Virus record (IMG/VR): IMGVR_UViG_3300031687_000022
Location: 1-50,021 of that record
Direction: 5' to 3' (one strand)
DNA from: a virus
DNA: 50,021 nt
The notes below the pieces were generated by a model. The model ran no database searches. It was not told the origin of the DNA and saw only the letters and a list, made by a program, of their open reading frames with translations. Of this stretch, positions 1 to 50,021 are shown piece after piece (positions within the stretch are counted from its first letter, which is position 1; every line of letters begins with the position of its first letter). The position numbers and the translations under genes are program-made.

Positions 1-2
1 AA

Positions 3-3000
3 CTTTTAGGGATTAAGGATGTTCACATAAAAACGCAACCAGATAATTTAAAAACTTCAGTCATAACAATTAGGATGGTTGACATTAGAGGTAAGGCACT
101 TTTTGAAAAGGGACCGGCATCAATATATTCGACGTTTTTTCATTTACCGTATCCGATATTTACATTAACAGTTAAAGGGTTTTATGGTGAGGCGGTAACC
201 TATAGTCTGATTTTGTCTAATGCGGTTAAAGTACAATTTGAAACGGATGGTGATTATTATATTACGGCTACGTTTATGGCGACTAACCAAAAACTATTAA
301 ACGATATTAGATTATCAGACGCGATAGTGGCCCCATACCTATATGAAAAAAAGACAATTAGGGAAGGTAATGACGGAGCTCTAAGTGTTTGTAAAAACAC
401 TATGGGGTACGATATATTACAGACTATTTACTCGGAATATGTGAGTGATGGGTTGGTGAGTCCGATACTGGCCGAAAAGCCGATGACAATACCACACCTA
501 ATGGAGTATGTAAACCAATTGGATATAAAATTAGAAAATAATTTATTCGCGGAGAAAGACATTTCTTTTTTCTCTGAGATTACTAAATATGGTCACCTAC
601 TAAAGACCTTAAGTACTGCGGTTACGGAGTGGTTTAGGACATATACTAACGTAGGGAATCCAGTGCCAATTCTTGGTACAAACGATAGTTACGTAATTTT
701 CAAAAAAGAATATTTAGACGGTATCGATAGGAAAGATAAAGTTGATGTATTGACAGGAGACCGTAACGACACCCTTAAAACTATTTTTGATGGGTTCAAA
801 AAGAAATTAGGGGAAGTTAAATATTTTGGAAAGGGTCCGAATACGATAACATTAGAAAACGGAACTAAAGGTAAATCTAAATCGGGGGATGAAATAAGTT
901 TTAACCCGCCAAATCTTTCTAATTTAATTTTCAACGATTTCTATTTTGGTAATGAGAAGAAACGACAAATGCAGATTTATCAATTTGAGGGTAAAGTGGA
1001 GAAATTACTTGAAGAGTATAATTCAGAATTTAGTAGTATAAAAGATAAGGTACAGTCGATTTTAGAGAAAACACAGGAAGAGACGTTAGGGTTTAAACCG
1101 ACATTAAAGAATGTGATGGGAATTATTTTAGCAAACACGGAATGTTTTTTAAGGGTAATGGATGAGACTCATAGGTTAGCGTATAGTCAGAGGACTGATA
1201 AGTCGAGAATTAATACGGTTAAGTCAATACCTGAAAACCCTGATAATGTAAACGATAATGTATATCCATTCCCGACAGTATATGGGAAAAACAAAAAGGG
1301 GGTTACCGAACAAGTATACCCAGGGGACCCTAAGATTAAGCATCTTACTAAAGGTGCTGACTTGACGGTTTGGCCTGAGGTTAAATTAGTCAATGAATAC
1401 TTAGAGGTCTTGTTGGAGATTAACGATAATTCTGCAGGTGAATTATGTACCTCGGCGATTGAGGAGTTGGTAGGTACCAACTTAAAGGAAGATAAAAACA
1501 TAAACATTTTCTCATCTGATGTAACACTTAATGATTCGATTTATTCGGATGCTGAGTTTACTAAGATAACGTATGGGATTTATAATAGAATAATATATTC
1601 GGTATTTGGGACTGGGTTTTCAATAGATACGATTAAGTCGTTAGCTAAGGAAGACGCTAAGAACGTAACGAAAATAATAAATAGGTTGAATAGTGGTCGA
1701 AAATTATTCACTAATGAGACGACTTTCTTTAGTCAGTTATTTAATGAAAATTTCTTACAAAAGGATACCTCACTTATTGAGGAAGCGAAGGAAAATAGAT
1801 TGACTAAGTCATCAGAAAAAACTTTGGAGGACGAGAACTCGTTTAGAGTTATAAGTGATGGGGGTTCGGGTAAATCAATCGAAGACGGAGATAAGGTTTT
1901 CAAAAAAGAATTTAAAAGTTACGTTACGAACGGATTTGAACCATACCCTTTCACTGATAGTGATTGGGTTAGTAATAATTTGGAGTATGGTAACAATGTT
2001 TTTAATAGGTCTAAGAGTTACGAGTTTAATACTGACTATAATTATCCAACATCTACGGGTGGTGAAGATGAGATTAGTTTAATAACTTACTACGACCCAT
2101 TACTAACCCCAGGGTTTGTTACTACGGATAACTTAATCGCGAGAGCGTATTGGTTATTACAAACACAAAAAACGAAATCACTATTGGATGTTTATTCTGA
2201 TGAAGGAGTTAAAGAAAATTACTTTGCGAGGTTTTTAGGTGGGGATATTAAGGAAATTTCGAAACTACAAATGTTAAAGTGGGGTTCGGCGTGGTATAGG
2301 TATACTCAGAATAAAATTGATGGGGTGGACATTATGAGTGAGATATGGAAAGATTTAGATATCTCACAATACAACGGTCTTGGTCTATCGATTAGTGGGG
2401 ATGACAATACATTTGTGTTTGATAAAAACGCGAATCGTTTCGATGTTGGATTCTACCCGGAACTTAACGCTAAGATTTTAAGTGGTCTGTTAGGTGAGGA
2501 AATTGAAGTGTCTGACTTACAGGGGTTAATTGATAGTGGGTCCCTTATTATTAAAAAGGGTGCTCCGATTAAGATAATTCCTGACGTGATTGACGATACT
2601 ACCGTTTTTAGATATATCTCTCCGTGGAAATCATATTTCACTGGAAGGGACGATAACGGGGATTTCATGTATGTTAATTTACCCTCATTTGTTGAGCACT
2701 TAACGGATAAAATTGATACGATTAAAGAGGATGAGGTCCACTTGATTATCAACGCATCGATTAATCAGTCGTGGGATGATAGTATTAATGTTGTTAGGAT
2801 GAGTAGTCTTGAATGGAACAACCCTTCGATGATACCGTCATCGGATAAGTTCATATTTGATAAGGATGGGGAATTTACGGGTGAATCTATTGAGTCACTA
2901 AGTTCGTTATTTAGTTATCAATCATTGGAGAAATTTAAAGATATGTTTTTAGACTTTTCTAGGTCTAAGGATGAAATTGTGGTGGGGGAAATAGTTGCGG

Positions 3001-5279
3001 AGGACCTATACGGGAACCTAATAAGTGTTGAAAATGTAGGGTACTCAAGTGATAACGGAGAAAGTATAAAGGATATTGGTTTAGATGTAACTGAAATGGT
3101 TTCGTTTGATAAGTCAATTAATGTTGAGTATTCGATTATATCGTCATTAACTAATACTAATATTAGTAGTGGAATAAAGACAGACCCATATGTGGGGATA
3201 GATTATACCCTGTTTGATGTGATTAACGGACCACTTTCCAACGGTAGTGTTAACATTAAAAGAAGGTTTTTCTTCGAGTTAATGGATATAGACGCTAGTG
3301 AGGATAACATGATAAAATACAAGGGTATCGTGTCGGTTTTTGCTCAGTGGGTAAAAGATTTAGATGTATCGACAATCGACGGAGATACGTTCAAGTCGTA
3401 CCTAACCAGTACCGTAATGTTAGGTGTTGTGGATAAGTTAGATACCTATACCGAAACTATGTTTACATACCTTAAGGGTAGTGTTGTGATTGATGGGGAG
3501 ACTGAGGAAATAGCAAAAACAAATAAGTCCTTAGGGGATAATTATGACGTACATAATTCTATCTATAGGTCATTGAAAAATATAAACGACGCTTGGATTG
3601 GTGGTCGTATGAGTTGGAAGAAAACTAACTTAGCGAAATTATTCAAATATCTTAATTATCATAACGAACCGATAGGAGATGATTTTATAATGGACGTCAG
3701 GATAATCAAAGACCATTTTGAGTCAATGAAAAAGGGTAAGAGTATCGGTAGTTTCATTTCTATGTTACTGAAAGGTAATTCACTATCGGAACCGATTTCT
3801 ATGGGGGCTAGTACGAATTACTTTGGTAATTTAGTGAGTAGTGACGATAAGATTAAAGACGCGGGTAAAGTAGCTGAGAGTATCTTTGGTGTTCACACTA
3901 AAGTTAAGTCCAACTCACTACCTGGGTTCGTAGTTTATTTTAGGTCACACTCTTCTGAGTATCTAAAGATTAAGAAGTCCAATTTTGGGTATCGTGATGA
4001 TGGTGTGGATTTAGCGTCAGGTAAGAAAAATGCATTATCAAGTCAGGTACTGACGAAGAAGAGGATTACTGAGGGTAATCGAGGTATTAGTTTCAACGTC
4101 GACTTTGGGGTTCAAAATCAAAATATGTTTACCGATTTTTCGATACAATCACATGATGGTGCGAAGTCGGGTGAGGAGTTAATCGTGGTTGAAAATTTAG
4201 CAAACCAAAATAATGGGGCGTCTACGACTACTATCGCAACTAACTTAATGGAGTTGATGAAGACTAGGGTTTACTCGTGTACCATTAAATCTATGGGTAA
4301 TGTAATGATACAACCTTTTATGTATTTTAATTTGAGATTCATACCGATTTACTCTGGGTCTTATATTATATTGTCAGTTGAACATTCAATGTCTCCGGAC
4401 ACTGGTATGGTAACGACTTTTACAGGGGTTAGAATATCGGAGGTTGGATTAGGTAGTCTTAATAACGCGATGGTTAAGGCTAATGTGTCCTTATTAGAAA
4501 GTTTAATTAAGAAGTTAAATAATAAGGTACAAACCCTTAAATCCGCTAAGGACCTACCACAATACTCTGGTGATACGAACGAACAAGGAGGGGTTAACGA
4601 GGCGATTACTAAACAAGGTAATTGTAAACTATCGAGTCGATGGAAAGAACTTGAGTTATACCAAATTAAGAACACGTCGACGACTAAGTCAAATAAAGAA
4701 ATGGTTGACTATTCGATATTAGCGGTCCAAGGGTTAGATTTAACTAATGAGGGAAAAGAAAACTTAGCGAGATACGTATTCTCTGTTGTTAAAAGAGAGC
4801 AGGGTAGGGGTAACGGAGCTAGATTCTATCATGATAATCCATTTGGTTATCACGTAGATAATGGGAGTACACAAGCATTTAAGAAAAATGTTAAGGGGTA
4901 TTTTTGTCCTATGGTTAGTGATGGGTATAAAAGGGCTACGGCGTTATTCCACAACCCAAATACGGAGAGTGTTGATATTGGAATCCCGAGAGCATTAAAC
5001 TCTTTTGCGATTGATATGAAATCTAGAGGTGAGAACTTTTTTAATGACAGTTCATTTTGGGATACTGACAATGCTGGTTCCGAGACATACTTAGCGTCTT
5101 TATGGGCGTTCAGATGGAACACGTCATACAAAGCAATTAAAAGTGGGGGTCGTAAAGGGGTGTTAATCACCGACTTCACAAATGGAGAGGTTAAATACAA
5201 GGGAGGTAAAACTAAAAAGTACCAAAGTAGTATAAAAAGTTTTAAATCGTTCATGGGAATCTTTAATAGATTAAAATAA
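3..5279 (+). CDS. Giant baseplate hub-like tail protein with possible lytic C-terminal domain (5' end outside window)
   Basis: The reading frame is open from base 3, well before the first ATG at 75, so the window holds only the 3' part of a gene of more than 1,750 codons. The beginning (bases about 60-350) has the pattern LTVKGFYGEAVTYSL followed by a beta-rich stretch, as in hub proteins of contractile tails. Bases about 4250-4440 encode IKSMGNVMIQPFMYFNLR, then IPIYSGSYIIL and TTFTGVRIS, the pattern of gp27/gpD-like hub barrels that end with an interface loop. The last 200 codons (from about 4680) contain VKREQG, NPFGYHVDNG and an aromatic-rich tail resembling lysozyme or glucosaminidase domains. 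A lytic role is inferred and the catalytic Glu (in KREQG) is a guess. It would sit at the tail tip and open the cell wall during injection. No frameshift is seen. Confidence 0.6.
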   Translation, partial: LLGIKDVHIKTQPDNLKTSVITIRMVDIRGKALFEKGPASIYSTFFHLPYPIFTLTVKGFYGEAVTYSLILSNAVKVQFETDGDYYITATFMATNQKLLNDIRLSDAIVAPYLYEKKTIREGNDGALSVCKNTMGYDILQTIYSEYVSDGLVSPILAEKPMTIPHLMEYVNQLDIKLENNLFAEKDISFFSEITKYGHLLKTLSTAVTEWFRTYTNVGNPVPILGTNDSYVIFKKEYLDGIDRKDKVDVLTGDRNDTLKTIFDGFKKKLGEVKYFGKGPNTITLENGTKGKSKSGDEISFNPPNLSNLIFNDFYFGNEKKRQMQIYQFEGKVEKLLEEYNSEFSSIKDKVQSILEKTQEETLGFKPTLKNVMGIILANTECFLRVMDETHRLAYSQRTDKSRINTVKSIPENPDNVNDNVYPFPTVYGKNKKGVTEQVYPGDPKIKHLTKGADLTVWPEVKLVNEYLEVLLEINDNSAGELCTSAIEELVGTNLKEDKNINIFSSDVTLNDSIYSDAEFTKITYGIYNRIIYSVFGTGFSIDTIKSLAKEDAKNVTKIINRLNSGRKLFTNETTFFSQLFNENFLQKDTSLIEEAKENRLTKSSEKTLEDENSFRVISDGGSGKSIEDGDKVFKKEFKSYVTNGFEPYPFTDSDWVSNNLEYGNNVFNRSKSYEFNTDYNYPTSTGGEDEISLITYYDPLLTPGFVTTDNLIARAYWLLQTQKTKSLLDVYSDEGVKENYFARFLGGDIKEISKLQMLKWGSAWYRYTQNKIDGVDIMSEIWKDLDISQYNGLGLSISGDDNTFVFDKNANRFDVGFYPELNAKILSGLLGEEIEVSDLQGLIDSGSLIIKKGAPIKIIPDVIDDTTVFRYISPWKSYFTGRDDNGDFMYVNLPSFVEHLTDKIDTIKEDEVHLIINASINQSWDDSINVVRMSSLEWNNPSMIPSSDKFIFDKDGEFTGESIESLSSLFSYQSLEKFKDMFLDFSRSKDEIVVGEIVAEDLYGNLISVENVGYSSDNGESIKDIGLDVTEMVSFDKSINVEYSIISSLTNTNISSGIKTDPYVGIDYTLFDVINGPLSNGSVNIKRRFFFELMDIDASEDNMIKYKGIVSVFAQWVKDLDVSTIDGDTFKSYLTSTVMLGVVDKLDTYTETMFTYLKGSVVIDGETEEIAKTNKSLGDNYDVHNSIYRSLKNINDAWIGGRMSWKKTNLAKLFKYLNYHNEPIGDDFIMDVRIIKDHFESMKKGKSIGSFISMLLKGNSLSEPISMGASTNYFGNLVSSDDKIKDAGKVAESIFGVHTKVKSNSLPGFVVYFRSHSSEYLKIKKSNFGYRDDGVDLASGKKNALSSQVLTKKRITEGNRGISFNVDFGVQNQNMFTDFSIQSHDGAKSGEELIVVENLANQNNGASTTTIATNLMELMKTRVYSCTIKSMGNVMIQPFMYFNLRFIPIYSGSYIILSVEHSMSPDTGMVTTFTGVRISEVGLGSLNNAMVKANVSLLESLIKKLNNKVQTLKSAKDLPQYSGDTNEQGGVNEAITKQGNCKLSSRWKELELYQIKNTSTTKSNKEMVDYSILAVQGLDLTNEGKENLARYVFSVVKREQGRGNGARFYHDNPFGYHVDNGSTQAFKKNVKGYFCPMVSDGYKRATALFHNPNTESVDIGIPRALNSFAIDMKSRGENFFNDSSFWDTDNAGSETYLASLWAFRWNTSYKAIKSGGRKGVLITDFTNGEVKYKGGKTKKYQSSIKSFKSFMGIFNRLK

Positions 5280-5297
5280 CTAACATTTCATTGTTAG
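5280..5297 (+). other. Weak hairpin after the hub gene
   Basis: CTAACA at 5280-5285 pairs with TGTTAG at 5292-5297 around a six-base loop, directly after the stop codon. No T-run follows, so it is at most a weak terminator or a 3'-end stabiliser. Confidence 0.3.
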
Positions 5298-5301
5298 ACT
5301 A

Positions 5302-5309
5302 TATTTATA
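5302..5309 (+). promoter_or_regulatory. TATTTATA motif (candidate late promoter)
   Basis: TATTTATA lies 13 nt before the ATG at 5323, in the context CTATATTTATATG. The same motif recurs at a similar distance before other uncoupled genes of the window (15918, 18292, 26859, 34418, 42232). It may be the phage late promoter or an AU-rich translation-start element. Confidence 0.45.
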
Positions 5310-5322
5310 TGTAAACCAAGTT

Positions 5323-5520
5323 ATGGAAAATAATAAATTACAAAACGCGTTAAATCAGTTTTTAGGTAAGAATGTTGTCGTAGAAGACAAAGGGGAATAC
5401 CAAGAAGTATGTGACCTACAAACTGGTGATTGTTATACGATAAGGACTAAAGACGGTCTAATCGAAAGATTAGATAAGAAGTTCGTAACGGAAGACGGAA
5501 GAACATTATTAAGAGGTTAA
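5323..5520 (+). CDS. Small hypothetical protein, 65 aa
   Basis: This short acidic/basic mixed protein has the segment VCDLQTGDCYTIRTKDGLIE in the middle and ends VTEDGRTLLRG. I do not recognise a family. The paired cysteines around residues 28 and 35 (CDLQTGDC) are the only notable residues. It starts with ATG 13 nt after a TATTTATA motif and is followed after 11 nt by the next gene, so the two are probably co-transcribed. Codon use looks like that of its neighbours and it is very likely a real gene. Short proteins of this kind with a QTGDCY-type turn are common in large phages but carry no assigned function. Confidence 0.6.
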   Translation: MENNKLQNALNQFLGKNVVVEDKGEYQEVCDLQTGDCYTIRTKDGLIERLDKKFVTEDGRTLLRG

Positions 5521-5531
5521 ACCTTATTCTT

Positions 5532-6209
5532 ATGAAAAAAACAGAAAAAACACTTTTAAAGGAAGAATTATCTAGATTCTTATCTATTGGAAAATATGTG
5601 GTAAACTTAAAGGAACAGGAAGAAGAGGATTTTGAATCTGATGAACCTGCGATTGACGGTGGTGAGGAATTAGATATGGACGAACCAGTTATCGATGATA
5701 TGGAGAGTACTGATGAATTGTCGGTTGATGGTATGGAAAGTGCTATTGAAGGTGGTGAGGAATTAGATATGGAAGAAGCTCCGTCTGAAGATACTGAAGA
5801 GGTTGATGTAACTGATTTGGTAAATGGTCAAAAAGAATTGGAGGGTAAATTTAAAGATACTGAGGATAAAATCGGACAGTCAATGGAAAAAGTTGATACG
5901 GTTTTTACTAAGTTAGATGATTTAGAGACTAAGATAGGTGAGTTGGATAAGTTATATGGGGCGATTGACACATTAGGTCAAAAGATAGACCAGTCTAAAC
6001 CAAAAACACCGGAAGAGAAATTAGAATTACGTTCTTTAGATTCTTATCCATTTAATCAAAAATTGACGGATTTCTTTGATGAGAAAGAGGTTGAAATGGA
6101 GGCGACAGGGAAAAATGAATATATATTAACTACTGACGATGTTTCAAATATGTCGGATAAAGAAATTAAGGATTCTTTTGTGGTTAACAAAGATACGGAT
6201 GGAGAATAA
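5532..6209 (+). CDS. Acidic coiled-coil protein, likely virion-associated
   Basis: A 225-aa protein with three parts. A short basic N-terminal helix (MKKTEKTLLKEELSRFL) is followed by a very acidic low-complexity region (about residues 30-95) containing two copies of GGEELDM, and then a heptad-rich coiled coil (about 100-155, ENKV-type periodicity around DLVNGQKELEGKF). The C-terminal 70 residues look folded (PEEKLELRSLDSYPFNQKL). The acidic repeat is encoded by two identical 23-bp stretches at 5658-5680 and 5751-5773, a sign of recent internal duplication. The N-terminal helix resembles the start of the following protein. Acidic coiled-coil proteins with this layout occur as head-core or virion accessory proteins in large phages, but no specific function can be assigned. 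Only one base separates its stop from the next start. Confidence 0.55.
   Translation: MKKTEKTLLKEELSRFLSIGKYVVNLKEQEEEDFESDEPAIDGGEELDMDEPVIDDMESTDELSVDGMESAIEGGEELDMEEAPSEDTEEVDVTDLVNGQKELEGKFKDTEDKIGQSMEKVDTVFTKLDDLETKIGELDKLYGAIDTLGQKIDQSKPKTPEEKLELRSLDSYPFNQKLTDFFDEKEVEMEATGKNEYILTTDDVSNMSDKEIKDSFVVNKDTDGE
5658..5773 (+). repeat. Pair of identical 23-bp direct repeats
   Basis: The segments 5658-5680 and 5751-5773 are identical over 23 bases and encode the same GGEELDM peptide in the acidic region of the coiled-coil gene, in the same frame. Confidence 0.8.
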
Positions 6210-6210
6210 T

Positions 6211-6753
6211 ATGAAAAAAATTAGACTAACGGAAAAAGATTTGCAGTTGATGGTTGAAACGGCTATCAAACAACAGAAAAGTAAGTTATCTAAGTATGAG
6301 TCTGTTGATGATATTGCGGATTGGTCTAGAACCATATCGATAGTATCTGGAGACGATTTTAAATACTTAAATTCGAGTAGGTTTAGAGTTGCGTCCGACA
6401 GTGATAATGAGTACTTAGCTCATTGGGACCACAAATTACAGAAAGGATTTTTTGATGAGATGAGTTTAATCCCTACGGATGTATTAGACTCGTTAGGTAT
6501 TGTTTCGGATGATAAGGACTATGAATATATTTCAGGTCTTAATGACGTCCAACTTTCAGAAGGAGAGGGTGGAGATACCAAGAATAGTAAGATACCTTTA
6601 TGTGTTAGAGGTAAAGCAGCTGCTAAGGCGAAATTTGATACTTACCCGTCGTCATACTCTAATGGATTTGCGGTACAAGTTTGTTCAGGAAAATCTAAGG
6701 GATTGGATGGAGTGAAGAAATGTTCGGGTAGATTCTGTAAAGGGAAGAAATAA
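6211..6753 (+). CDS. Virion-type protein with C-terminal YPSSYSNGFA motif
   Basis: I chose ATG 6211 over an upstream in-frame codon because it begins one base after the previous stop and gives the N-terminus MKKIRLTEKDLQLMVETAIK. This R-L-T-E-x-D-L helix is a recurring start of proteins in phages of Bacteroidota. The middle (about 30-125) is unrecognised. The last 55 residues carry LCVRGKAAAKAKFDTYPS, then SYSNGFAVQVCSGK and two further cysteines (KKCSGRFC). This arrangement (K-rich helix, YPSxYxN, VCxGK) is widespread in large phages and giant viruses as a small basic domain (DUF5872-like, from memory). Its role is unknown; DNA- or capsid-binding is plausible because of its lysine content. 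It is followed by a terminator. Confidence 0.55.
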   Translation: MKKIRLTEKDLQLMVETAIKQQKSKLSKYESVDDIADWSRTISIVSGDDFKYLNSSRFRVASDSDNEYLAHWDHKLQKGFFDEMSLIPTDVLDSLGIVSDDKDYEYISGLNDVQLSEGEGGDTKNSKIPLCVRGKAAAKAKFDTYPSSYSNGFAVQVCSGKSKGLDGVKKCSGRFCKGKK

Positions 6754-6777
6754 AACAAAAGACTTTATTAACTATAT

Positions 6778-6810
6778 AAAAAGGATTATCATTTGGTAAA
6801 CCTTTTTTTT
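6778..6810 (+). terminator. Intrinsic terminator abutting the next start codon
   Basis: AAAAAGG (6778-6784) pairs with CCTTTTT (6801-6807), and after an A/A mismatch TTATC (6786-6790) pairs with GGTAA (6795-6799), leaving an ATTT loop. Eight T residues (6803-6810) follow. The ATG of the next gene begins at 6811, immediately after the T-run. Confidence 0.7.
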
Positions 6811-7356
6811 ATGTCATTTTATTACCGTTACGGACAACTTGAAACCACCCACCCATGGGATAGACCGACGTGGGAAAAATTCTACCAATGGTGGGATGAA
6901 ATGAAGACGATGGACGGTCTTGAGGATTATGAGTTATATGTTGTTGGTGGTATGTTACATGACCCTGAGACTACGTGGGATGTTGACGTATTAATAACTG
7001 GTAGACCTAAAGACTTAGATGTCTTAGGGGAAATCATCACTAGAGGTCGAGACTTAGCGATTAATAAGTATCACATATTTGTTGATTTATTTTGGTACTC
7101 TAGTATTGAATTTTGTTATGAGGAGGTGATTGAGGAGAACGTTAAGTTCTACATAAGAGGTACGATATGTGGGGATGAAGTGAAAATGAGGGACGGAGTT
7201 ATCCTCATTGAGGATATTATCGGTGTCGATAAAAAAATGGAGGGAAATCTTAAATTCCCTGTGGATTTCCAAGTCGGAGTACAACCAAACGAAAAACAAA
7301 TACATAAGGGGTTGAACCGTAATTGGCAACCACCAATTCTACTGAAAAGAGAATAA
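6811..7356 (+). CDS. Nucleotidyltransferase-like protein
   Basis: A TTG at 6793 is in frame but lies inside the terminator hairpin, so ATG 6811 (181 aa, MSFYYRYGQLETTHPW) is preferred. Residues about 40-95 contain ELYVVGGMLHDPETTWDVDVLI and then HIFVDLFWY. This matches the GG...DxD...D pattern of the polymerase-beta nucleotidyltransferase superfamily: a glycine pair before the first helix, the DVDVL strand with two acidic metal ligands, and a third aspartate in VDLFW. The substrate cannot be read from sequence; small NTases transfer AMP or other nucleotides to proteins, tRNA or antibiotics. It stands alone between two transcription units, so it may be an accessory gene. An antitoxin-like HEPN partner, which would suggest a MNT/HEPN pair, is not present. 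Confidence 0.5.
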   Translation: MSFYYRYGQLETTHPWDRPTWEKFYQWWDEMKTMDGLEDYELYVVGGMLHDPETTWDVDVLITGRPKDLDVLGEIITRGRDLAINKYHIFVDLFWYSSIEFCYEEVIEENVKFYIRGTICGDEVKMRDGVILIEDIIGVDKKMEGNLKFPVDFQVGVQPNEKQIHKGLNRNWQPPILLKRE

Positions 7357-7373
7357 AACTCAAAATATTTTAG

Positions 7374-7403
7374 TTGACTTTCAATGAATTTTGATTACCT
7401 TTG
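7374..7403 (+). promoter_or_regulatory. Bacteroidota-type promoter for the replication block
   Basis: TTG at 7374-7376, a 19-nt spacer, then TACCTTTG at 7396-7403. This fits the TTG / TAnnTTTG consensus of the primary sigma factor of Bacteroidota, and so implies transcription by host RNA polymerase. The start point would be about 7410, giving a 70-nt leader before the ssDNA-binding protein gene. Confidence 0.75.
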
Positions 7404-7408
7404 TATAG

Positions 7409-7453
7409 GGTTAAATAACCAAACAAGGGAAACAAGGTTCAATAACCGAACAA
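7409..7453 (+). promoter_or_regulatory. Repeated small hairpins in the ssDNA-binding protein leader
   Basis: Two near-identical 18-nt units, GGTTAAATAACCAAACAA (7409-7426) and GGTTCAATAACCGAACAA (7436-7453), differ at two positions. Each starts with a small inverted repeat (GGTTA/TAACC or GGTT/AACC) and is followed by unpaired A-rich sequence up to the ATG. T4 gene 32 is autoregulated by binding of the protein to its own A/U-rich leader, so these units are candidate autoregulatory sites; this is inference. Confidence 0.45.
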
Positions 7454-7479
7454 TAATTTAATAACTAAAAACAGTAAAA

Positions 7480-8361
7480 ATGTCAAACATTCTAGACGCA
7501 GTATTGCAACAGTATGAGTCGAATAAAATCGACACATCGTCTTCATCGGGTAAGATGTCACAAGACGAAAGATTAAAAAAGTATTTCACCACTATCTTAC
7601 AAAATGGTGAGAGAGAAGGTCAGAAACGTATTCGTATTCTACCTACAAATGACGGAACTTCACCATTCAAAGAAGTATGGTTCCACGAAGTTCAAGTCGG
7701 AGGACGTTGGATGAAAATCTACGACCCGGGAAAAAACAAAGGAGAACGTTCACCTCTTAATGAGGTTAACGAGGCGTTGATGATGACAGGTACAGAGCAA
7801 GATAAGGTTTTGGCTCGTCAATATAAACCAAAAAAATTCTATATCGTTAAGGTTATCGACCAAGATAAAATTGCGGATGGGGTTAAGTTTTGGAGATTCA
7901 AACACAACTATAAAGGTGATGGTATTTTAGATAAAATCATTCCAATTTGGAAGAATAAAGGTGATGTTACGGACGCTGAGAAGGGACGTGATTTAATTTT
8001 ATCATTATCGTTGGTGAAAGCACCAAACGGAAAAGAATATACTAACGTATCGTCTATCATGTATGATGACCCTACACCGATATCTGAGGATACGGACACA
8101 ATGGAGACATTCTTAAAGGATGAGATGACATGGGAAAACGTTTACTCTAAAAAACCTGAAGAATATTTAGACGCTATTGCTCAAGGGCATGAACCACGTT
8201 GGAGTTCTGAGGTTGGTAAATATGTTTACGGTGATGGTTCACAAACTATCGAAATTTCAGGGGGAACGTCTACGACTAAAGCCGTTGAAATTGCTCCAAT
8301 CGCGGCGACTATTGTTGACACACAGGCGGGTGCAGCAGTGAATGAGGACTTACCGTTCTAA
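7480..8361 (+). CDS. gp32: Single-stranded DNA-binding protein, gp32-type
   Basis: A 293-aa protein whose N-terminus (QDERLKKYFTTIL), the segment KRIRILPTNDGTSPFKEVWFHEV and the following beta-rich core match the gp32-type OB-fold protein that coats single-stranded DNA at phage replication forks and recombination intermediates. The core extends to about residue 215, followed by a T/A-rich flexible tail. The protein has no cysteine at all, so the zinc-binding motif of T4 gp32 is absent. It ends NEDLPF, which copies the C-terminal tip of bacterial SSB proteins and is the site where SSB recruits repair and replication proteins. Its position before uvsX, its own promoter and leader repeats, and the strong terminator behind it indicate separately controlled, high expression. 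Confidence 0.85.
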   Translation: MSNILDAVLQQYESNKIDTSSSSGKMSQDERLKKYFTTILQNGEREGQKRIRILPTNDGTSPFKEVWFHEVQVGGRWMKIYDPGKNKGERSPLNEVNEALMMTGTEQDKVLARQYKPKKFYIVKVIDQDKIADGVKFWRFKHNYKGDGILDKIIPIWKNKGDVTDAEKGRDLILSLSLVKAPNGKEYTNVSSIMYDDPTPISEDTDTMETFLKDEMTWENVYSKKPEEYLDAIAQGHEPRWSSEVGKYVYGDGSQTIEISGGTSTTKAVEIAPIAATIVDTQAGAAVNEDLPF

Positions 8362-8373
8362 TAAAAACAATAT

Positions 8374-8407
8374 GATGGTAACGACACAAATGTCGTTACC
8401 ATCTTTT
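8374..8407 (+). terminator. Strong intrinsic terminator after the ssDNA-binding protein gene
   Basis: A perfect 13-bp stem (GATGGTAACGACA at 8374-8386 with its complement at 8391-8403) closes a CAAA loop and is followed by TTTT. It ends 12 nt before uvsX and would let the gp32-type gene be transcribed at a higher level than the genes behind it. Confidence 0.85.
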
Positions 8408-8419
8408 ATATAACAAAAC

Positions 8420-9409
8420 ATGGCAATTAAGAAAAAAGACTTTAACACTATTAAGGCTAAGTTTTCTAAACAAGCTAAATTCAAGGCAGATAAATTCTAC
8501 GATTTGGGTAAGGCGTTTTTAGATGCTACGGGTTTACCGGGACCGGCGATGGGACATATTAATATGTTCTTAGGACATTCGGATACGGGTAAAACCACGG
8601 CGTTAGTAAAAAGTGCGGTAGACGCACAAAAGAAGGGGATATTACCAGTATTCATTATTACCGAACAGAAATGGGATTTTCCACACGCGAGATTGATGGG
8701 GTTAGAAGTTGAAGAGGTGGTCGATGAAGAAACGGGTGAGATTGAATTTGACGGGTTTTTCCTATTCAATAATCACTTTGAATATATTGAACAAATCACT
8801 GACTATATAAACGAATTGTTGGACGCACAGGAAAAAGGTGAATTGGACTATGATTTATTATTTCTATGGGATTCCGTGGGGTCCATACCGTGTAAGATGA
8901 CGTGGGATGGTAAAGGAGGTAAACAACATAACGCCTCGACATTGGCTGATAAGATAGGTATGGGTATTAATCAAAGGATTTCAGGTTCTAGACGAACAGA
9001 CAAACCACATACCAACACACTATTAGTGGTAAATCAACCGTGGGTTGAGTTACCTGATAACCCATTTGGACAACCTAAGATTAAGGCTAAGGGTGGGGAA
9101 TCACTGTGGTTAAATTCAACATTAGTATTCTTATTTGGTAATCAAAAGAACGCGGGAATAACAAAGATTTCAGCGGTTAAGAATAAAAGGAAGATTAAAT
9201 TCGCTACGAGAACTAAGGTATCTATAATGAAAAATCACGTAAACGGATTAGGTTACGAAGATGGTAAGATTATGGTCACACCTCATGGGTTCTTAGCGGG
9301 TAAAGATGCTGCAGAGGAAAAGAAATCGGTTGAAAAATACAAAGAAGAGAATTCAGAATTTTGGAAAACACAATTAGGTGTTGACGGAGATTTCGGGTTT
9401 GATTTTTAG
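8420..9409 (+). CDS. uvsX: UvsX/RecA-family recombinase
   Basis: A 329-aa RecA-fold ATPase. The Walker A motif GHSDTGKTT is at residues 52-60. The Walker B strand is DYDLLFLWDSVGSIP at about 142-156. PHARLMGLEVEE and a final DNA-binding region (IKAKGGESLWLNS, about 225-240, the L2-like loop) are also present. UvsX polymerises on ssDNA coated by the gp32-type protein and carries out strand exchange, which in T4-like phages drives recombination-dependent replication. The length is slightly below T4 UvsX (about 390 aa), and the C-terminus ends DGDFGFDF without the long acidic extension. It follows the gp32-type gene, as in a functional replication cluster. No nearby loader gene (UvsY) is recognisable. 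Confidence 0.9.
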   Translation: MAIKKKDFNTIKAKFSKQAKFKADKFYDLGKAFLDATGLPGPAMGHINMFLGHSDTGKTTALVKSAVDAQKKGILPVFIITEQKWDFPHARLMGLEVEEVVDEETGEIEFDGFFLFNNHFEYIEQITDYINELLDAQEKGELDYDLLFLWDSVGSIPCKMTWDGKGGKQHNASTLADKIGMGINQRISGSRRTDKPHTNTLLVVNQPWVELPDNPFGQPKIKAKGGESLWLNSTLVFLFGNQKNAGITKISAVKNKRKIKFATRTKVSIMKNHVNGLGYEDGKIMVTPHGFLAGKDAAEEKKSVEKYKEENSEFWKTQLGVDGDFGFDF

Positions 9410-9451
9410 TAACAAACAAAAAAAGAAGTTGAACGTATATAGTGAGAATAC

Positions 9452-10477
9452 ATGAAAAATACATTAATTGTCGATGGAGACAATTTATTTAGAATTGGAT
9501 TTTACGGAGTTAAGAACTTTTACTCAAAAGGACAACACGTAGGTGCTATATATCACTTTTTAAATACACTTAAGAGACATCTTCAGACCTATAACTACAA
9601 CAAGATTGTTGTGTTTTGGGATGGGTCTGAAAATTCCTCTTTCAGAAGGAAACTATTTCTTCACTACAAAGATAATCGTAATTCAAGAAATTTAACGGAA
9701 GAACAACAAGAATCATTCACGACGCAAAGGAATCGGGTTAAACAATACTTAGAAGAGTTATTTGTTAGGCACGCGGAGTTCCAACTATGTGAGGCTGATG
9801 ATGCGGTTGCATTCTATTGTCAAAATTCGGAAGGAGAAAAGAAGGTAATATTCTCTTCGGATAAAGACTTAACCCAACTTATAAGTAATGAGGTGAGTAT
9901 CTATTCGCCAAGTAATTCCTATATGTATGAGAAGGGAGATAAAATCGTTTTAAATAAAATTGATTTCCCATCATATAATGTTGCTCTCACTAAAATCTTC
10001 GTCGGAGATAAGAGTGATAATATCGACGGGATACATTATTTAGGTGAAAAAACCTTTGTAACTTTATTTCCTGAGGTTTTGGAGAGAGAGTTAACGGTTG
10101 AGGAGATTATGGAAATGGCGGAAACCAAATTTAAGGAGGATAATAAGAATCGATTATTAGCTAACATATTAACGGGGAAGACTAAGAGAGGTGTATTTGG
10201 AGAAGAATTTACAGTAATAAATAAACAAATCGTGGATTTAACCGTACCTTTGTTGACTGATGATGCAAAAAATGATATCATTGAGTTAATAGAACAACCT
10301 ATGGACCCGAGTGGTCGTGGGTGGCAAAATCTAATTAAAATGATGCATGAAGATGGGTTATTTCAATTTTTACCAAGAAAAGATGACGGATGGACGGAGT
10401 TCTTCACTCCATTTCTGAAGTTAGCGAGAAACGAAAAACAAAAATTTAGTAATACAAACAAAAGAAGAAGAAAATGA
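9452..10477 (+). CDS. rnh: FEN-type 5'-3' exonuclease / RNase H
   Basis: A 341-aa PIN-like flap nuclease. TLIVDGDNLFRIGF (Asp at about residues 8 and 10), VVFWDGSENSSFRRKL, LCEADDAVAFYC and FSSDKDLTQLI supply the acidic metal ligands. FVGDKSDNIDGIHYLGEKT is the helix-hairpin DNA-binding element that follows them in this family. T4 RNase H, which removes RNA primers and flaps from lagging-strand fragments, has the same size and motif order. The basic tail FSNTNKRRRK could help DNA binding. The start codon is ATG at 9452, 42 nt after uvsX. The 3' end overlaps the next gene by 4 nt (ATGA), so the two are translationally coupled. Confidence 0.85.
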   Translation: MKNTLIVDGDNLFRIGFYGVKNFYSKGQHVGAIYHFLNTLKRHLQTYNYNKIVVFWDGSENSSFRRKLFLHYKDNRNSRNLTEEQQESFTTQRNRVKQYLEELFVRHAEFQLCEADDAVAFYCQNSEGEKKVIFSSDKDLTQLISNEVSIYSPSNSYMYEKGDKIVLNKIDFPSYNVALTKIFVGDKSDNIDGIHYLGEKTFVTLFPEVLERELTVEEIMEMAETKFKEDNKNRLLANILTGKTKRGVFGEEFTVINKQIVDLTVPLLTDDAKNDIIELIEQPMDPSGRGWQNLIKMMHEDGLFQFLPRKDDGWTEFFTPFLKLARNEKQKFSNTNKRRRK

Positions 10478-10923
10478 AACAAACAAAAGACGACAATTCA
10501 ACAAAGTTTGAATTCCTACTGAGATTAAATGATAATATTGTATGTCAAAGGTATTTTAATGTGAAGGGTCACAACCCTAAAATGATTAAATCTTTGGATT
10601 TACATGAAGAATTGGCTAGCGTTGTTGGGGAAATCCAACTCCAATTAATTGAGAAAACTCATAATTATATGTCAGAAAATGTCTCACAATATTATAGTGG
10701 ACGTGAAGATGAGGGTGAGATTGGGAATACGGATTTTTTCACTATTACGATACTTAAAGACGAAAAAACTTTAATTACTCGTTATTTTGAAGCTCACATC
10801 TACCCACCTAAGGTTAGATTTACGGTGGACATTAGACCGTCGTTGAGAAGAATTTTAAAAGGATTCACTGACGTATTGTCAGGTAGAAATCCTACTACAA
10901 ACTACTTAACTCAAGCTCTTTAA
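10474..10923 (+). CDS. Hypothetical protein in the replication cluster, 149 aa
   Basis: The ATG overlaps the stop of the exonuclease gene (ATGA), indicating translational coupling and possibly a joint role. The protein alternates strands and helices: KFEFLLRLNDNIVCQRYFNV near the start, a helical LHEELASVVGEIQLQLIEK, then strands around FFTITILKDEKTLITRYFEAHIY and a C-terminal helix. No catalytic pattern or known family is recognised. It lies between the flap nuclease and the helicase, so a replication accessory function is a reasonable but unproven guess. The N-terminal KQTKDD stretch is polar and probably disordered. Codon use is like that of the neighbours. Confidence 0.6.
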   Translation: MKQTKDDNSTKFEFLLRLNDNIVCQRYFNVKGHNPKMIKSLDLHEELASVVGEIQLQLIEKTHNYMSENVSQYYSGREDEGEIGNTDFFTITILKDEKTLITRYFEAHIYPPKVRFTVDIRPSLRRILKGFTDVLSGRNPTTNYLTQAL

Positions 10924-10926
10924 TAG

Positions 10927-10934
10927 TATTTATT
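10927..10934 (+). promoter_or_regulatory. TATTTATT motif before the helicase gene
   Basis: The motif lies 31 nt before ATG 10966, farther than the 13-18 nt seen at structural genes. It may be fortuitous in this AT-rich gap. Confidence 0.25.
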
Positions 10935-10965
10935 TCTTACAGGCAAGTAAAACAAAAACATAATT

Positions 10966-12348
10966 ATGAAGGATAAAAATTTCGGGTACCTAGGACATAC
11001 ATTCCAGATATCATTGTTGAATCTCTTAGTTGAAGATAAGAGATTTGCGACGACAATTATCGATGTAGTTGACCCAAGGTACTTTGATAATCAGTATTTT
11101 AAGTTAGTTGCTCAGATGATTAAAGAGTACCATAAAAAGTACGAAACATCCCCATCATATGAGGCTTTAGAACAAATAGCTAGATTAGAGGTAACACAGG
11201 AAATGGCTCAAAGAAATATCATGGATATGATAATTCAGATTAAGTCACATGAGGTATTAGATACTCTATTCACACAAGAAAAGGCTACTAAGTTCTGTAA
11301 GCAACAAGAGTTGGGTAAGGCAATGGTCAAGGTTAAAGAAATCATGGATAAAGGTGATTTTGAAAACTACGAGAAGGCGGAACAATACATTAGAGAGGCG
11401 TTACAGGTAGGTGAAAAGGATTTAGGGACACAGGATGTTTTTGACCATTTGGCTACCGTATTAGAAGATGACTACCGTCACCCAATTCCAATGGGGATTG
11501 ACGGAATCGATAACTTACTGAATGGTGGGTTAGCGAAGGGAGAGTTAGGGGTAATACTAGCACCTACAGGTGTTGGTAAGACAACGGTACTAACTAAAAT
11601 TGCGAATACCGCATATAATTTAGGGTATAATGTTCTTCAGATATTTTTCGAAGATAATCCTAAAATTATACAACGTAAACATTTCACGCTTTGGACTGGG
11701 ATTGCTCCTAGGGATTTGTCAGAACAAAGAGATGTTGTATTTGACAAAGTGAATGAGATTAAGGCTCAGAACAAAGGAAGGTTAATTTTAAAGAAACTTC
11801 CGTCGGATACGTTAACAATCCACCAAATTAAAAACCAGGTCCGAAAGATAATTGCAGAGGGAACAAAAATCGATTTGATTGTGTTTGACTACATTGATTG
11901 TGTCGCACCTGAGAAATCATTTAGTGGTGACGAATGGAAAAGTGAAGGGTCGGTGATGAGACAATTCGAGGCTATGTGTTACGAATTTGATATTGCTGCG
12001 TGGACTGCGACTCAAGGTAACCGAGCGTCTATTTCGTCTGAAGTGGTAACTATTGACCAAATGGGTGGTTCTATTAAGAAAGCACAAATTGGTCACGTAA
12101 TCATATCGATAGCGAAGTCATTACAACAAAAAGAATTGGGATTAGCTACCATCGCAATTACCAAAAGTAGATTAGGACAGGATGGTATTGTCTTTGAGAA
12201 TTGTAAGTTCGATAATGAATTAATCGATATCAGTACTGAACAGACGAATACGTTCTTAGGGTTCGAAGAAAACAAAGAAGAAAAACGTAGGGATAGAGTA
12301 ATCCAAGCGTTAGAACGAAGAAAACAAACATTAGATAATAAAGTATAA
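10966..12348 (+). CDS. gp41: Replicative DNA helicase, DnaB/gp41 family
   Basis: A 460-aa hexameric-type helicase. The N-terminal helical domain occupies about residues 1-150 and is followed by the RecA-like motor: [19 protein letters not shown], Walker [10 protein letters not shown] (199-207), and the Walker B strand [11 protein letters not shown] near 305. [11 protein letters not shown] carries the Q/R elements expected of motif H3/H4 and the sensor. It unwinds DNA ahead of the phage fork on the lagging-strand template and works with the primase encoded at 45071. Its length and motif order match T4 gp41. The C-terminal 40 residues ([20 protein letters not shown]) are charged and helical. 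It is followed after 17 nt by nrdB and no terminator is seen between them. Confidence 0.9.
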
Positions 12349-12365
12349 AAAACATTAAAATTATT

Positions 12366-13349
12366 ATGGAGAACAACATAGAGCCAATATTAGAGGAGAA
12401 TAAAAGTCGTTTCGTACTATTTCCGATAGAGCATCACGACATATGGGATTGGTATAAAAATGCGGAGTCGTCGTTTTGGACGGCAGAGGAGATAGATTTA
12501 TCTGCGGACCTGAATGACTGGGACGGGTTAAATGATGGGGAACAACATTTTGTTAAAAATGTATTGGCGTTTTTCGCCGCGTCGGATGGGATTGTAAATG
12601 AAAATTTAGCGGAGAACTTCGTTAGTGAGGTACAATATACTGAGGCGAAATTCTTTTACGGATTTCAAATTATGATGGAGAATATCCATTCAGAGACATA
12701 CTCATTGTTAATCGATACGTATATCAAAGACAAAGAAGAGCAAAACAAACTATTCAATGCTATTGATACGATACCGGCGGTTAAGAAAAAGGCCGAATGG
12801 GCACTTAAATGGATTGAATCTCCGTCATTCGCGGAGAGATTAGTTGCGTTTGCTGCGGTAGAAGGGATTTTCTTTTCAGGGTCATTTTGTTCGATTTTTT
12901 GGTTAAAGAAGAGAGGATTGATGCCAGGTTTAAGTTTCTCGAATGAACTTATTTCTCGTGATGAGGCATTACATTGTGATTTTGCGGTTCACCTACATAA
13001 CGAACATTTAATTAACAAAGTTCCGACTGAGAGAATTAGAGAGATTTTACTTTCAGCGTTAGAGATAGAAAAAGAATTCATTTTAGAGTCGTTACCCGTA
13101 TCGTTAATCGGTATGAACTCAGACTTAATGAGACAATATTTAGAGTACGTAACGGACGGTCTGTTAGTATCATTAAAATGTGGAAAAGAATTTGGGGTGG
13201 AAAACCCATTTGATTTTATGCAGAACATCGCATTACAGAATAAGACTAATTTCTTTGAGAAGAGAGTGGCGGAATATTCTAAGAGTGGTGTTGGAGATAA
13301 AGAAAGTAGTTCATTGGTAGACCCATTTGCGTTTGACGGGGATTTTTAA
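12366..13349 (+). CDS. nrdB: Ribonucleotide reductase class Ia, small subunit
   Basis: A 327-aa R2 subunit that houses the diiron-tyrosyl radical cofactor. Asp74 (FFAASDG), Glu105 and His108 in MENIHSETY fit the first metal-ligand set, with Tyr112 in the position of the radical tyrosine. The second set is expected in [11 protein letters not shown] and [15 protein letters not shown], where the Glu and His ligands are visible. The C-terminus ([12 protein letters not shown]) resembles the tail that docks into the large subunit. It supplies deoxynucleotides for phage replication together with nrdA, 8 nt downstream. The order nrdB-nrdA is opposite to that in many bacteria. There is no sign of an intron or truncation. 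Confidence 0.95.
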
Positions 13350-13357
13350 AAAAAGAT

Positions 13358-15829
13358 ATGAGTAATATGAAAGTAATAAAGAGAGATGGTTCTACGGACA
13401 CAGTTCGTTTAGATAAAATCACACTAAGAATAAAAAAACAAACATATGGGTTAAATATGGATTATGTTGATTACAACGCAGTAGCGATTAAAGTAATCAC
13501 GGGTCTATATGACGGGGTAACTACGGATGAGTTAGACAACTTAGCCTCAGAGACTGCGGCTTCGATGACTACCATTCACCCTGACTATTCAATATTGGCG
13601 GCTCGTTTATCGATAACGGCATTGTATAAGAACATTGATAAAAATTTTACGTCGGTCGCGAAAACATTATATACGTATGTGGAACCTAAGACAGGTTTAC
13701 AGGCGGGTATGATTTCAGATGGGACGTATTCGGTAATTGAAAAACATGGTGATGAACTGAACAAGATGATTGTTCACGACCGTGACTTTAATTTTGATTA
13801 TTTCGGGTTTAAAACTTTAGAGAAGTCTTACCTATTAAAAGTTAACGGTAACGTTGCTGAGACACCACAACACCTATATATGAGAGTTGCGGTGGGTATA
13901 TGGGGTGATAATTTAGTTGAGGTTGAAAGAACGTATAATATGTTATCAACGGGAGTTATGACACACGCAACCCCAACACTATTTAATGCTGGTACTAAAA
14001 GACCTCAATTATCGTCATGTTTCCTGTTGGATGTTGACGAAGATTCTATTAGAGGAATTTATAAAACATTGGCTGACTGTGCTGCGATTTCACAATCTGC
14101 TGGTGGTATAGGAATTAACATTCATAAGATACGAGCTAAAGGGGCGTACATAAAGGGTACTAACGGTACGTCTAATGGTATTGTTCCAATGTTAAAAGTC
14201 TTTAACGAGACTGCTCGTTATGTGGACCAAGGTGGTGGTAAGAGAAAAGGGTCGATTGCGGTTTATATTGAACCATGGCATGCCGACATCTTTGACTTCT
14301 TAGAGTTAAGAAAGAATCACGGTAAAGAAGAGATGAGAGCGAGGGATTTATTCTTAGCAATGTGGACTGCGGATTTATTTATGAAGAGAGTTTCGGAAAA
14401 TGGTAAGTGGACACTCTTCTCGCCTGACGAAGTTCCCGGATTGATAGACGCATATGACGACGGTGAAGATAAGAAATTCACCCTTTTATATGAGCAATAT
14501 GAGTCGGAAGGTAAAGGTAGAACGATAATGGCCCGAGAGTTATGGGCTAAGATAATAGAGTCTCAGATTGAGACAGGAACGCCTTATATGTTATATAAGG
14601 ACGCCGCGAATGCTAAGTCAAACCAAAAGAACTTGGGAACTATCAAGTCGTCAAACTTATGTACTGAAATATTGGAATATACCGATAAAGATGAAACTGC
14701 GGTTTGTAATTTAGCCTCGATAGCACTACCAAAAATGGTTGAAATACCTACGGGTAAGGTTCGTTCACAAAACAAAGAGTTAAGAACGTTTGATTTTGAT
14801 ATGTTATATGAGGTTGCGTATAGGACCACTATTAACCTTAACCAAGTGATTGATATTAATTATTACCCAACACCTGAGACTAAGAAGTCTAACTTTAGAC
14901 ACCGTCCAATAGGTATAGGTATTCAAGGGTTAGCTGACGTATTTGCAATGTTAGGGTTACCGTTCGAATCTGAGGGGGCGAGTCAACTAAATAAAGAAAT
15001 ATTTGAAACAATATACTTTGCTGGTGTGGTAGCATCCAATGATATGGCAAAAAAACACGGACATTACGAGACCTTTAGAGGTTCTCCGATGTCTGAAGGT
15101 AAATTTCAGTTTGATATGTGGGGTGTTTCGGCAGACCAACTATCAGGACGATGGGATTGGGAAACACTAAGAGGTGAAGTAGTGGAACACGGGGTTAGAA
15201 ACTCATTATTATTAGCCCCAATGCCGACGGCATCTACTGCTCAGATATTGGGTAATAACGAATGTTTTGAACCATTTACCGCTAATATATATAAGAGAAA
15301 TACTTTGTCTGGTGAGTTTGTAATAATTAATAAGCACTTAATCCAAGATTTAGTTGCTTTGGGTGTGTGGAATGAAAATGTTAGATTACAGATGTTTGCG
15401 GGTAACGGTTCGGTACAACACATTAATGAAATACCTCAAGAGGTTAAGGATAGATATAAGACGGTATGGGAATTATCCCAAAGAGGACTTATTGATATGG
15501 CGGCTGATAGGGGGATATTTATTGACCAATCACAATCAATGAATTTATTTATGGAGGATGTAAACGCGGCTAAGTTGACTGCGGCTCATATGCATGGATG
15601 GAAAAAGGGATTAAAGACGGGTATGTATTACCTTAGAACAAGGCCAAAAACAGAAGCACTTAAAGGGTTAGGTATCGATATGACTAAAATCAAAGAGATT
15701 CCAAAGGAAGAGGTAAAGATTGTGTCGGCACTGCCGGAGCAAATTACGATTAAAACTGATGAACAATTATTAAAGGATATGGTGTGTTCACTGGATAATC
15801 CTGATGATTGTGAGGCTTGTGGGTCATAA
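13358..15829 (+). CDS. nrdA: Ribonucleotide reductase class Ia, large subunit
   Basis: An 823-aa R1 subunit. An ATP-cone begins at [18 protein letters not shown]. The redox-active Cys is at 221 (SSCFLLDV), the catalytic N-L-C-T-E block has Cys435, and the partner Cys is at 450 (TAVCNLAS). [21 protein letters not shown] is a typical late motif. The C-terminus ends CEACGS, the swinging CxxC that is re-reduced by thioredoxin or glutaredoxin. Reduction of ribonucleotides occurs in the cytoplasm as a complex with NrdB. The ATP-cone implies allosteric activity control by ATP/dATP, in contrast to many phage enzymes that have lost it; whether it is functional is not shown. No intein is present. A terminator follows. 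Confidence 0.95.
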
Positions 15830-15848
15830 AATGATAATAATATAATGT

Positions 15849-15877
15849 AAGGGGATGTGAAAACATTCCCTTTTTTT
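15849..15877 (+). terminator. Intrinsic terminator after nrdA
   Basis: AAGGGGATGT (15849-15858) pairs with ACATTCCCTT (15863-15872), with one G-T wobble and a GAAA tetraloop, followed by seven T (15871-15877). It separates the early-type metabolic genes from the late structural operon. Confidence 0.85.
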
Positions 15878-15917
15878 ATTAAAACTATTTAAAAACCTAA
15901 AAAAAGAGTTAGTTTAA

Positions 15918-15925
15918 TATTTATA
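15918..15925 (+). promoter_or_regulatory. TATTTATA motif before the baseplate operon
   Basis: The motif sits 15 nt before the gp25 start, just downstream of the nrdA terminator, where a promoter for the structural operon would be expected. See also 5302, 18292, 26859, 34418 and 42232. Confidence 0.5.
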
Positions 15926-15940
15926 TAGAAACAGTAAATA

Positions 15941-16399
15941 ATGGCAGACGCATTTAATTTTGGGATTAACTTTCCATTTACCGAATCTAAGGACGGAAAG
16001 TACTTAGACCTTACCTCGACTAGTGGTGATGAAGTTAGAGCGTCATTAATACATTTATTATTGACACGAAAAGGTAGTAGGTATTATTTACCATCGTTTG
16101 GAACAAAATTATATGAGTATCTTTTTGAGCCAATGGACCAATCGACATTTACTAAAATGCAGACTGAGGTTACTGAGTCGGTTAGGGAATTCTTACCGAA
16201 CGTAACTATAAATAAAATAGAGGTAACTCCGTACTTAGATACTGAGGAATCGCCTGGGGAATATGTTACTGGGTTGGACGAAAGACTTTATAGGTCGGCT
16301 GCCGATGGTACGGAAGAGTATACAGTAAAACTAAGGATTGACTATTCAAGTAATTATGGTCAGTTCAAACAAAGGGATTATGTTATAATTAATTTATAA
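15941..16399 (+). CDS. gp25: Baseplate wedge protein, gp25/GPW family
   Basis: A 152-aa protein with the family pattern: an N-terminal strand FNFGINFPFTESKDG, the helix EVRASLIHLLLTRKGSRYYLPSFG, then LYEYLFEPMD and a later VREFLPNVTINKIEV. These are hallmarks of the gp25-like wedge component, the most conserved baseplate protein of contractile tails. It initiates sheath polymerisation and connects to gp6. It starts the late operon behind a terminator and a TATTTATA motif, and gp6 follows one base after its stop. A 35-residue insertion around DTEESPGEYVTGLDERLYRS is longer than in the T4 protein. Confidence is high because of both sequence and context. Confidence 0.88.
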   Translation: MADAFNFGINFPFTESKDGKYLDLTSTSGDEVRASLIHLLLTRKGSRYYLPSFGTKLYEYLFEPMDQSTFTKMQTEVTESVREFLPNVTINKIEVTPYLDTEESPGEYVTGLDERLYRSAADGTEEYTVKLRIDYSSNYGQFKQRDYVIINL

Positions 16400-16400
16400 A

Positions 16401-18236
16401 ATGGCAGAAAGAATATCATACACAGAAAGAGACTTTTTAGGGTTAAGAAATGAGTTAGTTAACTTAACTAAAGAGTATTATCCTGATTTAATTCAGAACT
16501 ATAACGATGCGTCTTTATACTCAGTATTTTTAGACATGAATGCCGCTATCGGGGATAACTTACATTATCATATTGATAGAACGATGCAGGAGACGGTATT
16601 GGATTTTGCTCAGCAAAAACAGTCGATATATAATATTGCCAGAACGTATGGTTTAAAATTACCTGGAAAGAGACCATCGGTTTCTTTAGTTGATTTTACT
16701 ATTACGGTACCGGTTTCGGGGGATAAGGAAGATGCTAGGTATTTGGGGTTACTTTCACGAGGAGCTCAAATAACGGGTGGTGGTGAGATATTTGAAACTG
16801 TTTACGATATTGATTTCTCTTCTCCATATGACCTTAAGGGTAATCCAAATAGAACTAAAATTCCGATTATAGATGCGAGTGGTAATATCACGGCATACAA
16901 TATGACGAAAAGAGAGGTTGTTGTTAATGGAGTTACTAAGGTTTTTAAAAAAGTTATTAGACCAACGGATGTTAAACCATTCGCGAAGATATATTTACCT
17001 GACAATGATGTTTTGGGTATTGTTGGGGTAATTGAAAAACAAGGGACTACGTTCACTGCGATTCCATCGGATTCTGACTTCTTATCGTCAAAGACTAAGT
17101 GGGAGGAAGTTAAGAGTTTATCTCAGGACAGAGTTTTTGTACCTGACTATACATCACCTTCAGACCAACCAGGTTTAGTTAGGGGAAAATATAAGACTGT
17201 TAATCGAAGATTCATTAATGAGTTCACACCTGAAGGGTTTTCATTTTTAACCTTTGGTGGTGGTAATACATCCGCTCAGGACCAATTTGACACATTTGTT
17301 GATTTAGATGGCAATTATGACCTATTGGATTTCACGAATAACCTATCATTAGGTAGGTCACTTAAACCAAACACGACACTTTTCATTAAGTATCGAATAG
17401 GTGGTGGTATCACATCGAATGTTGGTGTTGGATTATTGTCAGGGTTAGGTGATTATGACTTAACGATGACGGGACCGTCACAAACAGTAAATACGAAAGT
17501 AATTAACTCTCTAAGAGGTGCGAATGTAACTGCCGCTATTGGTGGTGCCGACAAACCTTCGTTGGAAGAAGTTAGAAATATGGTAGCGTTTAACTTTGCG
17601 GCTCAAGAGAGAGCGGTAACACTTAATGATTACCGAATATTAATTAAGACCATGCCAGCAAAATACGGGGCACCTTCAAAGGTTACCGTATATGAGGAGG
17701 ACAATAAGATACGTATTAACCTACTTTCTTATGATTCTAATGGTAACTTAACCTCTAAGGTCTCAAATGTCCTTAGACAGAACATTGCTGAATACCTTTC
17801 GGAATTTAGAATGATAAATGATTATATCGAAACTGAGGTTGCAGAAATCATCGACTTAGGTATTGAAATTGATGTTATATTGGATAAGAAAGTAAATCAA
17901 ACGGAAATCATCTCTAAGATAATCACGGAGGTTACTGACTTTATGGATATTGATGGGAGAGACTTAGGTGAGCATTTATTTGCAGGTGAACTAAGACAAT
18001 TAATTAATTCACAATCGGGAGTTGTTAACATTACGGATTTACGTATGGTTAATAAGACTAGTGAGGGATATTCGGATAGTAAAACGGCACAATCATATGT
18101 GGATGAAGATACTCAACAGATTAGGTTATCGGACGAGACTCTATATATGAGAAGTAACCAAATTTATCAAATCAGATTCCCTAAGAAGGATATTGTAGTT
18201 AGAGTTAAAACACTTTCAGCTCCAATCGTTGGATAA
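16401..18236 (+). CDS. gp6: Baseplate wedge protein, gp6/gpJ-like
   Basis: A 611-aa protein. The N-terminal ISYTERDFLGLRNELVNL, then DASLYSVFLDMNAAIGDNLHYHIDR and QSIYNIARTYGLKLPGKRPS, is the characteristic start of gp6-like (baseplate J type) wedge proteins. The C-terminal third (LEEVRNMVAFNFAAQERAVTLNDYRILI, then GIEIDVILDKKVNQTEIISKI) matches the conserved core that dimerises to form the inner ring of the baseplate. It pairs with gp25 immediately upstream, as in T4-like and other contractile systems. Its size is close to T4 gp6 (about 660 aa). The structural role is secure, although details of the middle region (residues about 150-330) are not recognisable. Confidence 0.88.
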   Translation: MAERISYTERDFLGLRNELVNLTKEYYPDLIQNYNDASLYSVFLDMNAAIGDNLHYHIDRTMQETVLDFAQQKQSIYNIARTYGLKLPGKRPSVSLVDFTITVPVSGDKEDARYLGLLSRGAQITGGGEIFETVYDIDFSSPYDLKGNPNRTKIPIIDASGNITAYNMTKREVVVNGVTKVFKKVIRPTDVKPFAKIYLPDNDVLGIVGVIEKQGTTFTAIPSDSDFLSSKTKWEEVKSLSQDRVFVPDYTSPSDQPGLVRGKYKTVNRRFINEFTPEGFSFLTFGGGNTSAQDQFDTFVDLDGNYDLLDFTNNLSLGRSLKPNTTLFIKYRIGGGITSNVGVGLLSGLGDYDLTMTGPSQTVNTKVINSLRGANVTAAIGGADKPSLEEVRNMVAFNFAAQERAVTLNDYRILIKTMPAKYGAPSKVTVYEEDNKIRINLLSYDSNGNLTSKVSNVLRQNIAEYLSEFRMINDYIETEVAEIIDLGIEIDVILDKKVNQTEIISKIITEVTDFMDIDGRDLGEHLFAGELRQLINSQSGVVNITDLRMVNKTSEGYSDSKTAQSYVDEDTQQIRLSDETLYMRSNQIYQIRFPKKDIVVRVKTLSAPIVG

Positions 18237-18291
18237 TCTTTACTAAGTACATAGATTTACTATTTTTCTAAAGAGAAAATACGCCAAACAG

Positions 18292-18299
18292 TATTTATT
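18292..18299 (+). promoter_or_regulatory. TATTTATT motif before the 1422-aa tail gene
   Basis: Located 13 nt before ATG 18313, the same spacing as at 5302 and 42232. Confidence 0.45.
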
Positions 18300-18312
18300 T
18301 AAAAGAAGAATT

Positions 18313-21300
18313 ATGTCAAAATCAATTAGAATACGAACGGAACCCGGTGTCGATACAAACATAAAGGTTAATATCGAGCAGGATTTCGATACTTTAGACA
18401 TTTTATCTCTTAAGATGACTCAGACTGAAGCCTACACTAGTTTATGTGCGGATTTCGGAGTGGTTGTGGGTAGAGTTTTTACCAACGGAGGGTATGGTAT
18501 CCCAAATGCAAGAGTTTCTATTTTTGTACCAATTGAGGACTTAGACGAGGACAATCCAGTTATTAATGAGATTTATCCTTATAAGACAATATCGTCTCGT
18601 AATGAGGAAGGATATCGATATAACCTACTACCAAAAACAAAACAACATTCAGGGCACACACCAACAGGTACTTTCCCCTCTAAATTAGAGGTTCTTACGG
18701 AAGACCGTGTATTGGAAGTGTATGAAAAATATTACAAATATAGTGCGAAGACTAATGACTCAGGTGACTTTATGTTATTTGGGGTTCCATTAGGTTCCCA
18801 CACATTACATTACGACTTAGATTTATCTGATATTGGTTCGCAATCTTTAGTTCCTTACGATTTCGTATATGAAGGGGTGTCTCCTGAAAAATTCGAAAAT
18901 GCGTATACGTTTATGTCGTCCGATAATTTAGATGGATTACCACAGGTGGTATCTACACAAAAAACTATTAATGTTGAGCCTTTTTGGGGTAACCCAGAAT
19001 TGTGTCAAATAGGTATTACTCGTTCAGATTTCGATTTGAAGGAGAGAGGAGTGAGGATTGACCCATACTCGATAATGATGGGTGGAACGTTTACCGATTC
19101 AGGTAAAGACGCGATTACCGTTCGATGTAATGTCGATAATCAAATGGGGGAGAAATGTAGGTTGACGACATTTAAGGGGGATATTGAGAGTATTCGATTT
19201 TCAGGTGAATATGAAACTAATGATGAAGGTAAGGTTGACCTGTCTAGACCAATTTTAGAGTCGTTAAAAATTGACTCCCAAATTGACGAGAATGGGGTAT
19301 TCTTTTATAGAGTACCGATGAACCTAAAATACATCACTACCGACGAATTTGGGTATATCGTGGAGTCTAAAGACCCCGATATTGGAATACCAACACAAGG
19401 GAATTATAGGTTTAGGTTTAGTCTTAACGAGGACACTGGAGCTAAAAACTCCTTTACTGGTAAATATTTGGTACCGAATGTTAGGGAGTACCACATTAAT
19501 GACGGGGAGTTTTTTGGTAATTATAATACTATAGACTCTAAATCATATGCGTTCTCAACGGTATTGGACGATTATCCAACGCAGGCACATTCGGAAATAT
19601 CGGGGACTAGTCAAAGTGCATTGAACAATGGACAGGCTGGGGTACCTCAGGACTATTTTTATCAGTTTAGGTATTCTAGGGTGTATAGTGCATCTAGTTT
19701 TTTAAATCGTTATGAGAAGAAATCATGGTTGGAACGTACATTTAATTTTTTGGTTAGGGATAGAAATGAATCGTTTATAGGGATAAAGGAGATATGGCCA
19801 TCTGAGAAAGACGATTGTGCGACTACAAATAATTACTTCCCAATTAATGACGCAGTTAGGAATCATAGGTTTAATTTTTTCATATTAACAATAATAAGTT
19901 TTATTGAGTATATTGGACTAAGAATCCAACTTTTCTTTAAGGAAATAACCACGCAGATTCTTTTTGCAATCGCCGATATATTATCAAATACGGGGGTGTC
20001 AAACAAGGCGGCGGCTAAGATGTTTAGAAGAGCCAAGGAGTTCCAATTTCGTAATATTTTTAAGTTACAATTAATAACCTACCCTGATTGTTATGATTGT
20101 GAGGAGGATAACGAGGAAAATGAGACCGAAACTAATGTGGTTGCGATGTCTCAATTAGAGATAGACGATTTCGCCAATAATAACTCACCAATTTTTGTGG
20201 ATAAAATTTTCTTAGAGAAATATATGGTTGCGAGTGATAATTGTGCTGAGTATGTAATTACTAATAATACTGGGTCTCAGATTTCGGTATCATATAATGA
20301 TTGTGGTGGGGTGTTAACCGTACTTACCATTAATAGTGGTAGTACGAACGGCTCGGTCAAAGGTGAGGAAAATCAGACCAGTACGTTCCAGTCGGCATCA
20401 TTAACGGTTGATAGTAGTACGGTTTTAAATGACGCGTCGTCCTTTAACCCTGACGATGATTTATACATACCAAGTAATGTAATTGCGGTCCCAACGGGAA
20501 CTAACACACCAAATAATGGGTCTAATTTATTTATGACGTATATTATTGGGATTGATGTTTTAGGTTCAGGGATACAATATTTTGGTGGGGGTATAGGTCA
20601 ACAATATGATATAATATATGATGAGGATACTACGACGTGGAAATTAAGTGGGGTTTATGGGTTAATAAATCAGGGGATAAGTTCGGCGTTTAACACTCCG
20701 TTGGATTCAACACAAAATGGTACGTGTCACATAAATCAAGGTGAGATAAAGATAAAGGAAATTTATAAAGTGGCCGACATTCTAATTGAGGATGTAATTT
20801 TTACTGAGGTTGAAAGTGGTTGTTCGAAGTATGATTTTATTATTGAGGATGAAGCTGGCCGAAACGGAGACATGAAATTACGACCATTTGAGGGTCCACT
20901 ACAAGAAAAAAACGGGAATCCATTATTGACATATGCCAGTGCTAGGGATTATTTATTATCTAACCAGCCGATGTCTGGTCTTCCGTGGAATGTAGGTTAC
21001 CAAACGTGGGCTCAATACAAATTAACTACTTCAGATGAATATACGAACAAGATAACCGGTGAAGGTGAGGGGGAGTGTGATGATAGACCGGAGTATAATG
21101 TTCTTGCGGTGGTTTCGGAACACAATAAAAGATTCACGTCGTCGATAAACAGTAATGATTTTAAAAATAATACACCACACTGTATAATTAATGGTAGATA
21201 TTATGGTGAGGTAAAGAAGAAGGGTCCTTACTATACAGATAATAGTTTAACAAAAGATGGTACGTTATCTGGGTTTTCAGAGTTTAGAGATGGGGTTTTT

Positions 21301-22581
21301 ACTATCGTCCCATTGGCAGGTAGAAATGGTGAGTTATTAAACACATATAGAAGACGAAAACTTTTTGGGAAGTTAATGTGTGGTGGTGTAATATCATACA
21401 CGTTTTCAAACTCGTGGATAAACGGAGCTTTATATTTTTTCCAGTTCGTTAAAAAGGGGGGTAATAAATGGTGTAAAGATTGTCTATATAAGAAAGTTGA
21501 CGAGACAGGGACACATTACTACTATAGGTCCACGCCATATTCTGAGGACTTTAAAGAAGGTGAAACACAATACAACTACACTAATGATGGAAGTGAGATA
21601 GGGGTTAATAGTGAATTAACTGACGAATACGATAATAAGAGAAGTGGGTTTCATGGGGTGAGGAAAATCTTCAATACTAATGGTATGTCTGGACTTCAGG
21701 GGTCTCAGGTGGAAATCAATTTCCCGACTACGGTCGTGGATTTAGGTCCTAGAAATACGTGGTTAAATGAAATCACTACGGACGCTGAGTTAGACCCAAA
21801 CTGTTCGATTTCTAGAAGTATCGGTTCAACCTCATATAAGGGGGTTGACGATTTAATGGAGTATATTATACAATCTAAAGAAATTAAGGAGAGGGGTAGG
21901 TTAGATGTACAGGATTTATTTGATTCTCGAAAGGGTAGTATTGATGGGGATATCGCGCAATTACTTAATTTTAATACTCAAACGGGTATTTACCCATTTG
22001 AAAATGAGGAATTAGATTCTCCTTATATGTCACTTTATTCAAGTACTTTCGACAGTAAAGGACCTATAGGATTGAAGTTTTTCTACTCTGAAGATGACCC
22101 AGATACTGTAGAGTTAGAGCAGTCAGGTGTTTTGGTTAGGTCGTGTTTAAACGAACCGGGTAGGTTAGGTGATACATCTCAAAGAGTACCATATTTTATG
22201 TGGAATACAAAGGGTCATGGTTTTGGGGAGTTTCCTACTTGGGGAACTGATAATGGGAGTGATTATGGTGAGAAGCAAGATTATATGAGGAGTATGGTCT
22301 TCAATCAAAGAATACAACAATTCAAGGCGAATCTGAATGAAGATTTAAATTATGATACGTCGGATAATGAGTATTTTAAGCCGTACCTATTACCGCCAAT
22401 TGTTGACTGTATCGAGATTGATGCGGTAAAATTAAAGGCAAATGATAATTACAAAGAATATACGGTGGATGGGGAACCAACCCACATAATGGAGATTGGG
22501 GTACCATTTCACTACCATTTAGGGTTGAGAAAAGGTAAGACCTCTTACGATAAATTTGTTGAAAATTACGGACCAAAATAA
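18313..22581 (+). CDS. Large baseplate/tail structural protein, 1422 aa
   Basis: The position after gp25 and gp6 is where T4 carries its large wedge proteins, so a wedge or peripheral baseplate role is inferred. Near the N-terminus (about residues 49-73) VVVGRVFTNGGYGIPNARVS, followed around 145-165 by TNDSGDFMLFGVPLGSHTL, has the look of a carboxypeptidase-regulatory-like beta sandwich split by an insertion. A strongly hydrophobic stretch around 520-560 (FFILTIISFIEYIGLRIQLF, then ILFAIADIL) is unusual for a soluble baseplate protein and could contact membrane. A Cys/acid cluster CYDCEEDNEENE lies near 598. The middle (about 650-900) is Gly/Ser/Thr/Asn-rich beta sequence. No enzymatic motif is seen. 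The family name is not recognised; a gp7-like role is possible but unproven. Confidence 0.6.
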   Translation: MSKSIRIRTEPGVDTNIKVNIEQDFDTLDILSLKMTQTEAYTSLCADFGVVVGRVFTNGGYGIPNARVSIFVPIEDLDEDNPVINEIYPYKTISSRNEEGYRYNLLPKTKQHSGHTPTGTFPSKLEVLTEDRVLEVYEKYYKYSAKTNDSGDFMLFGVPLGSHTLHYDLDLSDIGSQSLVPYDFVYEGVSPEKFENAYTFMSSDNLDGLPQVVSTQKTINVEPFWGNPELCQIGITRSDFDLKERGVRIDPYSIMMGGTFTDSGKDAITVRCNVDNQMGEKCRLTTFKGDIESIRFSGEYETNDEGKVDLSRPILESLKIDSQIDENGVFFYRVPMNLKYITTDEFGYIVESKDPDIGIPTQGNYRFRFSLNEDTGAKNSFTGKYLVPNVREYHINDGEFFGNYNTIDSKSYAFSTVLDDYPTQAHSEISGTSQSALNNGQAGVPQDYFYQFRYSRVYSASSFLNRYEKKSWLERTFNFLVRDRNESFIGIKEIWPSEKDDCATTNNYFPINDAVRNHRFNFFILTIISFIEYIGLRIQLFFKEITTQILFAIADILSNTGVSNKAAAKMFRRAKEFQFRNIFKLQLITYPDCYDCEEDNEENETETNVVAMSQLEIDDFANNNSPIFVDKIFLEKYMVASDNCAEYVITNNTGSQISVSYNDCGGVLTVLTINSGSTNGSVKGEENQTSTFQSASLTVDSSTVLNDASSFNPDDDLYIPSNVIAVPTGTNTPNNGSNLFMTYIIGIDVLGSGIQYFGGGIGQQYDIIYDEDTTTWKLSGVYGLINQGISSAFNTPLDSTQNGTCHINQGEIKIKEIYKVADILIEDVIFTEVESGCSKYDFIIEDEAGRNGDMKLRPFEGPLQEKNGNPLLTYASARDYLLSNQPMSGLPWNVGYQTWAQYKLTTSDEYTNKITGEGEGECDDRPEYNVLAVVSEHNKRFTSSINSNDFKNNTPHCIINGRYYGEVKKKGPYYTDNSLTKDGTLSGFSEFRDGVFTIVPLAGRNGELLNTYRRRKLFGKLMCGGVISYTFSNSWINGALYFFQFVKKGGNKWCKDCLYKKVDETGTHYYYRSTPYSEDFKEGETQYNYTNDGSEIGVNSELTDEYDNKRSGFHGVRKIFNTNGMSGLQGSQVEINFPTTVVDLGPRNTWLNEITTDAELDPNCSISRSIGSTSYKGVDDLMEYIIQSKEIKERGRLDVQDLFDSRKGSIDGDIAQLLNFNTQTGIYPFENEELDSPYMSLYSSTFDSKGPIGLKFFYSEDDPDTVELEQSGVLVRSCLNEPGRLGDTSQRVPYFMWNTKGHGFGEFPTWGTDNGSDYGEKQDYMRSMVFNQRIQQFKANLNEDLNYDTSDNEYFKPYLLPPIVDCIEIDAVKLKANDNYKEYTVDGEPTHIMEIGVPFHYHLGLRKGKTSYDKFVENYGPK

Positions 22582-22582
22582 T

Positions 22583-23275
22583 ATGTGGATAAAAGACATC
22601 TTTAGTAGAAGAACCCCGAGTCATTTGATTATGTATTTTTTATATAAGAATGAGGAAAAAAAATTATACAAATTTTTATCCAAAATCACTCATAGTATTA
22701 TTGGTTCTACGAGCGACATTGACGGGATAGTTAATAAGGTTAGACTTTTCATTAGGGATAATGAGGGATTAAAACTTAAACAAATAAATCTAACTAGTTA
22801 TGGTACCGGGTATAATTTAATTGAGGGGTTAACTAAGGAGGAAACTATTAGGGTGTTAGATGAGTTAATGCCGATAATGACAAAAGATACGAATATTATG
22901 TTTACCACCTGTTATAGTGGTACGACACTCAGTAAGATTACGGAATTATCTGAACATTATAGTGGGATGGCTATTTATGGTATGAAAAGTAATTATGGGT
23001 TAACTGCTAAAATGAATAGATGTTCATGTAAAAAGGGGGGGTATAGTCAAGCGACGATTAAGGATATACCAGAAAGTAAGTATGGGTTATCACACGATGA
23101 GGTGATGGTGGTAAATACGATTAGGAGAGATGAGAACGAATTAATAAATTGGGAAAGGTGTGGGATGTCATACGTCTATAATGAAAAAATGATGAGTGAG
23201 GGGATTTGTGAAGAAACCCCACAACCATATACACTAATGAGGTCAATAATTAATTACATATTCAATATACGATAA
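22583..23275 (+). CDS. Unknown protein with caspase-fold-like motif
   Basis: I chose ATG 22583, which begins one base after the previous stop; the upstream in-frame TTG lies within that gene. It encodes 230 aa. Residues about 75-135 run LKQINLTSYGTGYNLIEG, then a helix, then TNIMFTTCYSGTTLS and later GMAIYGMKSNYG. This resembles the central sheet of caspase/gingipain-type proteins, where a strand ending in His-Gly is followed by a strand ending in a Cys (typically DACYSG). Here TTCYSG keeps the Cys-x-S-G, but SYGTG replaces the His-Gly. Activity is therefore doubtful unless another residue serves. It is embedded between large baseplate genes with 1-nt spacing, so a virion or assembly role is likely. 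The resemblance is by eye only. Confidence 0.45.
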   Translation: MWIKDIFSRRTPSHLIMYFLYKNEEKKLYKFLSKITHSIIGSTSDIDGIVNKVRLFIRDNEGLKLKQINLTSYGTGYNLIEGLTKEETIRVLDELMPIMTKDTNIMFTTCYSGTTLSKITELSEHYSGMAIYGMKSNYGLTAKMNRCSCKKGGYSQATIKDIPESKYGLSHDEVMVVNTIRRDENELINWERCGMSYVYNEKMMSEGICEETPQPYTLMRSIINYIFNIR

Positions 23276-25002
23276 TGTCAGATAAAAAAATAATATTACC
23301 CCAACTGAGGTTTAAGGGGTCAGAAGAAACCGATTTAAACCTTAAGATTGAGTTAGGTCAGGATTCTAGACATATTGTCGAAGGGGATAGGACGGTCCTA
23401 TTAGACCAATCGGAACAATACGACCGAGAGAGACAGAAATCCGAGAAGTATCGTTTAACAGGGGTTATTAGACCCATTTTTAAGAATTTAACAGACATAA
23501 CCACTAATAACATTGACATATTATCTGAGATGTTTTTTAATAGTGGTAAGATTGATGGGATTATAAATGATACCAACGCAAATACCCCGGCAGACTTGAA
23601 TTTGAGTCAAATGGTTGGAAAACTTTCATATGACGAATTTGACTTCATCCGAAAAGATTATGTAGGGAGTAATGACCCTAATAGTTTTGGGTTATATAAT
23701 AATGGGAGTGGATTTGGACCTGTCAACGCAGATAAGATAAATTGGAATGCGTACCTAACGTATCCTTTTAGTAAGTCAACTACAAATCTAACCGTTAATT
23801 CGGTTGAAATGGACGGGTTTCTAAATTTCAACTTAGGGAGTGGGTTACCAATTAAACTTATGACGTCAATAAGTGTTTCGAACCCATATTATGAGTTCTA
23901 CTCACCATTTAATCATGGATTAACTAGTGAAAGTTTCGTCAGTATTGGTGGGAATGTTTATTCCGTAGATTTTACCGGAAATGAAAAGTATCGGTCAGAC
24001 AATAATTATTTTTCTATCAGTGGTGGTCAAATAGTTAGTGGTGTTACGTTTACAGAGGGGGATGTTACAACATTTAAAAGGGTTGTTGAAAAAAACAATG
24101 AGATAGAATCAACTTCAGAGTATTATATATTACAACATAAGGTGTTAAGAACTCCGAAAAATTTTACATTATCTAAAAATGCGTTTGAATCTTCAATTTT
24201 TGAGGATGAGAGGAAGTTACCTAAGTATTTTGTTAGTAATGACATTAATCATGATAACTACGGTGTCCCTTCGTTTAATAATGACGGTAAGGTGGTGACG
24301 CAAGAGTTAGGGGATACGTATTTAGCGATATTAGATGATGAGATTGATGTTGATGGATTAGAGGACCATTTAAATCGACCAATTAGTAAGTTATATTTCA
24401 CGACACTATTTAAGAATAGTATGGGTATGTTCGGTAAACAACGTTTTGGGTTTAAAGAACAAATAGGTCTCGGGTCGGAAGAGTATATTATGGATATTGA
24501 TGGTGGTCTGTATGTCGTTGGAGATGATGGGGTAGTGACTAAAGATTTTGAGGTCGGAGATGTGATTGATGGTGGAATATATGAGTATAACCCATACGAT
24601 TTGGTTGACCGAGAGGTATCGATTCGTAAAAATAGGTTGGAATATAATTCAGATTTGTTTATGATAGACGAGGGTCCTAATTATTCTTATGATGTACATC
24701 ACGAATATAAGTTAAGAGAATTTTCTGACTATATTGAGGAGAGTGATACGAGTAATATCTATAACTTACCGAAATATGCGAACTACATAGAGAAGGAGAA
24801 AATATGGATATGGAGAGATTTATGGGGTAAAGGATACGTTAACCCTCAGGGGTTAGGTGTTGACAATCCATTCATTAATGGGTGTCATTATTTGAACAAA
24901 CAGATTAATTTATATATTAAGCCGGATACTATTGACGGTATCACAAATAACAGGGTAACTGACAATAGGGTTGACCCATTTTTAATTGATTATTGTGGGT
25001 AA
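23275..25002 (+). CDS. Tail/baseplate structural protein, 575 aa
   Basis: The start overlaps the previous stop (TAATG), so translation is coupled. The protein begins KKIILPQLRFKGSEETDLNLKIELG and has an N-terminal helical element (LTDITTNNIDILSEMFF). The middle is rich in beta-forming and aromatic residues (SISVSNPYYEFYSPFNHGL, about 200-220), and the C-terminus ends VDPFLIDYCG. No enzyme motif and no known family are seen. Position in the operon and composition fit a baseplate or tail component. The next gene overlaps its 3' end. The single operon from 18313 through 26844 suggests that these proteins assemble together. Confidence 0.55.
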   Translation: MSDKKIILPQLRFKGSEETDLNLKIELGQDSRHIVEGDRTVLLDQSEQYDRERQKSEKYRLTGVIRPIFKNLTDITTNNIDILSEMFFNSGKIDGIINDTNANTPADLNLSQMVGKLSYDEFDFIRKDYVGSNDPNSFGLYNNGSGFGPVNADKINWNAYLTYPFSKSTTNLTVNSVEMDGFLNFNLGSGLPIKLMTSISVSNPYYEFYSPFNHGLTSESFVSIGGNVYSVDFTGNEKYRSDNNYFSISGGQIVSGVTFTEGDVTTFKRVVEKNNEIESTSEYYILQHKVLRTPKNFTLSKNAFESSIFEDERKLPKYFVSNDINHDNYGVPSFNNDGKVVTQELGDTYLAILDDEIDVDGLEDHLNRPISKLYFTTLFKNSMGMFGKQRFGFKEQIGLGSEEYIMDIDGGLYVVGDDGVVTKDFEVGDVIDGGIYEYNPYDLVDREVSIRKNRLEYNSDLFMIDEGPNYSYDVHHEYKLREFSDYIEESDTSNIYNLPKYANYIEKEKIWIWRDLWGKGYVNPQGLGVDNPFINGCHYLNKQINLYIKPDTIDGITNNRVTDNRVDPFLIDYCG

Positions 25003-25888
25003 AATTAAAATAAGAAAAGGAGAGACGTTAAACATACCAATTGAGTTAAGTCAACAATTTGACATTACAGGTCAGGAAGATTTAATCGAAAAGTATGAGG
25101 ATGATGTAATGCAAGAAATCATAAACCCGATTAAGGATTATGAGGTTGCTAAGTTCATACACGAACCAAATGAGTATGGAATGAATAACCTTTATATGGT
25201 TATGACATTTAAGAATGGTGAGAATTCGTGGATTGATGAATACGAACCTCAGGGGTTTACCGAAATGGAATTATTCTCATTCACTAAAAATGTGAAGAAT
25301 AGTTTCTTTAAGTTGGACTTCTATGACACGCCAAATAGAGAACAACAAAAACAACAATTTACTAAAATAATACCAATGTATTTATCAAACCTTGCGGTGT
25401 ATGATAAAGATATGGACGGAATTGCGGATTACGAGGATGGTGATGTTGATGGGGTAAATATGGAGGGTACTGTTAGTGGGGACACTCAGGCCGACATTAT
25501 TAATTTATCGAATAGACTTAGTAGTATTATCACGCAAAGCACTGTAGGTTCATATATAGTACCAAACTTTTTCTCGAACATTTTCAAAAATAATGAGATT
25601 TCGGATATGTTTATTTTTAAGGATACTGACACTAAAAACGTAAACGAATTTTATTTTACGTGTCGTTTTTATAATGCGAAGGATGGTAATGTGGTTAGAA
25701 TGTTAAACGACCCTAAAGAAGACGGTGGGGTGAACCCTAGAGAGGACTTTTACTATAAAATGGTTATAAACCGGGAAGATAGGACATATATTATTTTAAC
25801 TCACAATGATGATTCGAATGTTTATACTGATAGAGTCGGACATAGTAGTGAGAATGGGCCGATACCGTTAATATTTTTTGAACAATAA
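24995..25888 (+). CDS. Tail protein with thrombospondin-type-3 calcium-binding segment
   Basis: There is no ATG near the start. A GTG at 24995 overlaps the upstream stop and gives MGKIKIRKGETLNIPIEL; a TTG at 24986 is an alternative that adds three residues. About 298 aa. At roughly residues 135-155 the sequence YDKDMDGIADYEDGDVDG has the D-x-D-x-D-G-I-x-D-x-x-D spacing of calcium-binding thrombospondin type 3 or dockerin-like loops. The rest is mixed helix and strand with no recognised family. Calcium could rigidify this tail component. The gene overlaps both neighbours, so it is translated from the same message. A structural role is inferred from context. Confidence 0.5.
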   Translation: MGKIKIRKGETLNIPIELSQQFDITGQEDLIEKYEDDVMQEIINPIKDYEVAKFIHEPNEYGMNNLYMVMTFKNGENSWIDEYEPQGFTEMELFSFTKNVKNSFFKLDFYDTPNREQQKQQFTKIIPMYLSNLAVYDKDMDGIADYEDGDVDGVNMEGTVSGDTQADIINLSNRLSSIITQSTVGSYIVPNFFSNIFKNNEISDMFIFKDTDTKNVNEFYFTCRFYNAKDGNVVRMLNDPKEDGGVNPREDFYYKMVINREDRTYIILTHNDDSNVYTDRVGHSSENGPIPLIFFEQ

Positions 25889-26844
25889 TGAAGAGAGTAA
25901 TTAAAAAATTAGAAACAGGTGACCATACGTTCCCAATCGTCTTAGAACAGACGGTGGATAATGTGGGATTATATACACCGACAGACGGAGGGATAGGACA
26001 ATTAGATACTATTTGTAATTTTGTCTTACTAACCAACGCGTTAAATACTACGGTAATACTTAAGGATGGTATGAATACCGATAAATATTCTTTCTTAAAA
26101 GGACTTACATATGTAATCTATTGGGGTGATGGGAATAGTGAGACGTTTAGTGTTGATGGGATATCCCACACACATACTTATGATGTTTCGGACACTACAT
26201 TACCGATTGAGGTAACCATGTTATTTACTACTCCGTGGGGTAACCATAGAGAGGTAAAGACAATTAACATTCCGTCAACGGATACGGTAATATTTAATCC
26301 GGCGATTAGAACCCCCGAGTTTTTAGGTTATGATACTAACGTTGTCACATACATTAACACTTCAGGTGTTATTATTTGTAATGGGGTTCAGAGTAGATTA
26401 ACTGAGATGAAAAAATATGGGACTTTTACATATACGACGAACATAACTGATTCTGAGGGTATGTTAGGAATCAAAGGAATATCTGAGATAACCGGGTCAA
26501 TTATTACATACTTTATTGATAGAATTAAATATATGGATGATAGCGATACTGGTAATACGACCATTAGTTTATACCCTGAGTTATTCACTAATGGTGATAT
26601 ATTTAATGGGGTTGAATATATTAATGAGATGTTAAATATTGAGATGGAACCTGTAGTACATCAAGAAGTTTTTCATGGGATAACTGGTGACATTGAAATA
26701 CAATCGGATATCTTTATAGAGAGAGGTAAACAAGCTCCCTTCGAGTTTTACTATAAAATGGGGGAAATTTCCAATATGAAAGAGTTGGAACAAAACGGAA
26801 ACAAGTTTTTTACTATCAACAATGATGATGATTTTAAACTATAA
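25888..26844 (+). CDS. Tail protein with PKD-like beta-sandwich domain
   Basis: The start codon overlaps the previous stop by one base. The protein is 318 aa. Residues about 70-110 contain YVIYWGDGNSETFSVDGISH followed by THTYDVSD. The WGDG...HTY pattern is characteristic of PKD domains, Ig-like beta sandwiches common on surface proteins. The N-terminus (MKRVIKKLETGDHTFPIVLE) and the C-terminal half (SIITYFIDRIKYMDD onward) are not recognised. It closes the translationally coupled series that began at 18313; a gap with a new TATTTATT motif follows. A role in baseplate periphery or fibre attachment is inferred. Confidence 0.5.
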   Translation: MKRVIKKLETGDHTFPIVLEQTVDNVGLYTPTDGGIGQLDTICNFVLLTNALNTTVILKDGMNTDKYSFLKGLTYVIYWGDGNSETFSVDGISHTHTYDVSDTTLPIEVTMLFTTPWGNHREVKTINIPSTDTVIFNPAIRTPEFLGYDTNVVTYINTSGVIICNGVQSRLTEMKKYGTFTYTTNITDSEGMLGIKGISEITGSIITYFIDRIKYMDDSDTGNTTISLYPELFTNGDIFNGVEYINEMLNIEMEPVVHQEVFHGITGDIEIQSDIFIERGKQAPFEFYYKMGEISNMKELEQNGNKFFTINNDDDFKL

Positions 26845-26858
26845 AATGACATAAACAC

Positions 26859-26866
26859 TATTTATT
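26859..26866 (+). promoter_or_regulatory. TATTTATT motif before the 302-aa tail gene
   Basis: Located 16 nt before ATG 26883 in the context CACTATTTATTAATATAATT. A closely similar but degenerate sequence (TACTATTTTTTAATATAATT) is found at 35401-35420 before another gene. Confidence 0.45.
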
Positions 26867-26882
26867 AATATAATTAAAACAA

Positions 26883-27791
26883 ATGGCTACAGGTAACTAC
26901 GGAATAAAAAGACCAGCGGATGTTTCACCTTCGGATGTTGAAGTGTTTTTACACTACACTGAAAATAGGGATGCGACTAACGTGCCCGTTTTTAAGAAAT
27001 TAAACTCAGGGGACATACTTTCACCTGTATTTCATAATTCGGAGACTGGGGGGACCTCAGGTACTGAATTATTAGGTGGTATGTATAATTTAACACTACA
27101 AAGTGATGAGTTTACGGACTTAGGGGTATATAACCTTTATTTAAGACCTAAACAGGTCAGAACCACAATTGTTGATTGTGGAGTATTACTAACATTACCT
27201 AATGTGAAAGGATTAATATTTGATATTTCAAATGTTGATGCTGAGGACAGGAGTAAGTTCGTAAATAATGGGTTAGTTGGTCACAGAATTGAGTATTTAG
27301 ACTCTAATGGGGCGAAAGTTAGTAACTTTTTCAGGATAATCACTAGTAGTTTTTACTGTGAACCTATAGTTGCTAATCTAACAAATACAAATCAAAAATC
27401 ATTAAGATATAGATATACGTCAAACCCGACTAGTTTATTGTTCTGTACTGTCACGCCGAGTTCGGCTCCGACTAATAATATAACTGCAATACCATTTATA
27501 GGGGAACCTAATCAGAATGTTGTTATCAGTAATACGTACTTCAATCCGCTACATATGGAGGTTGAAATGGTAGAGCACGATAATCAAACATTGGCATACG
27601 CTCTTTATGGGAACCAAACTAAGTCTATGGAGGACGGTATATATACTATTTACGATAAAGATAAGAACATATTTAAGCAATATAACTTATTCGAAATACG
27701 TGACGAAATTAATAATAAACTATACGAGGTACGTGAGGATAGAATTGATAATATCGATACTACCAAAGGGTTCGATGATATCACAGAATAA
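26883..27791 (+). CDS. Conserved-type tail/baseplate protein, 302 aa
   Basis: The sequence ATGNYGIKRPADVSPSDVEV, then LHYTENRD, LGGMYNLTL and LYLRPKQVRTTIVDCGVL looks like a well-folded baseplate or tail component. The C-terminal part (EIRDEINNKLYEVREDRID) is helical and may form a coiled coil. I cannot name a family with certainty. It starts a new unit behind a TATTTATT motif and overlaps the next, very large gene by one base (TAATG), so the two products are made together and probably interact. It is uniformly structural in composition, with no catalytic pattern. Confidence 0.5.
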   Translation: MATGNYGIKRPADVSPSDVEVFLHYTENRDATNVPVFKKLNSGDILSPVFHNSETGGTSGTELLGGMYNLTLQSDEFTDLGVYNLYLRPKQVRTTIVDCGVLLTLPNVKGLIFDISNVDAEDRSKFVNNGLVGHRIEYLDSNGAKVSNFFRIITSSFYCEPIVANLTNTNQKSLRYRYTSNPTSLLFCTVTPSSAPTNNITAIPFIGEPNQNVVISNTYFNPLHMEVEMVEHDNQTLAYALYGNQTKSMEDGIYTIYDKDKNIFKQYNLFEIRDEINNKLYEVREDRIDNIDTTKGFDDITE

Positions 27792-30700
27792 TGGCAAAAA
27801 AGTATAGATTCCCAGGTAATGGAGAAGGGACGTTTTCCGATGGATTGGTAGGTAATCAAAGTACCTCCAATAATGAATTCACGCAAAACAATTTCTCAAC
27901 AGAAGGGACCCCTATACAAAGAGATACTAAAACTTTCACTACCGAAGAATTTTCAAAACCTATAAGTTTAGAGGATTTAACTTCAGAGGTAAGTTTAGAG
28001 AAAATAAAAAAATCATTCGACCAATCATTAAAAATTAAATTCAATACCGAAAAGGGTGCTAAGGATTTATTTGGTTCTTCATTTTTAAGAGCTAAGGTTG
28101 CGGTTGATAATATAGGTAAGTCTTTCCCAGCGTCGTTAAGGGTTTTTAAGACGACATTAAGTGCTCAAACGGTAAATACTGCGTATGACATAACTTACGA
28201 TGGTAAGTATGATGAGACTACGTTCTACGTTACGAATAGTGCAATTAGAAATCCGCTCGGAATTGAATATTCAAAGACGGGGGGTAAAATATTCGACGAG
28301 TCTTATGATTCGGACAGAAATTACTCAGAGAATTATAGAAAATATGTTTTGGTTTATGGGGGTAAGGAGTACCCAATCCTAAAATCAGCATTACCTAAAA
28401 TGATTTATAGTGGTCCGTTAAGGGTTACGGTTAAAGGGAAACCATTTGATGTTACACAAACAACAGACGAATTCTATATTTCATTAAATAATTTACTATC
28501 GGAACAAAAGTTCCAAGAAATGGATGATTTTGAACAATTCCTTTTAAATAGGGATTCGGTTCCATTATATAAGTCATCGTTTAAGACGCCAAAGGAGACC
28601 TCTGAAGGGAAATTATATTTCGGAGATGAGGATGTTATATGGCCGGTTTCGGATAACTTAAATATAGATGTTACGTCAACATTGTTTGAAACGTACTTAG
28701 ATAAATTATTCTCACTATGTGAGGTAATTGATAACTACAAATCTAATTTAATTGCTAGGTTTTTGACGACTGCGTCATTAACAGAGTTCGATACTGAGGA
28801 CCAAAGAACTAAGAAAGTATTCCAATTATATGGTAGGTTTTTCGATGATGTTAAAAAATTCATCGATAATATTGCTTATATGAATAATGTTACTTATGAT
28901 AAGATTAATAACGTACCGGATTTATTATTAAAGAATTTGGCTGGGTTGTTAGGTATGGATGTAATTACGTCTATTACTGAGAAAAACATAGAGGAACATT
29001 TATATAAAAAGAAGGATAGTCAGTACGATGGAATTTCTAAAGGGTTAACCCCCTTTGAGACTGATATTGAGGTATATAGACGGATAGTTTTAAACGCATC
29101 ATATCTATATAAATCAAAAGGGACACGTAAACCATTAAGGTTTTTATTAAACTTTATTGGTGCTCCTGAATCGTTTATTGAGATTAATGAGTACATCTAT
29201 AAGGTTACTAATAGAATCGATAATGACGTATTTGAGGAGAAGCTAAAGAAAGTTATTGACGGTGAGTGGTTTGACGAACAAGTCTATGCCCTTATGGAAT
29301 ATACGATGATTAACGACACCAGTGATAATATTAATGTTACGTATCGTGATGTTAATGGGGTGTTGGAGAGCATTATTATGGTACCGTTTAACGGACCTCA
29401 GGGTGTACAACCATTGGTTGTGGAATCTATAGAGATACCAACAGGAGGGGAAATAACATTCCAATTACCAAATAATGTTACGTGCTTACCACAGGAGTCG
29501 AAATTCATTAGATTTGTGGTAATCGAGACTTCGATGGACGCTGACGGATTCAATATGGATGACTACCCTGTGCAACAGGTTGGTGATACTAATATGACAA
29601 CTCCAAAGAGACCGACGATTGGCAATGATTATTTTTTCCAACAAGGTGCTGGGTGGTATAAAAGGACTGACGAACATACATCACTATCGGTGTTGGATGA
29701 GGGTAGGTCAGACTTAATATCGACACCTAAAATAATAAAGACAAAATTTGAAGATTTCACTTATGGTGAGAAGTACTTCAATAGATATAGACAATTTCCT
29801 AATTTTACGGATGGGTGGGAATTAAAAACGGAGATTGATAATAAAAAATCCACTCCTGGCACGGATGCGTTTATTTTGAATAGAAAGAACGTTGACGTAT
29901 TTTTAAACCCAGGTCAGGCGGTATTATATGACTTCGTAAGGACATATAATCAACATAACCTAACATATAATGGGGTATTATTAAATAACTTAACATTTGC
30001 TCAGTTTGTGGAGTATGGTTATATGAATGGTATTGAAGTGGGTGAGGGTAAGTATGGTAAGAAATACTTTAATCTAATTGAAACGTTTAAATCTTACTAC
30101 GAAAGTGGTTTAGGTAAGGCGTACGACTATGAAAAGACATTCTCATATCTGGAGAAAATTAACCCATATTGGATTAAATTAGTTGAGCAGTTTATACCTG
30201 CGACTACGATATGGTTGACGGGTGAGAAAATTGAAAACCACAACCTACATAGACCAAAATACAATTGGGAGGAGCCGTGTAGAAACGATGTGACTGTTTT
30301 GGATTTAAGTAAACAACCGTCTTTTCGTGATATGTTAATTGACGCGCTCACAAAATATAAAAACATACCTGATTGTTATGAAAGACTTTATAAATATGGT
30401 AATTGGTATCTACAGATAAAAATTAACGGTAAGGAGTATACGATAAATAATGACGGATGGGACCACTTCTTCACATCGACGGAATCCACGATTGGTGGTT
30501 CATGTAATGATGGTAAGGGAGGTATAGGTACGGTTGAAACGTGTAACGACTTTAACAATCCAATCTATATGTTATGTAACTTTGAGGAGTTCATAACCTG
30601 TCACCCACAGAAATGTGATGATTTTATAAAATTATTGATTCAATACTTTAATAGTATTTCTGAGCAAATATATGTTGACGATATATTACCTCAATTAGAT

Positions 30701-32890
30701 GGTGATGAATGTGCGTGGTGTTGCGATGACGACATTTCAATTGGTGGTTCTAATATGACTACTACTCCAAATAGTGGGAGTGTCGGTAGGGCTTTTGAAA
30801 TTGAAGGTTATAAAGACGGAGAAGATTGTATGGACTGTGAGGGTCAGATTAAAATAATCTCAAACAGTCATTGTGGTATTTGTTTTGAAATAGATACGAT
30901 TGAAATTGGGGTGAAAGTACTAATAAATGAAGGGGAGGATAATTGTACTCACGAGTGTTTTGTTTTAGACCCAACACCATTTAGTATTGACCTAAATAGG
31001 TTTGGTGGGATTGTTTACGATGTAAACAGACCAGAACATCATTCGGACCCATTAGACCCTAGAGGTACCATATTTTTAACTCGAAAACTTGAAGTTACAG
31101 GTTGTGATGACATTGACCGTGTTTTTTATGGGACCTATAGTTACGTTCCACTTATGGACTCGTTCGATAGATTCCCAGTGTATAAGCACGACGTTGAGGA
31201 CATTTATATATCTGCGTATCCGAATACTCCTGATGGTGTTGATGGTTCGTTCATAATAACTCAAGGACCAAAAGGTCAGACAACAGAGAATTACGGGGAA
31301 TTAAACGACGTAAACATCTTAGATTTTGAGAACATATTCAAATTTCAAGGTAGTTGGGCGATAGATAGAGACATTAAAGTATTGGACATTGAGTCTGATG
31401 TGGATGTTGTAAGACACCAGTACTCTACGGGAGATGAGGTAGGTATTTGTGATAGACTAAATGATGATGGTTTTGACTACATCAAATTATATCTTCATGG
31501 GGGAACATATGAATCGCAAGGTGGTGAAGTATTACCTTATGAGGTTGAGTTCGACTGTAAGGTAATTATATCTAAGGGTGAGGAAATAACTTACGACGAA
31601 AAAGAAGATGTTTTCATTATAAAAATAAGGTCAGGGTCTAATAAGTTAATTCACGCATATGACCAATCGGGGGCTCCGATACATATTGACATAAAGGAGA
31701 GAATCGATTTATTGGTAGGTCTCGACTTCGAGAGTGAAAGATGGGGAATATATGGTTCTGACGGAACATATAGTAATTATGGGTCGTGTTTATCTCACGG
31801 TAACTATGGTAGTTATGGGGATAATGGAGAATATGGTGGATATGGTGATTATGGTAATTATAGTAACTACGGAGAATATGGGTCGTCAGGTGACGGAGGA
31901 TATTTCTGTTATGGGAACGAATTCCTATATTACTCAAACATAAGTCCATATTGTATTGGACTTATCGAGTACGAAGTGAAGAGGAACTGTCAGGGGTATG
32001 AAGAAAATGTTGAGGTTTATAAAGTAGTGGATGCGGACGTTAGTCCAATATTGACTATTAGTGATATCATTATAGGTGATACGGTAAACATTGTGAACGT
32101 ACAGGACGTAGTTGAGGGGGATATATTAATTTCCATACGACCATTAATTGGGGATATGAGTTATTGTGATTTCTCACAATTTTATTATGGTGATACTAGT
32201 TCGGTATGTAATTACACGGACGACGTTGTAATGAACGAGGTTAGTGAGGTCCAATGTGGTAGAATCTATAAATATGTGAACATTAATGAGGGTGCGGTGA
32301 AAATCGAATACCATCATAATGTGTTAGTATTAGAGAATAAGAGTAATACGAATTTTAATGAATTATTGTATGTGTGTAATGAAGAAGCACCTACAAAACC
32401 TATTGGTACGTTATTGGATGATAATGGTAATGTGGTCTCTTTGTTTTTTGATAATGAGTATCAGATAGTCGAGAAATTCGCGAACGATGTTCAGGTAGGG
32501 GACTATATTATCACAACTAATGAGTGTGGGGTAATTATGGTTGAGACGATAGTTTTTGATGATTATTGTAATGAAGGGTTATATGTTGGAAAGCACGTTT
32601 TAAATATGAAAGAAGAATTATTCATATGGGTAAACCCTAAAGAGGGGAAAAGAACGATATACCTTAAAAATTCGTGTGAAAATTATTGTTGTGATATTGA
32701 GTGTTTTAACCCAATAGAGTGTGATGACGATTTAGAGGTTGAGGTTTATAGACCATTAGTTTGTGTTGACGATTTAGAGTTTTGTATTAATGATTGTACC
32801 GATGATATATCGATGGATGATTTCACAACGACAACAACGACCACGAAGGAGTGTATTGATGATATATCAACGGGTGAATTTGGTAATTAA
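27791..32890 (+). CDS. Giant wedge/fibre-type tail protein with Gly-Tyr region and polythreonine tail, 1699 aa
   Basis: The first 520 residues include NLAGLLGMDVI, IEVYRRIVLNASYLYKSKGT and RKPLRFLLNFIGAPESF, a pattern known from tail-protein-I-like and gp7-like wedge proteins. The middle is beta-rich, and from about 960 on it is rich in cysteines (CAWCCDDDISIGG; CMDCEGQ). Residues about 1317-1375 are a Gly/Tyr/Ser/Asn low-complexity region. The C-terminus reads CTDDISMDDF, seven threonines (32824-32844), then KECIDDISTGEFGN. The same kind of tail, out of frame, occurs after the next gene. It looks like a wedge protein fused to an exposed, adhesin-like extension; that interpretation is inference. 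It is the largest complete gene in the window and shows no frameshift. Confidence 0.6.
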   Translation: MAKKYRFPGNGEGTFSDGLVGNQSTSNNEFTQNNFSTEGTPIQRDTKTFTTEEFSKPISLEDLTSEVSLEKIKKSFDQSLKIKFNTEKGAKDLFGSSFLRAKVAVDNIGKSFPASLRVFKTTLSAQTVNTAYDITYDGKYDETTFYVTNSAIRNPLGIEYSKTGGKIFDESYDSDRNYSENYRKYVLVYGGKEYPILKSALPKMIYSGPLRVTVKGKPFDVTQTTDEFYISLNNLLSEQKFQEMDDFEQFLLNRDSVPLYKSSFKTPKETSEGKLYFGDEDVIWPVSDNLNIDVTSTLFETYLDKLFSLCEVIDNYKSNLIARFLTTASLTEFDTEDQRTKKVFQLYGRFFDDVKKFIDNIAYMNNVTYDKINNVPDLLLKNLAGLLGMDVITSITEKNIEEHLYKKKDSQYDGISKGLTPFETDIEVYRRIVLNASYLYKSKGTRKPLRFLLNFIGAPESFIEINEYIYKVTNRIDNDVFEEKLKKVIDGEWFDEQVYALMEYTMINDTSDNINVTYRDVNGVLESIIMVPFNGPQGVQPLVVESIEIPTGGEITFQLPNNVTCLPQESKFIRFVVIETSMDADGFNMDDYPVQQVGDTNMTTPKRPTIGNDYFFQQGAGWYKRTDEHTSLSVLDEGRSDLISTPKIIKTKFEDFTYGEKYFNRYRQFPNFTDGWELKTEIDNKKSTPGTDAFILNRKNVDVFLNPGQAVLYDFVRTYNQHNLTYNGVLLNNLTFAQFVEYGYMNGIEVGEGKYGKKYFNLIETFKSYYESGLGKAYDYEKTFSYLEKINPYWIKLVEQFIPATTIWLTGEKIENHNLHRPKYNWEEPCRNDVTVLDLSKQPSFRDMLIDALTKYKNIPDCYERLYKYGNWYLQIKINGKEYTINNDGWDHFFTSTESTIGGSCNDGKGGIGTVETCNDFNNPIYMLCNFEEFITCHPQKCDDFIKLLIQYFNSISEQIYVDDILPQLDGDECAWCCDDDISIGGSNMTTTPNSGSVGRAFEIEGYKDGEDCMDCEGQIKIISNSHCGICFEIDTIEIGVKVLINEGEDNCTHECFVLDPTPFSIDLNRFGGIVYDVNRPEHHSDPLDPRGTIFLTRKLEVTGCDDIDRVFYGTYSYVPLMDSFDRFPVYKHDVEDIYISAYPNTPDGVDGSFIITQGPKGQTTENYGELNDVNILDFENIFKFQGSWAIDRDIKVLDIESDVDVVRHQYSTGDEVGICDRLNDDGFDYIKLYLHGGTYESQGGEVLPYEVEFDCKVIISKGEEITYDEKEDVFIIKIRSGSNKLIHAYDQSGAPIHIDIKERIDLLVGLDFESERWGIYGSDGTYSNYGSCLSHGNYGSYGDNGEYGGYGDYGNYSNYGEYGSSGDGGYFCYGNEFLYYSNISPYCIGLIEYEVKRNCQGYEENVEVYKVVDADVSPILTISDIIIGDTVNIVNVQDVVEGDILISIRPLIGDMSYCDFSQFYYGDTSSVCNYTDDVVMNEVSEVQCGRIYKYVNINEGAVKIEYHHNVLVLENKSNTNFNELLYVCNEEAPTKPIGTLLDDNGNVVSLFFDNEYQIVEKFANDVQVGDYIITTNECGVIMVETIVFDDYCNEGLYVGKHVLNMKEELFIWVNPKEGKRTIYLKNSCENYCCDIECFNPIECDDDLEVEVYRPLVCVDDLEFCINDCTDDISMDDFTTTTTTTKECIDDISTGEFGN
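31734..31920 (+). repeat. Gly-Tyr-rich low-complexity coding repeat
   Basis: Repeated TATGGTGAT/TATGGTAAT-type units encode a G-x-Y pattern such as GNYGSYGDNGEYGGYGDYGN. It lies within the 1699-aa tail gene. Such sequence could form a flexible or sticky loop and is prone to repeat-length change. Confidence 0.7.
32824..32844 (+). repeat. Polythreonine (ACN)7 run
   Basis: Seven consecutive Thr codons (ACA/ACG/ACC mixture) stand near the C-terminus of the 1699-aa protein. The mixed codons argue for selection on the peptide and not for simple slippage. Confidence 0.85.
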
Positions 32891-32915
32891 ATAAGAAATA
32901 AAAAAATAAATAAAA

Positions 32916-33152
32916 ATGGCAACAGTAACGTTTAGTAGTGTATCTAATGATGGTTGTACTCTATCGGTGGTTTTGGACGGAGTCCAAAGGTCACCAATAA
33001 TAGTATATGGGATAGGTTTTCCATTTACCTTTGACCCGACCCATTACGGACAAAGTCCGGATGATATAAATGGAACCTATACATTCGACTGTAATGGTTG
33101 TGAGTATATAAGAGTAATTGATTATCACCACAACGACCACGAAGGAGTGTAA
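32916..33152 (+). CDS. Truncated adhesin-domain paralog, 78 aa
   Basis: The protein begins MATVTFSSVSNDGCTLSVVL and is closely similar to the first 70 residues of the next gene product (MATLTFNRVSNDSCTLSVLL), including DDINGTYTFDCNGC. The two are tandem paralogs. The frame ends YHHNDHEGV, but one base to the right (frame of 33121-33186) the DNA encodes IITTTTTKECNDDVSIGNFN followed by N and stop, nearly the same as the C-terminal tail of the 1699-aa protein upstream. The gene therefore appears to have suffered a one-base change or to need a +1 shift to make its polythreonine tail. It may be a standalone small domain, a decaying copy, or a frameshift-expressed protein. It is a small beta-type domain with three cysteines. 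Confidence 0.6.
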   Translation: MATVTFSSVSNDGCTLSVVLDGVQRSPIIVYGIGFPFTFDPTHYGQSPDDINGTYTFDCNGCEYIRVIDYHHNDHEGV

Positions 33153-33186
33153 TGATGATGTCTCGATTGGGAATTTTAATAATTAA
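33121..33186 (+). other. Out-of-frame polythreonine tail of the truncated paralog
   Basis: In the +1 frame these 66 bases read IITTTTTKECNDDVSIGNFN-N-stop. They match TTTTTTTKECIDDISTGEFG-N at the end of the 1699-aa gene, in both peptide and DNA (ACGACCACGAAGGAGTGTA is common to both). The shift with respect to the 78-aa frame is one base. Confidence 0.7.
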
Positions 33187-33203
33187 ATAAATAAATAAAT
33201 AAA
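33184..33203 (+). repeat. (TAAA)5 microsatellite touching a start codon
   Basis: Five perfect TAAA units end exactly at the ATG at 33204. Since these genes lack Shine-Dalgarno sites, the A-rich repeat may act in translation start, and copy-number changes could alter adhesin expression. Confidence 0.75.
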
Positions 33204-34364
33204 ATGGCAACATTAACTTTTAATAGAGTATCTAACGATAGTTGTACTCTATCGGTACTTTTGGACGGAGTCCAAAAGTCACCAATAATGGTGGGGGTGG
33301 TTACATTCCCATACACTTTTAATCCTGAAAATCATAATTTTGGTCCTGATGATATAAATGGTACCTATACGTTCGACTGTGATGGTTGTATTTATGAAAA
33401 AGTGGTTGATAGTTACGTACCGACAACAACAACAACAACGACTAAGGGGATTGTGGTAATAGCGACAACAACGACAAGGGCTCAGAATGAGGGACCTGTT
33501 ATAACATTAAATAGTGGTACTGATACATTGTCCTTTGGTTCTACGTGGTCCGATGCAGGGGCAACGGCAACAGACGATGAGGATGGTGACTTAACTAGTA
33601 ATATTGTTGTAACTAATAGTAATGTTAATGGTTCAAGTGCGGGTACATACACAATAACATATACCGTAACTGATAGTGAGGGTATGTCTGATTCTGTTGA
33701 TAGGACAGTTATAGTTGAATCTCAACTAATAACGACAACAACTACGAAAGCTCCAACAACGACAACTACCACAACTCAAGAGGTAACAACAACGACAACG
33801 ACCGAAATAATAAGACCATTAATATATTGTATGGTATTAACGGGTGGTAGACTTACTGAATATACTTATACTGATGGAAACGGATTTACTCAAACGGTGA
33901 CGTTCGAAGGTAAGGTTCAATCTAAGACGGTTTGTGCCGAAGCGGGTTCAGTAGTTGACGTTCATAATAATGGTTCGGCTCCAACATTGGGTGAGCCGTG
34001 TGTGTTATTGAATGGGGTATATTCATGTGTTGTTATGGCTACCACAACGACAACTTCTACGATTGAGGAACCATCTGTTGGGACGTGTTATAGAGTGACA
34101 GTTACTAACACGGACACGTATAGTGGTATGGAGATAAAAAGAACGTTACCAGAAATGAGTCCATCTGCGTATAGGCTCCGTGATGAGATAAATCTAAATA
34201 CGTCGGATTCGCATATATATGATATTTGTAGTGAGGAAACCATAACACAAATAAGGGGTAATGGTGACATAACATGGAGACCAATCAATAGTCAGGATGG
34301 AATCACGATACAGACCATGAAAAGTAGTTGTATGGTTGATGGAAACTGTATGGAAACATTCTAA
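33204..34364 (+). CDS. Adhesin/tail-fibre protein with Ig-like domain and polythreonine linkers
   Basis: A 386-aa modular protein. Residues 1-72 form a small Cys-containing domain shared with the gene upstream. Seven Thr at 74-80 act as a linker. An Ig-like DUF5011/HYR-type domain spans about 98-171 (ITLNSGTDTLSFGSTWSDAG; ATDDEDGDLTSNIVV; GTYTITYTVTDSEG). A dense Thr block (177-200) leads to two further Cys-containing beta segments, with another Thr run near 280. It ends SCMVDGNCMETF. Ig-like domains on phage virions are known to bind carbohydrates such as mucin glycans, so host or surface binding is inferred. The Thr runs look like mucin-type O-glycosylation targets, and glycosyltransferase genes begin right after the terminator behind this gene. 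No signal peptide is present, as expected for a virion protein. Confidence 0.65.
   Translation: MATLTFNRVSNDSCTLSVLLDGVQKSPIMVGVVTFPYTFNPENHNFGPDDINGTYTFDCDGCIYEKVVDSYVPTTTTTTTKGIVVIATTTTRAQNEGPVITLNSGTDTLSFGSTWSDAGATATDDEDGDLTSNIVVTNSNVNGSSAGTYTITYTVTDSEGMSDSVDRTVIVESQLITTTTTKAPTTTTTTTQEVTTTTTTEIIRPLIYCMVLTGGRLTEYTYTDGNGFTQTVTFEGKVQSKTVCAEAGSVVDVHNNGSAPTLGEPCVLLNGVYSCVVMATTTTTSTIEEPSVGTCYRVTVTNTDTYSGMEIKRTLPEMSPSAYRLRDEINLNTSDSHIYDICSEETITQIRGNGDITWRPINSQDGITIQTMKSSCMVDGNCMETF
33423..33443 (+). repeat. Polythreonine (ACN)7 run
   Basis: Seven Thr codons join the N-terminal domain to the Ig-like part of the adhesin gene. A second, shorter run lies about 25 bases downstream. Confidence 0.85.
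33732..33803 (+). repeat. Threonine-rich block (5+7+6 Thr)
   Basis: Three Thr runs separated by KAP and QEV make a 24-residue linker after the Ig-like domain. Codons are mixed ACA/ACG/ACT/ACC. Confidence 0.85.
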
Positions 34365-34390
34365 TCTTATATTGGAGTAAAATAAGATTA
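34362..34390 (+). other. Hairpin overlapping the adhesin stop codon
   Basis: TAATCTTAT (34362-34370) pairs with ATAAGATTA (34382-34390) around an 11-nt loop. No T-run follows, and a true terminator comes shortly after, so it may serve as a 3'-end protecting structure. Confidence 0.4.
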
Positions 34391-34402
34391 ATATTTACAT
34401 TG

Positions 34403-34443
34403 AAGAGTGTCTGGCTATATTTATAGTGAGACACTCTTTTTTT
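34403..34443 (+). terminator. Terminator with a promoter-like motif in its loop
   Basis: AAGAGTGTCT (34403-34412) pairs perfectly with AGACACTCTT (34429-34438), followed by seven T ending at 34443. The loop contains CTATATTTATAG, itself an inverted repeat (CTATA/TATAG) and a copy of the TATTTATA motif. The ATG of the glycosyltransferase operon begins at 34444. Confidence 0.85.
34418..34425 (+). promoter_or_regulatory. TATTTATA motif inside the terminator loop
   Basis: It stands 18 nt before ATG 34444. Transcripts beginning downstream of it would lack the 5' arm of the terminator and so escape termination, while read-through RNA from the adhesin gene would form the full hairpin. Confidence 0.45.
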
Positions 34444-35379
34444 ATGATAACAATTTGTTCACAACCCGATAATATTTACTTTCACTGGCAAAATCTAATA
34501 CAGTTTTATAACTTACGTAATATGGGTATATTGAAAGACCATCGAGCAATATTTTTAGTACAACCAAACCAAAGGCCAACAGACTTTATTCTAAGTTTTA
34601 AAGAATCATTTCCTCATAATGTTTTCATTTATGAGGATAATAGAGTCAAGAAGCATTATATACCTACGATTAAAATCCACGGAGTTGTTAAGTATTTAGA
34701 GGAATTTGGGGATGATACGGATTTAATGTTAATTGACTCCGACATTATATTCAGAGAGCCTATTAATTATGAGTTATTTGATAAGGATAATACCGTGTAT
34801 TGTAGTGATACTAAAGGGTATTTAGGGTACCAATACCTAAAAACTAAGGGTGACGACATAATTACTGATATGACTAACTTTTGTGGGATAACCCTCCAAA
34901 TGGTTATCGATAAGAATGACCAGTCAGGTGGTGCGCAACTATTTTATAAAGGAGTTAGCGGATTATTGGGGTATTTTAAGGAGATTGACGTTAAGGCTAC
35001 GGAGATGTATGACTTAATGAGGTCACATAAGACTTTCAATGATTATATTCCGACGATACAAGCGTGGACGTCTGAGATGTGGTGTGTGTTGTGGTTATTA
35101 TGGTCACGAAACGTGGAAACTGAGATTCATAAGGAACTTGATTTTGTATGGGCAACGGATAATCTTAGTCGATGGAATGATAGTAAAATACTACATATGG
35201 CTGGTGTTACTTCCTCACATAAGGACCTTTTCTATAAAGGGAAGTTTATTAATAAATCACCATTTAATGGGGTTTTTAACCACATTAGGGAGGACTCAAT
35301 CACATTACTTTACCTCGATGAGATGAAAGAAATGATTGAAGATACGGACTTTAAAAAACTTTCGGAATTAATTAAGTAA
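34444..35379 (+). CDS. Glycosyltransferase-like protein (GT-A, DSD motif)
   Basis: I chose ATG 34444 since the upstream GTG at 34426 lies in the terminator hairpin. The protein has 311 aa. LMLIDSDIIFREP (about 105-117) is a DxD motif at the end of a strand, as used by GT-A enzymes to bind a metal-sugar nucleotide. It is preceded by a Rossmann-like first half (ITICSQPDNIYFHWQNLIQF; HRAIFLVQPNQR). Downstream QSGGAQLFYKGVSG and MWCVLWLLWSR resemble acceptor-side segments of nucleotide-sugar transferases. The donor and acceptor are unknown. It is the first of a run of seven genes with similar character, all co-oriented behind the adhesin gene, and is predicted to be cytosolic. Family placement is by motif only. 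Confidence 0.6.
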   Translation: MITICSQPDNIYFHWQNLIQFYNLRNMGILKDHRAIFLVQPNQRPTDFILSFKESFPHNVFIYEDNRVKKHYIPTIKIHGVVKYLEEFGDDTDLMLIDSDIIFREPINYELFDKDNTVYCSDTKGYLGYQYLKTKGDDIITDMTNFCGITLQMVIDKNDQSGGAQLFYKGVSGLLGYFKEIDVKATEMYDLMRSHKTFNDYIPTIQAWTSEMWCVLWLLWSRNVETEIHKELDFVWATDNLSRWNDSKILHMAGVTSSHKDLFYKGKFINKSPFNGVFNHIREDSITLLYLDEMKEMIEDTDFKKLSELIK

Positions 35380-35427
35380 TCTTCACTTTATCGTTAAATA
35401 TACTATTTTTTAATATAATTGAGTAGT

Positions 35428-36459
35428 ATGCGAAGACGTAAAGAGAAAATGTACGACATATATGTAACCACAGGTGCAGGTAATACTGTTGGTGGTGGTT
35501 CCGATGTATGGGTAAATAATTGGTTAGAGACTATCCCTCAGGGGTTGGAGGTTAAGCCTATATTATTTATCGATAACATTAGGTTTAATGGGTTTGAAGA
35601 AGATTCCATACCGATAGAACACATATTTTATAATGAAAGACCTGATGAGGCCGAGAGGTTATTACAGGGATGTCGACGCATACATTTCCTACATAATCAC
35701 TACACTAAGAGACCCCACTTATGGAAATATAGAAATAAATTTCATAGCGTTGCGGTCCATGCGTATGCTGGTGAGATAGTTAATTCCTATAAGGAGTTAG
35801 GGTTTTCTAGAGATTCAGTTCCTTTTCTGTGGAATGTTGAGTGGCAGGACGATTTGATTCGACAATGTAGAAAAAAATATTGGATAGGGTCTCAACCAGG
35901 AATGGTAAATGAAGTATTTGAGGACTGTGAAACAATTCCAAACTACTATGAGTTTGTGTGGAATGAAGAATATTTTCATAATAACGTGGTAGGTTTTGCT
36001 GCGAGGGCAGAGACTCGAAAGGCGATTCATTTCTTAGAAAACGTACAATCCAATGCGTTTACCTCATCTAAGGGTGTTGAGTTATGGGAGAAAAACACAA
36101 AAACTAAATTTAATAAAACGAAGATAATTGAGTATATGCCTAAACTAACTGAAGAGTACTATCGGAGTGAGTTATTTGGTATATTTCACGGAGCGTATGT
36201 GAAGGAACCTTTTGGGTATTCGATATTTCAATCGGTGGATGCCGGGAAAATACCCATCATTGCTAAAGATTGGTGTCCTGAATTTAATTACCCGTTCCGA
36301 GCATCTACTAAGATTGAGTTTGAGAAAATGGTAAAACAAATAAAAAGTATGTCGAAAGAAAATAGGAAATCTATATTTAACTCGGCGAAACTTTTCCTTA
36401 ATAAGTTTAATAATAAGAAAGAGTGGATAAATAAAATGAAAATATATTATAATGAGTAG
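35428..36459 (+). CDS. GT-B-type glycosyltransferase (GT4-like)
   Basis: I chose ATG 35428; a TTG nine bases upstream and an in-frame ATG at 35449 are alternatives. About 343 aa. The N-terminal TTGAGNTVGGGSDVWVNNWL fits the glycine-rich loop of a GT-B Rossmann domain. The C-terminal KEPFGYSIFQSVDAGKIPII carries the E-x7-type acidic signature of GT4-like enzymes that contacts the nucleotide sugar, here as EPFGYSIFQSVDAG. It is therefore of a different fold from its DxD-bearing neighbours. The 5' region contains a degenerate copy of the sequence seen before 26883. It overlaps the next gene by 8 nt. The donor and acceptor are unknown. Confidence 0.6.
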   Translation: MRRRKEKMYDIYVTTGAGNTVGGGSDVWVNNWLETIPQGLEVKPILFIDNIRFNGFEEDSIPIEHIFYNERPDEAERLLQGCRRIHFLHNHYTKRPHLWKYRNKFHSVAVHAYAGEIVNSYKELGFSRDSVPFLWNVEWQDDLIRQCRKKYWIGSQPGMVNEVFEDCETIPNYYEFVWNEEYFHNNVVGFAARAETRKAIHFLENVQSNAFTSSKGVELWEKNTKTKFNKTKIIEYMPKLTEEYYRSELFGIFHGAYVKEPFGYSIFQSVDAGKIPIIAKDWCPEFNYPFRASTKIEFEKMVKQIKSMSKENRKSIFNSAKLFLNKFNNKKEWINKMKIYYNE

Positions 36460-37399
36460 AAAAATAGTGGTTTCGAGATTGTGGAAGAAAAAGGGGATAC
36501 AACAGTATTTCTCATTATTGCAATTATCGAAGGAGTTTTGGGATTTTGAGGTAGATGCGCATATCTTAATTGATGATGGGGAACACAAGGATGATTGGTC
36601 AGGTGAGATAGACCGACTAAGTACTCCCCATAGACCAAAATTCCCAATGAAGGTGACGTTCTATAGTATGTCAGAAATCGAAGGGTGGTATATCAGTAAC
36701 GGACTACTTAGAAAGGAAGAATGTGAGAAATTAAAGAGTTTTGTTCACATATATCATATTTTACTGTATTATTACTTATTGGTTGAGAAAGGAGTTAATT
36801 ACTTAGTTACTTACGATGACGATATATTCTTCAATAAGAAAGCGGCGAATAGTCTATCTGAGATTGATGGGTTAGTTGAGTCACAAACACCATTTGTCGT
36901 AAACGAAGATTTTTGTCCTATGTCAGATAAAGGGATGTTTTATAAACTATCACAACACTTCGGTAGGGATTTAACTTCTGATTATCATAATAATAATCCT
37001 AACGGTGTTGGAGCTAACGCTGGATTTATGGGGATTGATTTATATTCCATTTTCCATCCATTCATTAATAAAATGGATGTACTGTTATCGTTATTTGAAT
37101 TTAAAACTGAATCGACACCAGATGAGATTATGACGTTTTCAGATAGAAGGTTATATGATACGCAGGAACAAAGTTTCCTTAGTATTATGTCACATTGTTT
37201 TAGTACTAAACCTATTTTTAGGTTGGGTAATTCATTAGGGTACTTTTTTGATACACCAATACAGGAGGCGATTAATAAGTCAAAACTAATTCACTTTACG
37301 GGTGACAGGAAATATGACCCGATTTTCCCGAAAGTGGTTATAGATTTTTTAAAAAATAACGGACACAATAATATAACGACCGAATGGTTTTATTACTAA
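36452..37399 (+). CDS. Glycosyltransferase-like protein (DDD motif)
   Basis: A 315-aa protein with NYLVTYDDDIFFNKKA at about residues 115-130, a DxD-type motif (DDD), after an N-terminal alpha/beta half (KIVVSRLWKKKGIQQYFSLL). GVGANAGFMGIDLYSIF and TQEQSFLSIM resemble later segments of GT-A enzymes that hold the acceptor and the catalytic base. The start overlaps the previous gene. The substrate cannot be deduced. Sequence similarity to the other transferases of the cluster is low beyond the motif, so the genes are not simple recent duplicates but a set with distinct roles, as expected for stepwise assembly of an oligosaccharide. Confidence 0.55.
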   Translation: MSRKIVVSRLWKKKGIQQYFSLLQLSKEFWDFEVDAHILIDDGEHKDDWSGEIDRLSTPHRPKFPMKVTFYSMSEIEGWYISNGLLRKEECEKLKSFVHIYHILLYYYLLVEKGVNYLVTYDDDIFFNKKAANSLSEIDGLVESQTPFVVNEDFCPMSDKGMFYKLSQHFGRDLTSDYHNNNPNGVGANAGFMGIDLYSIFHPFINKMDVLLSLFEFKTESTPDEIMTFSDRRLYDTQEQSFLSIMSHCFSTKPIFRLGNSLGYFFDTPIQEAINKSKLIHFTGDRKYDPIFPKVVIDFLKNNGHNNITTEWFYY

Positions 37400-37409
37400 A
37401 TTAAATACG

Positions 37410-38570
37410 ATGCTTGAACCTATTTACGATAAAGACACCCTAGAAGAGGGAATTATAGAGGCCCTAAGACATATAGATGCCTTTGACGATATAGAAACTG
37501 CGAAGGCGGTTTTACGAAGTGCGTTATCACCTAATGAGAGTTGGGCGATTAACTTATTAAATTCGACAAAGTCGGATGGGATGAAATTCCATACTACGAA
37601 CGACTTCCATTTACCCTTTTATGAGAGAATGAAGAAACCAATCAATGAGAGAGTTGGGAATAGTCGATTATGTGTTGTCTATCAGGTGTGGGGTAACCAC
37701 AATTATTTAAAATTTCTTTATTTGTCGATACTGTCACAAATAGTATATACGGATATGTTGGATTATGATGTTAAAGTATTTTTAAGTGAGGGGTTTATTA
37801 ATGATGTGGGTTCATCACTTTTAGCCAGGTTATTACCTACCGGTTCGATAGTAAAAGTTAAGGATGGTTTAGCGTTGAAATATGGATTAACTACTCACCC
37901 ACATTTGCAGAATTACGACGTTGTAAGTGTCGTGGATACAGACGCATTCTGGTATAACCCAACGGGAAAGAAGACTAATATATACGGTAAGATGTTAGCT
38001 CACTACGATAGTGGTTATGACGGTATTATTATGGCTCATGATGGTGACACTGCGGAGAGTGTATTTTGGAGTAGGAGAGAAACACTTAACAGTAACATAC
38101 CTAAAGAGCATTATAAGTATTATTTTGAGAGAAATGCGAATACGAATATAGAAAAATTAGATGAATTCTTAGAAAATGAAAACTGGTACTTATCATGTTT
38201 ATTTGTTTATGGTAAGAAACATTTTAAAGAACCTGACTACGCCAAATTTGCGATAACCTGTCTGTACGATGAGTTTCTATGTGATGAGACGGTATGGATG
38301 ATGTGGGGTTTTGGTCACGATTATGAGGTTAATGGTATGGACGATACGGACTACCTTAATTGGGTTGGGGCGTCTGATTTTAAAGATTATTGGGAAAACA
38401 GAGACGATGAGGTCGATGAATTAAAATATATACATCCTGTTCAGGGTGACCATTGTTATGATATGGTTAACGTCGAACTATATGATGAAATCTGTGAAAA
38501 ATTTAGTGAATTCACTAAAAAAGACAGTAAAAAGAGTTTAATAAGTAAATTAATAGGTCTATTAGGTTAA
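37410..38570 (+). CDS. Glycosyltransferase-like protein (DTD motif)
   Basis: A 386-aa protein. A 75-residue helical N-terminal part (LEEGIIEALRHIDAFDDIET) precedes a GT-A-like domain: RLCVVYQVWGNHNYLKFLYL, then VVSVVDTDAFWYNP (about 168-181) with DTD as the metal-binding DxD. LSCLFVYGKKHF and DETVWMMWGFGHDYEVNG follow. The C-terminus KKSLISKLIGLLG is amphipathic and could attach the enzyme to a membrane or to a partner. Donor, acceptor and exact family are unknown. It belongs to the same transcription unit as its neighbours, with 10 nt before and 4 nt after. Confidence 0.5.
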   Translation: MLEPIYDKDTLEEGIIEALRHIDAFDDIETAKAVLRSALSPNESWAINLLNSTKSDGMKFHTTNDFHLPFYERMKKPINERVGNSRLCVVYQVWGNHNYLKFLYLSILSQIVYTDMLDYDVKVFLSEGFINDVGSSLLARLLPTGSIVKVKDGLALKYGLTTHPHLQNYDVVSVVDTDAFWYNPTGKKTNIYGKMLAHYDSGYDGIIMAHDGDTAESVFWSRRETLNSNIPKEHYKYYFERNANTNIEKLDEFLENENWYLSCLFVYGKKHFKEPDYAKFAITCLYDEFLCDETVWMMWGFGHDYEVNGMDDTDYLNWVGASDFKDYWENRDDEVDELKYIHPVQGDHCYDMVNVELYDEICEKFSEFTKKDSKKSLISKLIGLLG

Positions 38571-38574
38571 AAAT

Positions 38575-39498
38575 ATGAGAAGAGATAAATATAGTGTTCT
38601 TTATACTCTTCACGTTATGCCTAATGAGATTTATGAGTTAGGTCGTATAGTGGAAATTATAGAGAAGTCGACATTTAATAATCCCAACGTGGACGTCACC
38701 ATCTATGTTGACTTAAATCTTTCGGATGAGTATACCAATTGGGATGAGTCGATACTAAAAAGAGACTTCATTGAGTCGATACTTAATTCTCAGATAGATA
38801 AGTCTAGAAGGAATTTAAATATAATATCTAACGTGAAGGTTACGGGTCATTGGGGTGTGAATGCTACGAGAAGAAGTGTGATACGTGAGTTTAAGGATAC
38901 ATTTGATTATATCTCATTTATTGATTGTGATATTATGTTCTCTGATGATGCGATGGACTATGTCTATGAGACTTTAGAGAAGGTCGAAGGGGAGTTTTTA
39001 ATATTTTCGGGGATGTTACCAAAAATGTGGAACGCAAATTTCAGTGAGTTAGTGCATCCGACATATAAAGACCACGACAACAAAAACACGCATAGTAAAG
39101 TTGACCCACTAACCATTAATAGGTTTCATAAAAAACAGAAAAATAGAATTGGGTTTACTGATGAAGTGGTTATTGGGGGAGGATGGTTTAATGTATTCTC
39201 AACGACCATTTTTGATTATGTTGACATCCCGGATGAATTAGGGGTTTACGGTATTGATGACCATTGGATACAGGAGTGTTGTAAGTTCTTAAATAAGAAT
39301 GGTTGGGACATTAAACAATGTTATAATACGAAATTTATTGTATTTGAGAATCACGGAAGGAAGTTTGAGTTTGACCCTAAATACCTGGTTGATAATGATA
39401 AATTAACTAAGAAATTTATGTACGAGAAAAACGCTAAGAATATGGAGAGAGAGTTGTGGGGTAAATTCGTTAAGGATACACTAAAAAAATACTTCTAA
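38575..39498 (+). CDS. Glycosyltransferase-like protein (DCD motif)
   Basis: A 307-aa protein with FDYISFIDCDIMFSDDA (about 113-129) as the DxD segment. ATRRSVIREFKDTFDYIS just before it is like the R-N-x-G / A-R-N segment of GT2 enzymes. VVIGGGWFNVFSTTIF and YGIDDHWIQECCKFL follow and resemble the later acceptor and ED-type elements of GT2-like transferases. Charged helices close the protein (KNAKNMERELWGKFV). It is predicted to be cytosolic, with unknown substrate. Of the DxD proteins in the run, this one fits a GT2-like layout best. Confidence 0.55.
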   Translation: MRRDKYSVLYTLHVMPNEIYELGRIVEIIEKSTFNNPNVDVTIYVDLNLSDEYTNWDESILKRDFIESILNSQIDKSRRNLNIISNVKVTGHWGVNATRRSVIREFKDTFDYISFIDCDIMFSDDAMDYVYETLEKVEGEFLIFSGMLPKMWNANFSELVHPTYKDHDNKNTHSKVDPLTINRFHKKQKNRIGFTDEVVIGGGWFNVFSTTIFDYVDIPDELGVYGIDDHWIQECCKFLNKNGWDIKQCYNTKFIVFENHGRKFEFDPKYLVDNDKLTKKFMYEKNAKNMERELWGKFVKDTLKKYF

Positions 39499-39501
39499 AG
39501 T

Positions 39502-41001
39502 ATGAAATTATTTTTTACGTTCCATTCGAATGAGAATATTGAGAGGTTACACCATTTCTTTAATCACTATCGAAAGTTAGGGGTCACAAATTTCTATGCC
39601 GTTTACCATACATATGGTTCGATAGATGAATCGGTTTTGGAGTATGTGATGACCAACGCAATGGTTATTAAAATATGGGATGGAAAGTTTAACGAACACA
39701 CTAAAATACGACACATTAATGAGGGAAGGTTAAAGTTTTCTAAATATGGTGAGTGGAGTTTCACTGTGGATTGTGATGAATTCATTGATATAACTACTAA
39801 TCAGATTGAGGATATTATCACATCAAAAACTAATTACTGTCGATTTGGATTAATTGACAGATTTTCAGAACCACCATTAAAAGAGGTGGTGAGGGAGGTG
39901 GACATTAACGAAACATTTCCGCTATATTCGAATTTCACGCGAGAAGTATTAAAAGGGGAGACCTCTAAGATATCACTATCAACTAGAGAGGTGGTGATTG
40001 GGTTAGGTTACCATGACGTACTACAAACAGAAACACTCATTAGGTTGGTTAAACATCCGATAAATGTGTGGGTAAATCACTTTAAGTGGGTTGGTGGATT
40101 AATTGAGGAGATAGATGAAAGGATTATCAATAAGTTTGAAGTCGTTGGACCTGACGACCCATATTTGGGTGAGTGTAAGACCCTATTGGGTGCGGACTAT
40201 GGGGTTATAAAAATGATTGAAAAACCACTTTCGATGAAACTACTATTCATCGTGTGGTCACAACAGAACTTCAACTTAATGAGGTTATTTTTTGAACATT
40301 ACAGAGGGTTAGGGGTTACAGATTTTTATTGTATTTTCCACACTTATGGGATGGAAAATAGTGAAATATATGATTACGTTTCTGAGAACGCCACTATCGT
40401 ACATCATTGGGACGAACCGTATACTACAGAGTGGGAGTGTAGATTAAAAAACCAATATAAGAGAGAGATAACTGACGATGAAAACGAGTGGTTATGGGTT
40501 GTAGATGCGGATGAGTTCGTCGAGGTATCGACTGATTTTATACGGAACGCGATTAATAGTGAGTCGAATTATGTTGATGGGTGGCTAGTTGATAGATTTT
40601 CCCCGGACGGGTTAATAGTCCCGAGTGAGGAGTGTGTTTTTATGCAGTTTCCAATCAGAACGTTCTATACTCGATTTACATTAAATGGGTCGGCAAGTAA
40701 AATACCGTTAACTCGGTCGTATGTTATTTTAGGTGTTGGTCATCACGTGGTTTTGAATGAGTTGTATGATTTTGGGTTGGAAGATGAGAGAGTGCTGGTT
40801 TCAATAAACTCAGATGAAGATGAATGGGTTGAAGTGGCACATATAAAATGGCATAGTAATTTATTAGAGGAGATTTATTTGAAATTTACTAAAACGATGG
40901 ATTTATGTCGACACTCGGCGAAGGAATTAGGTACGTTTGTCTTAGATTATCTTTATAAGAAAGATGGGATAATGGATATGATTAAAGATGACATTATATG
41001 A
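39502..41001 (+). CDS. Tandem-duplicated glycosyltransferase (GT92-like, two domains)
   Basis: A 499-aa protein made of two homologous halves. Residues 1 to about 240 begin KLFFTFHSNENIERLHHFF and contain WSFTVDCDEFIDI. Residues 245 to 499 begin KLLFIVWSQQNFNLMRLFFE and contain WLWVVDADEFVEV. The D-x-D-E-F block after a hydrophobic strand, and the opening HYRKLGVTNFY / HYRGLGVTDFY, fit GT92 (DUF23)-type transferases. Both metal-binding motifs are intact, so each half may be active, perhaps adding two sugars in turn. H-F-K-W and H-I-K-W near the ends are conserved between the halves. It overlaps the next gene by 4 nt (ATGA). The assignment to GT92 is by motif only. Confidence 0.6.
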   Translation: MKLFFTFHSNENIERLHHFFNHYRKLGVTNFYAVYHTYGSIDESVLEYVMTNAMVIKIWDGKFNEHTKIRHINEGRLKFSKYGEWSFTVDCDEFIDITTNQIEDIITSKTNYCRFGLIDRFSEPPLKEVVREVDINETFPLYSNFTREVLKGETSKISLSTREVVIGLGYHDVLQTETLIRLVKHPINVWVNHFKWVGGLIEEIDERIINKFEVVGPDDPYLGECKTLLGADYGVIKMIEKPLSMKLLFIVWSQQNFNLMRLFFEHYRGLGVTDFYCIFHTYGMENSEIYDYVSENATIVHHWDEPYTTEWECRLKNQYKREITDDENEWLWVVDADEFVEVSTDFIRNAINSESNYVDGWLVDRFSPDGLIVPSEECVFMQFPIRTFYTRFTLNGSASKIPLTRSYVILGVGHHVVLNELYDFGLEDERVLVSINSDEDEWVEVAHIKWHSNLLEEIYLKFTKTMDLCRHSAKELGTFVLDYLYKKDGIMDMIKDDII

Positions 41002-42215
41002 TAGGGGTACATTCGAATTTTGAGAGTAAATCGGTAAAAGATTTGTCCGTGGTTGAATTATATTTGTGGGTATACTCGATATTAACATGGAAGGAAAGTG
41101 GTAATAACATTAGGATTTATTGTGATGAGACTACCAAGGAAACTATGGATTATTATGGGATTACATCGTTATATGATGACGTTATGGTTAGGGACTATTC
41201 AAATAGGTTAATGGTTGTTCGAGAGTGTGACGGTCCCGTCTGTATTTTTAAAAGAAATGTATTTTTTACGGGGTTTAAATTTACTAAAGAACATAGGGAT
41301 ATTATAAGTGGGTTCCATGGGGATGACTCTTTAATTGTATTCAACAGTTATGACCTTAAAGTTGCGTTTATAGGTGATTTGGGGAAGGTTACGAATGAAA
41401 ATAACTTAATAAAAAGGTTCGAAGAGGGTAATTGTGGGGTAATTATTGAGGGTGAAATCCCACGATTTTTATTTGATGGTCATGATGAGATATCTATTTT
41501 TAACCGTAAATTGGGGGATGATGGACTATCTAAAATGTTCTTCCTTACTATGATGAGGGAAAAGTTGGTGGAAATTGGTTATCCTAAGTTCGGTAAAGTA
41601 ATGAACCTTACTATTGGTAAGAATAGAACGACTGGGAACAGTTTAATACGTGAGGGGTATAAACTATATAATATGGACCCATTGAATTTAGTGACGAATG
41701 AGTTATTTGATAAGTGGATGATTGAAAATCACGACTTAATCTATGATGATAGGTTCGAATTGGTTTTTTGGGGTTCGATTGGAGGTGCGGATATTGACGT
41801 TATAATAAGTAAGAGAGGTAATATGACATTAAAAGAGTTAGAGTCTTACATACTATCCCTGACATATTCAGGACATAAAATAGGGGTATCAATAGAGGTA
41901 CTTTACGTGTCGGATATTGAATACTTTAAGGAGTTTAGGAATAGTAACCCACATAAGGTGTTAGATGACGTTTTAATTGGTTTTTACTCGGTAAGTGAGT
42001 ATGAGTCGGTAGGTCAACTCAGGAGTTATGGGAATCTTAAGTTTAATTATGGACCATTTAACGATGCGTTTTATATGGCATCATCAAAGGGGAGTGACAT
42101 TAGAATGGTAAGGTCGATTCGTGAGTTATCGAATACTGATGGGTACGTAGCATATTCATCAGAAATATATAATACAATCTACGAAAGGTTTGGAATTTGG
42201 ACATCACTGACGTAA
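40998..42215 (+). CDS. Unknown protein of the glycosyltransferase cluster, 405 aa
   Basis: The N-terminal half looks alpha/beta: ELYLWVYSILTWKESGNNIR, then IYCDETTKETMDYYGITSLY. This resembles the start of Bacteroidota glycosyltransferase-like proteins in which a strand and a Y-x-D segment precede the active site. No clear DxD after a hydrophobic strand is seen, although FDGHDEISIFNRK might serve. The C-terminal half (FELVFWGSIGGADIDVIISK, then YILSLTYSGHKIGVSIEVLY) is a second alpha/beta unit, perhaps another transferase-like domain. It is translationally coupled to the two-domain enzyme before it (4-nt overlap). A role in the same glycan pathway is likely by context, but the activity is not established. 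Confidence 0.4.
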   Translation: MIGVHSNFESKSVKDLSVVELYLWVYSILTWKESGNNIRIYCDETTKETMDYYGITSLYDDVMVRDYSNRLMVVRECDGPVCIFKRNVFFTGFKFTKEHRDIISGFHGDDSLIVFNSYDLKVAFIGDLGKVTNENNLIKRFEEGNCGVIIEGEIPRFLFDGHDEISIFNRKLGDDGLSKMFFLTMMREKLVEIGYPKFGKVMNLTIGKNRTTGNSLIREGYKLYNMDPLNLVTNELFDKWMIENHDLIYDDRFELVFWGSIGGADIDVIISKRGNMTLKELESYILSLTYSGHKIGVSIEVLYVSDIEYFKEFRNSNPHKVLDDVLIGFYSVSEYESVGQLRSYGNLKFNYGPFNDAFYMASSKGSDIRMVRSIRELSNTDGYVAYSSEIYNTIYERFGIWTSLT

Positions 42216-42231
42216 AAAAACATTAACTGAA

Positions 42232-42239
42232 TATTTATA
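42232..42239 (+). promoter_or_regulatory. TATTTATA motif before the 704-aa tail gene
   Basis: Located 13 nt before ATG 42253, context GAATATTTATAATAAAAG. The spacing is the same as at 5302 and 18292. Confidence 0.5.
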
Positions 42240-42252
42240 ATAAAAGAAATAG

Positions 42253-44367
42253 ATGGCATATCTTAAGAAAAATATAGAAGCATTAATAGATGTTAAAATT
42301 ACGGACAAAGGAAGGGAGTTAATCTCGACTGGTAAGTTCTGTAATATTGAGTACTTCCAAGTCGGGGATTCAGAGTTTGATTATAAAAACGAAGAAATCT
42401 TTAAGAGAGATGGTTCTGCTCAAACACAAATAGTTTTAAGAGCCAAAGATAAAGATAATGACATTAAGTATCCGATTCCCGTTTTTCAGGTTGGGGATGT
42501 AGATACTGAGTGTCAGACATATGGTAGGTTAATACCTAACCATCAGGATGAGATAGTTACTAAAGATGTGGAATTTTTAGGGGCAACTCAACACCAAATC
42601 ATAAAAACACCGTTGGGGATATGTACTCCAATACATAATTTTGATGGGGATGACACGTTAGTTACTTCAGAGACGATAAGTTGTGAGTATATCATGGTTA
42701 AGTTTCCACAGGACCCGTCAAATGTGTTAGACAGTACGGGGTTATGTTTATGGTATAAGGTTATACGATTCATTGATGCTAATACTATCCAATTAGATAG
42801 AAAATTACCTGACTACTCAAATATTGGGGATTTCACTAGTGAAGCAACTATTTTTCAATATGCTAAGAGAGAGACTACGGAGTATGTGGATTTCAATACG
42901 GTATGGACTGAAGAGTTCGCTGGGTTTGACGATAATTTACCGAGAACGTATTCGGATGGGAATAGGTATGTTTCTTCTAAGGAGTTATTCGGGTATACGT
43001 CAAATAATCACGACAACGGCGTGGTATTATGTGAGAATAATATTATTACTACGACAACGACGACGATTTGTCCGCCAGAACGTTCGGTAGACATTGAGGT
43101 AAATCCGGGTACGGTACAGGTTTTTACTTCGGAAGATACGGGGTCTGAATGGGGGTACTGCTCATCGTTTAAAGACTCGTATGGGGCGACAACAAAGGTG
43201 TACCCTACGGAACAGAAGGTTATTGGGGTTATCCACTACACTAAGTGGGAAGACTATTACGGAACAGGGGAATGGTGGGAAGAAGCCGATACCGAATTTG
43301 AGTTAAACTTACCAACACTAATGTATCATAGAGACACTAATAATGGTGGGGTCATGGGACATAAATTTAGTATGGGTATTGAGAGAAAATATGTAAAATC
43401 ATTGGTTAATGATGAAATGGACGTACATGGTGATGTTTATTACGACTTAAAGGATGGGACCACATCTAAAAACGTGGTTGGTAAAGTATTCCCACACAAA
43501 CAAGTCATTATAATTGACGATGAGGAGATATTAATGGCGTTGTCCATGAAATCAAATAGAAATTATACCTTACCAGCGCCTAAAGTTGTTAAAATATCTG
43601 CAGACTCCGATTGTATTGATTCGGATAACGACCCATTACTACCAAAAGAATTAACTCACGAGGTGTATGTTAGTTATATGTTCTATAATAGACATAATAA
43701 AACATATTCGGCGCCATGTGCTCAGTATGTTAAGGTGGTACCAAAATCGGACGATGATTACGATGTTGCGGTTTCATTCAAAGACGGATTCCAATTTTTA
43801 AGGGATAAGACGATACTTAGTGATGACGCTGGTTACCAAGCCACCGATTTTCATATATTAATACAGAGAGTCGTAGTTGGAGAGAAACCAATTCCGAGTA
43901 ACTGGAAGATGATAGACTTTACTAATAACTTAGTTGGTCATTTAAATGGTTCTAACATATCGCCATCACACATAACAGGGACTAAATTCATAATCACTAC
44001 GGAGACGTATAGTAATGGATTGGCATTTGTTTATCGTGACCTAATTGGGTATCCCGATAGTGATGAAAAGGGAAATTTAATATTTGGGGATGAGTTTATG
44101 TTAATGGGAGACATTACACTACGAAAACAACATACGACATACGTAATGAACTTCATGATTAACTTACCTCAGGGTAATTTTAATAGGTCTTTAAATCCTA
44201 CGTGGGACTTAAGTGATAATAAAACTGACGACTCAAGACAGGGAATTAAAATGACAGAAGTGGCATTATATAATGTAGATAAAGATATGGTTGCGATTGG
44301 TAAAATTTCGAAACCACATAAGAGAACTAATAGTTCACAGGTTATTTCGGTTAAATTAGATTTTTAA
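42253..44367 (+). CDS. Tail/fibre structural protein with polythreonine linker, 704 aa
   Basis: The N-terminus YLKKNIEALIDVKITDKGRE, then STGKFCNIEYFQVGDSEFDY, is a recurrent start of tail-associated proteins in large phages (K-I-T-x-x-G-R ... FQVGDSE). The next 200 residues are beta-rich. Six threonines (43048-43065) then link to a Cys-containing second half with AYLKK-unrelated beta domains (SAPCAQYVKVVPKSDDDYDV near 490-510). The C-terminal region (LRKQHTTYVMNFMINLPQGN; MTEVALYNVDKDMVAIGK) resembles the end domain of tail proteins that contact baseplate or fibre. Together with the adhesins it is the third protein in the window with a Thr run. It is placed after the glycosyltransferases under its own TATTTATA motif. 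Confidence 0.55.
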   Translation: MAYLKKNIEALIDVKITDKGRELISTGKFCNIEYFQVGDSEFDYKNEEIFKRDGSAQTQIVLRAKDKDNDIKYPIPVFQVGDVDTECQTYGRLIPNHQDEIVTKDVEFLGATQHQIIKTPLGICTPIHNFDGDDTLVTSETISCEYIMVKFPQDPSNVLDSTGLCLWYKVIRFIDANTIQLDRKLPDYSNIGDFTSEATIFQYAKRETTEYVDFNTVWTEEFAGFDDNLPRTYSDGNRYVSSKELFGYTSNNHDNGVVLCENNIITTTTTTICPPERSVDIEVNPGTVQVFTSEDTGSEWGYCSSFKDSYGATTKVYPTEQKVIGVIHYTKWEDYYGTGEWWEEADTEFELNLPTLMYHRDTNNGGVMGHKFSMGIERKYVKSLVNDEMDVHGDVYYDLKDGTTSKNVVGKVFPHKQVIIIDDEEILMALSMKSNRNYTLPAPKVVKISADSDCIDSDNDPLLPKELTHEVYVSYMFYNRHNKTYSAPCAQYVKVVPKSDDDYDVAVSFKDGFQFLRDKTILSDDAGYQATDFHILIQRVVVGEKPIPSNWKMIDFTNNLVGHLNGSNISPSHITGTKFIITTETYSNGLAFVYRDLIGYPDSDEKGNLIFGDEFMLMGDITLRKQHTTYVMNFMINLPQGNFNRSLNPTWDLSDNKTDDSRQGIKMTEVALYNVDKDMVAIGKISKPHKRTNSSQVISVKLDF
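43048..43065 (+). repeat. Polythreonine (ACN)6 run
   Basis: Six Thr codons (ACT/ACG/ACA) lie in the 704-aa tail protein, followed by ICPPERS. The same linker type occurs at 32824, 33423 and 33732. Confidence 0.85.
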
Positions 44368-44369
44368 TA

Positions 44370-44382
44370 GTTTAATTTAAAC
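44370..44382 (+). promoter_or_regulatory. Small inverted repeat between the tail gene and the resolvase gene
   Basis: GTTTAATTTAAAC is a perfect inverted repeat with one central base, just after the 704-aa gene. It may be an operator or chance in AT-rich DNA; no terminator is seen in this gap. Confidence 0.25.
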
Positions 44383-44419
44383 GGAAAACAACTATATTAT
44401 ACAAAAGACATGAAATATT

Positions 44420-45034
44420 ATGAGAAAAACGACAAAACAAACACCTAAAGTATTAGGTTTAGACATATCAACAAAAACAATAGGGTTTGCGCTGATAGAG
44501 ACAGAAACTATGGACTTAATGGAGTTAACTCACTTCTCACCGATAGTAAAACCAAGACCTGACGATTTAATTGAGGAGTTAATTAAGAAGGCAGACTCTT
44601 TCCAGCGAAAATTGGAAAGTTATAAAGGATTAGGTATCGACATGGTAGTTATTGAACAACCATTGTTGTCGTCTAATAATATTTACACGGTCGGTACATT
44701 ATTAAAATTTAACGCATTACTATCTAAGATAGTGTATGAGGTTTTAGATTTAGTACCAAAATACATTTCGACATACGATTCGAGAAAATATGCGTACCCT
44801 AATCTTTATTCGGAAAACGCTAAAGGGAAGAAAGTCTTATTCGGGGGGTATCCAAAGGGTTGTGATAAAAAACAAATCATTTGGGAACAAGTGGCTGAGA
44901 GAGAACCTCAAATAACTTGGTTATATACTCGTAATAATACTCTTAAGAAAGAGAATTTCGACATGACTGACGCATATACTTGCGTTGTTGGTTACTTAAA
45001 CCTTATTAAGGAAAAGGATAAAGAACAGGAATAG
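44420..45034 (+). CDS. RuvC-like Holliday junction resolvase
   Basis: A 204-aa RNase H-fold nuclease. VLGLDISTKTIGFALIE has the first catalytic Asp at 15. IDMVVIEQPL has Glu79. NFDMTDAYTCVVGYL near the C-terminus supplies Asp181/Asp184. This order of D...E...D/D is that of RuvC-type resolvases, which cut four-way junctions. In T4 the packaging-linked resolvase is endonuclease VII, which has an unrelated fold, so this phage probably uses a RuvC-type enzyme to trim branched DNA before packaging. It begins the second DNA-metabolism block and is followed by the primase, which has its own promoter. Confidence 0.8.
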   Translation: MRKTTKQTPKVLGLDISTKTIGFALIETETMDLMELTHFSPIVKPRPDDLIEELIKKADSFQRKLESYKGLGIDMVVIEQPLLSSNNIYTVGTLLKFNALLSKIVYEVLDLVPKYISTYDSRKYAYPNLYSENAKGKKVLFGGYPKGCDKKQIIWEQVAEREPQITWLYTRNNTLKKENFDMTDAYTCVVGYLNLIKEKDKEQE

Positions 45035-45035
45035 T

Positions 45036-45066
45036 TTGACCAGTCCAAAATAAAGTTGTAAATTTG
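45036..45066 (+). promoter_or_regulatory. Bacteroidota-type promoter for the primase gene
   Basis: TTG at 45036-45038, a 20-nt spacer and TAAATTTG at 45059-45066. The ATG of the primase is at 45071, only 4 nt after the -7 element, so the RNA start would fall at or just beyond the A of the ATG. The message would be leaderless or would need a downstream start. Confidence 0.7.
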
Positions 45067-45070
45067 TGTT

Positions 45071-46015
45071 ATGGACGAACAGAACATAGATACGGACTTA
45101 TTACTTTCCTTAGTGGAAGATTTACTTGGAATACCTACAAAACATAACGAAGGTAGCGGTCAAATTTCTTTTGACTGTCCTACGTGCTCTTACGATATTA
45201 AAGCGTTGGATGACGGAGACGGTAAGGGTAATTTAGAGGTCAATTACTTTCGTAATGTATTTAAATGTTGGGCTTGTTCTGAGACACACGAAACCCACGG
45301 CTCAATTTATAAGTTAGTGAACAAATGGGGAAGTACATCCCATAAAAAACAACTATCACTGATAATGCCTGATACGTTCATAAGTAAGAACGAGATTAAG
45401 TATGAGAAGGTGGTCCTACCAAAAGAATACATTAAATTTTCAGAAGCATCCGCAGGAACTAAGATGACGCACCACTATAAAGGTGCGTATAATTATTTAA
45501 TTTCTCGTGGGATAACTGACAGAATGATTGAAAGACACAACATAGGTTTTTGTTGTGACGGACCATACTACGGTAGAATTGTTGTGCCGTCATATGATAA
45601 GAAGGGTGATTTAAATTTCTTTGTTGCTCGTCTATTTGGTGATGGGTTTCTAAAATATAAGAATCCTAGGGCTAGTAAAGAGGCCTTGATTTTTAATGAA
45701 TATTTGTTAGATTGGAGTAAGGACATTTACATTTGTGAGGGTGTTTTTGATAGTTTTTACCTACCAAATTCAATACCATTGCTAGGTAAATTCATTAATG
45801 AATATCTATGGATGTCATTGTATGATAACGCCAAGAAGGATATTATTATTTGCTTAGATGGGGATGCGTGGTTGGATTCGCAGAAACTATTCCACAAATT
45901 AAATGGGGGGAGACTTCATGGTAGGGTTAAGTTAATTAAGTTACCTGAGGATAAAGATATAGGGGATTTAAGGGGTGTGATTCCCGAGAATTCGATGGTT
46001 GATTTAGAAAGATAA
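45071..46015 (+). CDS. DNA primase (DnaG type, zinc ribbon plus TOPRIM)
   Basis: A 314-aa primase. The zinc-ribbon cysteines are CPTC (36, 39) and CWAC (66, 69). A linker leads to the RNA polymerase core with RIVVPSYDKKGDLNFFVARL. The TOPRIM elements are IYICEGVFDSFYLP (Glu near 219) and DIIICLDGDAWLDSQK (DxD). It would make RNA primers for the lagging strand and act with the helicase encoded at 10966. The length is close to T4 gp61 (about 340 aa) and shorter than bacterial DnaG, since the helicase-binding domain is not present as such. An independent promoter allows early expression. The next gene begins 4 nt after its stop. Confidence 0.88.
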   Translation: MDEQNIDTDLLLSLVEDLLGIPTKHNEGSGQISFDCPTCSYDIKALDDGDGKGNLEVNYFRNVFKCWACSETHETHGSIYKLVNKWGSTSHKKQLSLIMPDTFISKNEIKYEKVVLPKEYIKFSEASAGTKMTHHYKGAYNYLISRGITDRMIERHNIGFCCDGPYYGRIVVPSYDKKGDLNFFVARLFGDGFLKYKNPRASKEALIFNEYLLDWSKDIYICEGVFDSFYLPNSIPLLGKFINEYLWMSLYDNAKKDIIICLDGDAWLDSQKLFHKLNGGRLHGRVKLIKLPEDKDIGDLRGVIPENSMVDLER

Positions 46016-46019
46016 GAAT

Positions 46020-46877
46020 ATGGATTTAAAAATAATATCTCAAGAAATAAGAGATATCTTCGAGGAGAAGAAAAAGGAATTAAGTTTGAGTTTTATAGAG
46101 GACACTCACACTTATTTCATGAAAGATAATACAGGTGAGGTTAGAAGTGATTGGCCGTCAGTGTCCAAAGTCCTGAAACATTTCTATAATGAATTTCCTG
46201 CCGATGCGATTTCATTTCGTAAGGCTAAGGGTGACCATATGTTACAACAGGAGATTTTAACGGAGTGGAGAATGGCCGGTGAGTATGCTACCAATATGGG
46301 GTCAAGAGTTCACTTTTTATTGGAGAAGAAACTAATTGAAGACAATGGGGATTATAAAGACGTAAGGGAACCAATTTTTACGGTCGATATAGAACAGGAG
46401 ATGAAGTCGAATTCGATGATTACTGCTGGTGAAAAATTCCTAAAACTAATGGAAGATAGAGGTGCAATACTGTTAGATACTGAGATGGTCTTAGGTGACC
46501 CAGAATTGGGTTATACTGGTCAACCTGACAAAGTATGGTTAATAATGAATAAAGAGGGTACAGGGTTTGGAATGGTCGTTACCGATTGGAAAACAAACAA
46601 AGCCAAAAACTTCAAGAAACAACGATGGACGAAACAGATGAAGTCCCCGTTTGAGGAACAACCTGATACTGCGTTAGGTCATTATTATTTACAATTACCA
46701 TTTTATGGTAGATTAATATTAAAAATGTTAAAAGGTTCTAAATATGAAAGCCTTAATATGATGGGTTGTATTGTAGTACTATTAAAAGATACCTCTGACT
46801 TTGAAGAGTTTAGGGTACCGAAGAGTGTAATTAGTAAGGTGATGAACTTAGATATGTCCAAATATTTGGGTAAATAA
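46020..46877 (+). CDS. PD-(D/E)XK nuclease (RecB/Cas4-like)
   Basis: A 285-aa protein with the motif set of RecB-family nucleases: an N-terminal helix with MGSRVHFLLE (His98), GYTGQPDKVW (Asp170), VVTDWKTNKAK (Asp189-x-Lys191) and HYYLQLPFYG (Gln225, Tyr229, the QxxxY element). Such enzymes degrade or process DNA ends. No Cys cluster for an iron-sulfur site, as in Cas4, is visible, so it is closer to the simple exonuclease type. It lies between the primase and a dioxygenase in one transcription unit and probably acts in replication-linked recombination or host DNA breakdown. It begins 4 nt after the primase gene. Confidence 0.75.
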   Translation: MDLKIISQEIRDIFEEKKKELSLSFIEDTHTYFMKDNTGEVRSDWPSVSKVLKHFYNEFPADAISFRKAKGDHMLQQEILTEWRMAGEYATNMGSRVHFLLEKKLIEDNGDYKDVREPIFTVDIEQEMKSNSMITAGEKFLKLMEDRGAILLDTEMVLGDPELGYTGQPDKVWLIMNKEGTGFGMVVTDWKTNKAKNFKKQRWTKQMKSPFEEQPDTALGHYYLQLPFYGRLILKMLKGSKYESLNMMGCIVVLLKDTSDFEEFRVPKSVISKVMNLDMSKYLGK

Positions 46878-46904
46878 AATAAATAAATTAATAAAATAAA
46901 ATAT

Positions 46905-47591
46905 ATGATACATCCAGAAATTTATAATTATTTTGAAGATAAAGAAGCTTGGAAATTAAGATTTCTAAGACCTGAAGCATTATCCAAAGAATGGGAGATG
47001 ATGGTGGAGGAGGTCGCTCCAGATGTCTACCAATTCCCGCTATTTAAGGAGGAGTTGTGTAGTAAATTAATTGAATCTGCTGAGGCGACTCAGGAGTGGA
47101 CCCATAAAAGACACTCATTTTATCCGACTACGGATATGTTAGTTGATACTTTTGGTTTTGACGACATCTATATGGAAATATTGGATGAGTATATCATGGG
47201 TGCTGCTAGACACATTTACGAGTTGATGGGTACGACATGGGATGAGGGTAATGTTTATTCGGAGAACTTTATGATAAGGTATTCGCCTGAAGAGCAAGGT
47301 CATTTATCATTGCACTACGACCAGTCTCGTATTTCATGTAACGTTGCGTTAAATGATAATTTCGAAGGTGGGGGAACATACTTCTCTAGACATAAGAAAT
47401 TAGCTAAATCCAAGGGGGTTGGATATGTCACTTTTCACCCGGGACAAATCACTCATAAACACGGAGGGATGCCAACAAATAAAGGGACTCGTTATATTAT
47501 CGTTTCATTTATAAATGAGGATAAGGCTCAGGAGGAGCACGTAAAAGGTTTAGAAGAATTTGCAACGAACAACGGATACTATGATAAATAA
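46905..47591 (+). CDS. 2-oxoglutarate/Fe(II)-dependent dioxygenase, lysyl/prolyl-hydroxylase type
   Basis: A 228-aa double-stranded beta-helix enzyme. LSLHYDQSRISCNVALN has the His137-x-Asp139 iron ligands and FEGGGTYF the typical turn. HPGQITHKHGG supplies the distal His (184 or 186), and TNKGTRYIIVSF supplies Arg196, expected to hold 2-oxoglutarate. This pattern is that of procollagen-lysine hydroxylase-like and phage 2OG dioxygenases, which hydroxylate protein side chains or nucleobases. The substrate is unknown. A hydroxylated Lys or Pro would be a possible sugar attachment point, which is notable because glycosyltransferases are encoded 5 kb upstream. It overlaps the next gene (ATG at 47581). 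Confidence 0.8.
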   Translation: MIHPEIYNYFEDKEAWKLRFLRPEALSKEWEMMVEEVAPDVYQFPLFKEELCSKLIESAEATQEWTHKRHSFYPTTDMLVDTFGFDDIYMEILDEYIMGAARHIYELMGTTWDEGNVYSENFMIRYSPEEQGHLSLHYDQSRISCNVALNDNFEGGGTYFSRHKKLAKSKGVGYVTFHPGQITHKHGGMPTNKGTRYIIVSFINEDKAQEEHVKGLEEFATNNGYYDK

Positions 47592-48360
47592 AATAATACA
47601 CTTTTCAGACTTACACCTAAGATTATTTCAGTACCACTCCCAATATAAGGAGATATTGACGGAGGCTTTTAAACAGTGGAAGGAAATTAAACCGGATAGA
47701 ATTGTCTTTACGGGGGACTTAGTTCACTCTAAAAACCAAGTAACCCCAGAACTTATTGAGGTGACTAGGTGGATATTAGATGAATGTAGTAAAATTGCTA
47801 AGACCGTCGTCATTATAGGTAATCACGATTTCGTTGAAAATAATATGGAAAGGTTAGATACCATCACTCCAATCTTAGATTCAATGAAAGACGATAATAT
47901 TGTTTACCATAAGGACAAGGGATTATATGAGGATGATAATATAGTTTGGGTGGTTTATTCACTTAGAACACATAACGAACCCCCGGTTATTAAGAGAGTT
48001 GAGGGTAAGACCCATATCGGACTGTTTCACGGACCGGTACAAGGACTATCTACGGATATTGGGTTTGAGTTTGAGGATGGATATGACCCATTTAAGTTTA
48101 AGGGTTGTGATTTGGTTTTATGTGGTGATATACATAAGAGACAAATTTTTGATTTCCCAGGAGGGAAGGCATATATGATTGGTTCGACAATCCAACAGAA
48201 TTTTGGGGAGTCAGTATCCAAACATGGGTACGGTGTTTATGAGGTCGATACAGACACTTACGAATTTAAAGATTTAGAAAATAATAGCCCTTTCCTACAG
48301 TTTAGGATTACGGATATAGAAGACATAGATAATGGAAAAGAAGTTTTGCATAACGGTTAA
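47581..48360 (+). CDS. gp47: SbcD/gp47-type nuclease subunit (metallophosphoesterase)
   Basis: I chose ATG 47581 over an in-frame TTG at 47560; the frame overlaps the end of the dioxygenase gene. About 259 aa. HFSDLHLR, VFTGDLVHS, VVIIGNHDFVEN, GLFHGPVQG and CGDIHKRQIF are the five phosphoesterase motifs with their Asp/His/Asn metal ligands. SbcD/gp47 is the nuclease of the SbcCD (gp46/47) complex, which processes DNA ends and branched DNA for recombination. It is shorter than many (T4 gp47 is about 340 aa) and lacks a long C-terminal capping domain. No SbcC/gp46 ATPase is present in the window. Confidence 0.8.
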   Translation: MINKIIHFSDLHLRLFQYHSQYKEILTEAFKQWKEIKPDRIVFTGDLVHSKNQVTPELIEVTRWILDECSKIAKTVVIIGNHDFVENNMERLDTITPILDSMKDDNIVYHKDKGLYEDDNIVWVVYSLRTHNEPPVIKRVEGKTHIGLFHGPVQGLSTDIGFEFEDGYDPFKFKGCDLVLCGDIHKRQIFDFPGGKAYMIGSTIQQNFGESVSKHGYGVYEVDTDTYEFKDLENNSPFLQFRITDIEDIDNGKEVLHNG

Positions 48361-48925
48361 TAAAGAAACCATGGATTTTTGTGAGCTTAATAAGATTAAG
48401 GATGTTCGGTCATTTGTGGTCGAATGTTTTAAGAAGGGGTTAACTATACAACGTTATGGTGAGACCCCATCATTCCTTGCGAAGGAAAAAGAAATTGTCG
48501 AGGTTATTAAGGAGGTTGAGGTAATAAAAGAAGTTGAGGTAATAAAGAGAGTTCCGTTTGAAAAGATAGTTGAAGTTGAAAAAATTATTGAGGTACCGAT
48601 TGAGGTGGTTAAGATAGTTGAGAAAATAGTACATAAAGACGTTCCGTTTGAGGTGATAGTTGAGAGGAGTGTTTATGTTACTGACGATGAGAAGTTAGAG
48701 AAGAAAAACAAAGAAATTGCGAAACTAAGAAAAGAATTGAAGACTAAACCTAAGGAAGTTATTAGGGAGGTTTTTAGAGACGTTGATAATGAAGAGGCGG
48801 ACGATTTAAGGGTTAAGAATAAAGAGTTGGAGGAAAGTATTCTCAAGTATGATAAGATGTTTGAACAATTTGAGAAGAAAATGACACCAGCAGTTAGAAA
48901 AAGAGACAATTTATATGATGATTAA
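48332..48925 (+). CDS. Coiled-coil protein with VEVIKEV repeats
   Basis: A 197-aa protein. After about 50 folded residues (CITVNKETMDFCELNKIKDV) comes an alternating V/E/I/K segment (about 52-112), such as VEVIKEVEVIKEVEVIKRVP, followed by KIVEVEKIIEVPIEV and charged coiled coil (KLEKKNKEIAKLRKELKTK). Such V-E-V-I-K-E repeats are common in phage and cyanobacterial proteins, where they form extended, charged fibres or linkers; their role is unknown. It overlaps the SbcD gene by 29 nt and the next gene by 11 nt, so expression is coupled. It is not SbcC, since no Walker motif is seen. The DNA repeat GTTGAGGTAATAAA is present twice. Confidence 0.55.
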   Translation: MEKKFCITVNKETMDFCELNKIKDVRSFVVECFKKGLTIQRYGETPSFLAKEKEIVEVIKEVEVIKEVEVIKRVPFEKIVEVEKIIEVPIEVVKIVEKIVHKDVPFEVIVERSVYVTDDEKLEKKNKEIAKLRKELKTKPKEVIREVFRDVDNEEADDLRVKNKELEESILKYDKMFEQFEKKMTPAVRKRDNLYDD

Positions 48926-49220
48926 TTTATTTTTATTTGCGTTTATCGCTTATGGTATGTCTACCATAATCGTTTATGGTTCGATATTTGAGACGTTCAG
49001 AACCTTATTAATGAAGGTAAACCCGTGGTTTTTGGGTAAGTTGGCTGAATGTATGTTATGTACGTCTACGTGGGTGGGGTTTCTACTCTCATTTACGATG
49101 TTTTCACCGACTAGTAGTATTTATGGAATAGACATTCCATATAGTATCTTCTTCGATGGTATGTTTACTGCTGGAATTGTTTGGTCAATAAATGCCATTA
49201 TAGAATGGTTTGAGGGTTAA
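48915..49220 (+). CDS. Small membrane protein (DUF1360-like)
   Basis: A 101-aa protein with three hydrophobic segments: NLFLFAFIAYGMSTIIVYGS (about 3-23), the ECMLCTSTWVGFLLSF stretch (about 44-60), and FDGMFTAGIVWSINAII near the C-terminus. The Cys-x-x-Cys followed by W-V-G-F in the middle is reminiscent of DUF1360-like phage membrane proteins. It should insert into the inner membrane. A role in lysis control, superinfection exclusion or envelope alteration is possible but not shown by the sequence. The start overlaps the coiled-coil gene; an in-frame second ATG lies 3 nt later. Confidence 0.5.
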   Translation: MMINLFLFAFIAYGMSTIIVYGSIFETFRTLLMKVNPWFLGKLAECMLCTSTWVGFLLSFTMFSPTSSIYGIDIPYSIFFDGMFTAGIVWSINAIIEWFEG

Positions 49221-49231
49221 ATTAAAATATT

Positions 49232-49942
49232 ATGTTTAAAAGAGTTAGGGAATTTTTTGAGAGTATTGTTAGGGTAACACCTGTTATGTTTAAAGATGAG
49301 GTTTTAAACGGACTTAATCATGTTTACGATTTAAAACTCTATGATTTTGAAAATGATTGGACGCCAGGTACAGGTGCGGATACCTACGTTAGCGGGTTAA
49401 ATCACCAATGGTTTGGGAATGGTTCAGTGGTCTTGGGTGATGGAATTGAGTTGTTGACGAAATACAACCCAATAGAGTTTAATGGGGAGACTTTTGAGTA
49501 TGAGGTTGGTAAAATAGTATCTAAATTCCCAATGGGGTGTGGATATTATAGTATTGATATTGTTTTACCGGAAGGTTCACGATTAAACCCACGGATAGTA
49601 TTATCATTAGATAATGGATACGAGGTTACTTTATTTGATGGTAAGACGGATAATAAGGGGTGGTATAAATCGATAGAGAGTGAGTTTTTACGTGTTAAAA
49701 AACACAAAATAGATGGAATTTCACTTAACGTTGGGTTTTTATTAAAAGATGGTAAGGTACAACTATATTATAATGGTATTTTAGTTAGGGACATTAAAAC
49801 CCCTGATGAGTTAGTGTCTTTAGCTCGGTTAAATGAGTGTAATTTAATAATAAGTAACGAATGTTTACCTGAGATTGAGGGTAATGCCGTAATGGACGAT
49901 ACCACGATGTTAGTTAAAGAGGTTACTTACTATAAAGAGTAA
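49232..49942 (+). CDS. ConA-like beta-sandwich (LamG/GH16-like) protein, 236 aa
   Basis: A globular beta-rich protein with FEYEVGKIVSKFPMGCGYYS, then IDIVLPEGSRLNPRIVLSLD. This resembles the strand pair of laminin-G/GH16-like ConA folds, in which a K-F...G-Y-Y/F-x-x-x-I-x-L-P-x-G segment precedes the active face. The acidic catalytic motif of GH16 (ExDxxE) is not apparent, so binding to polysaccharide is more likely than hydrolysis. VGFLLKDGKVQLYYNGILVRD is another typical strand pair of such folds. It is placed between a membrane protein and an endolysin-like gene. A lytic-module or capsule-binding role is inferred. Confidence 0.45.
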   Translation: MFKRVREFFESIVRVTPVMFKDEVLNGLNHVYDLKLYDFENDWTPGTGADTYVSGLNHQWFGNGSVVLGDGIELLTKYNPIEFNGETFEYEVGKIVSKFPMGCGYYSIDIVLPEGSRLNPRIVLSLDNGYEVTLFDGKTDNKGWYKSIESEFLRVKKHKIDGISLNVGFLLKDGKVQLYYNGILVRDIKTPDELVSLARLNECNLIISNECLPEIEGNAVMDDTTMLVKEVTYYKE

Positions 49943-49957
49943 GTAAAAAGTAAAATT

Positions 49958-50021
49958 ATGGTATTAAGATATGGGTCAAAAGGGAACGAAGTTAGGGAGT
50001 TACAAGAATTTTTGGGTATTT
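49958..50021 (+). CDS. Start of a peptidoglycan-binding-domain protein (endolysin-like), 3' end outside window
   Basis: The 64 bases encode MVLRYGSKGNEVRELQEFLG and one further residue. LRYGSKGxEVRELQxxLG is the signature of the PG_binding_1 domain found at the N-terminus of many phage endolysins and cell-wall hydrolases. The catalytic part must lie downstream of the window. It begins 15 nt after the previous stop, behind an A-rich stretch. Confidence 0.65.
   Translation, partial: MVLRYGSKGNEVRELQEFLGI

Follow-up and report, generated by a model that had tools for sequence, protein, structure and literature searches.

A 41-nt element at positions 34403-34443 of the window, lying between an adhesin-like gene and a glycosyltransferase cluster, is probably an intrinsic terminator that carries a phage late promoter in its loop. 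The window is the whole stretch of DNA analysed, a virus record from IMG/VR that is 50,021 bases long. Its gene content is T4-like and includes SSB, a UvsX-like recombinase, a DnaB-like helicase, ribonucleotide reductase, gp25 and further baseplate proteins. By baseplate protein, the nearest isolate was Flavobacterium phage immuto; no direct DNA relatives were found among sequenced phages. The adhesin-like gene (33204-34364, plus strand), whose transcription the hairpin would end, encodes a bacterial surface Ig-like domain (Pfam PF16403). Upstream of it, a short ORF (32916-33149) showed 63% identity to its first 71 residues (33204-33416), a tandem duplication of the N-terminus. The gene behind the element (34444-35379, plus strand; phrog_4417) is the first of the cluster at 34444-42215, and its start codon was backed by nine homologues aligned at M1. 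A structure model (pLDDT 77.5) and a fold match identified the predicted product as a GT-A-fold glycosyltransferase. The family phrog_4417, listed as of unknown function, has members in Enterococcus and Lactobacillus phages as well, and in some of these phages it adjoins the major tail protein gene.

Positions 34401-34446 of the plus strand read TGAAGAGTGTCTGGCTATATTTATAGTGAGACACTCTTTTTTTATG. The 5' arm AAGAGTGTCT (34403-34412) and the 3' arm AGACACTCTT (34429-34438) form an inverted repeat that paired at 10 of 10 positions in the RNA fold, or 11 if G34402-U34439 is counted. Only G34413 and G34428 are unpaired between this outer stem and an inner AT stem, which together with its 4-nt loop occupies 34414-34427 and contains CTATATTTATAG (34415-34426). 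The inner stem has five pairs, running from G34414-U34427 and C34415-G34426 inward to U34418-A34423. The late-promoter-like motif ATATTTATA (34417-34425), a putative -10 element with the core TATTTATA (34418-34425), sits at the hairpin apex. The GC-containing stem of 10-11 bp stands directly before a run of seven T (34437-34443), as in an intrinsic terminator, and this run is the predicted termination point for upstream RNA. The ATG at 34444 lies outside the hairpin. The segment 34390-34460 folded at -23.3 kcal/mol (z -5.7), and none of 200 shuffles was as stable; an RNA starting at 34431 showed no structure (0 kcal/mol). The sequence-only reading had described a perfect 10-bp stem with a T-run and a loop motif just before the glycosyltransferase ATG, and this was exact in both sequence and fold. 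A generic terminator scan missed the hairpin because its loop limit was 8 nt, and an Rfam search returned no match. Two further features lie just upstream: an AU-rich hairpin (TAATCTTATATT/AAAATAAGATTA, 34362-34390) overlapping the adhesin-like gene's stop codon, and after it a one-off promoter match, AATATTTACA (34390-34399), whose RNA would keep most of the terminator.

The loop motif has the distribution of a promoter. Four exact plus-strand copies of ATATTTATA were found in the window, all of them ahead of a gene and no more than 30 nt from its start (genes 5324, 15941 (gp25), 34444 and 42253). Among about 40 listed relatives of gp25, nearly all carried TATTTATA immediately in front of the gene, in most cases behind a separate terminator, and a few had the variants TATTTATT, TATTTATC or TATTTATG. 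When 8-mers upstream of 432 ORFs in related loci were counted with no motif preset, the top two were ATATTTAT (44 versus 0.8 expected) and TATTTATA (37 versus 1.1 expected), with 10 and 7 antisense copies, respectively; this enrichment in part reflects one orthologous gene, gp25. The late block of immuto answered this concern by showing the same placement: TATTTAT stood ahead of 18 of its 41 starts, where 1.15 were expected, and of the 14 plus-strand copies of TATTTATA 13 were just upstream of genes. The other two blocks of immuto had four and five upstream copies. The motif thus stood in the sense orientation just upstream of late genes, unlike the host-type promoters TTG/TAnnTTTG, which precede early genes. 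Judged from its position, TATTTATA most plausibly serves this phage group as the core of its late promoters, and the suggestion that the loop motif is a promoter element gained comparative support.

Other promoter readings were also considered. A sigma-70 reading of the loop was rejected, with 32 consensus sites in the scan versus 30.1 in shuffles. A minus-strand late promoter, on which strand TATAAATA is read, was rejected as well: the four intergenic copies are co-oriented and stand before plus-strand genes. The T4 gp55 core TATAAATA was found on the plus strand inside genes, and the intergenic motif is TATTTATA. Bacteroidota-type promoters, a class distinct from TATTTATA, occur before the SSB gene (TTGAC...TACCTTTG, 7374-7403) and the primase gene (TTGACC...TAAATTTG, 45036-45066). 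In many gp25 relatives (L023-L045), TATTTATA ends just 3-4 nt before the ATG; their mRNAs would therefore be nearly leaderless or begin inside the gene.

Fused elements with a hairpin, the motif and a T-run recurred in other sequences. In the window record itself, TATTTATA-N0-25-T6 occurs once, at 34403-34443. A scan for ATATTTATAN6-22TTTTTTATG gave at least 80 loci. Among the matches listed, a GC-containing stem surrounded the motif in 13, of which about 9 were distinct; with a scrambled motif the number was 5, of which 2-3 were distinct. This 4-fold excess among the matches listed is modest, and AT-rich palindromes are present in control hairpins too. The stricter pattern CTATATTTATAGN2-16TTTTTTATG was found in 12 contigs, all of which were inspected, and 11 of them had hairpins reaching past the palindrome. 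One family in this set showed matched arm changes (GGTTTAC/GTAAACC, AGTTTAC/GTAAACT and GATTTAC/GTAAATC). A hairpin of the same design, but unrelated to the one in the window, precedes a nucleotidyltransferase-like gene on a contig (L020) that also holds a relative of the 34444 glycosyltransferase. In ten close relatives of this glycosyltransferase (61-68% identity), both hairpin and motif were absent ahead of the gene; the element is therefore probably a local gain. Looked for in related phages, the arrangement thus recurs with covarying arms elsewhere but is absent before the glycosyltransferase relatives. The isolate immuto had no convincing fused element. The control scan also returned a different palindrome, ATGGGGTTAATTATATTAACCCCAT, followed by a T-run and ATG, in L216, L243 and L279, which may represent a further kind of promoter within a terminator loop. 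A search of the openly available literature found no paper naming promoters inside phage terminator loops.

The clearest covariation came from the locus downstream of the baseplate hub gene (phrog_150), where all 15 closest relatives (L428-L442) had TATTTAT at the hairpin apex. In the 12 distinct versions of this locus, 95.8% of cells were paired, and two-sided changes occurred at 8 of 12 pairs. The covariation score was 0.431 versus 0.197 in shuffles (none of 500 matched it), and slid registers scored 0.160 or less. A T-run of at least five followed the hairpin in 11 of the 12 versions, L442 being the exception. Measured from the motif, the next gene starts 20-46 nt downstream, beyond the T-run; in L431 the mechanically longest ORF begins before that, with a GTG that lies within the hairpin. 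Microcystis phage Mel-JY01, an isolate, shows the same order, TGGTTTACATATTTATGTATGTAAGCCA followed by T7, AGGAG and ATG; in its record (PP395634.1) the hairpin spans 36224-36251 and the gene is annotated as starting at 36273. Because the start codon, with any SD-like site, lies beyond the T-run both in the hub-locus set and in this isolate, pairing in the hairpin cannot cover the ribosome site. These sequence comparisons favour termination over a ribosome-site mask as the explanation of the hub-locus hairpin.

Homing-endonuclease-like genes after the tail tube gene showed the same layout with covarying arms and form a second class. The 3' arm in this class resembles an SD sequence (AGGAGG, GCAGAGG); the T-runs are uneven (TTTTTT, TTCTTT, ACTTTT) and in some cases poor. 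In distant members the start codon is within the 3' arm; in L360-L422 the sequence around the endonuclease start, AAATTCCCATATATTTATATGTATGGGAATTTTT, places the promoter motif at the apex, the start codon in the 3' arm and a T5 run inside the coding region. A cross-family covariation of these cassettes (alignment A5) was not counted; the registers differ. A search for endonuclease homologues among isolates gave partial matches only. In these cassettes a block on translation may act alongside termination or in its place, and it seems that one anatomy, with a promoter at the hairpin apex, serves two blocking modes.

These cassettes bear on a different reading of the window element, namely a translational gate in the style of T4 e, soc and I-TevI. 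The readthrough hairpin before the AUG would then block ribosomes, RNA started in the loop would be translated, and termination would be weak or irrelevant. We consider this unlikely for the window. The base of the stem is just 5 nt from the AUG, and the endonuclease relatives, with their SD-like arms, variable T-runs, covarying arms and, in distant members, start codons inside the 3' arm, fit such a gate. They resemble T4 I-TevII, which shares the layout, with CCTCGTATAAATATGAATACGAGG before its ATG and the SD in the arm, and the mechanism is documented for T4 (PMC3014915, PMC2988022). Against it, the 3' arm in the window has no SD, so the SD/AUG pairing of T4 e/I-TevI-type hairpins was not found, and T7 follows; moreover, hub-locus and Mel-JY01 genes start beyond the T-run, yet the hairpin and T-run are kept. 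By its sequence, with an SD-free arm and T7, the window element is assigned to the terminator class. The distance from the motif end to the ATG is 18 nt in the window, compared with 16-21 nt in class A elements.

As a terminator with an internal promoter, the element would act as follows. Polymerase coming from the adhesin-like gene would make both arms, the hairpin would form, and the transcript would end in U7 before the AUG. The late machinery of the phage would direct polymerase to TATTTATA in the loop, with a start about 6 nt downstream, within the 3' arm; from the spacing of T4 late promoters we infer a start site at about 34429-34432. RNA begun there would lack the 5' arm, could not fold and would pass the U-run, so that the glycosyltransferase cluster would be expressed. 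Late timing and insulation of this cluster from upstream transcription would be the expected outcome. The comparative evidence supports this sequence of events, in which upstream RNA stops and new RNA starts in the loop, as the sequence-only reading had proposed. In a bolder and unlikely version, this 40-nt terminator-promoter would be a portable part of T4-like phages that couples termination to late initiation: the releasing polymerase would slide back a few bases and restart in the loop, resetting the transcript instead of only blocking it, and mobile genes would spread with the element.

It is very unlikely that the hairpin is an ordinary intrinsic terminator of the adhesin-like gene, with an AT-rich loop that resembles a promoter by chance and glycosyltransferases expressed by other means. 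Intrinsic terminators do occur between other window genes (8374, 15861), and the AT-rich palindromes of the control hairpins could point the same way. However, 40 Markov simulations of the window yielded about three such stems apiece, and in no case did the loop hold TATTTATA, against one in the real window, and TATTTAT is invariant at the apex although the arms change. In addition, the next exact ATATTTATA on the plus strand after 34425 is 7.8 kb downstream, at 42231-42239 before gene 42253, with no exact copy between. That the polymerase recognizes an extruded single-strand DNA hairpin itself, in the manner of the N4 virion polymerase, can practically be set aside: the motif does lie within a strong inverted repeat, but it is upstream of many genes that have no hairpin, the gene content is T4-like, and a T-run follows, as it would in a terminator.

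The proposed terminator with a late promoter in its loop suggests that in T4-like phages readthrough into late or newly acquired genes is solved by a single 40-nt part, which stops upstream RNA and starts its own, and that this part works through transcription, not by hiding a ribosome site. It offers a compact design for an insulated promoter, with the isolate Mel-JY01 as a testable carrier, and a searchable signature for late promoters of uncultured phages. Glycosyltransferase, baseplate and homing-endonuclease genes are linked by one regulatory layout.

Several known systems resemble parts of this arrangement. A moron-type insertion carries its own promoter and terminator (PMC1524935) and, like the window element, is a self-contained expression unit between genes; the promoter and terminator of a moron are flanking, whereas in the window the promoter and the upstream terminator are one 41-nt element. 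In vitro, a polymerase that has released its transcript at a terminator is able to restart at a promoter close by (PMC6978380), but that work concerned E. coli polymerase and separate elements. In T4, hairpins regulate the late genes e, soc, 49, I-TevI, I-TevII, I-TevIII and segB, and in Aeh1 mobE; the late promoter is in or at the hairpin, late transcripts alone lack the 5' arm, and long upstream transcripts are silenced (PMC3014915, PMC2988022). Homing endonucleases often use this T4-type hairpin (PMC3014915, PMC2988022). The motif at the apex of the window hairpin would likewise leave late RNA without the 5' arm. T4 gp55-dependent late promoters and the window motif are both 8-bp AT elements without a -35, near late genes and with short leaders. 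The motif of the T4 hairpins is TATAAATA, from which TATTTATA differs at two central bases, and no clear gp55 homologue was found with phrog_234 (weak hits, best E 0.006-0.008) or Pfam (no match). The T4 genome has no TATAAATA with T6 within 25 nt after it. The hairpins of T4 e, soc and the I-Tev genes hide the ribosome site and act on translation, whereas the window hairpin has T7 after it and an arm without an SD. The T4 late promoter in a hairpin is the closest known system, and the window element, which we judge to be a self-insulating late promoter, would be a variation on that principle that most likely acts through termination.
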